Assembly: GCA_913058335.1 (NCBI GenBank)
Contig: CAJXPX010000009.1
Span: 62,001-126,000 of the forward strand
DNA length: 64,000 nt
Origin: an uncultured Hyphomonadaceae bacterium
Lineage (GTDB): Bacteria > Pseudomonadota > Alphaproteobacteria > Caulobacterales > Maricaulaceae
Reading direction: 5' to 3'
Positions 1 through 64,000 of the stretch are shown piece by piece. Each line of letters starts with the position of its first letter. The stretch's first letter is position 1. The position numbers were made by a program, and so were the translations under genes. The notes below the pieces were generated by a model, which was not told the DNA's origin, did no database searches, and worked only from the letters and a program-made list of their open reading frames with translations.

Positions 1-74
1 CCTAATCTTTACGCTTCAAACAACGACCCGACGCCGCCTATGTGGCGCCGGACAAATGAGTTACTTAAACTGAC

Positions 75-1250
75 TTAGTCAGTAATTTTTGACACAACAC
101 CGGCGCCGACCGTACGTCCACCTTCACGGATAGCGAAGCGAAGCTTCTCTTCCATGGCGATTGGCACGATAAGCTCGACATCAATGTTCACATTGTCGCC
201 CGGCATAACCATTTCTGTACCAGACTTCAAAGTCACAACACCCGTCACATCCGTTGTCCGGAAGTAAAATTGCGGGCGGTAATTATCAAAGAACGGCGTA
301 TGACGGCCACCCTCTTCCTTGGTCAGGATATAAGCTTCCGCTTCGAACTTCTTATGCGGCGTAACAGAACCCGGCTTACAAAGAACCTGGCCACGCTCAA
401 CACCCTCGCGGTCAACACCCCGAAGAAGCGCGCCGATATTGTCGCCGGCCTCGCCTCGGTCAAGAAGCTTACGGAACATTTCAACACCGGTACAAGTCGT
501 TTTCTTTGTATCTTTAATACCAACGATTTCAATCTCGTCGCCAACATTGACCGCACCGCGCTCAACACGGCCCGTGACAACAGTCCCCCGGCCAGAGATA
601 GAGAACACGTCCTCAATAGGCATCAAGAAAGGCTGATCAATCGCGCGCTCAGGCTGCGGAATGTAGGAATCAACCGCTTCCATCAACTTCTTGATAGACT
701 CTTCACCGATCTCAGGAGATTCGCCGTTCATCGCGGCCAGAGCAGAGCCTGCAATCACAGGAATGTCATCGCCCGGGAAGTCATAAGAGCTGAGAAGCTC
801 ACGGATTTCCATTTCAACAAGCTCAAGAAGCTCTTCGTCGTCAACCTGGTCAACTTTGTTCATGTAAACAACCAGAGCCGGAACACCGACCTGACGCGCA
901 AGCAGGATGTGCTCACGTGTTTGCGGCATCGGGCCGTCTGCTGCGTTCACAACCAAAATGCCGCCATCCATTTGAGCCGCACCCGTGATCATGTTCTTAA
1001 CATAGTCAGCATGGCCCGGGCAGTCGACGTGGGCATAGTGACGGTTTTCTGTCTCATACTCAACGTGAGCTGTAGAAATGGTGATACCACGCGCTTTTTC
1101 TTCAGGCGCGCCGTCAATCTGATCATACGCACGGAAGTCACCGAAATACTTCGTGATCGCCGCCGTTAGCGTCGTCTTGCCGTGGTCAACGTGACCAATC
1201 GTGCCAATATTGGCATGCGGCTTATTACGCTCGAATTTCTCTTTTGCCAT
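75..1250 (-). CDS. tuf: Elongation factor Tu
   Basis: Translation elongation GTPase that carries aminoacyl-tRNA to the ribosome in the cytoplasm. The 391-residue product has the G1 motif GHVDHGKT at residues 19-26, the DCPGH switch II motif and NKVD, followed by the two beta-barrel domains, and is full length for alphaproteobacterial EF-Tu. The reading frame runs 30 codons further upstream, but the conserved start [12 protein letters not shown] and a GAGAG sequence just before ATG at 1248-1250 fix the start there. It lies downstream of tRNA-Tyr and tRNA-Gly on the same strand, the arrangement of the tufB tRNA operon known in enterobacteria, so the tRNAs and tuf are probably co-transcribed. 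A second tuf copy elsewhere is usual in proteobacteria but cannot be seen here. Confidence 0.98.
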
Positions 1251-1363
1251 GTTTACTCTCACATGTTGTGGGACCAGATGATTACCTGAACCCGGTTTGA
1301 ATGCCTGCCCCCTAAGTGGGGCCACGTTACCCCGTTTCAAGGGCCCCTGCTCTAGGGATTATT

Positions 1364-1437
1364 TGGAGCGGGCGGCGGGAATCGAACCCGCGTCATCAGC
1401 TTGGAAGGCTGAGGTCTTACCACTACACAACGCCCGC
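1364..1437 (-). tRNA. tRNA-Gly (anticodon TCC)
   Basis: On the minus strand a complete cloverleaf can be drawn: 7-bp acceptor GCGGGCG/CGCCCGC, T-arm GGGTTCGATTCCC, and an anticodon loop with TCC (loop CTTCCAA), reading GGA codons. The 3' CCA is encoded (1364-1366). It lies between tRNA-Tyr and tuf. Confidence 0.96.
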
Positions 1438-1466
1438 GGTAAAATATTTTACCTTCTTGCTGAAGG

Positions 1467-1551
1467 TGGTGGAGAGGGTTGGATTCGAACCAACGTACAC
1501 ATAGTGATCAGATTTACAGTCTGACGCCTTTAACCACTCGGCCACCTCTCC
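1467..1551 (-). tRNA. tRNA-Tyr (anticodon GTA)
   Basis: Minus-strand tRNA of 85 nt with a long variable arm as expected for tyrosine. The acceptor is GGAGAGG/CCTCTCC, the anticodon loop CTGTAAA holds GTA, the T-arm holds GGTTCGAATCC, and CCA is encoded at 1467-1469. It is the first gene of the tRNA-tuf cluster. Confidence 0.96.
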
Positions 1552-1558
1552 TACCGAA

Positions 1559-1586
1559 GATTTTGTTCTGGCCGTAGAACAAAATC
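1559..1586. repeat. Perfect 10-bp inverted repeat upstream of tRNA-Tyr
   Basis: GATTTTGTTC (1559-1568) and GAACAAAATC (1577-1586) are exact reverse complements separated by 8 nt. The repeat sits 7 nt before the 5' end of tRNA-Tyr, so it is either a hairpin in the tRNA-tuf precursor or a dyad near its promoter. No protein that binds it can be named. Confidence 0.6.
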
Positions 1587-1693
1587 GAAGTTTCGTTGCC
1601 TCCAACAAAAAAATACTCTGTCAGTTGGGCGGTAAGCATGTTAGCCGCTTCGTGCACAGAGACCTGTTTAATATCAGCGGACGTATAAAGACC

Positions 1694-2653
1694 ATGACAT
1701 CATCACGCAATAGCGGATTTCAAAGAAAAACAGGCAAGAAAACACGTCAGGGTCCGGATTCATCTGACTCAGACGGCGGGCCCCGCAAAAAAGCTTACGG
1801 GATGCGCTCTCATGGAGCCACTTCCAAGCCGCGATCCCCGAAATCCAGAAGGAAAGATGACTCATCGCGGTCGGATCATAAGCCGCGTCGGTCCGGATCG
1901 GGACGTGAAGGCGGCGCCGGATGGATTTGGGGCACTCATGCGGCCCTAGCGGCCCTGTCCAACCCCAGCCGAACAATTCACGAAGTTCTGATTACAGAAG
2001 GCGCCCAAGGCCGCATCCGACTCCCGCAAGGTTCCCCCCCGCCAAAAGTGGTGATTCCCTCCGCGCTAAGCAAAATTCTTGGATCAGAAACTGCACATCA
2101 AGGAATCGCCGTGAAAGCTGCGCCTTTGGAATGGCCAAGTTTGGAAATGCTAGCGGAAAGCGACTTTGAAGAGACTGGTGGAAACGGCCTGATTCTTGTT
2201 CTCGATCAGATAACTGATCCTCACAATGTCGGAGCAATGTTGCGTTTAGCGTCTGCCTTTGGGGTTACGGCGCTTGTCATGCAAACCCGTAAGTCCCCGC
2301 CTTTGTCAGGCGCTCTGGCAAAAGTGGCGGTCGGATGCCTTGAAACCGTCCCGGTCTGTCAAGAAACAAATATCAGCAGCGCCCTACAATCCCTACAACG
2401 AATCGGTTGGATCGTAACGGGTCTGACCGGGGAAACGGACCTTACCTTATCTCAGGCACTTTCAGGCGGCGGGCGGCAAGTGATTGTCATGGGGGCGGAA
2501 GGACCGGGCCTTCGAGATCGTGTTAAAAAGAACTGCGATCAGCTCGCCAAAATTCCCATGATGAGCGAAGACATTCCAGGCCAAGCCGAGAGCTTGAATG
2601 TCGCTACCGCCGCCGGGATTGCTTTATACGAAGCGCGAAGAGGCAAGCCTTAG
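1694..2653 (+). CDS. rlmB: TrmH-family 23S rRNA (guanosine-2'-O-)-methyltransferase, RlmB-like
   Basis: SPOUT-class 2'-O-ribose methyltransferase, likely acting on 23S rRNA. After a basic, low-complexity N-terminus (about 75 residues rich in Lys, Arg and Ser) comes the substrate-binding region starting at WIWGTHAALAAL and then the SPOUT catalytic domain with the three family motifs: DQITDPHNVGAMLR, VIVMGAEGPGL and SLNVATAAGIALYEA near the C-terminus. The frame is open from a TTG at 1625, but ATG at 1694 starts just before the basic tail and is preferred; the translation start is not certain. It ends 4 bp inside the convergent DUF805 gene. The basic tail is longer than in E. coli RlmB, a common alphaproteobacterial feature. 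Confidence 0.9.
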   Translation: MTSSRNSGFQRKTGKKTRQGPDSSDSDGGPRKKAYGMRSHGATSKPRSPKSRRKDDSSRSDHKPRRSGSGREGGAGWIWGTHAALAALSNPSRTIHEVLITEGAQGRIRLPQGSPPPKVVIPSALSKILGSETAHQGIAVKAAPLEWPSLEMLAESDFEETGGNGLILVLDQITDPHNVGAMLRLASAFGVTALVMQTRKSPPLSGALAKVAVGCLETVPVCQETNISSALQSLQRIGWIVTGLTGETDLTLSQALSGGGRQVIVMGAEGPGLRDRVKKNCDQLAKIPMMSEDIPGQAESLNVATAAGIALYEARRGKP

Positions 2654-3150
2654 TCAAATGTGTCCGAAAAGGGAGGCTCTTTTGGATTTTCTCCAAACCG
2701 GTTTACTCCAGCCCCTCCATCTCGGACAAAATAAAACAATATCCAAATCAGATAAATGCACATTAAAACCGCGAGCAATCTTTCAGCTCCGCCCTTTTCA
2801 AACCCGTCAAAAATGAACCCTTCATAGCCCGGCACATATTCAATATATAATATGAAGGCCGGCAATTGTGCCCACCCTGTCAAACCGACATCGTGCAAAC
2901 GCCGCGCCGTCAGGGAGGTAAGAGGAATCAAAAAGGCGATTTCAACCAGTAATATAGCAGGGGTCGCAATTTGCGTTTCAGGGTAGCCAAGAATGGCCGT
3001 ATCAATATTGGCCGCAACGAGGCCAACTAAGAAATACACAAGCTGCACCCACCAAAACTCTGATCGGCGGGCGCGAGACTCAAAATCAAAACGCTTTCGA
3101 AAGAAAGCCTGTATCGCTTGCGCCGGAGTGATCGGTTGAGTTGAAACCAT
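2650..3150 (-). CDS. DUF805 family inner-membrane protein
   Basis: A 166-residue protein with about four hydrophobic segments. It carries DUF805 hallmarks: an N-terminal FFRKRFDFESRARRSEFWW stretch in which basic and aromatic residues precede the first membrane helix, then TARRLHDVGLTGW after the second helix, and a short polar tail with NRFG. The family has no assigned biochemical function. The gene overlaps the 3' end of rlmB tail to tail by 4 bp and lies upstream of nothing obvious on its own strand except the rlmB antisense, so it is probably monocistronic. It could be mis-assigned only in function, not in family. Confidence 0.85.
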   Translation of the reverse strand: MVSTQPITPAQAIQAFFRKRFDFESRARRSEFWWVQLVYFLVGLVAANIDTAILGYPETQIATPAILLVEIAFLIPLTSLTARRLHDVGLTGWAQLPAFILYIEYVPGYEGFIFDGFEKGGAERLLAVLMCIYLIWILFYFVRDGGAGVNRFGENPKEPPFSDTFD

Positions 3151-3200
3151 TCTCTTATAACGACTTAAACAAAGCAGTCCGTCAAGATCGAACCAAGCAA

Positions 3201-3225
3201 TAAAAAACCCGCCTCAAGGGCGGGT
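3201..3225 (-). terminator. Intrinsic terminator of rpmB
   Basis: Stem ACCCGCC (3207-3213) with GGCGGGT (3219-3225) around a 5-nt loop. On the minus strand the stem is followed by a run of T (complement of 3201-3206). It lies 25 bp after the L28 stop codon. Confidence 0.85.
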
Positions 3226-3250
3226 CAATCCTGAAAAAATCAGTTTTGAA

Positions 3251-3547
3251 TTAAGCGGCTTCGATTTCAGCGCGGCTTTTCAGAACAGCTTTTTTAATTC
3301 GCTTCGCTTTTTCAGTCAGCTTGTGGTTTTTTGTACCGATAAGGAAGGCATCAAGACCGCCCTTTGTATCGACAGTGCGAAGCGTTTTAGCCGCAATACG
3401 CACTTTAAACTTTTGGCCGAGAGAGTCAGACAAAAGTGTAACATTACATAGATTGACTTCAAAACGGCGACGCGTGTGAATCTTTGAGTGAGACACGGTG
3501 TTTCCGGACATAGGGCCGGTATCTAACAAATCGCAACGACGGGACAT
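3251..3547 (-). CDS. rpmB: 50S ribosomal protein L28
   Basis: Structural protein of the large ribosomal subunit, 98 residues as usual in alphaproteobacteria. The N-terminus MSRRCDLLDTGPMSGNTVSH with HTRRRF soon after is typical of L28 of this group. ATG at 3545-3547 is chosen because family members begin with MSRRC; the open frame continues 27 codons upstream without similarity. A terminator follows at 3201-3225. The gene is separated from the divergent DUF3108 gene by about 265 bp, which must hold both promoters. Confidence 0.97.
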   Translation of the reverse strand: MSRRCDLLDTGPMSGNTVSHSKIHTRRRFEVNLCNVTLLSDSLGQKFKVRIAAKTLRTVDTKGGLDAFLIGTKNHKLTEKAKRIKKAVLKSRAEIEAA

Positions 3548-3812
3548 AGTGCACCTAAAAACAATAAAGGCCCGCGCAACCACGAAATTATCGTGCAGCG
3601 GGCGGAATTGGAGGCGAATTAGAGCCATGTTCGCACAAGGTCAACCCCCCATTCGCCAAGATATATGCAATATGTATCAGTTATCCAGTCCTCTTAACAT
3701 AAAGTGTGACTGAATTGTCACGCAGATGAACTGAATACACGCTATCTTGCTCAGCTTATAGCTAAGCGGAATATGTCATGGCAATAGCGAACGGACGAAC
3801 GGAGAACCTGAC

Positions 3813-4733
3813 ATGCCTGCGATAAGATTTGCGAAATTTGTTTTGACGAGTCTGTTAGCTAGCGCCGCTCTTTCTTTTTCTGCGGGCGCCGTTAATCTCA
3901 TGGATCAGGAACGTAATATTGAAGGCTTAAATGATGGAAATATCAATGATACTTTCTATCAAGTGCCTAGTCCGGGTCGAGACGCCACACAATTTAGATT
4001 TGAGCTAAAGGGCTACATCTTTGGGCTGCGGATGATCCGCTCCAACTATTCAGGCTGGTACAATCAAACAGATTACGCTGTCTATTCCGACATTAAAACT
4101 TCAGGCTTGGGCGCCTTATTGAAAAAGCTCGAAATATGGGCCGTTTCAAAAGGCACTCATAATTCGGAGGGCTTACGTCCAGATTATCATGTTCAACAAA
4201 ACCTTGATAAGAAAAGCCGCCGTGTCGAGATGATATATAATGACGAGGCGCAACAGGTCGATGTAAGCATAGAGCCGCCTTTGGGAAGTCAGGGCGTCCC
4301 ACCGGCAACCCCAGATGAGCGCTATTCAGCCGACGACACGCTTTCCGCTATTTTAAATATGATGATGCGCGGTTGGGCAGATAAAGGAGAGGTTTGCCAA
4401 GGGACAGTTCGCGTTTTCGATTCCAAACAGCATTATGGCCTAAGAATGGAACGCGACGGCACACGGCGCCTCAAATTTGATGATTACAAGTCCGAGACGA
4501 TAAGTTGTGACGTGTATTACGAGCCAATCTCAGGGTTTGATCCTGAAGACCTTCCGGAAGACGAGGAAAGTAGCGAGCCCGTCAATGTCTATTTCAAACA
4601 TTATCCAGAGCTTGGTCTCTACATCCCAATTCGCTTCACTTATAAAATCAGTGCGATTACCGCCGTCCTTAAAGTGGATGAAATGGAATATGTTCTGCCG
4701 GATGATGACACTATATATTACGCGAGTGAGTAA
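3813..4733 (+). CDS. DUF3108 domain-containing exported protein
   Basis: A 306-residue protein with a Sec-type signal peptide (hydrophobic core FVLTSLLASAALSFSAGA, likely cut near residue 26). The body is beta-rich with the pattern F-ELKGYIFGLRM-S-Y-DY-V-SDIKTSGLGALL early on, matching DUF3108 proteins, which are periplasmic and of unknown function. The SADDTLSAILNMMM segment is also typical. The gene is often next to rpmB in alphaproteobacteria, as here (divergent). Its last codons and stop are part of an exact 20-bp tandem duplication (4713-4752); the stop codon TAA straddles the duplication junction, so the protein end was shaped by that event or lies just before it. Confidence 0.85.
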   Translation: MPAIRFAKFVLTSLLASAALSFSAGAVNLMDQERNIEGLNDGNINDTFYQVPSPGRDATQFRFELKGYIFGLRMIRSNYSGWYNQTDYAVYSDIKTSGLGALLKKLEIWAVSKGTHNSEGLRPDYHVQQNLDKKSRRVEMIYNDEAQQVDVSIEPPLGSQGVPPATPDERYSADDTLSAILNMMMRGWADKGEVCQGTVRVFDSKQHYGLRMERDGTRRLKFDDYKSETISCDVYYEPISGFDPEDLPEDEESSEPVNVYFKHYPELGLYIPIRFTYKISAITAVLKVDEMEYVLPDDDTIYYASE

Positions 4734-4752
4734 TATATTACGCGAGTGAGTA
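4713..4752. repeat. 20-bp exact tandem duplication across a stop codon
   Basis: The 20-bp unit beginning ATATATTACGCG occurs at 4713-4732 and is repeated without change at 4733-4752. The TAA stop of the DUF3108 gene is at 4731-4733, across the junction. Confidence 0.95.
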
Positions 4753-4810
4753 ACTTTACTTTAATTTAGCCTTGCCTGTGTCAGCCTCAGGCGTTGTCAT
4801 TTCTTTTTGA

Positions 4811-7810
4811 ATGAGTCAGACAAAGACTATGGCCTCCCCTCTAAATCCTGCAACCGTCACAGCGGTGCTTGGCCCGACTAATACGGGTAAAACTCACTAC
4901 GCTGTAGAACGAATGCTTGGACGCTCGAGCGGCGTTATTGGATTACCCCTCCGTCTTTTAGCCCGGGAAATATATGACCGCGTTATTGCCCAGAAAGGCG
5001 CGGCTCAGGTTGCCTTACTCACTGGCGAAGAAAAGATTGTGCCACCCCGGGCGCGCTTTTTCATCTGTACGGTTGAAGCCATGCCCGTTGACCGTCGGTT
5101 TGCCTTTTTAGCCGTCGATGAAGTGCAGTTAATTGCCAATCACGAAAGAGGGCATATTTTTACTGACCGTGTCCTCAACGCGAGAGGTCAGGAAGAAACG
5201 CTATTTCTGGGGGCTGAAACGGCGCGACCGGTTTTAAAAACACTTGTCCCGAAAATCAGATTTGAACACCGCGAGCGGTTCTCGACATTGCACTATGACG
5301 GGGCAAAAAAATTGACGCGTTTGCCAAAACGATCAGTCATTGTCGCCTTCTCTGCTGCGGAAGTTTACGCAATTGCCGAATTGATCCGCCGCTATCGCGG
5401 CGGTGCGGCGGTTGTAATGGGCGGCCTGTCTCCCCGAACCAGAAATGCTCAGGCCGAGATGTTCCAAAATGGAGATGTGGACTTTCTTGTTGCCACCGAC
5501 GCGGTTGGCATGGGCCTAAATCTGGATACGGATCATGTCGCCTTTGCCGGACTCACAAAGTATGATGGACGGCGCAGACGTTACTTGACCCCGATGGAAG
5601 CCGGACAAATTGCTGGTCGCGCAGGCCGTTTTCGAAATGATGGGACTTTCGGCACGACAGGGGACTGCCCGGTAATGGAAGATGATCTCGTCAAACGAAT
5701 AGAGGATCACAACTTTGAACCGCTTGACTACGCAGAGTGGAGAAATTCTAATCTCGATTTTTCTTCATTGGGCTCATTGGTAGAGACTCTGCACGCTCCC
5801 CGTCCAACCAAGCGTCTTCGCCGAATCAAAGGCGCAGAGGATGAAGCGGCGCTTGAGCGGCTTATGGCCATAGATGAAATTTCTCAGCGAATAAAAGTCC
5901 CCGCGCAAGTTAGACAGCTCTGGGAGATATGCCAGATTCCGGATTTTAGGAATCTTACAATCGACGCACATGTCCGCCTTCTCCAAGATATTTACAGAAT
6001 ACTTATTAAAGGAGGAGGAAAGCTGTCCTCAGACTTTATGATTCAAAGAATAGACCGCTTGGACGATATATCAGGGGGCGTTCATGAACTCTCTGCCCGT
6101 CTTGCGAATATCCGAACATGGGCATATTGTGCGTCAAAACCTAACTGGATGCCAAAAAATAACCTTGATTACGGAAAAACATTAGCAAATCACGCTCGCG
6201 AGGTTGAAGACCGCCTATCGGATGCGCTACATGCGAGCTTGATTGCGCGATTTGTAGATAAGCGTACTAGCAAGCTGTTAAAAGGCATAGGAGCCGACGC
6301 CTATATGAGCGCAACAATTAAAGATAACGGGGATGTGTTCGTAGATGACCACCTCATTGGTCAATTATATGGGCTAACGTTCAAACCGGACGTCAGTGGA
6401 TCCGGCCTTGAAGCAAAAGCTTTAGACGCCGCCGCCGCCAAAGCTGTTGCGCCTGAAATCGATAGGCGCCTGACAAGCCTCTGTGGCGGCGCCCACAACA
6501 TTTTCACACTTTCAGAAAGCGGAGAAATTCTTTGGGGCGGCATGATCGTGGGACGTATCGCTCCTAGTGGGTCTGTTTTTACCCCGGATGCGGAAGTCAT
6601 TGCGAGCGATTTCGCCAATTCCAATCTCCGAAATTTGGCCTCGGACCGGATGCGGGAATATTTGCGCGCAGAAGTCACGGCGCATTTAGGCCCCTTGAAA
6701 GCACTTCGGGATTTCAAGGATCAAGAAGGCGCTCTGGCAGAAGCCAAAGGCTTTGCTTACACCCTTCTGGAAAATAATGGCTCGGTTGAACGCCGCGATC
6801 ACCTTAAAACCATTCAAAACCTCAATCAGGATGCGCGGCGTCAGCTACGCGAATTAGGGGTCCAGTTTGGATTCTATAATGTGTATATGCCGGAGATGCT
6901 AAAGCCTAAACCGGCTCGCCTGCTAAGCCTCCTTAACGCCTATGGTGCAGGCGGCGATAAAACACCTTTCATTCCTTTTGCTGGAGTTACCTCGATTCCA
7001 AATGAAGGCGACCTCCAAAGTGACAAGTTTAGCGAAAACGCCTTGGCTTTAGCGGGCTATCGCGCCGTTGGCTCCCGTATTGTCCGACTAGACATTCTCA
7101 ACCGCCTCAGTCTCATGATCCGCCAAGCACAAGATCAATTTGGAAAAATTCCTGGGACAGATACGAAAGGTCGCCCATTTCAGATCATGCAGGAAATGCT
7201 TTCACTTCTTGGCGGAACTTACGAAGACACCCAAAAAATATTGGTTGCCTTAGGTTATCAATCCGAAATTCGGGAAAGTCTTCCGGATTTGCAGACGACC
7301 GAGGAAACAGCCCCCGAAGAAAAGACACCTCATACGGAAGCTGACGCTCAAACGACTGATAGTCCAAAAGAGACTGCCACAGAGAGCCGTTCCGAAGACG
7401 AGAAAACGGCAGGGACGCCGCCTACTAAATCGCCTAAGCCTACCCCGAAGAAAAGTTCAGGGCGGAATGATCTGAACCTTTATAACAACCGTGTTCATGC
7501 AGAAGATGGCTCAACAACAGAAATTGCCAATAAAGAAGTCTGGTTGACCGCAGCCCGAGGGCCAAAAGGGGGCAAGCCAAAGGGCGCCCCTCAACATGGG
7601 AAGACGCGTTATCAAAAAGGTTCCAAAGGGAAACCGAAACCTAATTATCGGAGCGGACGAAGTGGCGGTTCTGAGCATAAAGGTAAAGCCTCTCTCAAAA
7701 ACTCTCCTTTTGCAGCTTTAGCTGCACTGAATATCAACGATAGCTCTGAAAAGGAAAAAAAATCGTCCGAAAAAAAATCAGAAAAGAAGAAGGACGATAA
7801 AAAAAGTTGA
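4811..7810 (+). CDS. Suv3/MgpS-like ATP-dependent RNA helicase
   Basis: A 999-residue superfamily 2 helicase related to the mitochondrial Suv3 RNA helicase and the alphaproteobacterial MgpS proteins. Walker A is GPTNTGKT at residues 21-28, motif II is DEVQ at 103-106 in place of DEAD/DEAH, and motif VI is QIAGRAGR at 266-273. Motif V-like DAVGMGLNL precedes it. The middle part carries the Suv3-type helical region (starting near residue 300), and the last ~170 residues are a charged, Lys/Ser/Thr/Glu-rich low-complexity tail, probably disordered and nucleic-acid binding. Likely role: unwinding of structured RNA in turnover or ribosome biogenesis. It overlaps or abuts the S4-domain gene, so the two are likely translated together. 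Confidence 0.93.
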   Translation: MSQTKTMASPLNPATVTAVLGPTNTGKTHYAVERMLGRSSGVIGLPLRLLAREIYDRVIAQKGAAQVALLTGEEKIVPPRARFFICTVEAMPVDRRFAFLAVDEVQLIANHERGHIFTDRVLNARGQEETLFLGAETARPVLKTLVPKIRFEHRERFSTLHYDGAKKLTRLPKRSVIVAFSAAEVYAIAELIRRYRGGAAVVMGGLSPRTRNAQAEMFQNGDVDFLVATDAVGMGLNLDTDHVAFAGLTKYDGRRRRYLTPMEAGQIAGRAGRFRNDGTFGTTGDCPVMEDDLVKRIEDHNFEPLDYAEWRNSNLDFSSLGSLVETLHAPRPTKRLRRIKGAEDEAALERLMAIDEISQRIKVPAQVRQLWEICQIPDFRNLTIDAHVRLLQDIYRILIKGGGKLSSDFMIQRIDRLDDISGGVHELSARLANIRTWAYCASKPNWMPKNNLDYGKTLANHAREVEDRLSDALHASLIARFVDKRTSKLLKGIGADAYMSATIKDNGDVFVDDHLIGQLYGLTFKPDVSGSGLEAKALDAAAAKAVAPEIDRRLTSLCGGAHNIFTLSESGEILWGGMIVGRIAPSGSVFTPDAEVIASDFANSNLRNLASDRMREYLRAEVTAHLGPLKALRDFKDQEGALAEAKGFAYTLLENNGSVERRDHLKTIQNLNQDARRQLRELGVQFGFYNVYMPEMLKPKPARLLSLLNAYGAGGDKTPFIPFAGVTSIPNEGDLQSDKFSENALALAGYRAVGSRIVRLDILNRLSLMIRQAQDQFGKIPGTDTKGRPFQIMQEMLSLLGGTYEDTQKILVALGYQSEIRESLPDLQTTEETAPEEKTPHTEADAQTTDSPKETATESRSEDEKTAGTPPTKSPKPTPKKSSGRNDLNLYNNRVHAEDGSTTEIANKEVWLTAARGPKGGKPKGAPQHGKTRYQKGSKGKPKPNYRSGRSGGSEHKGKASLKNSPFAALAALNINDSSEKEKKSSEKKSEKKKDDKKS

Positions 7811-7833
7811 GCTGTCTGAAGGACGACCGATCC

Positions 7834-8139
7834 ATGGCTTTATGCCCAACAGAGACTGCCTGTCGTCTTGATATTTGGTTATTTAGAACCCGACTGCTAA
7901 AAACTCGCAGTCTCGCAGCCCGTATGATAATAGGCCGCAAGATTAGAGTCTTAAAAAACGGTGAAACGAAAAAAGCGGAAAAGCCTCATACTCTTATTCG
8001 GCCGGGTGATCATGTCACCTTCATGCGGGGGAAAGAGCTTGTTTCAGTCGAAATGCTGGCTGCAGGCACGCGTCGCGGCCCTGCCCAAGAGGCTCAAGGA
8101 CTTTACAAACGTCTTAGTGAGGCCCAAATCTCATCCTAG
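7834..8139 (+). CDS. S4-domain RNA-binding protein (Hsp15-like)
   Basis: A 101-residue protein made almost wholly of an S4 RNA-binding domain: RLDIWLFRTRLLKTRSLAAR is the classic S4 start, with G-IRVLKNGE and KPHTLIRPGDHVTF following. Homologues such as E. coli HslR bind stalled 50S subunits. ATG at 7834 is preferred because a GAAGGA sequence sits about 10 nt upstream; a TTG at 7807 in the same frame, overlapping the helicase stop, is the alternative. Position directly behind the Suv3-like helicase supports an RNA-related job, and this helicase-S4-fdxA-carD order is familiar from other alphaproteobacteria. Confidence 0.9.
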   Translation: MALCPTETACRLDIWLFRTRLLKTRSLAARMIIGRKIRVLKNGETKKAEKPHTLIRPGDHVTFMRGKELVSVEMLAAGTRRGPAQEAQGLYKRLSEAQISS

Positions 8140-8152
8140 ACATTAGTCGATA

Positions 8153-8181
8153 TTGACAAATCGGCCTCGCATCGGCATTGG
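8153..8181 (+). promoter_or_regulatory. Possible promoter of fdxA
   Basis: TTGACA at 8153-8158 is a perfect -35 hexamer. The -10 position 17 bp further (8176-8181, CATTGG) is poor, so only the -35 half is convincing. It lies 54 bp before the fdxA start. Confidence 0.35.
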
Positions 8182-8211
8182 CCTGTCAAACCTTAAACGG
8201 AGAGCTCTCGC

Positions 8212-8556
8212 GTGACTTATATCGTCAAAGACGAATGCGTAAAATGTAAATTTATGGACTGCGTCGAAGTCTGTCCCGTCGACTGCTTCTACGAAGGTGA
8301 AAACATGCTCGTCATTCACCCGGATGAGTGTATTGATTGCGGCGTCTGTGAACCTGAATGTCCTGTCGACGCTATCGTACCTGATACAGAAGACGACCCA
8401 GACGGGAAGTGGCTCGAGATTAATTCGAAATATGCAGAGCTTTGGCCTGTCATCACCGTCAAAAAAGAGCCTCCGGCAGACCGCGAGACTTACGAATCGG
8501 AAACAGGAAAATTTGAGAAATATTTCTCCGAAAAGCCCGGAACCGGCGACGAATAA
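8212..8556 (+). CDS. fdxA: 7Fe ferredoxin FdxA
   Basis: Electron carrier with one 3Fe-4S and one 4Fe-4S cluster. The N-terminal cysteine pattern (Cys9, 12, 17, 21 in [17 protein letters not shown]) and the second set [12 protein letters not shown] are those of the FdxA family, and the 114-residue length is right. Start is GTG at 8212, preceded by CGGAGAG. Downstream, a strong hairpin at 8640-8667 probably ends the transcript before carD. The electron-transfer partner cannot be told from the sequence. Confidence 0.96.
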
Positions 8557-8639
8557 GCTTCTTCTGCGCTTTTGAGCGTTAATTCTGGCTTGGCTAGTAG
8601 TTTTTCTGATAAAATTGTGTTATAGTTTTTTTACATAAG

Positions 8640-8676
8640 CGGTGCGGCTTTGAGAAAAGCCGCACCGTTTGTTTGT
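8640..8676 (+). terminator. Hairpin terminator between fdxA and carD
   Basis: A perfect 12-bp stem (8640-8651 with 8656-8667) closed by a GAGA tetraloop and followed by TTTGTTTG. The long GC-rich stem makes it either the fdxA terminator or a leader structure of carD. Confidence 0.75.
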
Positions 8677-8736
8677 ATTTCAAAAGGGTCTTCGCATGAG
8701 TGGGGTGCGACACCCATAAAAAAAGGCTCAGCATTC

Positions 8737-9369
8737 ATGGCTACTGAGAAAAAATCGACCGGCAAGAAATCCGGGGCGAAAAAGTCGACTAAAAAGAAGT
8801 CCAAATCATCTTTCCGCGTTGGTCAACACGTGGTCTACCCGGCACATGGCGTCGGCGAGGTTACAGGCATTGAACAGGAAGTCATCGCCGGTTTTGACAT
8901 AGAAGTGTATGTTGTAAAATTTGAGCAAGACAAGATGACCCTGCGCGTCCCCACAGACAAAGCGGCTAACTCCGGTATGCGCGCGCTCTCAAATGAGTTG
9001 ATATTGAAAGACGCCTTCACAACGCTGAAAGGCCGCGCTCGTATTAAGCGCACAATGTGGTCTCGTCGCGCTCAGGAATATGAAGCCAAGATCAATTCGG
9101 GTGATCTTATCCTTGTCTCTGAGGTTGTGCGTGACCTTCACCGCACAGATGAGCAACCCGAGCAAAGTTATTCTGAGCGTCAGCTTTATGAATCCGCCAT
9201 TGATCGGATGGTTCGCGAAGTCGCTGCCATTAACAAAACTTCCCGCGATGTCGCCCTTAGCGACGTCTTGGAAACATTAACCACAGCTCGAAACCGTCAA
9301 GCCGCAAAAGCAGCGAAAGAGGCAGAAGCCAAAGCCGCTGAAGAAGGTGAAGAAGACGAAGCCGCTTAA
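8737..9369 (+). CDS. carD: CarD family RNA polymerase-binding regulator
   Basis: A 210-residue transcription factor. After a Lys/Ser-rich N-terminal tail (about 25 residues) comes the RNA polymerase-interaction domain with the CarD/Mfd motif FRVGQHVVYPAHGVGEV, then the helical DNA-binding part ending in an Ala/Glu/Lys-rich tail. CarD binds the beta subunit lobe and stabilises open complexes at rRNA and growth promoters. Start at ATG 8737 agrees with family members; a further 29 upstream codons without similarity are in frame. A terminator follows at 9395-9426. Confidence 0.94.
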   Translation: MATEKKSTGKKSGAKKSTKKKSKSSFRVGQHVVYPAHGVGEVTGIEQEVIAGFDIEVYVVKFEQDKMTLRVPTDKAANSGMRALSNELILKDAFTTLKGRARIKRTMWSRRAQEYEAKINSGDLILVSEVVRDLHRTDEQPEQSYSERQLYESAIDRMVREVAAINKTSRDVALSDVLETLTTARNRQAAKAAKEAEAKAAEEGEEDEAA

Positions 9370-9394
9370 CCTACGTTAGAAGGGTGTGTTTCGA

Positions 9395-9426
9395 GGGTCA
9401 AACCTTCTCGGTTTGGCCCATTTTTA
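9395..9426 (+). terminator. Terminator of carD
   Basis: Stem GGGTCAAACC (9395-9404) and GGTTTGGCCC (9410-9419) around TTCTC, with five T after one A. Confidence 0.88.
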
Positions 9427-9520
9427 TGTATAATTTCCTGGCTTCTATGTTAAAGTGACTTGCAACCTTCGCGTTTCATTCTGATATTATTTTTAATAAT
9501 AATTAAGGGTGAAACGTTCC

Positions 9521-11197
9521 ATGCACACAAAAATATTCCTCATTTCAATGGTCAGCGCTTCAGCACTTGCGCTCGCCTCCTGCGGAGGTGGTGGAGGCGG
9601 CGGTGGAAATGTCGTCGTAACGCCTCCCCCTCCCCCGCCAACGCCCGAAAGTACAGGGCCGACATATATGGCCGGAACATTCGAGGATTCGAGCGCATTT
9701 AAAAATCAATGCGAAGTTGTCCGTACCGGAACGGATTCCGACGGGAACCCCTTCCCTGATCAATCAGGCTCTACATTGGAAGAAAATTTTTGGCTTCGGT
9801 CCTGGTCAAATGAAACTTATCTTTGGAACCGTGAGATTGAAGATCAAGACCCGGGCAATTTCAATTCCCCCGTAAGCTATTTTCCTGAGCTGAAAACATT
9901 TGAAAGAACAGCGTCTGGAGAGTTCAAAGATGATTTTCATTTTAGCCAGCCCACATCAGAGTTTTTAGAACAACGTAACAATGCCCCAAGCTCAGGGTAT
10001 GGCGCTCGGTTTATTGCTGTAAACGGACAAAACACGCCGCCCCGAGACTTCCGTGTTTTATACACTGAAAGCGACTCTCCCGCTTCGGACATCGTAAACG
10101 GCCAAGTGAATTTACCCCGCGGTACAAAAATTATCGAAATTGATGGCGTGAGTGTCGTTAACAGTAATGATGTCGACGCTCTTAATAACGGGCTGTTTCC
10201 AAACACAGCCGGTGAAACGCATACATTTGTGGTTCAAGATGTCGGCTCGACCTCCACTCGTACAATAATGCTGACCTCAGAAGATATCGCCCCTGAACCG
10301 GTCAATCGAACAAAAGTTCTAAACCTGCAAAATGGCGACAAAGTCGGTTACATATTGTTTAATACTTTCAGCCCGCTCGCCTCTGAAAAGTCATTGGCAG
10401 ATGCCTTTACGAATTTGAGTACACAAGGCATTGATGATCTGATCCTTGATATGCGGTATAATGGCGGAGGGCTTCTCGCCGTTGCATCGCAGCTTAGCTA
10501 TATGGTTGCCGGCGACGCTCGAACGGACGGTAAGACCTTTGAACTTCTTCAATACAATGATGATGCCATGGGGACGAATCCCACAAATGAAAGTAACAAT
10601 CAGGTCGAACCTATTCCTTTTATTGATGAAGGGGTCGGATTCTCTTTGCCCGAAGGCCAAAAACTTAGCACAGTAAACCTGCCTCGTATATTCATCTTGT
10701 CTACAGGAAACACATGTTCGGCGAGTGAAGCGGTCATTAACGGTCTTCGCGGCATTGATGTCGAAATTATCCTGATTGGCGACATAACTTGCGGCAAACC
10801 TTATGGCTTCCTGCCGACCGACAATTGCGGTGAAACTTATTACACGATCCAGTTCCGCGGAGTTAATGATAAAGGTTTCGGAGATTATTCGGACGGATTT
10901 GTTCCGGAAGATAATAATTTCAATTTCGGGGAACGCGTCAAAGGCTGCACCATTGGAGATGATATCGAAAATGAGTTGGGCAACCAAAATGAGGCCTTAT
11001 TGAATGCGGCGCTCTTTTATCGTGAAAATAATAATTGCCCGACAACCTCCGGCGCAAAGATTTCTCAAACGATAAGTTCAAAGGCGCAATACAATTCAGA
11101 ATTTGCCCTCATACCGCCGCAGGAGAGGCCCGAACGAAGCGTTCTGCTTAATAATCGGGATTTAACCTTGCCAGAAGGATATGTATTTAAAGAATAA
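9521..11197 (+). CDS. S41-family (C-terminal processing type) peptidase, lipoprotein
   Basis: A 558-residue exported serine protease. A short signal peptide ends in the lipobox LASC followed by a run of glycines, then a Pro-rich linker (PPPPPPTPE), so it is probably anchored in a membrane by lipid. A PDZ-like part lies around residues 190-260. The S41 catalytic region follows: DMRYNGGG, then ILSTGNTCSASEAVING, where the Ser after Cys is the likely nucleophile, and ITCGKPYGF with the likely catalytic Lys. Several extra cysteines suggest disulfides. ATG 9521 is preferred over GTG 9509 because AAGGG lies about 11 nt before it. The gene stands alone with its own terminator. Substrate unknown. Confidence 0.9.
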   Translation: MHTKIFLISMVSASALALASCGGGGGGGGNVVVTPPPPPPTPESTGPTYMAGTFEDSSAFKNQCEVVRTGTDSDGNPFPDQSGSTLEENFWLRSWSNETYLWNREIEDQDPGNFNSPVSYFPELKTFERTASGEFKDDFHFSQPTSEFLEQRNNAPSSGYGARFIAVNGQNTPPRDFRVLYTESDSPASDIVNGQVNLPRGTKIIEIDGVSVVNSNDVDALNNGLFPNTAGETHTFVVQDVGSTSTRTIMLTSEDIAPEPVNRTKVLNLQNGDKVGYILFNTFSPLASEKSLADAFTNLSTQGIDDLILDMRYNGGGLLAVASQLSYMVAGDARTDGKTFELLQYNDDAMGTNPTNESNNQVEPIPFIDEGVGFSLPEGQKLSTVNLPRIFILSTGNTCSASEAVINGLRGIDVEIILIGDITCGKPYGFLPTDNCGETYYTIQFRGVNDKGFGDYSDGFVPEDNNFNFGERVKGCTIGDDIENELGNQNEALLNAALFYRENNNCPTTSGAKISQTISSKAQYNSEFALIPPQERPERSVLLNNRDLTLPEGYVFKE

Positions 11198-11202
11198 ATT
11201 TC

Positions 11203-11226
11203 AGGGGGCTTAGGCCCCTTTTTCTT
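11203..11226 (+). terminator. Terminator of the S41 peptidase gene
   Basis: AGGGGGC (11203-11209) pairs with GCCCCTT (11214-11220) around TTAG, followed by T-rich sequence. Confidence 0.8.
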
Positions 11227-11234
11227 ACCCAAAC

Positions 11235-12044
11235 TCAACTTAAGTCACGGTGGGTAAACTCCAAAGCTTGTGGATGATCTAGCCACATAACCGGGCCGTT
11301 ATAAAGCTCCACCCACCCCCTAACGCGTATGCGGCGCCCTTCCATATCCTCAAGGTCAATTTCGGCTTTTTCAAATTTTCGGCGATCCCGCCTTGCAATA
11401 GAGACAGTAAAATCGGTTTTATAGTCAGACCCGAAATTTAGAAAGGTCATATCTCTCACCTGCGCCGCAGATATAATCAATCCTTCTACTATTTGAAAGC
11501 TATCGACATATTGCGCGAGCGGATTGGGGGCCGGCGCTCTGACCTTAAAATCATTGCTCTGCCAAAGTCCGCGGCCGGCCTGTCGCGCCACATCTTCGCT
11601 TTCTAAAAGAGTCTCTATTTGCCAAGCTGTGTCGGCGTAAGACCTGACCCGGCCATATCCTAACCTTATCATTTCCAATTGAACCCATTGATCTGGTGAA
11701 CCATCGGGCTTTAAAGTATAAACCTGCGCTAAGGCCCGCCCATAACGATCTCGTTTCGGGCCTGTATAACTCAATCCGATATGTCGCCCTTCAAGCAGTG
11801 CCGCGAGAGCCAAGGTCGCGGCCTTTGCATAATCCTGTTCTTTTTCGGGAGCGAAAATATTGGCTAAACGCACTTTGAGGCCAGAGCCGAGGACGAAACT
11901 ATCTCCATCGATAATCCGGGCTAATTTCCCAAAGTCTTCTAATTCCACAGTAGGCGTAGCCAGTACGCGGCCCGCCAAACAAAAAGAACCACTGCCCAGA
12001 AGGACAGCTCGACGGTTAAACAAATTTGGTACTTGCGCCAACAC
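11235..12044 (-). CDS. Exported thermonuclease-family (SNase-like) protein
   Basis: A 269-residue protein with an N-terminal export signal (RRAVLLGSGSFCLAGRVLA; the double Arg hints at Tat export) and an SNase-like domain: RIIDGDSFVL, VRLANIFAPE, and KRDRYGRALAQVY hold the Asp/Arg/Glu/Arg positions of staphylococcal-type nucleases. A C-terminal extension of about 100 residues (from residue ~165) ends in a beta-rich part with WVELYNGPVMWLDHP, typical of alphaproteobacterial members. The start is GTG at 12042-12044 with only a weak ribosome binding site, so a few residues either way are possible. Likely role: nuclease in the envelope, though activity is not proven for this subgroup. Confidence 0.85.
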   Translation of the reverse strand: MLAQVPNLFNRRAVLLGSGSFCLAGRVLATPTVELEDFGKLARIIDGDSFVLGSGLKVRLANIFAPEKEQDYAKAATLALAALLEGRHIGLSYTGPKRDRYGRALAQVYTLKPDGSPDQWVQLEMIRLGYGRVRSYADTAWQIETLLESEDVARQAGRGLWQSNDFKVRAPAPNPLAQYVDSFQIVEGLIISAAQVRDMTFLNFGSDYKTDFTVSIARRDRRKFEKAEIDLEDMEGRRIRVRGWVELYNGPVMWLDHPQALEFTHRDLS

Positions 12045-12126
12045 CGGAGAAATAAAGCGTATTTTCTTAGAAGAGTCGACTCTGCCATTGGCGAGTCTAA
12101 ATGATATTGGTATGAACCGCTGTGCA

Positions 12127-12200
12127 GTCCCCGTAGCTCAGTCGGATAGAGCGCAGGATTCCTAATCCTGAGGCCACTGGTTCGAATCCAGTCGGGGACG
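12127..12200 (+). tRNA. tRNA-Arg (anticodon CCT)
   Basis: Complete cloverleaf: acceptor GTCCCCG/CGGGGAC, D-arm GCTCAGTCGGATAGAGC, anticodon stem CAGGA/TCCTG with loop TTCCTAA (anticodon CCT, reading AGG), T-arm TGGTTCGAATCCA. CCA is not encoded: CAC follows the discriminator G. The gene is divergent from the nuclease gene. Confidence 0.96.
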
Positions 12201-12272
12201 CACGCAACCGACTAAACTTATTGTAGAACACGTGTACCGAAGCGAGTAAGGTCGCAAGAGAACACAGAAAGG

Positions 12273-12830
12273 CTAGCCCCTTTTTTTTACCCAAGGCATC
12301 ATTCGGACGAACACATTATCTTTATTCACAAAATGATGTTTCATCGCTGCTCCAAAATGAAGCAAAATAAGCCCGATAGTCAGCTTGCCGATATTGCCGT
12401 GCAGAAACTCAAATGTTTCTTCCAGGTCTTTACTCTCGGGAATAAAAGGCAAATCCGGCCAAGCTATGGTCCAGAAAAGCTCGGTCGGAATTGGCAAAGG
12501 CGAAGCGCTCACCATAGCCCAGCCCAGCAACGGCATCCCGATCATAATCACGTAAAACGCGATATGCGTAAACTTAGCCGCTAAGATTTCCCACTTTTCC
12601 ATATCCTTTGGCAAAGCTGGCGGCCTATGGAGCAATCGCCAAACAAGCCGAAAGATCGACAATAAAAGCACCATAATTCCAAAACTTTTATGAAGCTGAT
12701 AAAGGACGAAGCGGTTTGGCGTATTCGGGTTGGTCATCAACAACCCGAAAATAATCAAACCTATAATTAAAACCGCAATCGTCCAGTGAAGAACAATTGC
12801 GATTTTGGAGTAGCGGGTTTGGGCCGCCAT
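12273..12830 (-). CDS. Cytochrome b561
   Basis: A 185-residue membrane di-haem cytochrome of the bacterial b561 family with four transmembrane helices. Candidate haem ligands are His15 in VLHWTIAVLI, the His in YQLHKSFG, the His in KFTHIAFY, and the C-terminal HFGAAMKHHF. Bacterial b561 proteins pass electrons between quinol and periplasmic acceptors, sometimes superoxide. It lies 5 bp behind the yceI gene on the same strand. This YceI-b561 pairing is common and suggests a shared quinone or isoprenoid-linked function. Confidence 0.92.
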   Translation of the reverse strand: MAAQTRYSKIAIVLHWTIAVLIIGLIIFGLLMTNPNTPNRFVLYQLHKSFGIMVLLLSIFRLVWRLLHRPPALPKDMEKWEILAAKFTHIAFYVIMIGMPLLGWAMVSASPLPIPTELFWTIAWPDLPFIPESKDLEETFEFLHGNIGKLTIGLILLHFGAAMKHHFVNKDNVFVRMMPWVKKRG

Positions 12831-12835
12831 GGTTT

Positions 12836-13648
12836 TTATTGCTCGGAATCGGTTTCTGTTTGAGTATCTGTCTCTGCATCAGCTTCCATCTCTGCTGAGC
12901 CTTCTTTCGCAAATTCCATCTCAATCATGATTTTGACGTCATCGCCAACATTTGGCGTATAAGCATCCACACCGAAATCGGATCGTTTAATGTATCCTGA
13001 AGCGGAGATACCGAACATATCTACCCCTGATTGGAAATTCTGACCAACCTTGGTGACTTTCCCTTTAAATGTCACCGGTTTGGTAACGCCTTTAATCGTC
13101 AAATCACCAGTTACGGATCCAGATCCCATGAGGGCCTGTTCCACATCAGTACTGATGAATGTAATTGTTGGAAAAGTTTCAGCTTCAAAGAAATCCGCGC
13201 TTAGTAAATGCTCGTCAAACTTTTCGACGCCGCTATCGATTGAATTAACAGGAATTGTCACATTCAAAGTCGACGCTTCCGGATTTTCATTGTCGAAGAC
13301 AATTGTCGCGTCGGTTTCGCCCCATCGCAGAATAGGATTAGAGTAACCTTGGTGGGAATAGCTAAAGGCAATATAGGCATGACCTTGATCTTCCGTATAG
13401 GTGCCTGATGGGAGTTCGGACAAATCCGCTCCAGGCTTATCCATCTTACCTTTAACGTCAGAAACAACTTTATCTGTCGCATTTTTTGTCTTCTCAGTCG
13501 CGGATGCAACAGCCGTTTTAGATTCTTGGGCCGCCGCCGCAGTTGATTCCTTAACTTGATCAGCAGTCGAATTGGCGTCTGCACATCCGGTAAAAGCTGT
13601 CGCTGCGATTAACGCCGTCGTCGTATAAAAATATTTCATAGTCGTCAT
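12836..13648 (-). CDS. yceI: YceI family lipid-binding lipoprotein
   Basis: A 270-residue exported protein. The signal peptide ends in a lipobox-like FTGC, so it is probably a lipoprotein. About 60 residues of Ala/Lys/Thr/Asp-rich linker follow, then a YceI beta-barrel domain with family features: AYIAFSYSHQGYSNPILRW, then SGVEKFDEHLLSADFFEAETFPTITF and GDLTIKGVTKPVTF. YceI domains bind long isoprenoids such as quinones. It ends in an acidic Glu/Thr-rich tail. It is the first gene of a two-gene operon with cytochrome b561. The long helical linker is unusual for a plain YceI protein. Confidence 0.92.
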   Translation of the reverse strand: MTTMKYFYTTTALIAATAFTGCADANSTADQVKESTAAAAQESKTAVASATEKTKNATDKVVSDVKGKMDKPGADLSELPSGTYTEDQGHAYIAFSYSHQGYSNPILRWGETDATIVFDNENPEASTLNVTIPVNSIDSGVEKFDEHLLSADFFEAETFPTITFISTDVEQALMGSGSVTGDLTIKGVTKPVTFKGKVTKVGQNFQSGVDMFGISASGYIKRSDFGVDAYTPNVGDDVKIMIEMEFAKEGSAEMEADAETDTQTETDSEQ

Positions 13649-13712
13649 AATGTCTCTCCTGATTGACTTGTTGGCGGCTAAACTGCTCTATCCGATTAAA
13701 CTCATTTGTTTC

Positions 13713-15035
13713 CTAAAATGATGCCCGTTTAAAGCTCTTCAACTTACCCTCCAATAAACTCCAATCGTCATGCGTTGCAATTGGTTCCCATAATTCTCCG
13801 ATTTCTTCGTAAATAAGGGTAGCCGGCGCTTCTCCTTTCGGGCGCTCTGACACAGTTTCGTATTGGCTATACTCCGCCCGCCAATTGCTAAAGGCCGCGC
13901 CGTAAACTTCTTTTTCCGAGGCGCCTCCCTGCCAATCATGCCAGAAATGCGGCCAGTTTACTTGGCTTTCTTCCAAGAGACGAAAAGTTGAGAGAACGAA
14001 CTCTGTATCCACCTCCAAATTCTTAGGTTGAAGTGCCAAGCGGCGAAAAACATGATCTCGAAGGGCTGTTTGGTAGGCGGGGGCAAAGCTTTCAAGAGAT
14101 TTCAAAAGAGTCTGATCCTCTGTTACCAATGACAAGCTTTGCGCCAATTGCGCTAAATTCCAATACATGGTCTCAGGCTGCCGGGAAAAGGCGTAGAGCC
14201 CATTATGATCGAAATAGGCTGCCGTCATACCTGATTTCAACGTGGGTAGAAAACGGTAGGGACCGTAATCAAAACTTTCTCCCGTAATATTCATATTGTC
14301 GGTGTTCATAACGCCGTGAACAAAGCCGGCGGCCATCCACCCCGCCACCATATCTGCACTGCTTAGGCAAACCTGTTCCAGCAGCTCTGCCGCGTCATTG
14401 GCGTCTGGATAGAAATGTTTAAGGCAGTATTGAACGAGGCTCTCTATCGCCTCTCGGTCGGTGAAAAAGGCATGACGCTGAAACGTGCCAAATCGAATAT
14501 GGCTGTGATTACACCGTACTAAAACCGCAGATCGTGTCGGAGAGGGTTCATCCCCTCGGATAAGGTCTTCGCCTGTTTCTATCAGGCTCAGACTGCGAGA
14601 CGTATTGACCCCTAAATGCTCAAGGTAACGGGTGGCGAGCACTTCGCGAACGCCCCCCAAAAGCGTGAGCCTTCCATCACCGCGGCGGGAATAAGGAGTC
14701 TGGCCGGACCCTTTCGTCCCAAGGTCCAAAAGCCTCCCCTGCGAATCATAAAGTTGCGCATATAAAAAGCCCCGCCCGTCTCCGAGATCGGAATTATAAT
14801 GCCGGAATTGATGGCCATGATACCGCATCGCCAAGGGCTTGTTCAAATTTCCGGGCAAAGGCTCAAATCGTCCGAAATGAGCAATCCAGTCTGCCTCTTT
14901 CTTCGGCAGTCCGAGGCTTGTCGCTAAATCAGTATCTGCGTAGCGCAACAGGGTTTTTGGAAACTCGGCAGGCTCTACGGGGTCGTAAAACTCCCCCCCT
15001 AATTCATAAATCGCTTTGGCAGGTCGATAGGCTAT
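13713..15035 (-). CDS. selO: Protein adenylyltransferase SelO (YdiU family), apparent ATA start
   Basis: Pseudokinase-fold enzyme that transfers AMP to Ser, Thr or Tyr of proteins. The conserved core is present: LDLGTKGSGQTPYSR with the Lys near residue 108, GGVREVLAT, and NTDNMNITGESFDYGPY with Asn247 and Asp256 (numbering from the ATA). The first standard start in frame is a TTG at 14948, but the 29 codons before it encode the family N-terminus (YRPAK, FYDPVEPAEFPKTLLRY). Between the in-frame stop (TGA) and that region the frame has no ATG, GTG or TTG. An ATA at 15033-15035 overlaps the stop of the upstream esterase and has AGGAGA 6 nt before it. The product is 440 residues from there; its C-terminus is shorter than in E. 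coli SelO. Confidence 0.88.
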   Translation of the reverse strand: MAYRPAKAIYELGGEFYDPVEPAEFPKTLLRYADTDLATSLGLPKKEADWIAHFGRFEPLPGNLNKPLAMRYHGHQFRHYNSDLGDGRGFLYAQLYDSQGRLLDLGTKGSGQTPYSRRGDGRLTLLGGVREVLATRYLEHLGVNTSRSLSLIETGEDLIRGDEPSPTRSAVLVRCNHSHIRFGTFQRHAFFTDREAIESLVQYCLKHFYPDANDAAELLEQVCLSSADMVAGWMAAGFVHGVMNTDNMNITGESFDYGPYRFLPTLKSGMTAAYFDHNGLYAFSRQPETMYWNLAQLAQSLSLVTEDQTLLKSLESFAPAYQTALRDHVFRRLALQPKNLEVDTEFVLSTFRLLEESQVNWPHFWHDWQGGASEKEVYGAAFSNWRAEYSQYETVSERPKGEAPATLIYEEIGELWEPIATHDDWSLLEGKLKSFKRASF

Positions 15036-16000
15036 ACGGCTTCTCCTGCCATTTCAGTGATAGATTTTACAGGTTCATCAAGGGCGTAAGTCCGAATAAA
15101 CTCGGCCACATCCAGAGGAATTGTTCGGCCCTTCGGAAAGACGCGGGAAAAGTTCAAAAATCCATGGGGCATTGCCTTCTCATGGTGATATTTAACCTTT
15201 ACCCCGTGACAGGACATATTGTCGGCATACAGCTTACCCTCATCCCGCAGCGGGTCGAGCCCGCAAGTCAGCACATAAGCCGGAGGAAGGCCGCGCAAGT
15301 TTTTCTCGAACAGCGGAGACAACCGTGTCTCGTTCGCATTGGCTCCGGCGACATAATGTTCATTGATGAATTTCAGCGCCATAAATCCGAATTGCAGCCA
15401 ATCCTGCGGGCCGGGCTTAGGCGGCTTAAAGTTCGTCAGTTGCATCAGAGGATATAGCAGAATCTGGGCATGAATATCATTGCGGTATTTCTGCGCGAGA
15501 TAAGCGCTCATGTTTCCGCCCGCACTATCGCCGCCAATCGAAAGGGACGATGGATCAATACCGTAGGCATCTTTCCCCTCGCCGGATAAAGCCCATTTCA
15601 GAACAGTTTCACAATCAATCGGTCCGGCCGGATAGGGATATTCAGGGGCAAGACGGTAATCCACCGATAACACCCGCATATTTGCGCCATTGGCTATCCG
15701 CAGAGTGATCGCTTCATGACTTTCAATAGAACAGGTCACAAACCCGCCGCCGTGGAAATAAATTAGGGTTGGCCCCGCCACGTCGTCTGCGCCAAACGGG
15801 ATATATAGCCGAACAGGAACATCGCAGCTCTCCCCCGGCACGTTAAAATCCAGAACATCCTGCATTTTCGGACCGGGATGGTCGAATTGATTGGTTAACC
15901 GGCGGATATTATTGTGAATAGAATATATCTTATCAGGATCGAATTTTAAGCGTTCGAACCTCTCGCGGAAGTTATCAGCAAATTCTCTGGGACTGAACAT
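15032..16000 (-). CDS. Alpha/beta hydrolase, hormone-sensitive lipase-type esterase
   Basis: A 322-residue carboxylesterase of the HSL (family IV) type: oxyanion-hole motif HGGG in YFHGGGFV, nucleophile motif GDSAGG, acidic residue in CGLDPLRDEG and catalytic His in KAMPHGFLNF. No signal peptide, so cytoplasmic. The likely substrates are short or medium acyl esters. Its stop codon overlaps the proposed selO start, which suggests translational coupling. It is part of a minus-strand run with the acyl-CoA synthetase and DUF924 genes, but a 98-bp gap separates it from DUF924. Confidence 0.93.
   Translation of the reverse strand: MFSPREFADNFRERFERLKFDPDKIYSIHNNIRRLTNQFDHPGPKMQDVLDFNVPGESCDVPVRLYIPFGADDVAGPTLIYFHGGGFVTCSIESHEAITLRIANGANMRVLSVDYRLAPEYPYPAGPIDCETVLKWALSGEGKDAYGIDPSSLSIGGDSAGGNMSAYLAQKYRNDIHAQILLYPLMQLTNFKPPKPGPQDWLQFGFMALKFINEHYVAGANANETRLSPLFEKNLRGLPPAYVLTCGLDPLRDEGKLYADNMSCHGVKVKYHHEKAMPHGFLNFSRVFPKGRTIPLDVAEFIRTYALDEPVKSITEMAGEAV
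15042..15047 (-). promoter_or_regulatory. Shine-Dalgarno AGGAGA deciding the selO start
   Basis: AGGAGA on the minus strand (complement of 15042-15047), inside the last codons of the esterase gene, 6 nt upstream of the ATA at 15033-15035. The spacing is ideal for initiation at that codon and fits no other start codon nearby. Confidence 0.75.
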
Positions 16001-16098
16001 AGGCTAGTTATACCGAAGGGAAGACGAGAGGCCTAGCGGCGTTTCGCATAGATTGTGAAATTGTAAGAGATCACAATTTGGCGCGTTTTTGTCAGTCA

Positions 16099-16656
16099 TC
16101 AAGGTGAGTATCCGCCGTTGTCCAAAAATTGTTTCTCTTCGGCTGTGTTTTCCCGTTTCAAAATGGAATTCCGGTGCGGAAAACGGCCGAACCGCTCTAT
16201 AAGTTTGCGGTGCTCTTTCGCATGATGCAGCGTATTCCCATCCTCCAAACGAGAGTCACATAGCTCAACGCATTTATTTTGGGCTATTATATCCTCAGCA
16301 TGCATGAAGGGCATATAAATAAAGGCACGGCGAGTTTGATCAATTTTCAAATCCCATCCCTTTTCGACGACGCGGGCAGAAATCCCTAAGGCGAAACCGT
16401 CCCAAGCAAACGCCCCTGGCGTGTCACGATACATATTGCGAGGGAACTGATCGAGGGCGATAATGAGGGCAAGGGTGCTATCAACATCGTTCTCCCAATC
16501 ATGTGTATTCTGCTTAGAAAAGGAGGCCGCCAAATTTGTCGCCGTGGTTTCAAATCGCTGCCGAATTTCTGAATCAAAGGCAGATGTTGCCTGAAACCAA
16601 TATTTTTTTGGGGTCTCTTCAAACCAAAAAGAAAGAATATTTGCCGGTGTCTTCAT
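16099..16656 (-). CDS. DUF924 family protein
   Basis: A 185-residue helical protein with the DUF924 start ILSFWFEETPKKYWF, the internal LALIIALDQFPRNMYRDTPG and a C-terminal RFGRFPHRNSILKRENTAEE-type segment. The family adopts a TPR-like fold and has no established function. It lies 3 bp downstream of the acyl-CoA synthetase, so the two are surely one transcript. No catalytic motif can be recognised. Confidence 0.9.
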   Translation of the reverse strand: MKTPANILSFWFEETPKKYWFQATSAFDSEIRQRFETTATNLAASFSKQNTHDWENDVDSTLALIIALDQFPRNMYRDTPGAFAWDGFALGISARVVEKGWDLKIDQTRRAFIYMPFMHAEDIIAQNKCVELCDSRLEDGNTLHHAKEHRKLIERFGRFPHRNSILKRENTAEEKQFLDNGGYSP

Positions 16657-16659
16657 GAC

Positions 16660-18453
16660 CTAAAGACGTATATCGCCGGAATTAATTTTCTTGAAAGCGG
16701 CCTTGTCCAGTTTTTTAAACTGCCCGCTGCTTGAATCCGCATAATATAGGGGCTCAGAAATATTAGCCGGGTTATATCCAGCTTTCACCAGATTGGTTTT
16801 CTTGAATTTAAACGTGCTTGTCGTATCGGATTCTTTGGACAGACGCAGAAAAACCGGCTGTGCAAAAGCAGGAAGTTCCGCCTTCAGAAGCTCCATAAGC
16901 TTTTTCAAATCAGGTTCTTTCTCCGAAACAATCGCCGCCATACCGGCGCGGCCGTCATAGCCCGGCACTTCGACGCCATATACATTTGCTTGGGTAACGC
17001 CCTCATATTTCGACAGGATAGACGCCACTTCGCCGGTCGCCACATTCTCCGCTTTCCAGCGATAGGTGTCACCAACGCGGTCCATGAAGTAATAATAGCC
17101 GAGCTTATCACGTTTCATCAGGTCGCCCGTTCGGAACCAAGCATCATCTTTTTTAAAGACATTGCGCAAAATCTTTTTCTTGGTCGCGCTTTCATTCTGA
17201 TATCCGTCGAAACGGAAACGGGGATCATCGTTTCTTATTTCGCCAATCACCTCTCCGATTTCCTCGTCATCGGCACGAATACAAAACCCGTCTGCGCCGC
17301 GAGGGTTCTCCTCTGTGTCCACGTCAAAACGAATTATATCGACATTGAATTTGAATTTCAGATAATCCGGAACACGTCCGACCGCGCCGGGCGGTCCGTC
17401 CACATTTATCAGGCTGACATTCCCTTCGGTTGCGCCGTAAAACTCGATAATGTGAGGGATATTAAAACGCTGGGTAAAGCCCTCCCATACCTCTTTGCGT
17501 AGGCCGTTTCCTATAGCCCAACGGATATTGTGCTGGCGCTCCAAGGGATGCGCGGGCGTAGAGAGCAAAAATCGGCAGAGCTCCCCCACATAAGTAAATT
17601 GGGTTGCGCCATGCCGAATAGCTTCGTCCCAAAATTTGGTCGCGGAGAATTTAGGCTGAACAATGACAGCGCCGCCATGAGTTAAGACACACCCCACACC
17701 GACGAGGCCGCCCGTTGCATGGTATAAAGGGAGAACCATCATCATCCGGTCTTTCGGACCTGATTTCGCTCCCGTCCCAATGCCGCGAAGGTAGTTTTGT
17801 GCACGGACATGCGTGACTTTTGCGGCTTTCGGCATCCCGGTCGTGCCCGATGTAAACATTTTAATGGCTTGCCCGCCGGCTTTCAGGCCTTTGCGTCCGG
17901 ATTTTGGGGGACGATTCGGGATAATATCGGTCAATGCCTCGTCAAAAGTCCGGTACTCTGCCACCTCACCAAAAGCAGCCCAAACCGTGATGTCTACCGT
18001 GACCTCTGTTTTGGCGGCGGCCCATTGCTCCGCCATTTCATAATCTAAAATCATATGCTGGGCGTCGGAAATATTTACGCAATGGGCGAGAGCCGCGCCG
18101 GAAAGCTGAAAATTTAAAAGTGCAGGTACAACCCCAAGCTTTGACAAGCCAAACCAGAGCGCAACATATTCTAAACGGTTTCGGACAAAAACAGCAACGG
18201 TATCATCCGCTTTCAATCCTTGAGCCTTCGCCCAACCCGCAACTTTGTTGGCGTAGTCTTCAAATTCATCATATGTCCATTCGCGATCATCTTCTATAAA
18301 AGCCGTATTTGGGCCAAATTGATCGACTCGTTTTTCAAGCTCGTCGGCTATCAGATGGTTGCTTTCGGCATCAACATCTTTCACGGATCGCAACATACGC
18401 AGTAACCCGCTCAAATAGTCGACTTCTCGTTTGATTGTAGAGATAAATCCCAT
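16660..18453 (-). CDS. Long-chain acyl-CoA synthetase, FATP/FadD6-like
   Basis: A 597-residue AMP-forming ligase activating fatty acids. The ATP/AMP motif is MFTSGTTGMPKAAKVTH, with EFYGATEGNVSLIN (motif II) and WFRTGDLMKRDKLGYYYF plus DRVGDTYRWKAENVAT, which is the FATP-subfamily form of the adenylation signature. It is typical of proteins annotated long-chain-acyl-CoA synthetase in alphaproteobacteria. The first gene of a tight pair with DUF924. Upstream (18454-18813) lie a terminator-like hairpin and a sigma-54-type promoter on the same strand, so its transcription may begin above an attenuator. Confidence 0.93.
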   Translation of the reverse strand: MGFISTIKREVDYLSGLLRMLRSVKDVDAESNHLIADELEKRVDQFGPNTAFIEDDREWTYDEFEDYANKVAGWAKAQGLKADDTVAVFVRNRLEYVALWFGLSKLGVVPALLNFQLSGAALAHCVNISDAQHMILDYEMAEQWAAAKTEVTVDITVWAAFGEVAEYRTFDEALTDIIPNRPPKSGRKGLKAGGQAIKMFTSGTTGMPKAAKVTHVRAQNYLRGIGTGAKSGPKDRMMMVLPLYHATGGLVGVGCVLTHGGAVIVQPKFSATKFWDEAIRHGATQFTYVGELCRFLLSTPAHPLERQHNIRWAIGNGLRKEVWEGFTQRFNIPHIIEFYGATEGNVSLINVDGPPGAVGRVPDYLKFKFNVDIIRFDVDTEENPRGADGFCIRADDEEIGEVIGEIRNDDPRFRFDGYQNESATKKKILRNVFKKDDAWFRTGDLMKRDKLGYYYFMDRVGDTYRWKAENVATGEVASILSKYEGVTQANVYGVEVPGYDGRAGMAAIVSEKEPDLKKLMELLKAELPAFAQPVFLRLSKESDTTSTFKFKKTNLVKAGYNPANISEPLYYADSSSGQFKKLDKAAFKKINSGDIRL

Positions 18454-18570
18454 GACGATTCCCGTAATTCAGGCGGAATGAATTGCCTGTTTATTTCTTA
18501 ATTTTGTAGAACAATAAAGACAGGCTCAATGGGGTCAAGCAGCCGTTCTAGGCGAGTGCCATATTCACGA

Positions 18571-18602
18571 AAGAAAAACCCGATTATCAAAAGATAACCG
18601 GG
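18571..18602 (-). terminator. Minus-strand terminator-like hairpin without a gene directly in front
   Basis: Arms CCCG-A-TTATC (18579-18588) and GATAA-C-CGGG (18593-18602) around AAAA; the minus-strand copy ends in GGGTTTTTC. It lies 212 bp beyond the nearest minus-strand stop codon (18814) and 118 bp before the acyl-CoA synthetase start. Confidence 0.75.
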
Positions 18603-18686
18603 TCAAATTCATGACTAACATCAAAAACCCGCGTGGGAGCGACAAGTTTTTACGTGGGAACCCCGGACAAATTCTCCGGCATTCAA
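18575..18686 (-). ncRNA. Candidate small RNA or attenuated leader under sigma-54 control
   Basis: Between a sigma-54-like promoter (18697-18712) and a terminator (18579-18602) on the minus strand there is no reading frame of note. The expected RNA of roughly 110 nt can form a CCGGA/TCCGG hairpin and a second stem with CGC/GCG closing a UCCCAC loop. It could be a free small RNA or the 5' leader of the acyl-CoA synthetase gene. The ends are inferred. Confidence 0.3.
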
Positions 18687-18696
18687 TTGAAAGTTT

Positions 18697-18712
18697 TGCA
18701 AGAGTTATGCCA
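18697..18712 (-). promoter_or_regulatory. Sigma-54 (RpoN) promoter
   Basis: The minus strand reads TGGCATAACTCTTGCA. Against the consensus TGGCACG-N4-TTGCW the invariant GG and GC are present with exact 12-bp register, and only two less conserved positions differ. Transcription would start near 18686, toward the acyl-CoA synthetase. Confidence 0.6.
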
Positions 18713-18813
18713 GATTTAAAAGCGAATTTTTAGTGACATTTACACGCAATGCTAGACCTGACGCAAAATCGAATTGTCCTAACTAAGCAAAACTATGTGC
18801 CGAATTGAAACGG

Positions 18814-20517
18814 TTATTGCGGGTAACGGTTAGTCTCGTCGATCAGGCAAGTCCCATCTGACTGCGCCGCGGTTCCCCTCGGGCAATTTTGAGGTTCTAG
18901 ATCTCTTAGCTGACGGTTTTCCCGTAAAGGTTCCGTTGACCTATACACTGGTTGCGGATTTGTGACCGTCACAGTCGAGCCAGTATTGTATCGTCCGCCA
19001 ACTGCCTGTTTGAAACCCTCTATATAGTTGGGCGGAACAAAAATGGGATATTCTTGACCTTCCACGTCGAGAGCCAGAATTGTCAACCCGTCATAGCTGG
19101 CAGCCTCTAAACGATTAGCTGGAATGAAGACGCTTAGTGTCTCTTCCCGCGCGCAATCAACACTCACATTCCGCACGACATCGCGGGAATAGCTTTCTCC
19201 CAGCTGGAAGAAATTCAAGACAGCTCTACTTTTGCCTGTATGTCCGCCTTTTATCGTTTGCGGAACAACTCTTTTAGGCGAGGCACGATTTGGCGTTCTC
19301 GTACGCTTGGGCGGCGCCGAACGGGTGGGAGTCGCCCGTCTAGGCGCGCTACGGGTCGGATTGGCGCGTATCGCAGGGGTGGGCGCAGAACGTGTCTGTT
19401 GACGGCGGGTCGATATGACATCCCGCCGAGATGTTGGACTTTTTACACGACCAACATTCGAAGAAATCGCACGCGCTCGGGTTTCGGGTTGCTTCTCCCG
19501 TCTTTGCGAAAGACGAGGTGTAGCTCGTATAACCGTGTTTTCGGTTGTCGTCTGACGGCGATTGCCGCGGTCTCTATTTCGATCTGCTCGGTCCTCCCTA
19601 TCTGATCGCCCAGAGGCATTCCTGCGGTTGCTGTCAACATGGGTGCCGCGGCGATCAGATCTGTCACGTCGGTTTTCTGCCCTTAAAGGCCCCTGTCCCA
19701 CCGTGACACGACTACGGCCAGACTGATCAGACTGGATAACTTGTCCGGCGATTATGGAGCTGTCATCTTGCCTTTGGCCGCGACGATCATCTCGATTGCG
19801 ATTACGATCCTGGTTTCTGCTGCCATCGCGTCCTCGGTCTCTGTCTCGATTGCGGCCTCTATCATCCCGTCGGAAATCATTCCCTCTGTGCCGATAGCCG
19901 TCATAATGTCCCCGGCTCCATCCGCCAAACCGTCCTGCGGAACCACGCCCTCGGCTGCGCCAGTATGGCCGATCAAACCGTCCATAGCGGTGATACCCGC
20001 CATAATACCGAGTAGGTCTAAAAAGATTAAAACTAAAGGTCGGAGCGTAATAATAAGTGTGGTCATAAACAACATCTTGAACATTACGAGAGCATTCAAG
20101 CACGCGGTTATCACGGAGAATCGCCGGTGCGAGAGATCCCGAGAGAAACGCTGCGTCAGTAAAACCGCGTACATCAAAAGGGTCATCACTGTGGGAATTG
20201 TAATAAAACGCCATGTCCAGAATTACGCCATTTGACAAGACGTCTCCATCAATGGCTGTGACTGGCCCCGATACAGACCTCAAACTGACAGACCCCGCCA
20301 TAGCTCGGTCTTCCTCAAAAGGGTCATAAGTTGGGGCGATAAATTCCGTTTGCCCGGTTCTGTTGTTATATTCCTGCTCTACATCCAGTGCAATTTCATC
20401 AGGGCTAAGGTCTGGAAGAGATTGATATTCTTCCGCTAATCCAGAAACGGCAAGTGACGTTGTAAACAGAAGCGCCGAAACGAATAGTCCGGCCCGAAGG
20501 TGTGTTTTTCTATCCAT
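18814..20517 (-). CDS. Arginine-rich exported protein of unknown function
   Basis: No known family recognised. ATG at 20515-20517 with GGGGAT just upstream gives 567 residues and a clean Sec signal peptide (GLFVSALLFTTSLAVSGLA). The N-terminal ~140 residues are acidic and globular-looking, with a cysteine. A Tyr/Arg/Gly segment (around YYGGYHRYGRFDRPYW) leads into some 250 residues dominated by Arg, Asp, Asn, Ser and later Pro/Thr/Arg repeats (TRSAP, RTPNRAS), likely disordered and strongly basic. The last ~130 residues are folded again, with VDCAREETLSVFIPANRLEA and NCPRGT. Three C-terminal cysteines may form disulfides. The basic region could bind peptidoglycan, LPS or nucleic acid; this is a guess. 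Confidence 0.75.
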   Translation of the reverse strand: MDRKTHLRAGLFVSALLFTTSLAVSGLAEEYQSLPDLSPDEIALDVEQEYNNRTGQTEFIAPTYDPFEEDRAMAGSVSLRSVSGPVTAIDGDVLSNGVILDMAFYYNSHSDDPFDVRGFTDAAFLSGSLAPAILRDNRVLECSRNVQDVVYDHTYYYAPTFSFNLFRPTRYYGGYHRYGRFDRPYWRSRGRGSAGRFGGWSRGHYDGYRHRGNDFRRDDRGRNRDRDRGRDGSRNQDRNRNRDDRRGQRQDDSSIIAGQVIQSDQSGRSRVTVGQGPLRAENRRDRSDRRGTHVDSNRRNASGRSDREDRADRNRDRGNRRQTTTENTVIRATPRLSQRREKQPETRARAISSNVGRVKSPTSRRDVISTRRQQTRSAPTPAIRANPTRSAPRRATPTRSAPPKRTRTPNRASPKRVVPQTIKGGHTGKSRAVLNFFQLGESYSRDVVRNVSVDCAREETLSVFIPANRLEAASYDGLTILALDVEGQEYPIFVPPNYIEGFKQAVGGRYNTGSTVTVTNPQPVYRSTEPLRENRQLRDLEPQNCPRGTAAQSDGTCLIDETNRYPQ

Positions 20518-20593
20518 ATATCCCCATATCATAGAGGAGATAGGCACAGGCTGAAAGTCACGTTCACATTCTGTTCATAAATAAAGACTGTTT

Positions 20594-21337
20594 TTATTGA
20601 AAATTATCTTTAGCTGACCGGATATTTCCCAGCGCCTCATCACTATCTGCCCGCATGAAAGGATTAGTCGCCAATTCCCTTTCAATCGTGCCAGGGACTG
20701 TAGGCTCACCTTTTTCGCGTTTCAGTGTGGCCGATTTAATGGCCTCCAACAAAGCGTCATTTTCCGGCTCTACCGTCAAAGCGAAAGCGGCATTGGAAAG
20801 GGTATATTCATGCGCGCAATACACTTTGGTTTTGGGCGGAAGCGCCGCTAGTTTTTGCAAACTTGAACGCATTTGAGCCGGTGTGCCTTCGAATAATCGG
20901 CCACAGCCCATGATGAACAATGTATCTCCAACAAAGACAGCATTTGCATCAGGGACATAGAAAACAATATGGTCTTTAGTGTGTCCGGGGGTGTGCCAGA
21001 CAAAGACTTTATGGCCCGCAAACTCGAATTCATCCCCGTCGCCAACACCTTTATCCAGTCCCGGAATCCGCCCCTCTATCATATCCGGTCCCGTAATGGT
21101 CAGATCGTATTTTTCTTTTAGGAAAACATTGCCCCCCGTGTGGTCCCAATGATGATGAGTGTTCCATATCTCTGTCAGGGTCCACCCCCGTTTTTCGCAT
21201 TGCGCGGCAATAACTTCACCGTCAGGACTATCCACGGAAGTCGTTTCACCCGTCGATTTATCATGGAGTAAAATGCCGTAATTATCCGACAAACACGGGA
21301 AAATTTTAATTTCTAGATTGGGGGAAACATCTGTCAT
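20594..21337 (-). CDS. gloB: Hydroxyacylglutathione hydrolase (glyoxalase II)
   Basis: Metallo-beta-lactamase-fold enzyme that hydrolyses S-lactoylglutathione in methylglyoxal detoxification. The metal-binding motif THHHWDHTGG, then HTPGHTKDH, the bridging Asp in VFVGDTLF and the distal His in YCAHEYT are all present. Length 247 residues is normal. It is upstream of the arginine-rich protein gene on the same strand with a 76-bp gap, and divergent from greA. Confidence 0.95.
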   Translation of the reverse strand: MTDVSPNLEIKIFPCLSDNYGILLHDKSTGETTSVDSPDGEVIAAQCEKRGWTLTEIWNTHHHWDHTGGNVFLKEKYDLTITGPDMIEGRIPGLDKGVGDGDEFEFAGHKVFVWHTPGHTKDHIVFYVPDANAVFVGDTLFIMGCGRLFEGTPAQMRSSLQKLAALPPKTKVYCAHEYTLSNAAFALTVEPENDALLEAIKSATLKREKGEPTVPGTIERELATNPFMRADSDEALGNIRSAKDNFQ

Positions 21338-21449
21338 AGGCCCCTAATATGAAAAAGAATAACGGCAAGAACAAGGTCGCAAAGCGGAATATGTCACGTT
21401 AAACTACAGGAGAAGGCAATTGACTCTCTTTCCCACTCACTCCAAATTA

Positions 21450-21533
21450 GTCCCGCTTAAACTAAATTTCGTCTCCTTTCGAATGGGGTTTGGGCATAGG
21501 CGACAGGGTGGCACCCCTGTCGCCATTCTTTTT
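21450..21533 (+). ncRNA. Candidate small RNA upstream of greA
   Basis: A strong plus-strand terminator (21499-21533) lies in the gap between divergent gloB and greA, with no plus-strand gene in front of it. Just upstream, ATTTCG and CGAAT can pair around a TCTCCTTT loop. A possible -35 (TTGACT, 21420-21425) is present but the -10 is weak. The 5' end is a guess. Confidence 0.35.
21499..21533 (+). terminator. Orphan intrinsic terminator
   Basis: Perfect 10-bp stem GGCGACAGGG (21499-21508) and CCCTGTCGCC (21515-21524), loop TGGCAC, then ATTCTTTTT. No plus-strand coding gene precedes it. Confidence 0.88.
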
Positions 21534-21612
21534 ATTCCTAAAACCTATTTTTCTAATCTTGACGCATTACAGGAGTAATACGTTCCTCGCATCAGAGGGG
21601 ACGTCGAAATTC

Positions 21613-21641
21613 TTGACAAAGCAAAAAAGGATACCATCTAT
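21613..21641 (+). promoter_or_regulatory. Likely promoter of greA
   Basis: TTGACA (21613-21618), 17-bp spacer, ATCTAT (21636-21641). It lies about 110 bp before the greA start, after the orphan terminator. Confidence 0.45.
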
Positions 21642-21751
21642 TTAGCTTCATGCGGTTCGGCCAGCGATTGCTTTAGCGATTTGGTCTTGACCCAACGCCG
21701 CAAGACCTTATGGGTCTTTGCTACATTTTTTTGCGAACTGGACGAAATATT

Positions 21752-22225
21752 ATGCAAAAATATCCTATGACCGTAAATGGCCATGACGCTCTTGAGACCG
21801 AGCTGAAACATTTGAAAACCACCGAACGCCCTGAAGTTATTCAGGCGATTTCTGTTGCGCGTGAACACGGCGATCTTTCCGAAAATGCGGAATACCATGC
21901 GGCTAAAGAAAAGCAGGGCTTCATTGAGGGTCGGATTCAGGAACTCGAATCCAAACTGTCTTTGGCTCAGGTCATTGATCCCACAACCATGTCAGGCGAG
22001 ACAGTTCGGTTTGGCGCAACGGTTAAAATCGTCAATGAAGACACAGACGAAGAGAGCACATACCAAATTGTAGGCGAGGATGAAGCCAGCATTAAAGAAG
22101 GCAAAGTCTCTGTGACGTCGCCGATTGCCCGCGCTATGATTTCCAAAGTTGTAGGCGACGTATTTGAAGTTATCGCGCCCGGCGGATCAAAGGGATATGA
22201 GATTCTGGAAGTCTCCTACGTTTAA
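21752..22225 (+). CDS. greA: Transcription elongation factor GreA
   Basis: Factor that rescues backtracked RNA polymerase by stimulating transcript cleavage. The 157-residue protein has the N-terminal coiled coil with the acidic tip motif [17 protein letters not shown], and the C-terminal FKBP-like domain with [17 protein letters not shown] and YEILEVSYV. The start at ATG 21752 agrees with the family (MQKYPMT...LETELKHLK); a longer open frame upstream has no similarity. It is 20 bp before the ELM1 gene and may be co-transcribed with it. Confidence 0.97.
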
Positions 22226-22245
22226 ACTTTGAATTTCCTTAAATT

Positions 22246-23271
22246 ATGAGCTCCTCTGCCAATACAGCCTCCTTTAATGAAGAGGAGGCGTTGAATGGCT
22301 GGGTGATAAGTGATGGTCGCCGGGGCATTGAGAATCAGGCTTTAGGCCTTATTGAAGCTGCCGCTCGGCTTCGCCCAATCAATTTTACGCGACATGTTCT
22401 ACAGCCGGGACACGCCTTCAGGGCCGCAACGCCCTTGATTCAGTTTGCCCTCAAAAATCGTCCGCCGGATTATGGTCTTCCGCGTGAATCTCCGGATATT
22501 GCTATTGGCTGCGGCCGGCAATCGATTGCCGCTTTATTGGCGATTAAACGAACCCTTCCCTCATGTTTTACTGTTTACATTCAAGACCCCAAAATAGATC
22601 CGGATCGTTTTGATCTCGTCGTAGTCCCAGAGCATGACACTTTATCAGGCCGCAATATCGAAACCATGATTGGCTCTCCGAACCGGGTGACAAGAGACAG
22701 GATCGTCAAAGAAACTCTGGCCTTTGAGACAGAGTTGAACCGCTTTCCCATGCCGCGGGCCGCGCTTCTGATTGGCGGGCCGAATAAACGCTTTAAATTT
22801 ACCGATTCCGATCACCGAACCCACCTATCCTCCGCTAAGGAAATTTTGGATAAGGGCTATACCCTTCTTATTACGACCTCGCGCCGAACCCCAGAATGGG
22901 CCGTTGAAGAGTATAAAGCACTGGCTGAAAGGAATGACCGCATCTGGCTTCATACGGGCGAAGGCGAAAACCCTTATTTCGCATTTTTGGGGGGCGCCGA
23001 CGTCTTTCTTATTACCGAGGAAAGCACCAATATGCTCACAGAGGCAGCGACCACAGGAAAGCCCGTCTTTACTTTACCTTTGACGGGCGAAGCCGGTAAG
23101 TTTCAGATTCTGCACGCGGCGTTGTCGAGAGTATCTCACCTTCGCCCCTATAGCGCAGATCTTTTTTCAAAAGACTTTTTACCGTATGACCATCCGCCTT
23201 TAAATGAGACAGACCGCATAGCGGAAAGACTGTGGGCCCATTATGATCGCCGAGACGCTAGATTGAATTAG
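22246..23271 (+). CDS. ELM1/GtrOC1-family putative glycosyltransferase-like protein
   Basis: A 341-residue protein of the family annotated mitochondrial fission ELM1. Visible marks are WVISDGRRGIENQALGLIEAA at the N-terminus, the GCGRQSIAALLAIKR segment, LLIGGPNKRFKFTD, LLITTSRRTPEW, and FLITEESTNMLTEAATTGKPVF, which together resemble a two-domain GT-B sugar-nucleotide-type fold. In plants a homologue affects mitochondrial division; the bacterial role is not settled and may involve envelope glycans. It lies directly behind greA. No membrane segment is seen. Confidence 0.88.
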   Translation: MSSSANTASFNEEEALNGWVISDGRRGIENQALGLIEAAARLRPINFTRHVLQPGHAFRAATPLIQFALKNRPPDYGLPRESPDIAIGCGRQSIAALLAIKRTLPSCFTVYIQDPKIDPDRFDLVVVPEHDTLSGRNIETMIGSPNRVTRDRIVKETLAFETELNRFPMPRAALLIGGPNKRFKFTDSDHRTHLSSAKEILDKGYTLLITTSRRTPEWAVEEYKALAERNDRIWLHTGEGENPYFAFLGGADVFLITEESTNMLTEAATTGKPVFTLPLTGEAGKFQILHAALSRVSHLRPYSADLFSKDFLPYDHPPLNETDRIAERLWAHYDRRDARLN

Positions 23272-23503
23272 CCTGTTCTCCTGCAACCTTCGACTAAGGT
23301 TAGCGAAAAATCTCATTTTTGTATCTTGGTTTTTTTCTGTTTCCGGAATCAAGTTCTATGAACTTTGCGTCAAGGCAGGCGCTAAAATGTCAGCTACTTT
23401 TAAAGAAGCGTGAAGAGATTATCCCCTGTTAATAAAGGGCGCCGCTTGCGAATCTGGGCATCCCCCCTTACCTATGTCAGGATATTTTATTAGAGGCATA
23501 CCT

Positions 23504-24475
23504 ATGAGCGATACCGTTCACCATAAAGTCATGATTATCGGTTCTGGCCCTGCTGGCTATACGGCAGCTGTTTACGCGGCCCGCGCTATGCTGGAGCCGG
23601 GTATGGTCGCTGGACTTCAACCCGGCGGTCAGTTGACGATTACAACAGATGTTGAAAATTATCCGGGATTTCCAGAAATTCTGGGTCCGGAACTGATGGA
23701 TAAATTCAAAGAACACGCTTTGAAATTCGGCACAGCATTTTACGAAGATACAATCACGACCGTGGATTTCTCCAAACGCCCTTTTGTGATGAACGGGGAC
23801 GGCGGAACTGTTTACACGGCAGATTCGGTCATTATCGCGACGGGCGCCCAAGCCAAATGGCTCGGCCTCCCCTCGGAAGATAAATTTCAAGGCTTCGGCG
23901 TCTCCGCATGCGCAACATGCGATGGCTTTTTCTACAGAGGCAAGGAAGTTGTCGTCGTAGGAGGCGGAAACACCGCCGTCGAAGAAGCGCTTTTCCTGAC
24001 GAATTTTGCCTCAAAAGTTACTCTCATCCATCGCCGTGACAGTTTGCGAGCAGAAAAGATTTTGCAAGAGCGTCTTTTCAATAATGAGAAAGTCGAAATC
24101 CTCTGGGATACACAACTTGAAGAAATCTTGGGGGACGAGGATCCGCTTGGCGTGACAGGGGTCCGTTTAAAAAGTACAAAATCCGAGGAAGAGTTTACCT
24201 TGGAGACGCACGGAGTCTTTATTGCCATCGGCCACAAGCCTTCCACCGATATTTTCAAAGGTCATGTCGACATGAATAAGGGCGGTTACATCACTACTGC
24301 TCCGGACAGTACGGCGACTAACATTCCAGGCGTATTCGCAACCGGCGATGTTTCGGATGAGATTTACCGACAAGCCGTCACGGCCGCAGGGCTCGGATGT
24401 ATGGGCGCTTTGGAGGCCGAGCGCTTCCTCGCAGAACATCACGAGGCTGAACCAGTTCAGGAAGCGGCGGAATAG
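23504..24475 (+). CDS. trxB: Thioredoxin-disulfide reductase
   Basis: NADPH-dependent flavoenzyme that reduces thioredoxin. FAD-binding GSGPAGYTAAVYAARA at the N-terminus, redox-active CATC in SACATCDGFFYRG, NADPH-binding GGGNTAVEEALFLT, and the C-terminal FAD motif GVFATGDVSDE are all intact. ATG 23504, after AGAGG, gives 323 residues; ten in-frame residues upstream are not conserved. The LysR gene starts on the next base after the stop codon, so they form an operon, an arrangement seen in several alphaproteobacteria. Confidence 0.97.
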   Translation: MSDTVHHKVMIIGSGPAGYTAAVYAARAMLEPGMVAGLQPGGQLTITTDVENYPGFPEILGPELMDKFKEHALKFGTAFYEDTITTVDFSKRPFVMNGDGGTVYTADSVIIATGAQAKWLGLPSEDKFQGFGVSACATCDGFFYRGKEVVVVGGGNTAVEEALFLTNFASKVTLIHRRDSLRAEKILQERLFNNEKVEILWDTQLEEILGDEDPLGVTGVRLKSTKSEEEFTLETHGVFIAIGHKPSTDIFKGHVDMNKGGYITTAPDSTATNIPGVFATGDVSDEIYRQAVTAAGLGCMGALEAERFLAEHHEAEPVQEAAE

Positions 24476-25396
24476 ATGCCGGACTCCCTCGATTGGGATA
24501 AACTTAAAACCTTCCACGCCGCAGCGGAATATGGCTCTTTGACGGCTGCGGCGGACTCTCTCAAAATTTCGCAATCGGCCGTATCACGCCAAATCACCGC
24601 TCTTGAACAAGATTTGGATGTGTCCTTGTTCCACCGCCACGCGAGGGGACTAACCCTCACAGAACAGGGTCACATCCTATTCAAAGCTTCCAGAGATATG
24701 GCTTTGAAAGTCTCTCTGGCTCAATCGTCTCTGCGCGACAGCCGGGAAAAGCCTCAAGGCCTCTTGCGGGTATCAACCCCCATCTCCCTTGGATCGAACT
24801 GGCTGACTTCAGTTTTGCCGGAATTTATGGCGACCTATCCCGATATCGAAGTACAGCTTATCTTGGAAGATGATGAGCATGATCTCTCGGCTTTTGATGT
24901 TGATTGTGCGCTACGGCCCTGGCCCACAACCCAAGGCGATGTGATTGAACGAAAACTAGGTCAAATCACCCAAAGTATTTATGCCAGCCACGCCTACCTC
25001 GCCTCCTACGGCGCGCCCAATTCAGCGCAGGATCTGGACAATCATAAAATTGTTGCCTTTGGGACGCTCATTCCCAAAAATCTCAATAGTTCTAACTGGG
25101 TTTTAACCGCCGGAGCCTCCGTCCCGCGCAAACCCGCCCTGAGTGTTAATAATCTACACGGAATTATGCGGGCGACCGAAGCAGGAATCGGTGTGGCCGG
25201 AATTCCCGATTACATGACCGTCCTCTCACGACGCTTGGTAAAAGTATTACCTGGGGTTTCAGGGGAGCCAATTGACCTCTTTTTCGTCTATCCGACTCAG
25301 TTACGAGGGTCTGTAAGAGCCAAGGTTTTCCGGGAATTTCTCCAGCGGGTCACCAGAAGTTGGATTGCCGCTCCGCCTCGCCCTGTAACAGCGTGA
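24476..25396 (+). CDS. LysR family transcriptional regulator
   Basis: A 306-residue LysR-type regulator. The N-terminal winged helix contains LKTFHAAAEYGSLTAAADSL-type sequence with SQSAVSRQITALEQDL and RHARGLTLTEQG, and the rest is the periplasmic-binding-protein-like effector domain (from about residue 95). It begins directly after the trxB stop, so it is translated from the same message. Its target may include trxB or its own operon; the sequence alone does not show the effector. A terminator lies about 210 bp downstream. Confidence 0.93.
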   Translation: MPDSLDWDKLKTFHAAAEYGSLTAAADSLKISQSAVSRQITALEQDLDVSLFHRHARGLTLTEQGHILFKASRDMALKVSLAQSSLRDSREKPQGLLRVSTPISLGSNWLTSVLPEFMATYPDIEVQLILEDDEHDLSAFDVDCALRPWPTTQGDVIERKLGQITQSIYASHAYLASYGAPNSAQDLDNHKIVAFGTLIPKNLNSSNWVLTAGASVPRKPALSVNNLHGIMRATEAGIGVAGIPDYMTVLSRRLVKVLPGVSGEPIDLFFVYPTQLRGSVRAKVFREFLQRVTRSWIAAPPRPVTA

Positions 25397-25520
25397 GTTT
25401 TGAAGGAACTTCGCCCTAATCGTCAATTTTGGAGAGCATTTCCTTTAGCTATGCGTAAAAGCATAGGTCCTTTGCGAAGCTGTGTGTTCTCTCAATAAAA
25501 TAAATCTCTATATACACTCA

Positions 25521-25640
25521 AGAAACACGGCGACGTCCTCCCCTTTTGTGGCCATGTTTTTACCGCATACAGTTCTCCCCGATTTGTATTGCGAAGACTT
25601 CACCGGGTTTTGAGTTTTTACTCAAACCCGGTTTTTTTTT
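25521..25640 (+). ncRNA. Candidate small RNA with two C-rich hairpin loops
   Basis: After a TATATA element (25509-25514) the 318-bp gap between the LysR gene and the histidine kinase gene can fold into a hairpin whose loop contains GTCCTCCCC (near 25534-25542), a second hairpin with CGCATACA (25564-25571) and TGTATTGCG (25585-25593) around a loop with TTCTCCCCGA, and a strong terminator (25603-25640). No reading frame fits. The layout is like alphaproteobacterial small RNAs that expose anti-Shine-Dalgarno loops. Ends are inferred. Confidence 0.45.
25603..25640 (+). terminator. Strong intrinsic terminator
   Basis: CCGGGTTTTGAG (25603-25614) pairs with CTCAAACCCGG (25621-25631) with one bulged T, followed by a run of ten T. 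It lies 206 bp after the LysR stop codon, which leaves room for a separate RNA. Confidence 0.92.
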
Positions 25641-25714
25641 CGCCTTTTCTTAACTTTAAACCGTCACAAAGTGCGCGGGGTTAAGGTCTATTGATTTTAG
25701 AATTAGGGTAGGAC

Positions 25715-28315
25715 ATGGTAGATAATACGGGGAAAAGCGTAACAAATCGGGATATGAGCCATCAAATCGCTCCTGAACACCGCGATTTGATCCTGGATTA
25801 CCTCTGTGATAAATTAGAGCTTAGCGTTTCCATCCTAGACGAACATTTGAATTACCAGTTTATTTCGTCAAAATCCTACGAAATGCTAAAAATCGACCGT
25901 AAAGATCTGAAAGTAGGAGATCCTCTGTCTGCTTGCCATGACGCGATGTTCGCAAACGGCATGCTAACCGAAGAAATCTTAGTGAAAGACAACCTTTCGC
26001 CGGAAGCGCAAAAAAAATCAAACCAATTGCAAACACGCATGAAGCGGAAACTTCTTCGAATGGGAGATGGCAGTACGCAAAGTTTTGTCCGGAAAAAGCT
26101 CCCGAATGGCTTCACCCTCTCAATGGCCGAAGACATTACTGAACTCGTCGAAATGGATGCGATGTTTGAAGAGTCTCTGATGCTCGGTAAAGCAGGCTAC
26201 TGGAAGTACGATTTAAAAACAAAAACTTATCATTTGAGTGAATCGTTAAAACAATACTTTGGGGCAGAAGGCATTAAGAAAGTTGAGACGAATGGCATAG
26301 CCGCTGTCATGTTACCGGAAGATAGAAAATATCTGAAAGAAATGATCAACAGCCTGTCAAGCGGTAAGAACCAAGCCATGGCTAAAATCAGAGCGATTAC
26401 TTATGATGGGCGCATTCGGTGGAGCCACACAACGGCCAAACTCGTCAGGGATCCATCTGGCCGCCCAATTTCTCTGTGGGCCTTCGTCCGAGACGTTCAT
26501 CACGAGCATAGGCAAGAAAAAGCGCTTGAAGAAGCGAAGGACAATGCGATTGCCGCCAGCAAAGCAAAGTCCGAATTTCTTGCCAATATGAGTCACGAAA
26601 TCCGGACACCTATGAATGGTATTCTGGGCATGGCGGAATTGCTCGGAAACACAAAAATCGATACGCGACAAAAAGAATTCGTCGATGTGATCAATAACAG
26701 CGCTTCGGCCCTTTTAACGATTATAAACGACATTCTCGATTTTTCAAAAATCGAAGCCGGGGCGTTGGAACTTGATCCGATCTCTTTCGATTTGAAATCG
26801 GCCGTGAATGATGTGACTTCCCTCCTCGTCGCCAAAGCGCAGGAAAAAGGCCTAGAGTTGGTGATTAATTACCCGTCTGTTATGCCGTCACGCTTTATCG
26901 GAGACGGTGGTCGTATTCGTCAGGTCATGACCAACCTTATCGGAAATGCTATTAAATTTACGAAAGAAGGGCATATTACGGTTACAGTATCCGTTTCCGA
27001 ACCTCGGGACGGGCTGAGCTGTATTCGGATGGATGTCTCTGACACAGGCATAGGTATTCCAGCAGATAAGCTTGATAGTATTTTTGATAAATTTACCCAA
27101 GCTGATGGCTCAACAACTCGTGTTTACGGGGGAACCGGTTTGGGGCTCGCCATTTCGAAGAGCATCGTTGAAATGATGGATGGACGGGTTTCTGTTACCT
27201 CGGAAATCGGTCATGGCTCGCAGTTTTCAATTCAGATTCCTTTGCCCCTCGACCCTGAAGCCGAGGCCGTTAAGTTTGATATTTCCTCACTTGAGAATAA
27301 AAAAGCCCTTATCGTCGATGACATCGCGGTAAACAGGCAGGTTTTGAAAGAGCAGTTGGAGAGCTGGGGCGTATCGTCTGATAGCGTCGAAGACGGAGTC
27401 GAGGGTTTAAAGACCCTGAAAAAAGCTCAAGCGATGAAAGAACCCTACGATTTCATCCTATTGGATTATCTCATGCCGGGTCTGAACGGGCAGGAATGGG
27501 CTGAAATGGTTCACAATAACCAAGCCGTGACCGCTCCTCCGATTGTAATGCTTTCGTCTTGTGATCAATCTGTTTCGACAACTTCTTTGCGTGAAATCGG
27601 TATTACGAACTATCTTGTAAAACCCGTACGGGAAAGACGATTACACGAAGCCGTAGTCGAGGCTGTCAGTCTTGCAGAGTCGAGGCAAGCGATTGATGTG
27701 CAAGAGGCACCGGCGCCCACTCCTGTGCTGGATTTTGATACAGAGCTTGAAACGGAACTCGAAGCGGCATTGCAATCAGAATTTGCGTCAAACAATAATC
27801 CTGTCCCTGACAATATGAAGACAAGACAGATGGAAACCCCCAAAGTCGCACCGCAAAGTATCCCCTCCGAGGGTAATCAGCCGTCGAACGGAAATGATCC
27901 AAAGACAGGTAAAACCCAAATACTCGTTGCGGAGGATTTCCCTCTCAATCAGGATGTTGTCCGTTTAATGCTATCGGATTCGCAGTTTGAGCCCATTTTC
28001 ACCAATAACGGGAAAGAAGGCCTCGACCGTTACATTGAAGAAAACGGAAATTTTCCTGTCATTTTGATGGATATCTCCATGCCCGTCATGGACGGATATG
28101 AAGCCGCCCAGCAGATAAATAAATATGAAAAAGCTAATGGCTTGCCTCACACACCCATCATTGCATTGACTGGCCATGCTCTAAAAAATGATCGCCAAGA
28201 GTGCCTGGATGCCGGGATGGATGATTATTTAACCAAACCTGTCAAACAGTCAGAACTTCTGGAGAAATTAGAATATTACGCATTTGGGGCAGCGACGAAA
28301 GCAATTGCGGTTTAA
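25715..28315 (+). CDS. Hybrid sensor histidine kinase with two receiver domains
   Basis: An 866-residue two-component protein with no membrane segment, so cytosolic. Order: two PAS-like domains (about 25-140 and 145-265, the second with a PAC-like end ISLWAFVRDV), a short coiled coil, HisKA with phosphoacceptor His294 in MSHEIRTPMNG, HATPase with the N box NLIGNAIKF and G boxes DTGIGIP and GGTGLGLAI, then receiver 1 (VDD, Asp584 in LLDYLMPG) and receiver 2 (AEDFPLNQ, Asp786 in LMDISMPVMDGYE). Both receivers keep their phosphorylatable Asp. A Pro/Glu-rich linker of about 80 residues separates them. The signal is unknown; no separate output partner is adjacent. Confidence 0.94.
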   Translation: MVDNTGKSVTNRDMSHQIAPEHRDLILDYLCDKLELSVSILDEHLNYQFISSKSYEMLKIDRKDLKVGDPLSACHDAMFANGMLTEEILVKDNLSPEAQKKSNQLQTRMKRKLLRMGDGSTQSFVRKKLPNGFTLSMAEDITELVEMDAMFEESLMLGKAGYWKYDLKTKTYHLSESLKQYFGAEGIKKVETNGIAAVMLPEDRKYLKEMINSLSSGKNQAMAKIRAITYDGRIRWSHTTAKLVRDPSGRPISLWAFVRDVHHEHRQEKALEEAKDNAIAASKAKSEFLANMSHEIRTPMNGILGMAELLGNTKIDTRQKEFVDVINNSASALLTIINDILDFSKIEAGALELDPISFDLKSAVNDVTSLLVAKAQEKGLELVINYPSVMPSRFIGDGGRIRQVMTNLIGNAIKFTKEGHITVTVSVSEPRDGLSCIRMDVSDTGIGIPADKLDSIFDKFTQADGSTTRVYGGTGLGLAISKSIVEMMDGRVSVTSEIGHGSQFSIQIPLPLDPEAEAVKFDISSLENKKALIVDDIAVNRQVLKEQLESWGVSSDSVEDGVEGLKTLKKAQAMKEPYDFILLDYLMPGLNGQEWAEMVHNNQAVTAPPIVMLSSCDQSVSTTSLREIGITNYLVKPVRERRLHEAVVEAVSLAESRQAIDVQEAPAPTPVLDFDTELETELEAALQSEFASNNNPVPDNMKTRQMETPKVAPQSIPSEGNQPSNGNDPKTGKTQILVAEDFPLNQDVVRLMLSDSQFEPIFTNNGKEGLDRYIEENGNFPVILMDISMPVMDGYEAAQQINKYEKANGLPHTPIIALTGHALKNDRQECLDAGMDDYLTKPVKQSELLEKLEYYAFGAATKAIAV

Positions 28316-29499
28316 AGCGTTTGGCAAAACCCATTTAGCCGCCTGCAAGCTTCGTCTAGCAAAGCCGGATCAGCGGCATAGGACAGCCGTACAAAACCGG
28401 GAGAGTAAAAGGCTGAGCCCGGCACGAGCGCGACACCCGTTTCTTCCAATAAGGCTGTGGTAAAATCCGTATCGCAGCTAAGCCGCCCCCCCAAAACATC
28501 CCGGCAATCAAAAAAAGCGTAAAAAGCGCCTTCCGGCTCACGACAACTGAGCCCTTCGATAGAATTAATTGCCTTCACTACATCCTTGCGACGGGCGTCA
28601 TAAGCTTTCCGGGCTTCAACAATAAAGTCTTGCGGTCCGTTCAGAGCTTCCAGCGCAGCCCATTGGGAGATGGATGCCGGATTTGACGTGGTTTGCCCCA
28701 TATATTTCGCCATTGCTTTGATAAGCCAATCTGGCCCGCCCGCATAGCCAATGCGCCACCCCGTCATCGCATAGGCTTTGGATACCCCGTTCATCGTCAA
28801 AACCCGGTCTTTTAAATCCGGAGCAACCGACGCCAATGTCGCAAATTGAAATCCATCATAAACAAGATGCTCATAAATATCGTCACACAGAATAAGAATG
28901 TCCGGGTGACGCCGGAGCGTCTCTGCCAGGGCCGCCAAATCATCCCCACTATAAGCCGACCCGGTCGGGTTAGACGGCGAATTCAGCATCAGCCATTTTG
29001 TTTTAGGTGTAATGGCAGCCTCCAAAGCCTCCTTTGTCAGTCGAAATCCAGTCGTTACATCGCACGGAACAATAACAGGCTTTGCCCCGAGCAAGCTGAC
29101 CATGCCGGGATAGGACACCCAACAAGGTGCCGGGATAATTACCTCGTCGCCGGGGTTTAGGGTCACGGCCAGAGCATTGAAAATAACGGGCTTACCGCCG
29201 GGAGAGACATTTATTTCTGAAGGGGAATAATTTAGTCCGTTTTCACTCTGGAATTTATTAGCAATAGCTTTTTTCAATTCCGGAATTCCGTCCACCGCCG
29301 TATAGCGCGTCCTCCCCTCAGCGATTGCCCGGGCCGCGGCCTCTCCAATATGGGCTGGTGTGTCGAAATCCGACTCACCAGCGGACAATCCGATAATATC
29401 ACGCCCTTGAGCTTTTAAATCGCGCGCCAATTGCGTCATGGCCATGGTGGCAGACGGCGCGACAGAGAGGATAGATTGAGAAAGTGATTTTTCAGACAC
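28312..29499 (-). CDS. Pyridoxal-phosphate-dependent aspartate-type aminotransferase
   Basis: A 395-residue class I aminotransferase, subgroup I-gamma type such as AatA. Family signatures are LSAGESDFDTPAHI, NSPSNPTGSAY, CDDIYEHLVYDG and SKAYAMTGWRIGYAGG, which holds the PLP-binding Lys; the substrate carboxylate-binding Arg lies in the C-terminal FVRLSYAA. Likely transamination of aspartate with 2-oxoglutarate, perhaps also prephenate or aromatic acids. Its TAA stop overlaps that of the convergent kinase gene (shared TTAA). The 284-bp gap upstream (29500-29783) holds its promoter; no clear hexamers stand out. Confidence 0.94.
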   Translation of the reverse strand: MSEKSLSQSILSVAPSATMAMTQLARDLKAQGRDIIGLSAGESDFDTPAHIGEAAARAIAEGRTRYTAVDGIPELKKAIANKFQSENGLNYSPSEINVSPGGKPVIFNALAVTLNPGDEVIIPAPCWVSYPGMVSLLGAKPVIVPCDVTTGFRLTKEALEAAITPKTKWLMLNSPSNPTGSAYSGDDLAALAETLRRHPDILILCDDIYEHLVYDGFQFATLASVAPDLKDRVLTMNGVSKAYAMTGWRIGYAGGPDWLIKAMAKYMGQTTSNPASISQWAALEALNGPQDFIVEARKAYDARRKDVVKAINSIEGLSCREPEGAFYAFFDCRDVLGGRLSCDTDFTTALLEETGVALVPGSAFYSPGFVRLSYAADPALLDEACRRLNGFCQTL

Positions 29500-29783
29500 A
29501 GTAAAGGACCTTTTTTCGGGTTCCCGGTAACTCTAGTCCTAATGAGGCGGTGAGGCTATGGATTACCCCCTCTAGGCCTGAAAGAATCTAGATTTTTTGT
29601 AAATCACACGAATTTAACTCTGTTAGCGAAATAGGCCGGTGTTTATATATAGGTTCTAAACAAGATTTAATCCCTTCCCCGCTTTCCACTGCCCTCTGCC
29701 CCTTGGCGCGCGCCGTGCTTCGTCTTATGGCTAAAGATCAAGGGACTCCGTAATCGGAAGTAGAATCGAGGATTTCAGCGCGG

Positions 29784-31523
29784 GTGAATCACTCCATCAC
29801 ATATGACGCGCGGAGGTGGGGCGGAGACTTTTCGCCTTATCACGATGACAATGCGATTAGTGACTTCATAGATGATGATGCGTCGCGCCTTACCTCTATT
29901 ATTGCAACGGTTATCGCCGTTCATCTGGCGATGTTTTTTATGCTGTCGCCAAATTTCATTATGCCTGACCTTAAACCGGAAGAACCTGAAGTTCTCCCCG
30001 TACAGATTGTTGCTTTCGATCCGACGCCGCAGCCTGATCCTGAACCCGTGACGGAACCAGACGTCATACAACCTGCTATCCCTGCTCCAGCTGTCGCGCC
30101 GCGCACAAAACCTACCCCTCCACCGCCCGAGCCAGAACCGGAGCCACAACCCGTGATCGCTCCCCCTCCCCCAGAACCCGAGCCTGAGCCAGAACCAGAG
30201 CCTGTGCCGGAACCAGAGCCTGTGCCGGAACCAGAACCCGAACCGGAAATAGAGCCCGACCCCCAAATCATACCGCCTCCACCGGAAATAATTTCAGAAC
30301 CCGTCATTGAGCCGGAACCGGAGACCGAGCCTGAGCCTTTGCCCGTTCCTGAACCTACCCCGGAGCCGGAGCCGGAGCCGGAGCCTGAGCCTGAGCCTGA
30401 GCCTGAGCCAATCCCGGAGCTCCCTGTTTTAGAACCTGAAATTACACCTGAGCCTGTTATAGAGCCAGATCCCGCAATTCAGCCTGACCCTGTCATTGAA
30501 CCGGAACCGGAGCCGGAGCCGGAGCCAGATCCCATCCCCGAGCCGGATCCTGTTATCGAGCCGGAACCCCAACCAGAGCCCATAATAGAATCGGAGCCTA
30601 TACTCCAACCTGAGCCCGAATTGGAATCTCAACCCTTCCAAACACCGGAGCCGGAAGAGCAGCCCGCCGCGCCCGGCGCAATTATCGAAGAGCCTTTGGA
30701 AGACATTCCCCCAACGGAAGAGCTCCCCCCTATTGAGACCGAGCCTTTAACTGAGCCGCCTCAAACGCCGCCAACTCCTGACAGTATTGACCCCCCCGAT
30801 GTGAGCGAACCCGCGCCAACCAATCCCGATGTCATTTCCACGGCACCATCAGTTCTCGCCTCTCCTGACGCCCCGACAACGCAGAGCGAGGCCGACAGAG
30901 CTGTCCCGCAATCACAATCCGACCCGCTGGGCGATTTGTTAAGGCGTCCTGTTGGTCTGCCCCCTTCCACGCCAGGCGCAGGCGGTTCAACGATATCCGG
31001 ACCGCAAACAGGCGGCGGAAATGAAGGGGTTCCAAGCGGCGGCACGCGGCGCGCAAACACACGCGGCGCAAACGGCTGGACTCTGTCACCAAGCCGGAGT
31101 CCGGGCACAGGTTATGATGGTATCAATTTGGATATTCGCTGTCGCGAAGCAAATCGCACTCATGAAAACTGTCCGGAATATTTAAAAAAGTTTCAAGGCA
31201 GAGATGCTTCCGGCTGGGAAAGCTTTAACGGAAGAGCCGGAACGGGAACGGACAGCCGTCAACGTCAGCAAGCTCCTGCCTCCCGGCGTTCTTTGGGACT
31301 GCCTATTGGAGATAATTCGGTGAATGCGGGCGGGCCGTCTTCTACAATTTTCACGGATGCCCCCGAAGTCAGCTTTGACCGAGAGTTTCTGAATAAGCCA
31401 ATCGTTATTGAAGAAGACAAGGGGCGGTTGCGCGACTTACTGAAACAACCTGATGACACTCCGGATCTGCCGGACTGGATGCAACCGGAAACGCTGCCAC
31501 AACCTGAACCGGAACCAGAGTGA
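29784..31523 (+). CDS. Membrane-anchored Glu-Pro-rich repeat protein, TonB-like layout
   Basis: A 579-residue protein with a short cytoplasmic N-terminus, one transmembrane helix (about residues 37-56) and a long periplasmic part. Residues ~75-300 are almost wholly PEPEPEP-type repeats with variants ([12 protein letters not shown]), as in the stiff proline spacer of TonB. After [10 protein letters not shown] the layout resembles energy-transducing TonB proteins, but the C-terminal ~170 residues lack a recognisable TonB domain and instead have [18 protein letters not shown], with two cysteines, and [10 protein letters not shown]. Start is GTG at 29784 with a poor ribosome binding site. A spacer protein linking inner membrane and outer envelope is the best reading; TonB-like energy transfer is unproven. 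Confidence 0.75.
30120..30650 (+). repeat. Degenerate hexamer repeat coding Glu-Pro
   Basis: Repeats of GAGCCG, GAGCCT and GAACCN variants, including an uninterrupted stretch near 30360-30410. They encode the Pro-Glu spacer of the surrounding gene and are prone to length change by slippage. Confidence 0.9.
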
Positions 31524-31545
31524 GTCCTGTATATTCCTTGTTTGC

Positions 31546-32073
31546 TTAGACTTGAGTTTTCAGACGGTCTAAAGCGTCTTCAAGACTTCTCCCGATCTGC
31601 GGCTTCATAATGCTGCCTCTTAACCTGTGAATGTAAGGGAAACCGGGCTGGGGAATTTCCCTTTTAGAAAGCACTGTCACGGTTTGATCTGGATTTCTAA
31701 AGATTGCATGAGTGGTGGTTGATTCCTCGCCATTAACGGTCACTTTAAGCTGCACAAATTCGGGAGCCGCTTCTTGGACAATTTCGCGGCTTCCCAGCTC
31801 AAACCCTTCTGGGCCGTCTTGCCAGGCTTGGTTCTGGCCCAATCCGGATTCGGCCCCGCCCGTCAAAACCGGAGTCTCTTCCAACTCAGCATCGAGGGCT
31901 GCCCAGGGTCGATACTGTCTTAAATCATTTAAATATGGGAAAATATCCTCTTCATGCGCTCTGATAATGGTAGACCGCTCGATTTCGAGCGTTGCTGGCA
32001 TGTAAAATCCCACCGCGCAGGCGGCAATGAATAGGCCGAATACACAGAAAATTAATCCCAAAAATAGTTTCAC
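31546..32073 (-). CDS. SRPBCC-fold (polyketide cyclase-like) membrane-anchored protein
   Basis: A 175-residue protein with an N-terminal hydrophobic segment (LGLIFCVFGLFIAACAVGFYMP), which is an anchor or signal, and an SRPBCC/START-like ligand-binding domain: LEIERSTIIRAHEEDIFPYLNDLRQYRPW is the typical opening, and the C-terminal helix RSLEDALDRLK the typical end. The ligand is unknown. It is convergent with the Glu-Pro repeat gene (22 bp apart) and divergent from the FMN protein. Function can be named only at fold level. Confidence 0.82.
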   Translation of the reverse strand: MKLFLGLIFCVFGLFIAACAVGFYMPATLEIERSTIIRAHEEDIFPYLNDLRQYRPWAALDAELEETPVLTGGAESGLGQNQAWQDGPEGFELGSREIVQEAAPEFVQLKVTVNGEESTTTHAIFRNPDQTVTVLSKREIPQPGFPYIHRLRGSIMKPQIGRSLEDALDRLKTQV

Positions 32074-32213
32074 AATAATCCCTTTGAATATGAAGAGTGT
32101 AATTGAACCGTCCCTGACAATCCAGCCCTACAAATTTCAGTGAGACATCTGTCTCGTCCTTGCAGAGGTTAGTTTACAAGCGCATAGTTGAGACCATTCA
32201 CCAGGAGCGAACC

Positions 32214-33761
32214 ATGTCGTTTTTCATTCCGCAATTATTTGCGCAAATAGGCCCTGATGGGACAACAATGGAAGAAGTGACGACCTTCGCTTCGAGAGGA
32301 CTTAACCTTTTAGGTTCCCTCTTCCTTTTTGTCATTGGCGTAATCGTGATCGCTGTGGTGGTAATGTTCATCATAGATATTACCCAAACCTCCAATGCAG
32401 TTCGTCGGAATTACCCCGTCATGGGACGGTTCAGAAAAGTTTTTTCACGCCTCGGAGAGTTTTTCAGGCAGTACTTTTTTGCTCAGGACCGCGAAGAAAT
32501 GCCATTTAACCGCGCTGAACGGGATTGGGTAAATGAAGTATGCGACGTCGGCAAGGATGTGGTTCCATTTGGCTCGACCAAGGTTCTAACTCCCGGCACA
32601 CCAATTTTTGCCAATGGTTTATTCCCGCGTCTTGATGATGAACACGAAACCCTGCCGCCTTTCATCATCGGGCAAAACACTCCTCACCCATACGCCCCTA
32701 AAAGCTATTTCAACATTTCCGGAATGAGTTATGGGAGCCTTTCAAAACCGGCTATCCAAGCGCTTTCACACGGGGCCAGCATGGCCGGTTGCTGGCTTAA
32801 TACAGGTGAAGGCGGTATCTCCCGATTCCACTTGGAAGGAGAATGCGATATAGTCTATCAGCTCGGCACGGCGAAATTCGGGGCCCGCAATGACGATGCT
32901 ACCCTTAACGAAGACAAACTTCGCAGGATTTGTGAAAACCATCATGTTCGGATGATAGAAATAAAATTATCCCAAGGCGCGAAGCCTGGGAAAGGCGGAA
33001 TTTTGCCTGCCGAAAAAGTAACGCAGGAAATCGCAGAAATACGCGGCATTCCCGAAGGCGTTGCCGCTATCTCACCCAATCGCCATGTCGATGCCTCTAA
33101 CTCTGAAGAACTGCTCGACTTAATAGATCAAGTCAGGCGCGTCTCTGAAAGGCCTACAGGCCTTAAATTATGCATAGGGAATCCGGCACCTATCATAGAC
33201 TTTCTTGAGGCCATTAAGGCACGCGGAAAAGAAAGCGCCCCCGACTATATTGCGGTAGATGGCGGCGACGGCGGAACAGGCGCAGCTCCCCTTCCTCTCA
33301 TTGACAATACAGGTTTGACAGTTCGTGAATCCTTACCGCTAATGGATGATCTTTTACGCGAATATGGTCTCCGGGACCGGGTTGCCCTCATCGCCAGCGG
33401 TAAGTTAATTACATCCGCGGATGTGGCATGGGCTTTTTGTGCCGGAGCCGACTTAGTCAATGCAGCTCGAGGCTTTATGTTTTCACTTGGCTGTATTCAA
33501 GCGCTGAAATGCGACAAAAATACCTGCCCCACAGGCGTCACCACGCATAACCACCGCCTCCAACGCGGACTAAATCCCACCAATAAAGCGGTGCGCGTAA
33601 AGAACTATGTTCAGAGCATTCAGAAAGAAGTCGAAATGATTGCCCATGCCTGCGGGGTCGAAGGACCGCGTGAACTGACCCGGGAGCACTTGATGATTAT
33701 TCAATCTTCGGGACGCAGCAAACCTTTCAAACAAGTCTGGGATCGATCTAGGTATAATTGA
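32214..33761 (+). CDS. FMN-binding glutamate synthase family protein, membrane-anchored
   Basis: A 515-residue protein: an N-terminal transmembrane helix (about residues 29-54) followed by a GltB-type FMN/iron-sulfur TIM barrel. Visible marks are FNISGMSYGSLSKPAIQALS, NTGEGGIS, KPGKGGILPAEKV, the FMN-site VDGGDGGTGAAP, and CDKNTCPTGVTT with cysteines for a 3Fe-4S cluster. It lacks the glutaminase and FAD subunits of true glutamate synthase, so the reaction is unknown; such stand-alone proteins are common. ATG 32214 is chosen because AGGAGCG precedes it by 6 nt. Confidence 0.9.
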   Translation: MSFFIPQLFAQIGPDGTTMEEVTTFASRGLNLLGSLFLFVIGVIVIAVVVMFIIDITQTSNAVRRNYPVMGRFRKVFSRLGEFFRQYFFAQDREEMPFNRAERDWVNEVCDVGKDVVPFGSTKVLTPGTPIFANGLFPRLDDEHETLPPFIIGQNTPHPYAPKSYFNISGMSYGSLSKPAIQALSHGASMAGCWLNTGEGGISRFHLEGECDIVYQLGTAKFGARNDDATLNEDKLRRICENHHVRMIEIKLSQGAKPGKGGILPAEKVTQEIAEIRGIPEGVAAISPNRHVDASNSEELLDLIDQVRRVSERPTGLKLCIGNPAPIIDFLEAIKARGKESAPDYIAVDGGDGGTGAAPLPLIDNTGLTVRESLPLMDDLLREYGLRDRVALIASGKLITSADVAWAFCAGADLVNAARGFMFSLGCIQALKCDKNTCPTGVTTHNHRLQRGLNPTNKAVRVKNYVQSIQKEVEMIAHACGVEGPRELTREHLMIIQSSGRSKPFKQVWDRSRYN

Positions 33762-33869
33762 TTTCAGCCTAACGTCAGATTTGAAGGCGAGTTTCAACTT
33801 ATTGTGAAGCCCTTTTCCTTCTGATGGTGTCTTCCCATATTGGACAGGTATTTAAATGAGAGAAATTTT

Positions 33870-34712
33870 ATGACTGACAGCACAGAATATACCCCTCCAA
33901 AAGTCTGGAATTGGGACAAAGAGTCTGGCGGAAAATTTGCGAATATCAATCGCCCCATTGCCGGGCCGACCCATGAAAAAACGCTGGAAATCGGAGAACA
34001 CCCTTTTCAGCTTTACTCTCTCGCGACCCCTAACGGACAAAAAGTCACAATCATGCTGGAGGAGCTTTTAGCAGCCGGCCATAAAGGCGCAGAATATGAC
34101 GCTTGGTTGATAGATATTCGTGAAGGAGATCAATTCGGCAGCGGCTTTGTGGATATAAATCCAAACTCCAAAATCCCGGCTTTGATGGATCACAGCGTTT
34201 CCCCGCCTCAGCGCTTATTTGAATCCGGCTCTATGCTCCTTTATTTGGCTGAAAAGTTTGGCGCCTTTCTTTCCAAAGACCCTGCGGCGCGGACCGAAGC
34301 CATTTCATGGCTTTTCTGGCAGATGGGGAGCGCGCCTTATCTTGGCGGCGGATTTGGGCATTTCTATACTTATGCACCGGTTAAAATTGAATACGCCATC
34401 GACCGTTTCACTATGGAAGCAAAGCGCCAGTTGGACGTTTTAAACCGTCGTCTGGCCGACAATGAATATTTGGCAGGAGATGAATACTCCATAGCGGATA
34501 TGGCCGTCTGGCCTTGGTATGGCGGTGTAGCCGTAGGAAATGTGTATGACGCGGAAGAGTTTCTCCAGACTCATGAGTACGAACATGTCCTTCGCTGGGC
34601 TAAACAGATTGCTAAGCGAGACGCCGTGCAACGGGGCCGGCGCGTGAATCGCACATGGGGTGAAGAATCAGACCAAGTCAAAGAACGCCACAGCGCATCC
34701 GATCTCGACTAA
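33870..34712 (+). CDS. yghU: Glutathione S-transferase-like disulfide-bond oxidoreductase YghU
   Basis: A 280-residue glutathione transferase of the Nu class. The N-terminal extension YTPPKVWNWDKESGGKFANINRPIAGPTHEK is typical of YghU; the thioredoxin-like domain follows (FQLYSLATPNGQKVTIMLEE; the Thr-Pro-Asn-Gly segment binds glutathione), with FESGSMLLYLAEKFG and an all-helical C-terminal domain ending in the conserved arginine-rich QRGRRVNRTWG. The E. coli enzyme reduces disulfides and organic hydroperoxides with two glutathiones. ATG 33870 is preferred over the upstream in-frame start by family alignment. Confidence 0.95.
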   Translation: MTDSTEYTPPKVWNWDKESGGKFANINRPIAGPTHEKTLEIGEHPFQLYSLATPNGQKVTIMLEELLAAGHKGAEYDAWLIDIREGDQFGSGFVDINPNSKIPALMDHSVSPPQRLFESGSMLLYLAEKFGAFLSKDPAARTEAISWLFWQMGSAPYLGGGFGHFYTYAPVKIEYAIDRFTMEAKRQLDVLNRRLADNEYLAGDEYSIADMAVWPWYGGVAVGNVYDAEEFLQTHEYEHVLRWAKQIAKRDAVQRGRRVNRTWGEESDQVKERHSASDLD

Positions 34713-34728
34713 CCTCTATAGTTAGAAA

Positions 34729-34753
34729 AAAGGCGGCTCTGGGAGCCGCCTTT
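34729..34753. terminator. Bidirectional terminator between yghU and yebC
   Basis: AAAGGCGGCTC (34729-34739) and GAGCCGCCTTT (34743-34753) form a perfect 11-bp stem with a TGG loop. A runs and T runs flank both sides, and the genes converge here. Confidence 0.9.
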
Positions 34754-34775
34754 ATAATTCTTGATTTACGGAAAT

Positions 34776-35555
34776 TTATTCTTCGTCCGGAATAGTCGCC
34801 ATAGCTTCTTCGGTCATATCAAAACTGTGAAAGACGGATGAAACATCATCCACGTCTTCAAGGGCGTCATTCAGGCGCATAACGGCTGCAGCCTGCTCTG
34901 GATTATCAATTTCGTTTTGGGCTTTCCAGACTAGGTTGACAGATTTAGCTTCACCGAATTTCTTTTCCAGCTCTCCTGCGACGGGGCCAAGATCATCCCG
35001 CGCTGTCCAGATCGTGTGAACTGGCTCATACTCGTCCCACTGATCATTGGCTTCATCATCCGTTTCGACATCCTCAGCGCCGGCCTCAATCGCTGCTTCC
35101 ATCATCTCGTCTTCGCTTGTGACAGCAAGGGGGTATTCAATTTTGCCCCACTGATCGAACATGAAAGTCACCGAACCGGTTTCGCCTAATGCGCCGCCAT
35201 TTTTGGAAAACGCCGTCCGCACAGCCATTGCGGCGCGGTTTTTATTGTCCGTGCTCGCTTCGACAATAAATCCAATTCCCCCAGGACCAAAGCCTTCATA
35301 GCGAATTTCCTCGTAATCGTCGCCCTCTCCTCCGGCACCTTTTTGAACGGCCCGGGTAATGTTGTCTTTTGGCATAGACTGGCCTTTGGCGTTGGCAATT
35401 GCCAAACGAAGGCGCGGGTTCATATCGGGGTCTTCACCGCCCATTTTTGCCGCAATGGTGATGTCTTTTGATAATTTTGAGAAAAGCTTGGAGCGCAATT
35501 TATCCTGACGACCTTTGCGGTGCTGGATATTGGCCCATTTGGAATGACCTGCCAT
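34776..35555 (-). CDS. yebC: YebC/PmpR family transcriptional or translational regulator
   Basis: A 259-residue cytosolic protein with the family start MAGHSKWANIQHRKGRQD, then PRLRLAIANAKGQSMPKDNI, YEGFGPGGIGFIVEA and TDNKNRAA. YebC proteins bind DNA as regulators in some bacteria and have recently been linked to relief of ribosome stalling at proline stretches; the latter is noteworthy because a neighbour encodes a very proline-rich protein (29.8-31.5 kb), though the link is only suggestive. The length is slightly above the usual ~248. Confidence 0.96.
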   Translation of the reverse strand: MAGHSKWANIQHRKGRQDKLRSKLFSKLSKDITIAAKMGGEDPDMNPRLRLAIANAKGQSMPKDNITRAVQKGAGGEGDDYEEIRYEGFGPGGIGFIVEASTDNKNRAAMAVRTAFSKNGGALGETGSVTFMFDQWGKIEYPLAVTSEDEMMEAAIEAGAEDVETDDEANDQWDEYEPVHTIWTARDDLGPVAGELEKKFGEAKSVNLVWKAQNEIDNPEQAAAVMRLNDALEDVDDVSSVFHSFDMTEEAMATIPDEE

Positions 35556-35858
35556 GGCGAGTCCTTATAGTAGTAAATCGAAAATTTGAGGCGTTCTAAG
35601 GGATAGGAGGAAGGGGAGCAAGAGCGATAAGCCGTATTGCACTCCGCGGCTCCGTCAAAACCGATCAAGATTGGCTATGGACAGATGATGAAAAAGACTT
35701 CGCGCCGCCTTATTTTTCATCGTTTTTGCTAAACAGGGCCGTCAGATCAACTCGCCTTATGTGATTAACCGATTGGCTTGTTCGCCGTCTTTCGATTGAA
35801 ACCAATTGCTGATAGTAAGTGTTTTGCATTTATCGTCTTCGAACTGTCGGAACACATC

Positions 35859-37253
35859 TTGACCCAGCCGGACCCTGCCAAAAGCAGATTGATCGCCATT
35901 TCTAACCGCACCGCTTTTGGATCAGAATCTAAAGCTGGGGGGTTAGCTGTGGCCGTATGGGACGCCCTGAATTCTTCTAATGGGCTATGGATGGGGTGGA
36001 GCGGAAAAATTTATGATTTCCCAAGTAACCGCTTTGCAGAAACTGAACAGGACGGCGTCAGTTTTGCGCTGTGTAATTACACTAAAACAGAATATGAAGA
36101 TTTTTATCTCGGCTATTCTAACAGTGTCTTATGGCCGGTTTTTCATGGCCGCGTCGATTTGGCGAAGTTTGACGATAATAACTTCAAAACCTATGTCGAT
36201 ATAAATAAACGTTTCGCTGAAAACACTGTGGAGATGGCCGCAGCCAACGACATTGTCTGGGTGCATGATTATCATTTCCTCTTGGTCGCAAAATTTTTGC
36301 GAGAAATGGGCTCCTCCTTACCTTGCGGATTTTTTCTACATATCCCTTTCCCTAGTCCGGATGCGTTTCGCTCCATCCCCGATCACAAACACCTTATAGA
36401 AGGTCTGATTTCCTATGATGTTATCGGACTTCAGGGGAAACGCGACGTTTCAAATCTAAAAATGTATTTGCAACAGGAAATGGATGCCAAGGAGGTGAGC
36501 GACACCGTGATGCGGGTAAATGGGCGCGAGGTAAGTCTTCTTCACTGTCCTATAGGTATAGACGTTACCTCTTTTGCGAAGGCGGCAAAGAATGAAACCG
36601 CTCGAAAAGCTTTAACCCGTCTCTCAAGTTTTCAACGCAATCGAAGCCTGGTTCTGGGCGTTGACCGTATGGATTATTCTAAGGGCCTGCCGCAACGGTT
36701 TGAGGGGATGGCAAAATTCTTTGATGATTATCCTGAACAACATGGCAAGGTTTCTTTCACTCAGGTCGCGCCGCCGTCTCGGGAAATGGTGGATGAATAT
36801 ATGCATTTGCGGGAAAGGCTCGACGCGCTGGCCGGACGTATTAACGGCGATTACGGTGACCTTGACTGGATTCCCATTCGTTATCTGGCGCGGGGATATA
36901 CCCGCGAAGAAGTGGCCGGACTTTTTCGTCTCGCCGAAGTGTGCTTGGTCACGCCTTTGCAAGACGGGATGAACCTTGTCGCCAAAGAATTTATCGCCAC
37001 TCAGGATCCGGAAGATCCCGGCGTTTTGGTTCTGTCGAAATTTGCCGGCGCGGCAGAACAGATGAAAGATGCCTTATTAGTTAATCCCCACAGCCCGACA
37101 GAAATCTCAAATGCCGTTGCCAAAGCCCTCGCCATGCCCCTGGAAGAACGTAAGAAACGCTGGCGATCCCTTTTTGACGGAATAATGTCCGAAGATATTG
37201 TCTGGTGGCGCGAGCGATTCCTAGCCGCCTTAAACGCTGTTTCTGCTAAATAG
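35859..37253 (+). CDS. otsA: Trehalose-6-phosphate synthase
   Basis: Retaining GT20 glycosyltransferase that joins UDP-glucose and glucose 6-phosphate. Core motifs: RLIAISNR near the N-terminus, GGLAVAVWDAL, GLWMGWSGK, VWVHDYHFLLV, FFLHIPFPSPD, LGVDRMDYSKGLPQR and DGMNLVAKEFIA. TTG at 35859 is used as the start, giving 464 residues and placing the sugar-binding strand six residues in, as in E. coli OtsA; the frame is open from a TTG at 35778, and no ATG or GTG exists, so the exact start is unsure. It is the first gene of a three-gene cluster; otsB starts 4 bp after its stop. Confidence 0.95.
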   Translation: MTQPDPAKSRLIAISNRTAFGSESKAGGLAVAVWDALNSSNGLWMGWSGKIYDFPSNRFAETEQDGVSFALCNYTKTEYEDFYLGYSNSVLWPVFHGRVDLAKFDDNNFKTYVDINKRFAENTVEMAAANDIVWVHDYHFLLVAKFLREMGSSLPCGFFLHIPFPSPDAFRSIPDHKHLIEGLISYDVIGLQGKRDVSNLKMYLQQEMDAKEVSDTVMRVNGREVSLLHCPIGIDVTSFAKAAKNETARKALTRLSSFQRNRSLVLGVDRMDYSKGLPQRFEGMAKFFDDYPEQHGKVSFTQVAPPSREMVDEYMHLRERLDALAGRINGDYGDLDWIPIRYLARGYTREEVAGLFRLAEVCLVTPLQDGMNLVAKEFIATQDPEDPGVLVLSKFAGAAEQMKDALLVNPHSPTEISNAVAKALAMPLEERKKRWRSLFDGIMSEDIVWWRERFLAALNAVSAK

Positions 37254-37257
37254 TTGG

Positions 37258-37995
37258 ATGCCGCCTTTTATGACATTCCCTGCTCCGCTCTCTTTAAAAG
37301 ACGCCTTGTTTCTCGATTTTGATGGAACGCTTGCGCCAATTCAGGAAGACGCCAGTAAGGTCGTCCTGCCCGAAGGCGGCGGAGATTTGATCCTAGAGTT
37401 GTCAAAAAAACTGGACGGCGCCGTCGCTCTGATCTCCGGCAGGGGATTACAAGATCTTTCCATGCGTGTCCCCAACGCGATCTGGAGATACGGTAATCAT
37501 GGTCTTTTCTCTGCCGGGCCTGGGGAAACCGCCCAAGCCCCCGCCACCTTTTTGGCGGATGATTTCAGACGCAGCCTCGCCGCGCTGACGGTTCCTCTCA
37601 AAGGCGTTGAATTAGAAGAAAAAGGCCCGGTCGTTGCTATCCATTACAGAAAAGCCCCCGATGCCGAGACAGTTTTAAGAGAACATCTTCCGTCTCTCAC
37701 CGCAAAGTTTCCCAACTATAATCTGCAAGAAGGAAAATGTATCTTTGAGATTAAACCCAAAGACGCCAATAAAGGCGAATGTGTCAGGCGGGTTATGGAC
37801 GAGACGCCGTTTAAAGGACGCCGTCCAGTCATGATCGGAGATGATACGACCGATGAGGACGCTTTCAGGGTTGTAAACAATCTGGGCGGACTATCAATAA
37901 AAGTCGGGGAAGAAAAATCCATAGCGCAATACCGACTGCCGGATGTGGCCGCCGTCCATAAATATTTGAAAGAGTTTCATGACAAACACAACTAG
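37258..37995 (+). CDS. otsB: Trehalose-6-phosphate phosphatase
   Basis: HAD-superfamily phosphatase giving free trehalose. Motif I is FLDFDGTLAP with the two catalytic Asp, motif II the Ser in ALISGRGL, the substrate-cap region RYGNHGLF, and motif IV IGDDTTDEDAF. The 245-residue length is typical. It sits 4 bp after otsA and its last 17 bp overlap the GH15 gene, so all three are one transcript. Confidence 0.95.
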   Translation: MPPFMTFPAPLSLKDALFLDFDGTLAPIQEDASKVVLPEGGGDLILELSKKLDGAVALISGRGLQDLSMRVPNAIWRYGNHGLFSAGPGETAQAPATFLADDFRRSLAALTVPLKGVELEEKGPVVAIHYRKAPDAETVLREHLPSLTAKFPNYNLQEGKCIFEIKPKDANKGECVRRVMDETPFKGRRPVMIGDDTTDEDAFRVVNNLGGLSIKVGEEKSIAQYRLPDVAAVHKYLKEFHDKHN

Positions 37996-39769
37996 ACAGG
38001 AACAGGGACTGGACCTTGGCATTGTCGGCAATGGGACAGTTGCGGGACTCATCGACAGGCGCGGAGCCTATCGCTGGCTCTGTCTCCCGCGGCTGGACGG
38101 AGAACCCGTTTTTAATAGCCTGATGAATGGCGGCGGTACATTTGGGGTCTGGATGGAAAATCTGGAGAAACACAGCCAGACCTACGAAAAAAATACAGCC
38201 ATTCTCCGGACGCGTCTCGAAGCCAAAGATGGCAGCATATTGGAAATCGTCGATTTCTCTCCGCGCTTTGACAAAAACGGGCGGACCTTTCGACCTGCTG
38301 CCATTGTGCGGCAGTTCCATGTGATTGCAGGCGAGCCTAAAATCGCCATCACCCTGTCCGTCGAAGCTGAGTGGGGGAAAACGAAAATTAAACCCAAGCG
38401 CGGAGTTAATCATATCCGATATGAATCCGAAGACACCCGCTTTCGAATTACAACAGACGCACCTGTTTCTTATGTCATGAACGGGACACAGTTCCTACTC
38501 GATAACGATGTAACCTTTATCCTAAACACTGACGAAGCTTTGGCCGATAGCGTCCACGCCGTGGCGGATGATTGGTATCGCCGCACAGCAAGTTACTGGT
38601 ACCGCTGGTCGCGCAGCCTTGCCATTCCGATTGAATGGCAAGACGCCGTTATCCGCGCCGCGATTACACTCAAGCTCTGCGTCTTCGAGGAAACAGGCGG
38701 AATTGTTGCGGCGCTGACCACATCTATTCCTGAACATTCCGGCTCACAGCGAAACTGGGACTATCGCTATTGCTGGATTCGGGACGCTTATTTCTCGGTC
38801 ACAGCCCTTAACCGACTGTCCGAAATGGAAACGCTTGAGCACTATATGCGCTGGGTCCGCAATATTGTGTCCCATTCCAAAGGCGGCCATATCCAGCCCG
38901 TCTACGGCATTAGCCTTGAGGAAAATATTACCGAAACCATCGCCGAAGCCCTGCCCGGTTATGGCGATATGGGACCGGTGCGTGTGGGAAATCAGGCGGC
39001 GGAACATATCCAGCATGACGTTTACGGCCAAATCGTGCTCGGCGTGGCGCAAAGCTTTTTCGATAAACGTCTTCTCAATAATCCCGGCCTCGCCGAGTTT
39101 AAAGCCCTAGAGCCTGTGGGCGAGCGGGCCTATGCCATGCACGACCAACCGGATGCGGGGATATGGGAATTTCGCACTATCGCACAGGTTCACACGTCTT
39201 CGGCAATAATGTGCTGGGCCGCCTGTGACCGCCTCTCTCGTATTGCCGCACATCTTGGGCAGACTGACCGCGAAACCTATTGGGAAGAACGCGCCGGGCT
39301 CATCCACCAGAAAATCCTTGCCGAAGCTTGGAACGAAGAACGCAACGCCTTCACTGCGGCTTTTGGCGGAGAGGCACTCGACGCCTCCGTTCTTCTCATG
39401 GCCGAGATCGGGTTTCTCACCGCGCAAGACCCCCGCTATGTCAGCACAGTAGAAGCGATAGAGGCGGAGCTGCGCGAAGGCGACCATATTTATCGCTATA
39501 AGGTCGAGGACGATTTTGGCCGGCCCCAAACTGCCTTCACCGCCTGTACCTTCTGGTATATCGACGCCCTGTCGCGCATCGGACGCAAAGACGAAGCTCG
39601 GCGCCTGTTCGAAAATATCCTTTCGACCCGCAATCATCTTGGCCTGCTCTCCGAAGATGTCGACACAGAAACGGGAGAGCTTTGGGGCAATTTCCCGCAA
39701 ACCTATTGCATGGTCGGAATAATCAATTCCGCCGCGCTATTAAGTAGAAAATGGACGGAGACAATTTAA
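37979..39769 (+). CDS. Glycoside hydrolase family 15 protein, probable trehalase
   Basis: A 596-residue enzyme with the N-terminal beta-sandwich domain of bacterial GH15 proteins (GLDLGIVGNGTVAGLIDRRG, WLCLPRLDGEPVF) and an (alpha/alpha)6 barrel carrying RNWDYRYCWIRDAYFSV, GVRVGNQAAEHIQHDVYGQ-like sequence (here PVRVGNQAAEHIQHD) and, near the end, GLLSEDVDTETGELWGNFPQTY. No signal peptide. GH15 covers glucoamylases and the mycobacterial-type alpha,alpha-trehalase. Overlap with otsB points to trehalose as substrate, an inference from context. A terminator follows at 39788. Confidence 0.9.
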   Translation: MTNTTRQEQGLDLGIVGNGTVAGLIDRRGAYRWLCLPRLDGEPVFNSLMNGGGTFGVWMENLEKHSQTYEKNTAILRTRLEAKDGSILEIVDFSPRFDKNGRTFRPAAIVRQFHVIAGEPKIAITLSVEAEWGKTKIKPKRGVNHIRYESEDTRFRITTDAPVSYVMNGTQFLLDNDVTFILNTDEALADSVHAVADDWYRRTASYWYRWSRSLAIPIEWQDAVIRAAITLKLCVFEETGGIVAALTTSIPEHSGSQRNWDYRYCWIRDAYFSVTALNRLSEMETLEHYMRWVRNIVSHSKGGHIQPVYGISLEENITETIAEALPGYGDMGPVRVGNQAAEHIQHDVYGQIVLGVAQSFFDKRLLNNPGLAEFKALEPVGERAYAMHDQPDAGIWEFRTIAQVHTSSAIMCWAACDRLSRIAAHLGQTDRETYWEERAGLIHQKILAEAWNEERNAFTAAFGGEALDASVLLMAEIGFLTAQDPRYVSTVEAIEAELREGDHIYRYKVEDDFGRPQTAFTACTFWYIDALSRIGRKDEARRLFENILSTRNHLGLLSEDVDTETGELWGNFPQTYCMVGIINSAALLSRKWTETI

Positions 39770-39787
39770 GCATTCCGATCCCTGAAT

Positions 39788-39808
39788 AATCCCTCAATAG
39801 GGATTTTG
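39788..39808 (+). terminator. Terminator of the trehalose cluster
   Basis: AATCCCT (39788-39794) and AGGGATT (39799-39805) around CAAT, then TT. The stem is modest and the T run short. Confidence 0.65.
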
Positions 39809-40214
39809 CCGTGTCCGCCGAGATTTATTTCACTCTTCCTCCTCGGGAAGAATCTGAATTATTTTGGCGGTCGAGGACAGTGCCTCTTCTGATTTTATAA
39901 ACGGTTTTGCCTAGCGTATCGAACTCTTGCTCTACCCAAATATCAGGCGCAGATATTGGACCTCATTACAAGTGACCACTCGAAACTTATTAGCGTCAAC
40001 CCAATGGGAAACCAATAAATCAACCTGGCCCTCCCTTCATATTCTCCAATCCTACTCTAGTAAATTCAGCTAACTTGTTTTCCTTTGCAAACAGAGTATT
40101 CCGTAACGAGAGAAATATTCCGCCAAATCCTCATTTTTTTGGAACTATCCTTATTGCCAGGGCATTTAAAAATAGCCACTGGTTGTTTTACACTTTCGTA
40201 CAAAGATATATTTC
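39809..40214. other. Gene-free interval with a possible decayed reading frame
   Basis: About 400 bp before paoA. On the minus strand a short frame ending at the TAA at 39825-39827 reads APDIWVEQEFDTLGKTVYKI and on for some 20 residues, and a second short frame continues the same sense upstream in another phase. This could be the remnant of a small gene. No promoter for paoA can be picked out with confidence. Confidence 0.3.
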
Positions 40215-40856
40215 ATGATAAAAATCGAAGAACATCATTTTTCACGCCGAACAGTATTGTTATGCGGGACCGCCACGTCCGTTCTTGTGTTCGCCGGGGG
40301 TTGGTCTGGTTTTGCAGTCGCAAAAGAGCAAATTTCCAACACGACAAAAATACCGGTTTCGTTCAAGGTGAATGGAGCTGAGAAAAATCTGGTTCTAGAT
40401 ACCCGCGTCACCTTATTGGATGCTCTACGCGAGCATCTTGACCTGACGGGGACGAAAAAAGGTTGTGATCAAGGCCAGTGCGGCGCTTGTACCGTTATTG
40501 TAAATGGCGAACGCATTAATTCCTGTCTGACATTGGCAGCCATGCATGAGGGCGACGAGATTACAACAATTGAAGGCCTCGGCACGCCGGATGACCTTCA
40601 TGAAATGCAAGCCGCCTTTGTCAAACATGACGGTTATCAATGCGGATATTGTACACCCGGACAAATTTGCTCCGCTGTGTCTGTTCTTAAAGAGATCGAA
40701 GCAGGCATTCCAAGCCATGTTACCGCGGATATCACGGGGGGTATGAGCGTAAGTAATGATGAAATGCGTGAGCGCATGAGCGGGAATATTTGTCGCTGCG
40801 GGGCTTATTCCAATATTTTAGATGCCATGACAGAAGTCGCGGAGGCAAGCGCATGA
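40215..40856 (+). CDS. paoA: Periplasmic aldehyde oxidoreductase, 2Fe-2S subunit
   Basis: Small iron-sulfur subunit of a xanthine oxidase-family molybdoenzyme, 213 residues. A twin-arginine signal ([20 protein letters not shown]) is present, as in E. coli PaoA (YagT), so the folded complex is exported to the periplasm through this subunit. Two 2Fe-2S clusters are visible: [16 protein letters not shown] with a further Cys in NSCLT, and the helical-domain pair CGYCTPGQ and GNICRCGAY. The next gene begins with ATGA overlap. Electrons pass from the molybdenum site via these clusters to FAD. Confidence 0.95.
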
Positions 40857-41803
40857 GACCTTTCACCTTTGAACGCGCCACTTCTGTTGAAGACGCCGTA
40901 ACTAAAGCGGCGGCGAAACCGAATTCGAAATTCATCGCAGGGGGAACGAATTTACTGGATTTGATGAAACTCCAGATCGAAACCCCGCCTCACCTCATTG
41001 ATGTTAATCACATTGGCTTGGACGAAATTGAAGAGACAGAGGAAGGTGGTCTGCGGATTGGAGCCCTGGTTTCTAATACCGCCTTGGCCGCCGATAGCCG
41101 AATTAGACAGAATTACGGTGTTTTGAGTCGCGCTCTGGTCGCAGGGGCGTCTGGTCAGCTTCGTAATAAAGCGACGACAGGCGGCAATCTCTTGCAGCGC
41201 ACACGCTGTCCTTATTTTTACGATACCAACATGCCTTGTAATAAACGCGAACCCGACTCCGGTTGCTCCGCCATGGGCGGCTTTTCCCGTCAGCTCGGTG
41301 TTGTGGGCACGAGTGAAAATTGCATCGCAACCTATCCCGGCGATATGGCCGTTGCCCTGCGTGTTCTGGATGCGACAATCGAGACGCAGCGTCCAGCCGA
41401 GAAAGCGCCTCGCATGTTAACTCTCGACGATTTTTACCGCTTGCCCGGGGATAGTCCAAACATTGAGACTGTGTTGGAGCCTGGCGAGCTCATTACCGCT
41501 GTCCACCTCCCTGCTCCCGTCACAGGTAAACATATTTATAAGAAAGTCCGCGACCGCGCCTCTTATGCGTTTGCGGTTGTATCTATTGCAGCCATTTTAA
41601 AAGAAGACGGCACAGGGCGTTTTGCCTGTGGCGGCTTGGCTCCTAGGCCATGGCGAGACGCTAAAGCCGAGGCACTATTGCCTGACGCCAAAGCCGCAAC
41701 GGCGCAACTCCTCGCTGAGGCAAGTCCAACAGACCAAAATCAGTTTAAGATTAAACTCACCGAACGCGCACTCTCGAGTGTGATTGCTGAGGCCAGCTCA
41801 TGA
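40853..41803 (+). CDS. paoB: Aldehyde oxidoreductase, FAD-binding subunit
   Basis: Medium flavin subunit, 316 residues, homologous to PaoB (YagS). The N-terminal [16 protein letters not shown] and the FAD-site [13 protein letters not shown] are typical. [24 protein letters not shown] segment follows with the extra cysteines ([29 protein letters not shown]) that in PaoB-type subunits bind an additional 4Fe-4S cluster. ATG at 40853 overlaps the paoA stop by 4 bp; the in-frame sequence upstream is inside paoA and not conserved. No signal peptide: it is exported as a passenger of PaoA. Confidence 0.94.
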
Positions 41804-43992
41804 AATTTACTAAACCCGCCCCTAAGAATCCCATCGACAACCAGACTGTCATGGGCAAGCCAACACCCCGAATAGATGGCCCATTAAAAACTACGGGTCA
41901 GGCCACTTACGCGTATGAATGGAAGGACGTTGTTGAAAACCCCGCTTATGGCTGGATTATCGGCAGTTCCATTGCCAATGGGCGAATAAAATCTATGAAA
42001 TTGGATGCAGCAAAATCTGCGCCCGGGGTTATTGATATTCTCACCTATAAAAATGCTGGAATTAAGCATAAGGGTGACAATAGTTCTGCGCAGCAAATTG
42101 CTGGCCCTAAAGTTGAGCACTATCACCAAGCTGTTGCTATGGTTATTGCGGAATCCTTTGAGGAAGCCCGGGCTGCAGCAGAGTTGGTTGAGATCAGCTA
42201 TACCAAATCCAAAGGCAAATATGTGCTCGAAGACACGCTTTCGAGCGCGAAGAAAACGGATCAACAAAAAGATGTTTCTGTCGGAGATTTTGCTTCTGCC
42301 TATGAAAGTGCGCCTGTAAAGCTCGATGTTACTTACAAAACCTCGCGTCATTCACATGCCATGATGGAACCACACGCCACCATTGCTAATTGGGAAGACA
42401 ACAAAGTGACTGTTTGGACCGCCAATCAGATGATTAACTGGAGCAAGACCAGTTTAGCCAAAGTCTTAGGCGTCTCAAAAGAAGATGTCCGGCTTGTCTC
42501 GCCTTTCATCGGCGGGGGATTTGGCGGCAAACTCTTTATACTCTCCGACGCATCCCTTGCAGCTGCTGGCGCGCGCCTGACAAAACGCCCCGTCAAAGTC
42601 ACTCTTCAAAGAGCGCTGATATTTAATAATACAGCCCATCGCGCCTCAACAATTCAAAATATGCGATTAGGCGCAAATGAAAACGGCGAACTTACGGCTG
42701 TGGCTCATAAAAATTGGTCCTCTGCTTTGCCTGAAGGGGGTCCGGAAAGCGGTGTTTTAACCACTGGGCCGTCTTATAAAACGCCTAATATGCTGCTGGA
42801 AACTCGGCTATCGGTCACAAACCTTCCGCCTGTAAGTGCTATGCGGGCGCCCGGAGATATGCCTGGCTCCATCGCTATCGAAGTTGCTATGGATGAAATG
42901 GCCGAAAAGCTCAAATTAGACCCGATTGAGTTTCGTCTTTTGAATGACACACAAACTAATCCTGAAACAGGTAAGCCTTTCTCACGCCGTAAACTCGCGG
43001 AATGCCTGCAACAAGGCGCTGAAAAATTTGGTTGGAGTGATCGAAGCTCTGTCCCGGCCCAAAAACGGGAAGGGTCAAAATTAATTGGGATGGGCGTGGC
43101 CTCTGCCGTTCGCGGCGGACCGGCTAGCAAATCTGCCGCGCGTGTTCAGCTTACCACTGACAATAAGCTGATTGTTGAGACTGATATGACAGATATCGGC
43201 ACAGGAAGTTACACAATTCTGGCGCAAACAGCCGCAGAGATGATGGGCTTACCCCTGAGCGATGTTGATGTGCGCTTGGGAGATTCTAATTTCCCCGCAG
43301 CTGCCGGGTCTGGCGGACAGTGGGGCGCAACAAGTTCAACATCTGGCGTGTATGTTGCCTGTGTAAACTTACGAAAAAAGATTACGGATCAACTTGGTCT
43401 TAATGCGGATACTGCGACATTTGAAAATGGAAATGTAACGGAATCGGGCAAAAGTACGTCTTTGTCGAGCATCGTTAAATCAGGTCCTATAGAAGCCGAA
43501 GGAGAAATTGATTTCTCCGGACGCGGAGATGATCATTCATATTATACATTCGGCGCCCATTTCGTTGAAGTTGAAGTTGATATTTACACGGCCGAAACAC
43601 GGATACGGCGCATGCTCGCCGTGTGTGATTCTGGCCGCATTTTCAACCCTGTCTCGGCTCGCAGCCAGGTCATTGGCGGTATGACGATGGGCGCCGGTGC
43701 AGCTCTTATGGAAGAGCTGCATGTTGACCCGCGTTACGGCCATTTGGCCAATCACGATTTGGCACAATATGAAGTGCCCGTGCACATGGATATTCCTCAC
43801 CAAGAGGTTTTCTTTTTAGAAGGTGAAGACCCCCTTGCTTCCCCCACCAAAGGAAGCGGTGTCGGCGAACTCGGCATTTGCGGCGTAAGCGCCGCAATTG
43901 GGAACGCAATTTATAATGCGACAGGTGTCAGGGTTCGGGAATTTCCAATCACAATGGAAAAACTCTTAAATGAAATGCCGGTTGAAGTTTAA
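41800..43992 (+). CDS. paoC: Aldehyde oxidoreductase, molybdenum-binding subunit
   Basis: Large catalytic subunit, 730 residues, homologous to PaoC (YagR). It has the family opening [23 protein letters not shown], the Moco-contact segments [11 protein letters not shown] and MRAPGDMPG, and the C-terminal [20 protein letters not shown] with the likely catalytic Glu (GVGELG). The enzyme oxidises aromatic aldehydes to acids in E. coli; the substrate here is unknown. It overlaps paoB by 4 bp. The facing mo/moa operon supplies the cofactor. Confidence 0.95.
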
Positions 43993-44021
43993 AGCTTTTA
44001 CTCAAAATTTGAGCCTATTAT

Positions 44022-44056
44022 ATAAAAACGCTGCTATCATATAGCGGCGTTTTTAT
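44022..44056. terminator. Bidirectional terminator between paoC and moeA
   Basis: A 16-bp stem, ATAAAAACGCTGCTAT (44022-44037) with ATAGCGGCGTTTTTAT (44041-44056), one G-T wobble, loop CAT. A runs on one side and T runs on the other make it work in both directions for the convergent operons. Confidence 0.92.
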
Positions 44057-44083
44057 ATTCATTTAGTTGCAATATAAGGGGTG

Positions 44084-45232
44084 CTAAAGATAAATAACCT
44101 CTAATTTATCTCCGCTTTGAACTTTATCGCTTCCAGCTCTCCGCCGCACAAGCGCATTCGCTCTGGCCAATGGTCTGATTAAGCCGCTATCTTGTTTGGG
44201 CAGTATTTCAGCGCCGTCAGAACGAATAATCGCTCTTAAATATTCCTCACGGCCGCCTCCGGCTGGTATGTCTATATACGCTGTTTCAACACCCGTTTTT
44301 AGCGTTTTTCCAATTAAAGCGGGAAGGAATATATGCGTACAAACCCAAGCTGAACTCGGATTGCCCGGCAACCCGAGAACATATGTTTTCCCTTTTTTAG
44401 AAAACCAAGTCGGTTTTCCGGGTTTAACGGCAACTTTTGAAAATATTGGCTTGAAATCCAAAGCCTCAAAAGCCGATTGCATGTAATCGTAATCTCCAAC
44501 GGACGCGCCCCCTATTGGAATTATAATGTCGAGCTTGTCCAGTTCCGGCTCAATCCGGGCCAATATATCATCCAAATCATCTTTGGCGATACCGAGGTCG
44601 ATAGTTTCGACGCCCCAGCTTTGTAACAGCGCTATTAAACCGGGGCCATTCGCATCCATGATTTGGCCCTCCGCAGGATCCGTTCCCGGCGGGACGAGTT
44701 CATCTCCGCCGCGCAAAATTCCAATACGGGGGCAGGACTTTACTTCCAAACGCGAAACGCCGGCAGCAGCCATAAGCATTATATGAGATGGCTCAATCTT
44801 GGTGTCTTTTTCAATTAAAATGTCACCTTTTGAAAAATCCAAGCCTCTGGCCCGAATAAAGTTTGGGCCGGAAATATCTTTCAAGCTAATCCCCTGACCG
44901 TCTCTATTTACATTTTCCTGCATAATGACGCGATCAGCTCCGGCCGGTAAGTAAGCTCCCGTAAATATTCGAATGGCTTCGCCTGCCCCTATCTCGCCGG
45001 TAAAAGGTTCGCCGGCTCGGGATTCTCCGACGATCTCATATTGCTCATCAAGCTTAGCATTTCTAAGGGCGTAACCATCCATAACGGACACATCCGCTGG
45101 CGGTTGGGTCAGTCGCGACGAAACATCTTTAGCGAGTGTCCGTCCCAAAGCCTCTTGCAGGACTATTTCTTCTTGGCCGAGCGTAAGCTTATGCTCCGCG
45201 ATTAAACCAAGCGCCTCATCAACAGAAATCAT
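44084..45232 (-). CDS. moeA: Molybdopterin molybdenumtransferase MoeA
   Basis: Inserts molybdate into adenylylated molybdopterin. The 382-residue protein has the opening ISVDEALGLI, SVMDGYALR, RIFTGAYLPAGADRVIMQE, the GDELVPPG-type domain, PIGGASVGDYDYM, and KVAVKPGKPTWF followed by GLPGNPSSAWV. Domain IV forms the C-terminus. It is the last gene of a nine-gene minus-strand operon; its start overlaps moaC by 4 bp. The convergent paoC gene lies beyond a shared terminator. Confidence 0.96.
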   Translation of the reverse strand: MISVDEALGLIAEHKLTLGQEEIVLQEALGRTLAKDVSSRLTQPPADVSVMDGYALRNAKLDEQYEIVGESRAGEPFTGEIGAGEAIRIFTGAYLPAGADRVIMQENVNRDGQGISLKDISGPNFIRARGLDFSKGDILIEKDTKIEPSHIMLMAAAGVSRLEVKSCPRIGILRGGDELVPPGTDPAEGQIMDANGPGLIALLQSWGVETIDLGIAKDDLDDILARIEPELDKLDIIIPIGGASVGDYDYMQSAFEALDFKPIFSKVAVKPGKPTWFSKKGKTYVLGLPGNPSSAWVCTHIFLPALIGKTLKTGVETAYIDIPAGGGREEYLRAIIRSDGAEILPKQDSGLIRPLARANALVRRRAGSDKVQSGDKLEVIYL

Positions 45233-45708
45233 GACGGCGCCAAGGTCTTATAATCACCACCGGCCCCGCCTGTTTTTTCAATCAGCCTGACCTCTTCAAT
45301 CACCATGTCTTTCTGCGCCGCTTTGAGCATATCATAGAGCGTTAAAAGTGCGATCGTGGCAGCCGTCAGTGCTTCCATTTCCACCCCCGTTCGGCCTGTC
45401 GTCCGGGCTTCGGACGTGACAACCAAAGCCCCATCTCTTGCCGTAATGTCTACGCCGATTTTAGAAAGAGGGAGCGGATGACATAGCGGGATGAGTTCAG
45501 AGGTTTTTTTGGCCCCCATTATACCGGCAAGTTCGGCAACCGGAATGACGGCGCCTTTCTTGCTTTGACCGGATATTGCCAAGGACAATGTTTCAGGTGA
45601 AACACGAAGTAGCCCTTCTGCTACCGCCCGTCGGGAGGAAATATCTTTTTCTGAAATATCGACCATTGTGGCCCGACCATCATCGCCGATATGGCTCAGC
45701 CGACTCAT
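45229..45708 (-). CDS. moaC: Cyclic pyranopterin monophosphate synthase MoaC
   Basis: Second enzyme of molybdopterin synthesis, converting the MoaA product to cyclic pyranopterin monophosphate. The 159-residue protein begins LSHIGDDGRATMVDIS, and carries LIPLCHPLPLSKIGVDI and the C-terminal GVEMEALTAATIALLTLYDMLKA with the active-site Lys in the following KDMVIEEVRLIEKTGG. Overlaps both neighbours by 4 bp (moaB before, moeA after), which implies coupled translation. Confidence 0.97.
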   Translation of the reverse strand: MSRLSHIGDDGRATMVDISEKDISSRRAVAEGLLRVSPETLSLAISGQSKKGAVIPVAELAGIMGAKKTSELIPLCHPLPLSKIGVDITARDGALVVTSEARTTGRTGVEMEALTAATIALLTLYDMLKAAQKDMVIEEVRLIEKTGGAGGDYKTLAPS

Positions 45709-46238
45709 GTTTCAGACAATCGCGGCATAAGCTCCACAAGATTACAGGGCTTGTGGCGACTATCGAGTTGGTCACGAATAACCCCATCCCAACCGTCTTT
45801 GACAGCTCCGTTAGAGCCTGGCAGACAAAATATGAAAGTATTATTGGCTAGGCCTGCACAAGCGCGGGACTGCAAAGTTGAAAGCCCAACAGTGCCGTGA
45901 CTAACCATATGAAAGATAATCGAAAATCCATCTATTTCTTTTTCAAACAATGGCCGGATGGATTCAACTGTCACATCCCGACCTGTCAGCCCCGTTCCCC
46001 CGGTGGTAATGACAACATCAATTTCCGGATCAGCAATCCAGTGAGTAACAACGGCGCGTATTTGAAATTTATCATCCGGAACGATTTGTCGTTCTGCTAC
46101 TATATGGCCAGCGTCTTCCGCGCGGCGTTGAAGCGTCAAACCGGATGTATCCGTTTCTTTGGTTCGTGAATCTGAAACCGTCAGCACGGCAATACGAACC
46201 GGTATGAAAGTCAGGCTTTCGTTAATTCCAAAACTCAT
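45705..46238 (-). CDS. moaB: Molybdenum cofactor biosynthesis protein B
   Basis: A 177-residue MoaB/MogA-fold protein that adenylylates molybdopterin before metal insertion by MoeA. RIAVLTVSDSRT at the N-terminus, the MPT-binding TTGGTGLTGRDVT, and the GLSTLQSRACAGLANNTFIFCLPGSNGAVKDGWD stretch are typical. No separate mogA is present, so MoaB probably does this step. 4-bp overlaps on both sides. Confidence 0.95.
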   Translation of the reverse strand: MSFGINESLTFIPVRIAVLTVSDSRTKETDTSGLTLQRRAEDAGHIVAERQIVPDDKFQIRAVVTHWIADPEIDVVITTGGTGLTGRDVTVESIRPLFEKEIDGFSIIFHMVSHGTVGLSTLQSRACAGLANNTFIFCLPGSNGAVKDGWDGVIRDQLDSRHKPCNLVELMPRLSET

Positions 46239-46687
46239 AAAGGGCTCCAGCGTTGGCTATCTTTGTAATCCTGTTCGCGTGGTTCTATCCATTTGGATCC
46301 GTCAAGGCCATCTTCACGTTTCCAAAAAATCGCATTCGTCTTAAGATAATCCATGAGGAAATCACAGGCGTCAAAAGCAGCGCGCCGATGCGCCGCCGCC
46401 GCCGCGCAGAATACGATGGTTTCCCCGGCAGACATTAGCCCTACGCGGTGTCGAACGCAGACTCCGTGTAAATCAAAACGACGGATAGTCCGATCTACGG
46501 CATCCTCAATATGGCGAGTTGTCAGCGGTTCATATCGGCTTAGAAATAGAGTTTTAACTTGCCCGTTTTCTCCCCGCACTTGACCCGAAAAGTTTACAAT
46601 GCCTCCCGCGGCGGGGAAATTATTTGTGAACTCAGAAAGCAAAGCTCCCGCATCCAATGGATCCTCATTGATAAGGACTTGTTCCAT
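46235..46687 (-). CDS. moaE: Molybdopterin synthase catalytic subunit MoaE
   Basis: Large subunit of molybdopterin synthase, 150 residues, which adds the dithiolene sulfurs using thiocarboxylated MoaD. It shows GGIVNFSGQVR, LSRYEPLTTRHIEDAV, HRVGLMSAGETIVFCAAAAAHRRAAF and the active-site Lys in YLKTNAIFWKRE. Its first base is the last base of moaD's stop region (1-bp overlap), the usual tight coupling of the two subunits. Confidence 0.96.
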   Translation of the reverse strand: MEQVLINEDPLDAGALLSEFTNNFPAAGGIVNFSGQVRGENGQVKTLFLSRYEPLTTRHIEDAVDRTIRRFDLHGVCVRHRVGLMSAGETIVFCAAAAAHRRAAFDACDFLMDYLKTNAIFWKREDGLDGSKWIEPREQDYKDSQRWSPL

Positions 46688-46929
46688 TACCCCCCTCCGA
46701 CGGGAGGAAGAAAGGCGATACGATCCCCATCAAATACTTCGTGAATATCAGTAACAATCGACTCATTCACTACGGCTCTGATCGTTATATGAGTCAACGC
46801 ATCGGTCTGAAATTTTCTTTCAAAATGACTCCGCAAATCAGATACAGTTTTTACGCCCTCGGGCAAATCAATCATCTGCACACCGTTAAAGGGAGTTGAT
46901 AAACGCCCGCAAAATTCAACCTCAATCAC
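46687..46929 (-). CDS. moaD: Molybdopterin synthase sulfur-carrier subunit MoaD
   Basis: Ubiquitin-fold sulfur carrier of 80 residues. It ends in PPVGGG, so the C-terminal Gly-Gly needed for thiocarboxylation is present; VFDGDRIAFLPPVGGG is the family C-terminus. It follows moaA by 3 bp and overlaps moaE by one base. The activating enzyme MoeB is not in this window. Confidence 0.95.
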   Translation of the reverse strand: MIEVEFCGRLSTPFNGVQMIDLPEGVKTVSDLRSHFERKFQTDALTHITIRAVVNESIVTDIHEVFDGDRIAFLPPVGGG

Positions 46930-46932
46930 CGA

Positions 46933-47922
46933 TTATCCTCCCGTAACGGACATATGTCGCGATACGCTGGGTTGATCATTTATCTGAAAGTCGTGCCGCT
47001 CGGGTTTGTTTCCGGTTGCCTCTAAAATAGCGGCGTCCAAATCGCCGCCCTCTCGCAAAATAGCTCGTAAATCCAGAAATTCATCCCGTCCCAGACATTG
47101 ATAAATCCGGCCCGTACAGGTCAGTCTGACCCGATTACATCCAGCGCAAAAATTATTTGTCAAAGGCGAGATAAAACCGACACGTCGCCCCGTTTCTTTA
47201 ACGCGCCAAAATCTCGCGGGCCCGGCATTAGAATCAGTTCCCACCATAGGAATAAGTGAAAATCGCGAATCCAAGCGATCTTTCGCTTCCCCCATAGGGA
47301 CAAATTGGGTGCGCCGGTCTTCGCCCGTATCGCCCATAGGCATAATTTCAATCAGGGAGTGATCAAAGCCTTGTCCATGTATCCAGGCTGTCATGTCTGC
47401 GATGGTTTCAATATTTTGGGGCAGCAGAACCGTGTTGATTTTAACGGCTAAACCGGCGCGCTTTGCCGCTTCTAAACCCTCTAGGACACTGTTAAGCTGA
47501 TCCCTACGGCACAATTTTGTAAAAATGTCCCGATCCAAAGTATCAAGGGACACATTAATCCGTTTTACCCCTAATGCCGCGAGGTCATCCGCATATTTTG
47601 CTAAGCGAGTCGCATTGGTTGTCACAGTCAATTCTTCAAGATCCGTTCCAAGACGCCTCGAAACATCTTTCATTAAATCTAAAATGTCACGTCGCACTAG
47701 AGGCTCCCCTCCGGAAATCCGGACTTTCCTCACACCACGGTCAATAAACGCATGGGTCAGGCGAGAAAGCTCTTCTAAGTTTAACACATCCTTTTTCGGC
47801 AAGAACGTCATCCGTTCAGACATGCAATACTTACATCGCAAGTCGCACCTATCCGTGACTGAAACGCGCAGATAACTTACGCGGCGTCCAAAAGGATCGA
47901 TTAACGTCTTTTCGGCGGTCAT
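46933..47922 (-). CDS. moaA: GTP 3',8-cyclase MoaA
   Basis: Radical-SAM enzyme that starts molybdopterin synthesis from GTP. The first cluster motif is CDLRCKYCMSE (Cys-x3-Cys-x2-Cys); the C-terminal cluster ligands are CAGCNRVRLTCTGRIYQC. Length 329 residues, and the conserved C-terminal Gly-Gly tail is present (MSVTGG). It overlaps mocA by 4 bp. Confidence 0.97.
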   Translation of the reverse strand: MTAEKTLIDPFGRRVSYLRVSVTDRCDLRCKYCMSERMTFLPKKDVLNLEELSRLTHAFIDRGVRKVRISGGEPLVRRDILDLMKDVSRRLGTDLEELTVTTNATRLAKYADDLAALGVKRINVSLDTLDRDIFTKLCRRDQLNSVLEGLEAAKRAGLAVKINTVLLPQNIETIADMTAWIHGQGFDHSLIEIMPMGDTGEDRRTQFVPMGEAKDRLDSRFSLIPMVGTDSNAGPARFWRVKETGRRVGFISPLTNNFCAGCNRVRLTCTGRIYQCLGRDEFLDLRAILREGGDLDAAILEATGNKPERHDFQINDQPSVSRHMSVTGG

Positions 47923-48476
47923 GATGTAAAACCGGCATTTAAATGTGTCGGATTATCAATATCCCGACGTTGATCAGAAGAAAGCGGCACAGTGGCGCGA
48001 TTTTTTATTTTCAGGAACACAGATTTCGCGCCCGTATCTCCCTTTAGGGCCAAGAGAGAGTCACGGTGCTCTTCGGAAAACGCAGCAGGCGGTAGTAAAA
48101 TATCCCCAGACAAGCTCATGATGGCGCTGGAAGTTTTAATCGCCTCACTGACGGACAAAATATGGCTTGCTGAAACATCCGGCATATCTGCCAGAGCGAT
48201 CACAATATCTCCTTGAGCTTCTTCTACCCCCAAAACTAAAGAGCTTGCCTGCCCCCGCTGAGGGTCAGGATTATCGACGCAATGCCACCCCATCTGGCTC
48301 AATAACTGCTTTATATCGGCATTAGAAGTTACAGCGATTTTATGCCCTTGCCAGCCCTCTGAAATCCGGGAAGCCGTATGACAGACAAGTGGTTGGCCAT
48401 GATAATTGGCCAAAAGCTTGTTATTGGGTCCAAACCGTTCTGATTGGCCTGCGGCAAGAAGAATAAGTGACGTCAT
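47919..48476 (-). CDS. mocA: Molybdenum cofactor cytidylyltransferase-type nucleotidyltransferase
   Basis: A 185-residue nucleotidyltransferase with the MobA/MocA opening LILLAAGQSERFGPNNKLLA and IVIALADMPDVSA. Next to xdhC and a PaoC-type enzyme, which uses the cytosine dinucleotide form of the cofactor, MocA (CTP) is a better fit than MobA (GTP); this choice rests on context. 4-bp overlaps with moaA and xdhC. Confidence 0.88.
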   Translation of the reverse strand: MTSLILLAAGQSERFGPNNKLLANYHGQPLVCHTASRISEGWQGHKIAVTSNADIKQLLSQMGWHCVDNPDPQRGQASSLVLGVEEAQGDIVIALADMPDVSASHILSVSEAIKTSSAIMSLSGDILLPPAAFSEEHRDSLLALKGDTGAKSVFLKIKNRATVPLSSDQRRDIDNPTHLNAGFTS

Positions 48477-49387
48477 GCGGCGGCCTTAAGGTGATGTGTC
48501 TGAAGCTCAGACAGAAGCTCTGCTAATGTCGAAATTGCCAAACCGGATGCATTTCGCATCGAGGGAACTAGACCTATCGGACCATGAATACGATCTGTGT
48601 TTTTGACTCCGGCAAGCTGTAGAGCTTCCAAGCGAGACGATTGCGCCCGCGACGATCCCACGGCTCCGATATAATAGGCATCCCCTTCCAAGGCTTGGCG
48701 TAAAAGCGGCACTTCCCAATCAAGGTCGTGGAACATTAAAACAAACGCCGTATAAGGGTCATCTTCTATCTCCGGCAGGTCATTTGAGGTTGTAAGATGC
48801 TCTACACATAAGCCGGCCCGTTGTAAGTCTGCAGCACTTTCAGCGTCAGGGGTTTGAGCTCGGACACGATAACCTGCAACTTGTGCAAGGCGTGATAGGG
48901 CCAAAAGATCGGCCCCTTTCCCGGCAATCCGCATTGCAAGTTTTGGTTCGACTCTTAACCGCCCTGACCCTATGAGAATGTCATTTTCAATTTCGAATGA
49001 GACCGCTCGTCTGGCCCGTAATTCGCAAAGAAACTGACTAATCTTTTTCGTTTCTATGAGAGGAATAAAAGTAACCTCTATAGCGCCGCCGCAAGGAAGG
49101 GCGAGGTCCTTGATTTCTGATCCTGCTCCATATCGCTGTTTTGCTATTTTTTCAGATTTTAAAGCCTGCGTCGCTGCCAGAGCGGCATCCGCATCAATAC
49201 ATCCACCGGAAAGATAGCCAAAACGACGCCCATCACGGGCCACCGCCATCATGGCGCCCGGCGATCTAACAGCCCCGCCCTGAGTATCGCTAACCACGGC
49301 AAGCGTACAGCCCCCATCCAAAGTGATTAACTCAAGGGCGGCGGCCAAGACGTCTTCCGCATATTCATAAGTGGGTTGAATTTCCAT
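48473..49387 (-). CDS. xdhC: XdhC/PaoD family molybdenum cofactor chaperone
   Basis: Binds the mature cofactor, supports its sulfuration and inserts it into xanthine oxidase-family enzymes; here the client is surely PaoC. The 304-residue protein has the N-terminal XdhC domain (TQGGAVRSPGAMMAVARDGRRFGYLSGGCIDAD), a central EVTFIPLIE strand, and a C-terminal Rossmann domain with YYIGAVGSSRAQSSRLE and GPIGLVPSMRNASGLAIS. It overlaps mocA by 4 bp. It is the equivalent of E. coli PaoD. Confidence 0.93.
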   Translation of the reverse strand: MEIQPTYEYAEDVLAAALELITLDGGCTLAVVSDTQGGAVRSPGAMMAVARDGRRFGYLSGGCIDADAALAATQALKSEKIAKQRYGAGSEIKDLALPCGGAIEVTFIPLIETKKISQFLCELRARRAVSFEIENDILIGSGRLRVEPKLAMRIAGKGADLLALSRLAQVAGYRVRAQTPDAESAADLQRAGLCVEHLTTSNDLPEIEDDPYTAFVLMFHDLDWEVPLLRQALEGDAYYIGAVGSSRAQSSRLEALQLAGVKNTDRIHGPIGLVPSMRNASGLAISTLAELLSELQTHHLKAAA

Positions 49388-49408
49388 TATTTCGCTATTA
49401 CCACGCAG

Positions 49409-49753
49409 TTATAACGGGAGCAAGTTTCCCAGTGCCAATCGCTTACTTTCAGTTGCCTGGAGCGAAGTTTGCAAAATAGTTTCATAAGTCTGCAGCAATG
49501 CCTGCCCTGTCTCGCTCAATTTGGCGCCCCCCCGTTGCGCACCTCCGGCCTCCGTCAGGATAGCCGCTTCGCTCAGAGCAGAGTTTATTTCTGCGACAAG
49601 GCGGGAGGCTTTAGGATAGCTCAGATCCATTTTACGCGCCGCCGCCGAAATCGATCCTGTCTCAGCAATACCTTTCATCAGCTTCGCTTTCCCCGGCCCA
49701 AAACGGGATCCATCCGGAAAATCAAGTCGAAGATTAAGCATTACAGTTTTCAT
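49409..49753 (-). CDS. ModE-type winged-helix regulator without molybdate-binding domain
   Basis: A 114-residue protein equal to the N-terminal DNA-binding domain of ModE: FGPGKAKLMKGIAETGSISAAARKMDLSYPKASRLVAEIN is the helix-turn-helix, and GGAQRGGAKLSETGQALLQTYE the wing. The C-terminal TOBE domains that sense molybdate are absent. ATG 49753 is preferred over a longer frame. As the first gene of the cofactor operon, 21 bp before xdhC, and 17 bp from the divergent transporter gene, it probably regulates both from that short gap. The signal it answers to is not shown. Confidence 0.9.
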   Translation of the reverse strand: MKTVMLNLRLDFPDGSRFGPGKAKLMKGIAETGSISAAARKMDLSYPKASRLVAEINSALSEAAILTEAGGAQRGGAKLSETGQALLQTYETILQTSLQATESKRLALGNLLPL

Positions 49754-49770
49754 GACTGGCAGATCACCAC

Positions 49771-50526
49771 ATGAAGCTCGGACTCGCAATTGCCTTTTTC
49801 ATCACCGCGCTGCTTTACGCTTCCGTCGGCTTTGGAGGCGGATCGACTTATACCGCCTTACTTGCGGTCACGGGGACGCCTTACACCCTCATTCCTGTTG
49901 TCAGCTTAGCCTGCAACATAGCCGTCGTCAGCGGCAATAGCTGGCGTTATTCACGCGCCGGTCTGGTTCGTTGGCGCAGATTAGTCCCCATATTAGCTTT
50001 GAGTATTCCGGCCGCTTGGCTAGGAGGCAGAACAAGCGTCTCTGAAACCCTCTTTATCGGCATGCTCTGGATTGCGCTATTGATTGCTGGGCTGCGCCTT
50101 ATATTTGCGAAAAAGGCGGAGGACCAAGATGTCAGGGCAACAAATAAATGGGTCAATAGTGGCTTAGGCGCCGGAATCGGATTTTATTCGGGCCTGATTG
50201 GTATTGGAGGCGGAATATTTCTTGCGCCTATTTTGCACGGATTGCGTTGGGGACGCGCAAGAGAAATAGCAGCAGCGTCTTCAGTCTTTATCTTGGTGAA
50301 CTCTCTTGCAGGGTTAGGGGGTCAGCTTCAAAAAATAGAGAGCTCTGATATTCAGTCTGACCTTCTTCCCTATCTGCCTTTGCTTCTCTCCGTCATTATC
50401 GGGGGATGGATTGGAAACAGATTAAGCCTGAATTGGTTAAGCCCGAATATGCTGCGGCGTCTAACAGGTGTTCTGGTGTTAGCCGTTTCCATCCGTTTGG
50501 CTATAAGATGGGTTGGCATGATTTAA
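49771..50526 (+). CDS. TauE/SafE family membrane transporter
   Basis: A 251-residue inner-membrane protein with about eight hydrophobic helices. The two repeated family motifs are visible: YASVGFGGGSTYTALL in the first half and GFYSGLIGIGGGIFLAPIL in the second. TauE/SafE proteins export or import sulfur-containing anions such as sulfite or sulfoacetate. Its divergence by 17 bp from the ModE-like gene makes it part of this molybdenum locus. Transport of an oxyanion such as molybdate or sulfite is possible but not shown. Confidence 0.9.
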   Translation: MKLGLAIAFFITALLYASVGFGGGSTYTALLAVTGTPYTLIPVVSLACNIAVVSGNSWRYSRAGLVRWRRLVPILALSIPAAWLGGRTSVSETLFIGMLWIALLIAGLRLIFAKKAEDQDVRATNKWVNSGLGAGIGFYSGLIGIGGGIFLAPILHGLRWGRAREIAAASSVFILVNSLAGLGGQLQKIESSDIQSDLLPYLPLLLSVIIGGWIGNRLSLNWLSPNMLRRLTGVLVLAVSIRLAIRWVGMI

Positions 50527-50821
50527 AGTGGTTGAAAAGTTATCATTGAGTTTAATTCCCTGAGACAGGCCCTTGCTGAGAAAATAGATCTGTTATTGTT
50601 GACGGCTAAATAAAGGGGAATTTTTTTTAAAATTCATTCATAAGCTCCCTCATTATAGGGCTAAACAGCTCCATACGCATTAAACTCAACATTCCCTCGC
50701 CGCCCAGAACGGTCCAATTATTAAATGAAACCGGACATTCTGGAACAAATCGCGGCGCGGGGGTTTGAATTTTCTTATCACTCGCTAGCCGCCTATTCTT
50801 ATTAGTCCGAAAGTAATTTTT
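50527..50821. other. Intergenic region with a wide inverted repeat
   Basis: TTGAGTTTAAT (50546-50556) and ATTAAACTCAA (50679-50689) are exact 11-bp inverted repeats 122 bp apart. No gene is visible. The interval must hold the promoter of the following hydrolase gene. Confidence 0.5.
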
Positions 50822-51853
50822 ATGACGTCCTTGAAATGTTTTTTATTTACTGGAACTTTTGTGTTGGCATCTGTCCTCTCCGCCGACCTATCGGCTCAGG
50901 AAAAAGATACACCGCCTGTCACCGGTATCAATCTAGAGTCAATTAATTATACCTATCCCAGTCAGGGCCTAGAACTGAAGGGGACGGATGATACGGGGCG
51001 GCCGCTTGTGATGTCATATCAGGACATTGCCCCCACGGCGGAGGCAAGCGGGCGCACGATTGTGCTCTTACATGGCAAAAACTTTACCGGCGATTACTGG
51101 GGACAAACGGCGGGCGATCTCTCGGCCTCGGGCCACCGCGTGATTATCCCTGACCAAATAGGTTGGGGCAAAAGCAGCAAGCCTATGGGACCATTTAGTT
51201 TTCAACGCCTCGGCGCGCAGACTTTGGAATTGATGGATCATTTAGGGGTCAAAGAGGCCACTATGTTGGGCCATTCCACAGGCGGCGTATTAGCCACTCG
51301 CATGGCGCTGAGTTTTCCGGAGCGCGTAAACACCCTGATCCTACTCAATCCTTTAGGATTGGAAGATTATCAAGCGCTTACGCCCTATCGCCCTGTCGAA
51401 GAGTGGGAGGTCCGCAATCTGGAAATGACGCGGGACAAAATGAAATCCTATATGCGTTCGAGTTATTTTGACGGAAAATGGTCTGAAAAATTTGACCGAA
51501 GCTTGAACGTCTTTGCCGCGCCGCTCCAAAGTCCGGATTATCCCCGCCTCGCCCGCATTAGCGCTTTGCAATATGATATGATTTACACCCAGCCCGTGGT
51601 CAGTGATTTAGATAAGCTCAATATGCCAACGCTGCTTTTGATTGGGACGCGCGACCGTTCTGCCCTGAATAAAGATTTGGTAAGCGAGGCTGAGCGCCAA
51701 GAATTGGGCCATTATGACCGCCTTGGCAAACAGGCGGCGGAGCGGATTCCAAATTCGACTCTCATAGAGTTTCCGGGCATCGGCCACCTACCGCATTTAG
51801 AAGATTACGACGCCTTTATAACGGCGCTTCAGGATTATTTAGCGAAGGAGTAA
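50822..51853 (+). CDS. Exported alpha/beta hydrolase
   Basis: A 343-residue hydrolase with a Sec signal peptide (FLFTGTFVLASVLSADLSAQ). The catalytic fold shows IVLLHGKNFTGDYW (oxyanion region), PDQIGWGKSS, the nucleophile elbow GHSTGG, an acidic residue in LLIGTRDRSALN and the catalytic His in FPGIGHLPHLED. It resembles periplasmic esterases or epoxide-hydrolase-like enzymes; the substrate is unknown. It converges with the LLM oxidoreductase gene, only 6 bp apart. Confidence 0.9.
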   Translation: MTSLKCFLFTGTFVLASVLSADLSAQEKDTPPVTGINLESINYTYPSQGLELKGTDDTGRPLVMSYQDIAPTAEASGRTIVLLHGKNFTGDYWGQTAGDLSASGHRVIIPDQIGWGKSSKPMGPFSFQRLGAQTLELMDHLGVKEATMLGHSTGGVLATRMALSFPERVNTLILLNPLGLEDYQALTPYRPVEEWEVRNLEMTRDKMKSYMRSSYFDGKWSEKFDRSLNVFAAPLQSPDYPRLARISALQYDMIYTQPVVSDLDKLNMPTLLLIGTRDRSALNKDLVSEAERQELGHYDRLGKQAAERIPNSTLIEFPGIGHLPHLEDYDAFITALQDYLAKE

Positions 51854-51859
51854 AAGGTG

Positions 51860-52855
51860 CTATTGCTCCTGCAAACCTTGCAATATCTTCGCCGCTTTTT
51901 CGAATGATAACATTCTCGCCGCATGATCGTGAATCATCCCTGTGATAATTATCTCATCAGGCTGATATTTGTCTATTAACTCGCGAAGCTCTCTTTCGAC
52001 CGTCTCCGGAGACCCTATAGCGGAGCAAGACATGGCATGAGCAATTTGCGCCTGCATCTCGGCAGGTATTAAGGCGTCTATATCGCGTCTCGGCCGGGGC
52101 AGCTTGCCCGGATTGCCGGAGCGTAATTTCGCAAAGGCCAGTTTTTGCGATGAGCGCAAATAGTCGGCCTCTTCATCTGTCTCAGCAACGCACACCCCGA
52201 CGGCGAGCATGAAGTGAGGCTTGTCCAAATACCGGGAGGGTTGGAAAGTCTGACGGTAAGTCTGCAAAGCTTGCTCAAGCATAGCCGGCGCAAAATGCGA
52301 AGCGAAAGCATAAGGGAGGCCGAAATGCGCTGCGAGTTGCGCCCCATATAAGCTGGAGCCTAAAATCCAGATCGGCACTTGCGTGCCCTCTCCCGGAATG
52401 GCGCGAACAGCTTGTCCGGCCTGCGTCTCGCCTAAATATTGCAACAGCTCCTGCACGTCTTGCGGAAATCGGTCATTTGCGCCGGTATTACGGCGAAGCG
52501 CCCGCGTGGTCGTCATGTCTGTGCCGGGCGCACGTCCTAGCCCCAGGTCAATGCGATCCGGAAAAAGCGTAGCAAGAGTGCCGAACTGTTCTGCTACCAT
52601 AAGCGGGGCATGGTTCGGCAACATAATGCCGCCAGCGCCGACGCGAATATTTTTTGTAGCCGCCGCGACATGGCCAATCACAACAGAGGTCGCCGCGCTC
52701 GCAATACCCGGCATATTATGATGCTCGGCCAGCCAAAATCGATGATAACCGGACTCGTCTGCCAGCTGCGCCAGCTCAACGGTATTGGAAAGAGCCTCTG
52801 CTGTGGAATGCCCTTCAGGGACGGGGGAAAGATCAAGAAGAGAAAAATTTTGCAT
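51860..52855 (-). CDS. LLM class flavin-dependent oxidoreductase
   Basis: A 331-residue luciferase-like monooxygenase-family protein. It opens with [20 protein letters not shown], a form typical of the MsnO8/alkanal-monooxygenase-like group, followed by [40 protein letters not shown] and [11 protein letters not shown]. Flavin and substrate sites are intact as far as can be seen. The substrate is unknown. Divergent from the OxyR-like regulator gene with 127 bp between, so it may be a target of that regulator. Confidence 0.93.
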
Positions 52856-52982
52856 AGGCTTGATATGGGGAGCCTAATCGGTTTTTCAAAGGGATTGAAA
52901 ACTATCGCCCAAACTGTCGCTTAAATCTTCTCTCATTGTAATCTCGGCTTGGTAATAGCTTAAAATTCTATAAGCTTTCCCT

Positions 52983-53942
52983 ATGAAACCCACTCTCCGA
53001 CAACTCGAATATCTCGTCACCATTGTGGAAACCGGATCTTTTAGCGCGGCGGCCAAACGCTGTTTCGTCAGCCAGCCCAGCCTGTCTGCACAAATAAAGG
53101 ATATGGAAGAACATTTGGGCATTACTCTTTTGGAACGCGGCCGGAAAGGCGCGATGATAACCCCTATTGGCGAAGAAGTCGTCAAACGCGCGCGGCTGAT
53201 ATTGCGAGAGATCGAAGAGCTGAAAGTTTTAGCGCAAGAGGCGGATGGACGCTTGGCCGGGCGCGTACGTCTGGGCGTGCTGCCCACGATCGGACCTTAC
53301 CTGCTGCCTCGGGCAACACGCGAACTTCATACCATCTATCCCGAATTGCGGCTCGCCGTACGAGAGGAACTTACCCAAGACCTTCAAACCCGACTCCAAG
53401 ACGGGCGGTTTGATATTATTCTTTCGACGCCCGAAGACCATCCCGATATGGAAAGCCTGTTACTTGTAGAAGAAAATATATATATCTGCGTGCCCCCTGA
53501 TGACGAGCTTGCCCATTCGCGAGAAGCGATAAAACTGGCGGATTTGAAAGGCAGGGAATTGCTCACCCTTGGAAATAGCCAAAAGTTTTCGAATGTCGTT
53601 GAAAGACTGGCTAGCGAGGCCGGCGCGGTAACGAGTGAAGAATATCAAGGCACCAGCCTGGACGCCATTCGCCAGATGGCTTCCATGGGGAGCGGTATCG
53701 CTGTTCTCCCAAGTCTCTACGCAATTTCAGAAGCCAAACGCGATACACAATTGATTGTCCGCCGGATAAAACACCCCTTGGCCAAACGGCAAATCAGTCT
53801 CACTTGGCGGCCCTCTTCGCCGCTTTCGGAAAAATTCCAAAAAATAGGAGACGTTTTTCGGCAAGTCGCCTGCCATTTAATGAGCCAGTCCGAGGCCGTC
53901 GAAGCCCCTCAATTTAAGAACCGAATTAAAGATACCCCGTAA
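52983..53942 (+). CDS. OxyR-like LysR regulator lacking the redox cysteines
   Basis: A 319-residue LysR-type regulator that resembles OxyR over its whole length: LRQLEYLVTIVETGSFSAAA, SQPSLSAQIKDMEEHLG, LLERGRKGAMITPIGEEV, RLGVLPTIGPYLLPR and the MASMGSGIAVLPSLYA segment. The region where OxyR has its peroxide-sensing Cys pair reads LLTLGNSQKFSNVV, with no Cys. The only cysteines are at 27, 169 and 297, outside that loop. It therefore cannot use the known OxyR disulfide switch, so no gene symbol is given. The LLM oxidoreductase is divergent; carbonic anhydrase follows 383 bp downstream. Confidence 0.9.
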   Translation: MKPTLRQLEYLVTIVETGSFSAAAKRCFVSQPSLSAQIKDMEEHLGITLLERGRKGAMITPIGEEVVKRARLILREIEELKVLAQEADGRLAGRVRLGVLPTIGPYLLPRATRELHTIYPELRLAVREELTQDLQTRLQDGRFDIILSTPEDHPDMESLLLVEENIYICVPPDDELAHSREAIKLADLKGRELLTLGNSQKFSNVVERLASEAGAVTSEEYQGTSLDAIRQMASMGSGIAVLPSLYAISEAKRDTQLIVRRIKHPLAKRQISLTWRPSSPLSEKFQKIGDVFRQVACHLMSQSEAVEAPQFKNRIKDTP

Positions 53943-53982
53943 CCCTATTTCATTGAATCACTTTTTTCCTGCTCCAAACAAC

Positions 53983-53999
53983 TATAGTCTCAGACTATG
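53983..53999. repeat. Small palindrome after the OxyR-like gene
   Basis: ATAGTCT and AGACTAT flank a single C (about 53984-53998). It could be a regulator site or a short hairpin. Confidence 0.45.
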
Positions 54000-54090
54000 G
54001 CTAAGATAATGTTTTAGTATGTTACCTATAAATGTTTCGGCGCTATAGACATCACGATCTGAAAAAGGTCAAATATGTCCCCAAGACTGG

Positions 54091-54156
54091 GTCAGGCGGA
54101 ACAGATATACGCCCCTTCTAAGGAGAGCGTTCACCCTCAAACTGTTCCCGCCTGAC
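54091..54156. repeat. Large hairpin in the leader region of the carbonic anhydrase gene
   Basis: GTCAGGCGGAACAG (54091-54104) pairs with CTGTTCCCGCCTGAC (54142-54156) with a single bulged base. The 37-nt inside can fold again (ACGC with GCGT, CCTTCTAAGG). It stands in a 383-bp gene-free interval (53943-54325) and has no T run, so a leader structure or small RNA is more likely than a terminator. Confidence 0.6.
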
Positions 54157-54325
54157 TCAACTATTTTGAAAGGCTTTTGACATGCAGAAATCCGGCAAAG
54201 ATCCGGTCGGTAAAAAAAGTCCCCCACGGACTGCCCGCTTAACTTAAATGTCAATTTGCCCAATTCAAAACGGACAGCTAGAATTTTAAATATCTTATTC
54301 TTCTTCAATGAACAGGAGTTCCCTC

Positions 54326-54955
54326 ATGCCAAACTTTGCCGCCGGCGTACTTAAATTTCAACATGACGTTTTCCCCGGGAAACAATCTCTCTTTGAAGAG
54401 TTAAGCGAGGGCCAAAATCCCGAAGCGCTTTTCATCACATGTGCCGATAGCCGCATTGAGACAGGCATGATCACGCAAACTGGTCCCGGCGATTTGTTCA
54501 TCTGCCGCAATGCCGGCAATATCGTTCCCCCCCATACGGAACATACAGGCGGCATGACGGCGTCTATTGAATATGCCGTAGCCGTCTTGAAAGTGCCTCA
54601 TATTGTTATTTGTGGACATTCCGGTTGCGGGGCTATGGCTGGTGCAATGAATCCCGAAGGCTTGGAAAGCCTGCCTCATGTCAAACGCTGGCTTGGATTT
54701 TCTAAAGCGGCTGTTTCCATTGCGGATGAACTCGGCCAAGACATGAACGATGATGAGAAAATGTCTCTTCTGATTGAGCAAAATGTCCTGCTTCAACTTC
54801 AGCACTTGCGGACGCACCCCTCTGTCGCGGCGGCGTTGGCCAAGGATGAGGTTCAGTTACATGGCTGGGTTTACGACATCAAAACAGGCGGCATGACTGC
54901 CTATGACGAAGCTCAAAAGAAATTCGTCGTCGTCGATGAAAGCCACGCCAAATAA
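54326..54955 (+). CDS. can: Beta-class carbonic anhydrase
   Basis: Zinc enzyme interconverting CO2 and bicarbonate, 209 residues. Zinc ligands and active-site dyad are in ITCADSRI (Cys, Asp, Arg) and ICGHSGCGAM (His, Cys). NAGNIVPP and GGMTASIEYAV are also family marks. ATG 54326 follows AGGAG by 7 nt; an in-frame ATG at 54308 lies before that site and is rejected. It stands 68 bp before a SulP transporter gene in the same direction, a pairing that suggests bicarbonate supply. Confidence 0.96.
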   Translation: MPNFAAGVLKFQHDVFPGKQSLFEELSEGQNPEALFITCADSRIETGMITQTGPGDLFICRNAGNIVPPHTEHTGGMTASIEYAVAVLKVPHIVICGHSGCGAMAGAMNPEGLESLPHVKRWLGFSKAAVSIADELGQDMNDDEKMSLLIEQNVLLQLQHLRTHPSVAAALAKDEVQLHGWVYDIKTGGMTAYDEAQKKFVVVDESHAK

Positions 54956-55023
54956 GTCCCCCAATGTCGGACTAGTCTGATGACGCAACCCGATTCAAGT
55001 CTCATTTTTAAAGGAGCTTTGCT

Positions 55024-56769
55024 ATGGCATTGCTTGGTAATCGGGCGGGAAAGCCGCCGATTTTCGATTTTTCAAATATCCGTGGAGATATTTTCGGCGG
55101 CGTGACGGCCGGGATTGTTGCCCTGCCGCTGGCTTTGGCCTTTGGCGCAGGCGTCTTTCCTCCCGGCGTAGAGGGCGGCGCAATTGCCGGTCTTTGGGGC
55201 GCCATTATTGTTGGCTTCTTTGCCGCTTTGTTTGGCGGAACCAACACCCAGATTTCCGGACCCACAGGTCCAATGGTGGTTGTTTTTGCCGGACTTCTGG
55301 CCTCCCTCGTCGCAACGATGGATCCGTCCATGACGATCGAGCAGCAAGTCTTATCCGCCATCCCGCTCTTATTTGCAGCGGTGGTTCTGGGCGGTATCAT
55401 TCAGATTTTAGCCGGGGTTTTCAAGCTTGGTAAATATATCAAACTTGTTCCCTATCCGGTTATTTCCGGCTTTATGAGCGGGATTGGCGTCATCATTATA
55501 TTGCTTCAATTCTCCCGCCTCTTTGGCGGCGCGCCCGAAGGCGGAACAGTTTTCTCTGCCATTGAAGCTATTCCCGTAGCGATTTCGAATATGAATTATA
55601 GCGCCTTAGGTCTTGCTGTCCTGACTTTGGCAACTGTTTTCCTTTGGCCCAAAAAGTTTTCCAAGTTCCTTCCGGGAACGCTGGCCGCTTTGATTGTCGG
55701 CACTCTCGCCGGATTGCTTATGACCAATGTGCCAATCCTCGGCGCTATTCCAAGCGGCGTGCCGGATTTTGTCATTCCGCAACTCTCCGGAAACACTCTG
55801 ATTATTGTTTTGGAAGCGGCCGTCATTCTGGCCGTACTCGGCGCGATTGACAGTCTCCTAACGTCTCTGGTCGCGGATAACGTGACCCGCACCCGACATA
55901 ATTCCGATCAGGAGTTGATTGGGCAAGGCGTCGGTAACACGATTGCCGGTTTCTTTGGTGCTCTTCCAGGGGCCGGAGCCACAATGCGGACAATGGTCAA
56001 TATCAGAACCGGCGGATCTACAAAGATCTCCGGCATGGTTCACGGCTTGGTACTTCTCGCTATCGTGCTGGTCTTATCACCGCTTGCCGCCAAGATTCCC
56101 CATGCTGTTCTGGCGGGTATTTTGGTTAAGGTCGGCTATGACATCATTGACTTTTCTTATATTCGTAGTGCCTTGAAAGGCCCTCGTTTTGATTATTTCC
56201 TGATGATGTTGGTGCTTCTTGTCACCGTTTTTGTCGATCTTATCACAGCGGTTGGTCTTGGCGTTGTTCTCGCCGCATTAGCCTTTGTCTGGCGGACAGC
56301 CGATGTACAGCTCAAAGAGGCGTCTAATGTTCTTCCTCGCACGACCACTCCAGAAGAACGCAAAATCCTTGAAGACTCCGACGGTAGGATTTCCATGTTC
56401 GACTTTGGCGGGGCGATGAGCTTTAGCGCCGCCGCAGACTTGGGACATCACGTTCGTCAGGGCGTATCCGAAGGATCGGGCGCTCTCATCCTGGACTTCT
56501 CCAGACTGCCCTTTGTAGATGTTTCGGCGGCCCGCGCTATAGAAACGATTGCCGTGGACGCTAAAGCCGCTGGTAAACGCGTCTATACCAGCGGGATAAA
56601 CCCCGAAGTTATGAAAAAGCTTAAGGGACTGCGTATCAACGAGGCCCTTGACCCTGACTACGCGTTCGAAGATCGCCTTAGCGCCCTTCGCCACGCCGCC
56701 GAGCAGGTCGGCAGCAAGCCAAAAGGGGGAATGTCCGGAACGGGCAACGAAGCTCCCCTCCCGGCTTAA
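55024..56769 (+). CDS. SulP family inorganic anion transporter with STAS domain
   Basis: A 581-residue membrane protein with 10-14 hydrophobic segments and a cytosolic STAS domain from about residue 450. SulP marks include the opening DIFGGVTAGIVALPLALAFG, GGTNTQISGPTGPM and SGFMSGIGVIIILLQ. The STAS part reads MFDFGGAMSFSAAADLG and ALILDFSRLPFVDVSAARAIE, in which the Asp/Ser region is kept. Members carry sulfate or bicarbonate. Position behind carbonic anhydrase favours bicarbonate, as in BicA-like systems, but this is inferred. A clear ribosome site (AAGGAG) precedes ATG 55024. Confidence 0.94.
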   Translation: MALLGNRAGKPPIFDFSNIRGDIFGGVTAGIVALPLALAFGAGVFPPGVEGGAIAGLWGAIIVGFFAALFGGTNTQISGPTGPMVVVFAGLLASLVATMDPSMTIEQQVLSAIPLLFAAVVLGGIIQILAGVFKLGKYIKLVPYPVISGFMSGIGVIIILLQFSRLFGGAPEGGTVFSAIEAIPVAISNMNYSALGLAVLTLATVFLWPKKFSKFLPGTLAALIVGTLAGLLMTNVPILGAIPSGVPDFVIPQLSGNTLIIVLEAAVILAVLGAIDSLLTSLVADNVTRTRHNSDQELIGQGVGNTIAGFFGALPGAGATMRTMVNIRTGGSTKISGMVHGLVLLAIVLVLSPLAAKIPHAVLAGILVKVGYDIIDFSYIRSALKGPRFDYFLMMLVLLVTVFVDLITAVGLGVVLAALAFVWRTADVQLKEASNVLPRTTTPEERKILEDSDGRISMFDFGGAMSFSAAADLGHHVRQGVSEGSGALILDFSRLPFVDVSAARAIETIAVDAKAAGKRVYTSGINPEVMKKLKGLRINEALDPDYAFEDRLSALRHAAEQVGSKPKGGMSGTGNEAPLPA

Positions 56770-56799
56770 GCTTAAAAGCCAAGAATATATCTTTAAATG

Positions 56800-56822
56800 A
56801 CCGGCCTTAGGGCCGGTTTTTT
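56800..56822 (+). terminator. Terminator of the carbonic anhydrase-SulP pair
   Basis: ACCGGCC (56800-56806) and GGCCGGT (56811-56817) around TTAG, followed by six T. Confidence 0.9.
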
Positions 56823-56847
56823 ACTGGCTTATATTAATCAGCCACAT

Positions 56848-56876
56848 AAAAAAACCGCCCCGTCAAACGGAGCGGT
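56848..56876 (-). terminator. Terminator of the secreted protein gene
   Basis: ACCGCCCCGT (56854-56863) and ACGGAGCGGT (56867-56876), one mismatch; on the minus strand it ends in a run of seven T. Confidence 0.85.
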
Positions 56877-56906
56877 GTCATTCTAGAAAGACGAGTATTA
56901 AAAGTC

Positions 56907-57881
56907 TTATTTTACGTCAGCTTTGGTCATAGATGAGACGAGCACGTCCCCTTCTGCTGATAGAGCGCTCACGGGAACGGCGCCGGCTTGGCCATCGAGA
57001 TTTACGGCGCTGATAACTCCGGCCTCTGTTGTTTCTATCCCGCTAATCGTGCCAAGTGATGCCCCGGATGTGGACATCACAGCCGTACCGACTGTGAGCA
57101 TTCCATCCAAAGATGTTGACGGTGCCGTTGCCTCTGCGCCAAGTTCTGAACTGCCTGAGTAACGCGCATCCGTAGAGTTCGACTGAACACCCACAGAAAC
57201 GGGACTTGAGAGGCCAACGCCGATACTGGACGGGGCCTTCACGCCGATTGTTGAGTTTGCTTCTGCGTCGCCGGAAACACTGCCATCAACACCAGCCGCA
57301 TTGCCGTCGGTATGGCTCTGAACCGTTTCGCCAGTCTCAATCAAGGTTTCGGACATAGCGTCGTTCTGAGCCTTGATTGAAGCAGCCGTTCTACCCGACG
57401 TTTTCGTTGCCGTGTTGGCGGTCGCGTCGCCCATTGTCTCAATACGTGCTTGACCCTCTGTCATAGTATCAAGCATTTCATCCCTCACAGCGCTGCCGTC
57501 AATCGCAGCGCCGACTTGAGTGGTCTGGGAGGTGTCAGTTTGTGACGCGGCGTCAACGGCCATATCTGCGGTCGTGTCTGTCATAGCGTTTTCGCCAATT
57601 TCGCTCCGGGCGTCGCTCATAGCATCGCCTTTAACATTAACTTGATTGGAAACATCCGTTTGGTTTTCAATATCTGCCTTGGCTTTGGCCTTGCGCAGAT
57701 CAGTTTCCTTTTCTAAACGAGTTTTGGACTGTAAATCTGTAGCAGTACGAGACGTTGCATCGACGGCGCCGCCAACTTGTCCTGTAAGGTTGCCCAACTG
57801 AGCTGTGGCAGGCGATACAACGAAGAGGGAAGCAACGAGCGCAAAACCAGCTGCTCCCGATTTAAGTAATTCTTTTGACAT
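56907..57881 (-). CDS. Secreted low-complexity protein with PRC-barrel-like end
   Basis: A 324-residue exported protein of no recognised family. The signal peptide is clear (AGFALVASLFVVSPATAQ). Residues ~30-250 are very rich in Ala, Thr, Ser, Asp and Gly with few hydrophobics and no Cys, likely an extended or helical region. The last ~65 residues (DGMLTVGTAVMSTSGASLGTI onward) have the strand pattern of a PRC barrel (property to be checked). It has its own terminator and long upstream gap, so it is monocistronic. A periplasmic or surface structural role is possible. Confidence 0.75.
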   Translation of the reverse strand: MSKELLKSGAAGFALVASLFVVSPATAQLGNLTGQVGGAVDATSRTATDLQSKTRLEKETDLRKAKAKADIENQTDVSNQVNVKGDAMSDARSEIGENAMTDTTADMAVDAASQTDTSQTTQVGAAIDGSAVRDEMLDTMTEGQARIETMGDATANTATKTSGRTAASIKAQNDAMSETLIETGETVQSHTDGNAAGVDGSVSGDAEANSTIGVKAPSSIGVGLSSPVSVGVQSNSTDARYSGSSELGAEATAPSTSLDGMLTVGTAVMSTSGASLGTISGIETTEAGVISAVNLDGQAGAVPVSALSAEGDVLVSSMTKADVK

Positions 57882-58119
57882 AATTATGTCCTTTCTTTTG
57901 CCCCGTGGATGACTTTACGGTTATGGCCCATCGGAGTTCCTGCCTAAGAGCGCTGAAATAAGGCCGCAATATGTCCCCAATATTTCAATTTGGACAGAAT
58001 GGCGCGCGGCCTCAGCAAAATGACATTCTAGAAACCATCTCACACATTTGTGACGGGTTTGTTTAAAGACCCCCGCGCTAGCTTTTGCCATAAGAGCTCT
58101 TGCAAACGGGTTCTAGAAT

Positions 58120-58212
58120 AGAAGCCCCGAATTGGACTGCCTCTCTCTCCCCTCGCAGTCCTATAGCCCCGTATGGCTGTCTTCGATATTTGGCCGTGCG
58201 GGGCTTTTGCTT
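58120..58212 (+). ncRNA. Candidate small RNA with a CU-rich loop
   Basis: In the 499-bp gap between the secreted protein gene and groES, a plus-strand terminator (58165-58212) has no gene before it. Directly upstream, GGACTGC (58134-58140) and GCAGTCC (58155-58161) form a perfect stem around the 14-nt loop CTCTCTCTCCCCTC. A -10-like TAGAAT is at 58114-58119. This is the layout of C-rich-loop small RNAs of alphaproteobacteria. The 5' end is inferred. Confidence 0.5.
58165..58212 (+). terminator. Orphan plus-strand terminator before groES
   Basis: AGCCCCG (58165-58171) pairs with CGGGGCT (58199-58205), with TGGC/GGCC pairing inside, followed by TTTTGCTTG. It would end a transcript before the groES promoter. 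Confidence 0.7.
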
Positions 58213-58283
58213 GTCTCGCGATCTGCTGTTTTTCGCCTGGTCTATTTATTTCGAAAATTTTATAAAAAATTTGCATCTTCGGC

Positions 58284-58312
58284 CTTGCGGACGGGTTGGC
58301 TCCCTCTCATAT
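58284..58312 (+). promoter_or_regulatory. Heat-shock (sigma-32) promoter of groESL
   Basis: CTTGCGG at 58284-58290 as -35 and CCTCTCATAT at 58303-58312 as -10 match the alphaproteobacterial RpoH pattern (CTTG, then C-rich -10 with AT end). Transcription would start near the left arm of the CIRCE element. Confidence 0.6.
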
Positions 58313-58320
58313 GCGTGTCA

Positions 58321-58347
58321 CTGGCACTCTCCTTATGGGAGTGCTAA
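58321..58347. promoter_or_regulatory. CIRCE element (HrcA operator)
   Basis: CTGGCACTC - 9 nt - GAGTGCTAA. The right arm is the exact consensus and the left arm has two mismatches to TTAGCACTC. It lies 34 bp before groES, the classic position for HrcA repression. Confidence 0.9.
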
Positions 58348-58380
58348 ACATTAACCCTGAGAAGATGAGAGAGTGAGACT

Positions 58381-58668
58381 ATGAAATTTCGTCCCCTCCA
58401 CGACCGTGTGGTCGTCGAACGTGTCAAAGAAGACACAAAAACAACCGGCGGGATTATCATTCCTGATACCGCTACTGAAAAACCCTCCGAAGGCAAAGTT
58501 GTCGCAGTCGGCCCCGGCGCCCGCGGCGAAGACGGCAAAGTCGTTGCCCTTGATGTCAAAAAAGGCGATCGCGTCTTATTCGGCAAATGGGGCGGTACGG
58601 AAGTCAAGATCGACGGCAAAGACCTGTTGATCATGAAAGAATCCGACATCATGGGTGTGATTGGTTAG
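58381..58668 (+). CDS. groES: Co-chaperonin GroES
   Basis: Ten-kilodalton lid of the GroEL chamber, 95 residues. [15 protein letters not shown], the mobile loop [18 protein letters not shown], and the C-terminal [17 protein letters not shown] are all normal. It is the first gene of the groESL operon, behind a heat-shock promoter and CIRCE. groEL starts 54 bp downstream with a strong ribosome site. Confidence 0.98.
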
Positions 58669-58710
58669 TCCAACACGCCTTTTTTAATACCCAATTGTTC
58701 AATTCTCTAA

Positions 58711-60372
<1,662 letters not shown>

Positions 60373-60380
60373 GTGAGGGA

Positions 60381-60424
60381 TTTAATCCGCTCTGCGGATT
60401 AAATTAGGGCGGCAAAGCCGCCCT
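60381..60424 (+). terminator. Two stacked hairpins after groEL
   Basis: TTTAATCCGC (60381-60390) with GCGGATTAAA (60394-60403), and AGGGCGGC (60406-60413) with GCCGCCCT (60417-60424). Neither has a T run directly behind, so they may protect the groESL mRNA 3' end as well as aid termination. Confidence 0.65.
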
Positions 60425-60508
60425 CCCGAACTTCTTTGAAATTTGCCCAAAGCAAATTTGCCAAAGCGTTCGCCTCACTCGCTGATCTCTCAGTCCGAGT
60501 ATTTCGGA

Positions 60509-60535
60509 GGGTCACCTGAAAAGGTGGCCCTTTTT
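60509..60535 (+). terminator. Terminator in repeat copy 1
   Basis: GGGTCACC (60509-60516) and GGTGGCCC (60523-60530) around TGAAAA, then five T. Confidence 0.85.
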
Positions 60536-60660
60536 ACGCAAATGCGCTCAACGCTAGGCCGATAAAATCGACCTCCGAAGTTTCTTGGAAAGTTTGCCAA
60601 AGCAAAATTGTCCAAGCATCGCATCTCTCGCCGACTTTCCAGTCTCGCGAAATATTATGA

Positions 60661-60686
60661 AGGCGGCTTTCGGGCCGCCTTTTTTA
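60661..60686 (+). terminator. Terminator in repeat copy 2
   Basis: AGGCGGC (60661-60667) and GCCGCCT (60674-60680) around TTTCGG, followed by a run of T. The same hairpin core recurs at 61413-61435. Confidence 0.85.
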
Positions 60687-60696
60687 TTGGTCAAAA

Positions 60697-60900
60697 CTCC
60701 TTCCCCCGTTTACGGGTTTGAGCCAAAACGATATGAATTATCGTGGCGCGAATGGTCCCGCAAAGTGGGGATGGGGGGAGCGTATTACGCCAACCTCCAT
60801 TTTATGTAGCTCCCCCCTCCGAGCCGCAGTCGCGGCCCACCCCTTTCACGTTGAAGGGTTATCAACCCTTCTTTGGCTCAAACCCGTAAACGGGGGGAGG
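60697..60900. mobile_element. Nested inverted-repeat element, MITE-like
   Basis: Outer arms: 25 bp at 60703-60727 (CCCCCGTTTACGGGTTTGAG and on) are the exact reverse complement of 60872-60896. Inner arms: GGGGGGAGC near 60773-60781 and GCTCCCCCC near 60809-60817. A third hairpin, AAGGGTTATCAACCCTT, lies at 60854-60870. There is no coding frame of note. The layout is that of a non-autonomous inverted-repeat element or a large cruciform. No target-site duplication is obvious, so transposition is not proven. Confidence 0.5.
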
Positions 60901-60911
60901 AAATTACACCC

Positions 60912-61298
60912 CTACCCCAACCCCGCCTTCAACCACGCCACCGCTTCGGCCCGCTCTTCAGGCTCATAAACATGAATTTCCAGCGCCGGCCAGAGCGCGC
61001 CTTCGACTTTGGCAAAAGTGCGGACAAACCCGCTCCGCGAAATAAGCGCGCATTTCTTCATGGATTTGGCCATTTGGAAAACTTCGCCTAACCGGCCAAA
61101 CTCTTCTTTAAACGCGCCGAGGCTCGGAAAATCGAGTTTCTCCATCTCCATACACAGATTGAACTCCGCATGCTGCTCCGCCTGTGATTGTAGCCAATCC
61201 AGCGCCGTCTTCATATCCGCTTCGGATATTTTTCCGGTCACGGTCATAAAGGCAATACCGTCTTTAAAATCGAGTTGGGTGGTGCTCGTCTTGATCAT
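60912..61298 (-). CDS. SpoIIAA-like (STAS-fold) protein
   Basis: A 128-residue cytosolic protein of the SpoIIAA-like family: FKDGIAFMTVTGKISEADMKTALDWL at the start, FNLCMEMEKLDFPSLGAFKEEF in the middle and ALEIHVYEPEERAEAVAWL at the end. ATG at 61296-61298 follows GGAGAGAC; the frame is open 23 codons further but without similarity. The family has a STAS-related fold and no proven biochemical role. It is flanked by the inverted-repeat element and an orphan terminator, so it is transcribed alone. Confidence 0.85.
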   Translation of the reverse strand: MIKTSTTQLDFKDGIAFMTVTGKISEADMKTALDWLQSQAEQHAEFNLCMEMEKLDFPSLGAFKEEFGRLGEVFQMAKSMKKCALISRSGFVRTFAKVEGALWPALEIHVYEPEERAEAVAWLKAGLG

Positions 61299-61412
61299 GT
61301 TGTCTCTCCGTAAGTCGAAGGTGGGGAGAGATAGAATGATTTGAGGGGGTGTGGGGTTCCCATACAAGCATCTGAGCGGCGGAGATCGGAAAATTCCGTT
61401 GGCATAATAATT

Positions 61413-61435
61413 AGGCGGCTTTCGGGCCGCTTTTT
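61413..61435 (+). terminator. Terminator-like hairpin, third copy of the repeat core
   Basis: GCGGC (61415-61419) and GCCGC (61426-61430) around TTTCGG, then five T. The preceding bases (AATAATTAGGCGG) also resemble the end of repeat copy 2. No plus-strand gene precedes it. Confidence 0.6.
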
Positions 61436-61532
61436 CGTGGGCAGGTCAATTCTTGCTACAAAGTTGCTAATTGTGGTTCATGAGATAGGCTTTATTTAGT
61501 AGAATTTATAACCTCATCCAAATGAGTTAAAT

Positions 61533-62708
61533 ATGTCGATTAGATATTTAGAAAGTGCTGAGCATGTTAAGGCCACAGTGCAGAAATCTTTGAACCTAAA
61601 CCTTTCGACGTCTAAAGCTTTGGATATCTCAAGCTGCATAATACAAGGCAATAGATTTTTTGAAGCAGCTATTGAAAGCCCAATGGTTATAAAACCCTTG
61701 CTGACTTTTTATGGAATGTCAGCACTTGCTAAAGCTGTCATCTTGGGCAGAAATAATAGGAATCTTGCTTCACTAAAGTCTTCACACGGTGTTTCCGACA
61801 CGACTGAAAAGGGTAGCAAACTCGGTCAGATGACCGGGCGAATAAACCCTTCTGGTACACTAATCGAATTCAATGATGTTATTTCACAGCTAGATTGCTT
61901 TTCATATGAGACTAAGCAAAACAGATTTGACATCTTAACACCGACAGCTAACTCAAAAGCGATAGAAAATACAAAAATAAAAATTCATGATATCTGGTCA
62001 CGATGCCCATCACTTGGAAATGATTACAAACAAATCTTCAATGCTAATCCGAATACAATTCACGTCTCCATTGATGTTGCATATAATTCTAATGATGAAA
62101 AAATAGTTACGGTAACTCCTCCGAAAGGTACTGAAACGATTGATGATGTAAAAGCACTAACGGACTCATTGAGGTCTAAGCTTGGTTTTTTAAGTCAATT
62201 GTGTCTTGTCGAGAGCGATTCCAACGGAAGTTATACTACTTTAACTTTCTCGAATTTTTTACCCGATAGTGATGAATTTAATAGGCTGCTTGCTAAAAGT
62301 GAGATTGGACACTTCAAGTACGACCCATACCCAAAAAATTATTCTGACCTTTACCCACTAATAGAGATTAATGGAGTCGTACCCCCTATTTCTGGGGGAG
62401 TGAGCTTTTCTGAACAAAAATATATTGAACCAATAGATGGAAAAATAATTTCAGAATGGACTCTGATGTATATTGGAGCCTTTTTACTATCCTCTTACTG
62501 CCGATATAGACCTAATGATTGGACACATGCTACACAAAGCAGAATTAGCCAGACCAGAACATTGGATGATAAGGCCGTAGCTTTTATCGACTCCTTTCTA
62601 AAACGTATTCTAGGTGACTTCCCGCATTTTGTTACAAATGCAATGAATATGAAAATACCATCTGAAGGTAATTTGATAAAAAGACCCCATAGCAATTTTT
62701 GGTTATAA
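61533..62708 (+). CDS. YaaC-like protein
   Basis: A 391-residue protein matching the YaaC-like family by its opening (hydrophobic FFEAAIESPMVIKPLLTFYG, then MSALAKAVIL and a following SSHGVSDTT). The rest is mixed alpha/beta with ISEWTLMYIGAFLLSSYCRYRP near the end. No catalytic motif is recognised, and the function of YaaC is unknown. The gene is visibly AT-rich compared with the rest of the window and uses codons unlike its neighbours, which points to horizontal transfer. It converges with the DpnI-like gene, stop to stop 2 bp apart. Confidence 0.75.
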   Translation: MSIRYLESAEHVKATVQKSLNLNLSTSKALDISSCIIQGNRFFEAAIESPMVIKPLLTFYGMSALAKAVILGRNNRNLASLKSSHGVSDTTEKGSKLGQMTGRINPSGTLIEFNDVISQLDCFSYETKQNRFDILTPTANSKAIENTKIKIHDIWSRCPSLGNDYKQIFNANPNTIHVSIDVAYNSNDEKIVTVTPPKGTETIDDVKALTDSLRSKLGFLSQLCLVESDSNGSYTTLTFSNFLPDSDEFNRLLAKSEIGHFKYDPYPKNYSDLYPLIEINGVVPPISGGVSFSEQKYIEPIDGKIISEWTLMYIGAFLLSSYCRYRPNDWTHATQSRISQTRTLDDKAVAFIDSFLKRILGDFPHFVTNAMNMKIPSEGNLIKRPHSNFWL

Positions 62709-62710
62709 GG

Positions 62711-63487
62711 CTAAACAACCCGATACTCCCCCCGCCCCTTAAACTCCAATATCCCGGCATCACGTAACACTTGCAATTGCTGCCGTATCTTCGGTTTCAC
62801 ATTGTTGTTTTCGGGATGCAATTCACTCAAATAATTCTCGAATTTATAAACATCGGCCAGTGTAAAATCTGTCTGCCCGATATGCTCGACACAATTGAGC
62901 ACATCCAGAACCCAACCCTTTTTGTCCAAAGTTTTCCCACGGAGAAAACGCGTCTTGGCCCATTTATCCAGAACGCGGTCTTTGGGTTGGGCAATACGGT
63001 TTTCGACCAAGGAAATTCGCCCGGCTTTTGGCACTTTATCAATTAGGATATTGCACCCGACCCATCCGGCGCGTCGCGCGGTCTCGGCCAGAGGTTTGCG
63101 GCGTTCAATCAGGTCGGTGACGAAAAACTGTTTCGGAATAACCGAAAGGTCCTGAACCATTCTATCCGCCATTGTGTAACGAAGTAGCATAAGGCTAGGT
63201 ACGGTTTCACTTTGGAGGCGGGCCATCATAGTGGCATAGGCCCCATCGGTAATCTTTTTCCCGAATTTCCCCTTGGTTGATTTCAGCTCGTAATCTTCGG
63301 AACACAGCCCGCAGTAAAAATCGGCGACGGGTTTGTTATTGGTATAATCCGTGAGGGGCCGTTCCCCGCAAGATGGGCAATACATCTGGCGCAGGACCCA
63401 GCCTTCGGTCCAGACACGCGCTTTTTGCGAGCCGCTCGTAAAGGCGGCCGCATCCTCACGCATTTCCCAATCAAACTCCCCTGTCAT
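62711..63487 (-). CDS. DpnI-family restriction endonuclease (cuts methylated GATC)
   Basis: A 258-residue enzyme clearly related to DpnI of pneumococcus along its full length: KARVWTEGWVLRQMYCPSCG with the zinc-finger cysteines (Cys-x2-Cys and later CGLC), PVADFYCGLCSEDYELKSTKG holding the PD-(D/E)XK-type Asp/Glu/Lys, KKITDGAYATMMARLQ, KPLAETARRAGWVGCNI, and the winged-helix C-terminus IRQQLQVLRDAGILEFKGRGEYR. DpnI cleaves GATC when adenine is methylated and needs no partner methylase. ATG 63487 gives a length like DpnI (254); an in-frame ATG at 63550 would add 21 hydrophobic residues. Confidence 0.93.
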   Translation of the reverse strand: MTGEFDWEMREDAAAFTSGSQKARVWTEGWVLRQMYCPSCGERPLTDYTNNKPVADFYCGLCSEDYELKSTKGKFGKKITDGAYATMMARLQSETVPSLMLLRYTMADRMVQDLSVIPKQFFVTDLIERRKPLAETARRAGWVGCNILIDKVPKAGRISLVENRIAQPKDRVLDKWAKTRFLRGKTLDKKGWVLDVLNCVEHIGQTDFTLADVYKFENYLSELHPENNNVKPKIRQQLQVLRDAGILEFKGRGEYRVV

Positions 63488-63548
63488 TGAAAGAGTGTTA
63501 GCTGAGTAGGCTTTAAGAGCAATTAAAAATAAAACTCTCAACCTCGTC

Positions 63549-63571
63549 ATTACCGCACTTGATGCGGTAAT
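63549..63571. promoter_or_regulatory. Perfect 23-bp palindrome at the DpnI-like gene 5' end
   Basis: ATTACCGCA (63549-63557) and TGCGGTAAT (63563-63571) around CTTGA. It lies between the DpnI-like gene and a divergent mini-frame, so it is a good candidate operator. Confidence 0.6.
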
Positions 63572-63573
63572 CC

Positions 63574-63678
63574 ATGCGGGTCTCTTGCCTAGAATGCGCT
63601 TTGTCCGAGTATGGAAACATTACCACTTGGATACCCGATTGCCCTCTAGGGTATGCTGAGCGCATGGCCGGATACTGA
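63574..63678 (+). CDS. Possible 34-residue peptide, three cysteines
   Basis: ATG at 63574, three bases after the palindrome, opens a 34-codon frame to TGA at 63676. The product has Cys5, Cys8 (CLEC) and Cys23 and a plausible WIPDCPLGYAERM segment. No family is recognised and the ribosome site is weak (GCGG). It may be real as a divergent partner of the DpnI-like gene, or chance. Confidence 0.25.
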   Translation: MRVSCLECALSEYGNITTWIPDCPLGYAERMAGY

Positions 63679-64000
63679 CGGGTTAAGGTTAGAGAGGACA
63701 GAGATTAATCCGCATTTATCCATTCAAAACCCTCAGTCGTTTCAATCCCTTATAAATAATCCAAGAGATAGATCCCCACTCCCCCATTTGCCCTTATCTT
63801 TAAAATTGTTCTCTCGGGCACAGGACAGGTGAGACGTCATCACTGGTTCGGGGGACGGCGAGGTTGAGCATCTGCCTGTTGACGCGGGCGGACTGTGCCG
63901 GGCCTGTTATAGTGTGTTTGCCTGCCGTACCGTGCAGTGTCGGGCTGAAATAAACCCGGTGAGCGCGACTGTCGGAAAAACAAGAGGCCGCTATAGCATC
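63679..64000. other. Gene-free end of window with structured sequence
   Basis: No protein gene is seen. From about 63810 the sequence is GC-rich and can pair: GGCACAG (63817-63823) with CTGTGCC (63893-63899), and GACAGG (63824-63829) with CCTGTT (63875-63880) inside. This could be the start of an RNA gene or leader running past the window. Signatures of RNase P, SRP and transfer-messenger RNA were looked for and not found. Confidence 0.3.

Follow-up and report, generated by a model that had tools for sequence, protein, structure and literature searches.

The window (the whole 64,000-nt stretch of DNA analysed, from an uncultured Hyphomonadaceae bacterium, here genome G000) carries on its minus strand a selO gene that follows an esterase gene and precedes genes for a YceI-like protein and a cytochrome b561. 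The relevant features, listed in the order in which they are read, are as follows:

15032..16000, minus strand: alpha/beta hydrolase (hormone-sensitive-lipase-like esterase) gene upstream of selO; PF07859, E 2.9e-57
15054..15056, minus strand: in-frame TGA closing the selO frame upstream
15042..15047, minus strand: AGGAGA resembling a Shine-Dalgarno sequence, within the esterase gene and 6 nt upstream of the ATA
15033..15035, minus strand: AUA proposed as the selO start, sharing bases with the esterase stop (ATAG)
14946..14948, minus strand: TTG, the first canonical start in the selO frame, which would leave out 29 codons
13713..15035, minus strand: selO frame counted from the ATA, 441 codons, stop included; SelO family
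12836..13648, minus strand: YceI-like gene downstream of selO; match below the model's cut-off
12273..12830, minus strand: cytochrome b561 gene downstream of selO; PF01292, E 3.1e-33

The predicted selO product matches PF02696 (E 2.1e-132) over profile positions 10-458 of 466, and NF000658 with 501.5 bits (cut-off 431); it scores far below the cut-offs of two SelO equivalog models. The sequence of the start region has one match in its own genome, an identical one, at G000:C9:76700-77300.

After the TGA (15056-15054), the selO frame on the window minus strand reads AAT GGC AGG AGA AGC CGT ATA GCC TAT CGA CCT, and contains no ATG, GTG, or TTG before the TTG at 14948. A mechanical list of open reading frames gives the gene as 13713-14948; from the ATA up to that TTG there are 29 codons, the ATA included. 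The esterase gene ends GAA GCC GTA TAG, its TAG (15034-15032) sharing 2 nt with the selO ATA (15035-15033), while a spacer of 6 nt (15041-15036) separates AGGAGA from the ATA. The initial annotation had pointed out both the lack of a canonical start before 14948 and the overlap of the ATA with the esterase TAG 6 nt beyond an AGGAGA; re-reading of the minus strand bears out the former, and the coordinates of the latter are correct.

SelO matches were found in 16 of 18 genomes searched in the genus, and in 121 of 137 searched in the family (16 of the 137 had none); of these 121, 94 loci were retrieved, and the start could be read in 93. The window sequence belongs to a SelO clade of 36 rows (support 100/99 on the tree), in which the start column holds ATA in 14 genomes from five genera: G000, G017, G015, G003, G007, G010, and G001 in genus g1; G018 in g2; G019 in g3; G040 and G036 in g7; and G053, G055, and G056 in g9. 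Among the 22 clade members without ATA, five have ATG and two GTG at this column, and the others, G039 and G035 excepted, start a few codons away with ATG, GTG, or TTG. Outside the clade, ATA occupies the column in none of the 57 readable family loci, and in none of 80 named class-wide loci. Fourteen of 36 at a single column is more than chance would produce. Each of the 14 overlaps an upstream TAA or TAG (seven ATAA, seven ATAG), and this stop closes an upstream frame that is open for 170 to 335 codons. A search with the exact junction motif matched six of 398 genomes of the order, all six being known ATA genomes matched at selO; read backwards, the motif matched two, and it misses several ATA genomes, including that of the window. 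Judging from these comparisons, it is very likely that the ATA start of the window selO is real and conserved.

Two other loci may be recorded here. In G039 (L018), the esterase TGA, which closes a 326-codon frame, overlaps a CTG (as CTGA) that is perhaps the selO start, and there is no canonical start before residue 29. In G035 (L023), the body of selO is intact, with neither a canonical start nor an ATA at the N-terminus.

A strong Shine-Dalgarno (SD) sequence, defined as AGGA, GGAG, or GAGG, is present at 12 of the 14 ATA junctions (the exceptions are G017 and G010) vs. two of 21 other starts. Counting rows as independent, the association has p 8e-6; over phylogenetically independent pairs, three agree, none disagree, and two are equal, which is not significant (median p 0.25). 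GUG and UUG starts are reported to go with stronger or better-kept SD sequences (Belinky et al., PMC5622118), a link described there as not universal among phyla, with the alphaproteobacteria named in this connection. The same study counts a single switch to AUU among 61,358 ancestral AUG starts; AUA is absent from its text.

The order esterase, glutathione transferase (GST), selO, yceI, and cytochrome b561 gene is found in many clade members, and the YceI-like gene stands just after selO in many of them too. Eleven of the 14 ATA genomes have the GST gene directly upstream of selO, in every case with ATAA or ATAG, and in 10 of these 11 its last codons (GGCGCGGAGATGGGACTATAG and near variants) place a GGAG 8 nt before the ATA. 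Three genomes (G000, G017, and G015) have the ATA without an upstream GST gene. In G015, 31 nt separate the esterase stop from the ATA downstream of it, and this intervening sequence ends GGTGCGGAGGCGCGGCCATAG; by eye, the frame overlapping the ATA there looks like the end, or a remnant, of a GST gene. Four relatives with an adjacent GST gene and no ATA have TAATG or TAGTG, three bases longer. On the tree, at least seven changes between ATA and non-ATA are needed, and its deep branches are unresolved, so that the ancestry of ATA is unproven; we prefer, without proof, an ancestral ATA that has been repeatedly lost. The arrangement would then be old, having most likely arisen at a GST/selO junction as an AUAR overlap with the SD sequence within the last GST codons, in an ancestor of several genera, and having been kept when the GST gene was lost.

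One alternative is that SelO is translated from the TTG at 14948, the codons upstream of it being untranslated. It is the first canonical start in the frame, and the best PDB match, the fourth of the solved SelO sequences, does not reach the N-terminus, aligning only from residue 65. The other three of the four distinct solved sequences, by contrast, have alignments beginning at query residue 16, upstream of the TTG (residue 29), so that part of what would be skipped lies within the aligned structures. The 28 codons after the ATA also evolve as coding sequence: between the window and G017 they give dN 0.21 and dS 1.79 (the rest of selO gives dN 0.19 with dS saturated), and pS exceeds pN in seven of seven pairs, with amino-acid sites changing about 2.5 times faster than in the rest of the gene in two of the seven, both involving G003. 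These codons carry residues invariant among eight aligned SelO proteins; the initial annotation had taken them to encode the conserved SelO N-terminus. Across the 14 genomes the first canonical codon after the ATA falls anywhere from residue 11 to residue 126; a TTG at residue 11 in G017 and G055 could serve as a start, but a reading of this kind in G003 (residue 122) and G007 (residue 126) would remove more than 120 residues. For the window gene we regard initiation at the TTG as very improbable. We attach even less weight to a SelO fused to the upstream protein through frameshifting or readthrough, or initiated about 25 codons upstream within the upstream gene. Six of the 14 ATA genomes do have an in-frame canonical start 25-26 codons upstream, inside the neighbouring gene, but in the other eight (the window and seven further genomes) no ATG, GTG, or TTG lies between the in-frame stop and the ATA, and no slippery run is apparent by eye at the window junction.

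The remaining alternatives accept the ATA as read, or question the base itself. The genome is known from one assembly only, which might suggest a sequencing error or a recent ATG to ATA mutation, but thirteen other genomes have the identical codon; among them are G017, whose SelO is 75% identical with synonymous sites saturated, and more distant relatives. With ATA in 14 genomes of the clade, both readings fail, and we give them practically no credence. The initial annotation had put forward a choice between an AUA start with a strong SD sequence and translational coupling, on the one hand, and a recent ATG-to-ATA change, on the other, to be settled by looking for ATG in close relatives. What the column holds in the 36 members is 14 ATA against five ATG and two GTG; the recent change is not supported, whereas the first option draws support, as regards the AUA start and its SD sequence, from ATA with stop overlap in 14 genomes of five genera, 12 of them with a strong SD sequence. 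A possible, if rather unlikely, explanation is a mutational trap, in which an ATGA overlap became ATAA through a swap of the stop from TGA to TAA, and later ATAG; the ATA would be used without having been selected for, a weak start tolerated or locked in, since the upstream stop would be lost if ATAG became ATGG. In keeping with this, all 14 ATA codons overlap a stop, and in the seven ATAG cases the one-step return to ATG removes it; non-ATA starts are found at junctions of another form (without GST, with a spacer, or with the 3-nt longer TAATG or TAGTG); and true ATGA overlaps do exist at selO, both within the clade (a single case, G016, lying one codon upstream of the ATA column and with a different upstream gene) and outside it in L124 and L174, among others. 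Against it, the other seven are ATAA, where one transition would give ATGA with the stop kept, and an ATGA whose TGA closes an upstream gene is absent from the ATA column throughout the clade (G034 and G052 have these letters at the column, but with another stop directly before that TGA). The ATA is also present after GST loss in three genomes. The existence of ATAA junctions without ATGA counterparts at the column leans against pure drift.

The reading we prefer, with a probability of roughly 0.78, is that selO has a conserved AUA start, helped by the SD sequence and the stop overlap, and that its expression is weak, coupled, and probably IF3-dependent. Ribosomes would finish the esterase at the overlapping UAG, with AGGAGA a short way upstream of it and the AUA in or next to the P site; initiator fMet-tRNA would then start on the AUA with two bases paired and the third mismatched. 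Synthesis of SelO would thus be slow, and would depend on the upstream gene being translated and probably also on IF3.

IF3 disfavours a third-base mismatch in the start codon. A third-base preference in initiation is also described in PMC10158994. In 20 family genomes (loci L176-L195), infC itself begins with ATC (14) or ATA (6), the start having been assigned by a conserved ARRP motif and the known habit of infC (PMC5472188), with a TTG further upstream in a few of the frames; since all 20 start in this way, IF3-sensitive starts probably exist in these cells. The comparison of selO with infC made in the initial annotation appears plausible. As to strength, non-canonical starts, including AUA, are reported to give about 10% of AUG in Staphylococcus aureus reporters, with ccpN reaching up to 30% (PMC13009471). 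On these grounds, weak, coupled synthesis of SelO would be expected.

In coupled gene pairs the start overlaps or adjoins the upstream stop on the same strand, and an overlap with a TAA or TAG is found at all 14 ATA codons. Folding of seven junctions paired the SD sequence with early selO codons, the ATA lying in or near a loop in several. A conserved RNA hairpin acting as a coupling switch was rejected, as synonymous shuffles of the selO codons gave a mean z of 0.16 over the 14 ATA junctions; the same test over 15 non-ATA junctions gave a mean z of 0.03. Masking of the SD sequence by structure, one of several ways in which coupling can work, is thus not indicated at the 14 ATA junctions, and the proposed mechanism does not require a hairpin.

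The initiator tRNA of the window genome (L205 3594-3670, G000:C4) has an anticodon stem of AGG/CCT. That of E. coli is GGG/CCC. The AGG/CCT stem was seen in all initiator tRNA matches listed, in 79 of 99 family genomes, whether or not they use ATA; being common to users and non-users, it does not by itself explain the selO ATA. No paper on point concerning this stem was found in the literature searched, judged by title.

We know of no link between selO and translation. One close parallel is infC, with its AUU, AUC, or AUA start: as with selO, an AUH start is kept across species, and in these very genomes infC begins with ATC or ATA. In E. coli its start is given as ATT, and in Streptomyces as ATC (PMC5472188). 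Unlike infC, selO is not expected to be autoregulated, and its start overlaps an upstream stop. AUA starts are reported for infC, ccpN, and citZ in S. aureus (PMC13009471); that of ccpN is kept between S. aureus and Bacillus subtilis and has a strong extended SD sequence, but these are unrelated genes in another phylum, and no stop-start overlap is described for ccpN or citZ in the accessible part of that paper. The sigR gene of Streptomyces, which has a GTC start and is repressed by IF3 (PMC5472188), resembles the proposal made here in that a non-canonical start holds expression low; it differs in having GUC rather than AUA, and in having been demonstrated by experiment, while selO is known from sequence. 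Start codons overlapping an upstream stop are known in termination-reinitiation (PMC2268962), and selO has a like overlap, except that here the overlapping start is AUA. No paper on the start codon of selO was found in the literature searched, judged by titles and abstract openings.

Other genes of the window genome were scanned for similar starts. A first sample (464 kb, 354 called genes) contained nine stop-start junctions whose overlap included ATA. One is selO; the remaining eight were rejected, since each meets a canonical start after 2 to 28 codons and scores low for coding up to it. In a second scan (864 kb, 628 called genes), ranked by coding score before the first canonical start, a glycosyltransferase gene came first (6.74), selO second (5.09), and rarA, which was picked by eye, eighth (2.98); relatives were compared for ranks 1, 2, and 8. 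When 400 kb of G017 and 400 kb of G022 were scanned in the same way (298 genes in each), no case among the top 12 of either genome was convincing by eye; the ATC start of rarA in G017 lies outside the scanned 400 kb. From these three genomes AUH starts look few, the scan being too insensitive to count them. The two additional candidates, both outside the window, are:

G000:C4:66665-67639 (L206 6665-7639), minus strand: family-2 glycosyltransferase; PF00535
G000:C9:6141-7442 (L213), minus strand: rarA; MgsA_C PF12002, E 2.2e-64, with a match to the NCBIfam RarA model below its cut-off

In G000 the glycosyltransferase has ATT before its conserved N-terminus and no ATG, GTG, or TTG before that. 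Among the 12 genus loci read, the same column holds ATT in G016, ATA in G002, and ATC in G014, with no canonical codon since the stop; G006 has ATC there, but an ATG stands 17 codons further upstream. Upstream of the column, G003 and G015 lack a canonical start and have an ATC six codons away, after AGGAG (G003 also has a GTG five codons downstream), and five of the 12 loci have a GTG six codons upstream. For rarA, G000 reads GTC ATT after the stop, and its sister G017 has ATC after GGAGG; all 15 other genus orthologues read have ATG at the same column (G004 gave none). On the sequences compared, AUH starts seem to be rare in this lineage but not unique to selO. A separate observation from the same genome is a transporter frame, also outside the window (L208 2902-3801, plus strand, G000:C5), in which the MFS match starts immediately behind a stop, at profile position 135 of 347; it is perhaps a broken gene.

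A conserved AUH start is of a known kind, while the gene, selO, and the stop-overlap setting are new as far as we know. One consequence is practical: gene finders allowing only ATG, GTG, and TTG would make the window selO 29 codons short, and two of its relatives more than 120 codons short. A broader and doubtful conjecture is that AUH starts in a small set of genes of this lineage (infC, selO, rarA, the family-2 glycosyltransferase, and others) might be a standing device read through one IF3-limited step; if true, SelO-dependent protein modification and recombination repair would rise and fall together with initiation fidelity. More generally, an AUA start in five genera, in a gene unrelated to translation, is a natural case for asking whether selection for low or IF3-tuned expression maintains weak starts or the stop that they overlap merely traps them; relatives with ATG, GTG, and ATA at one column make this choice between selection and trap testable.
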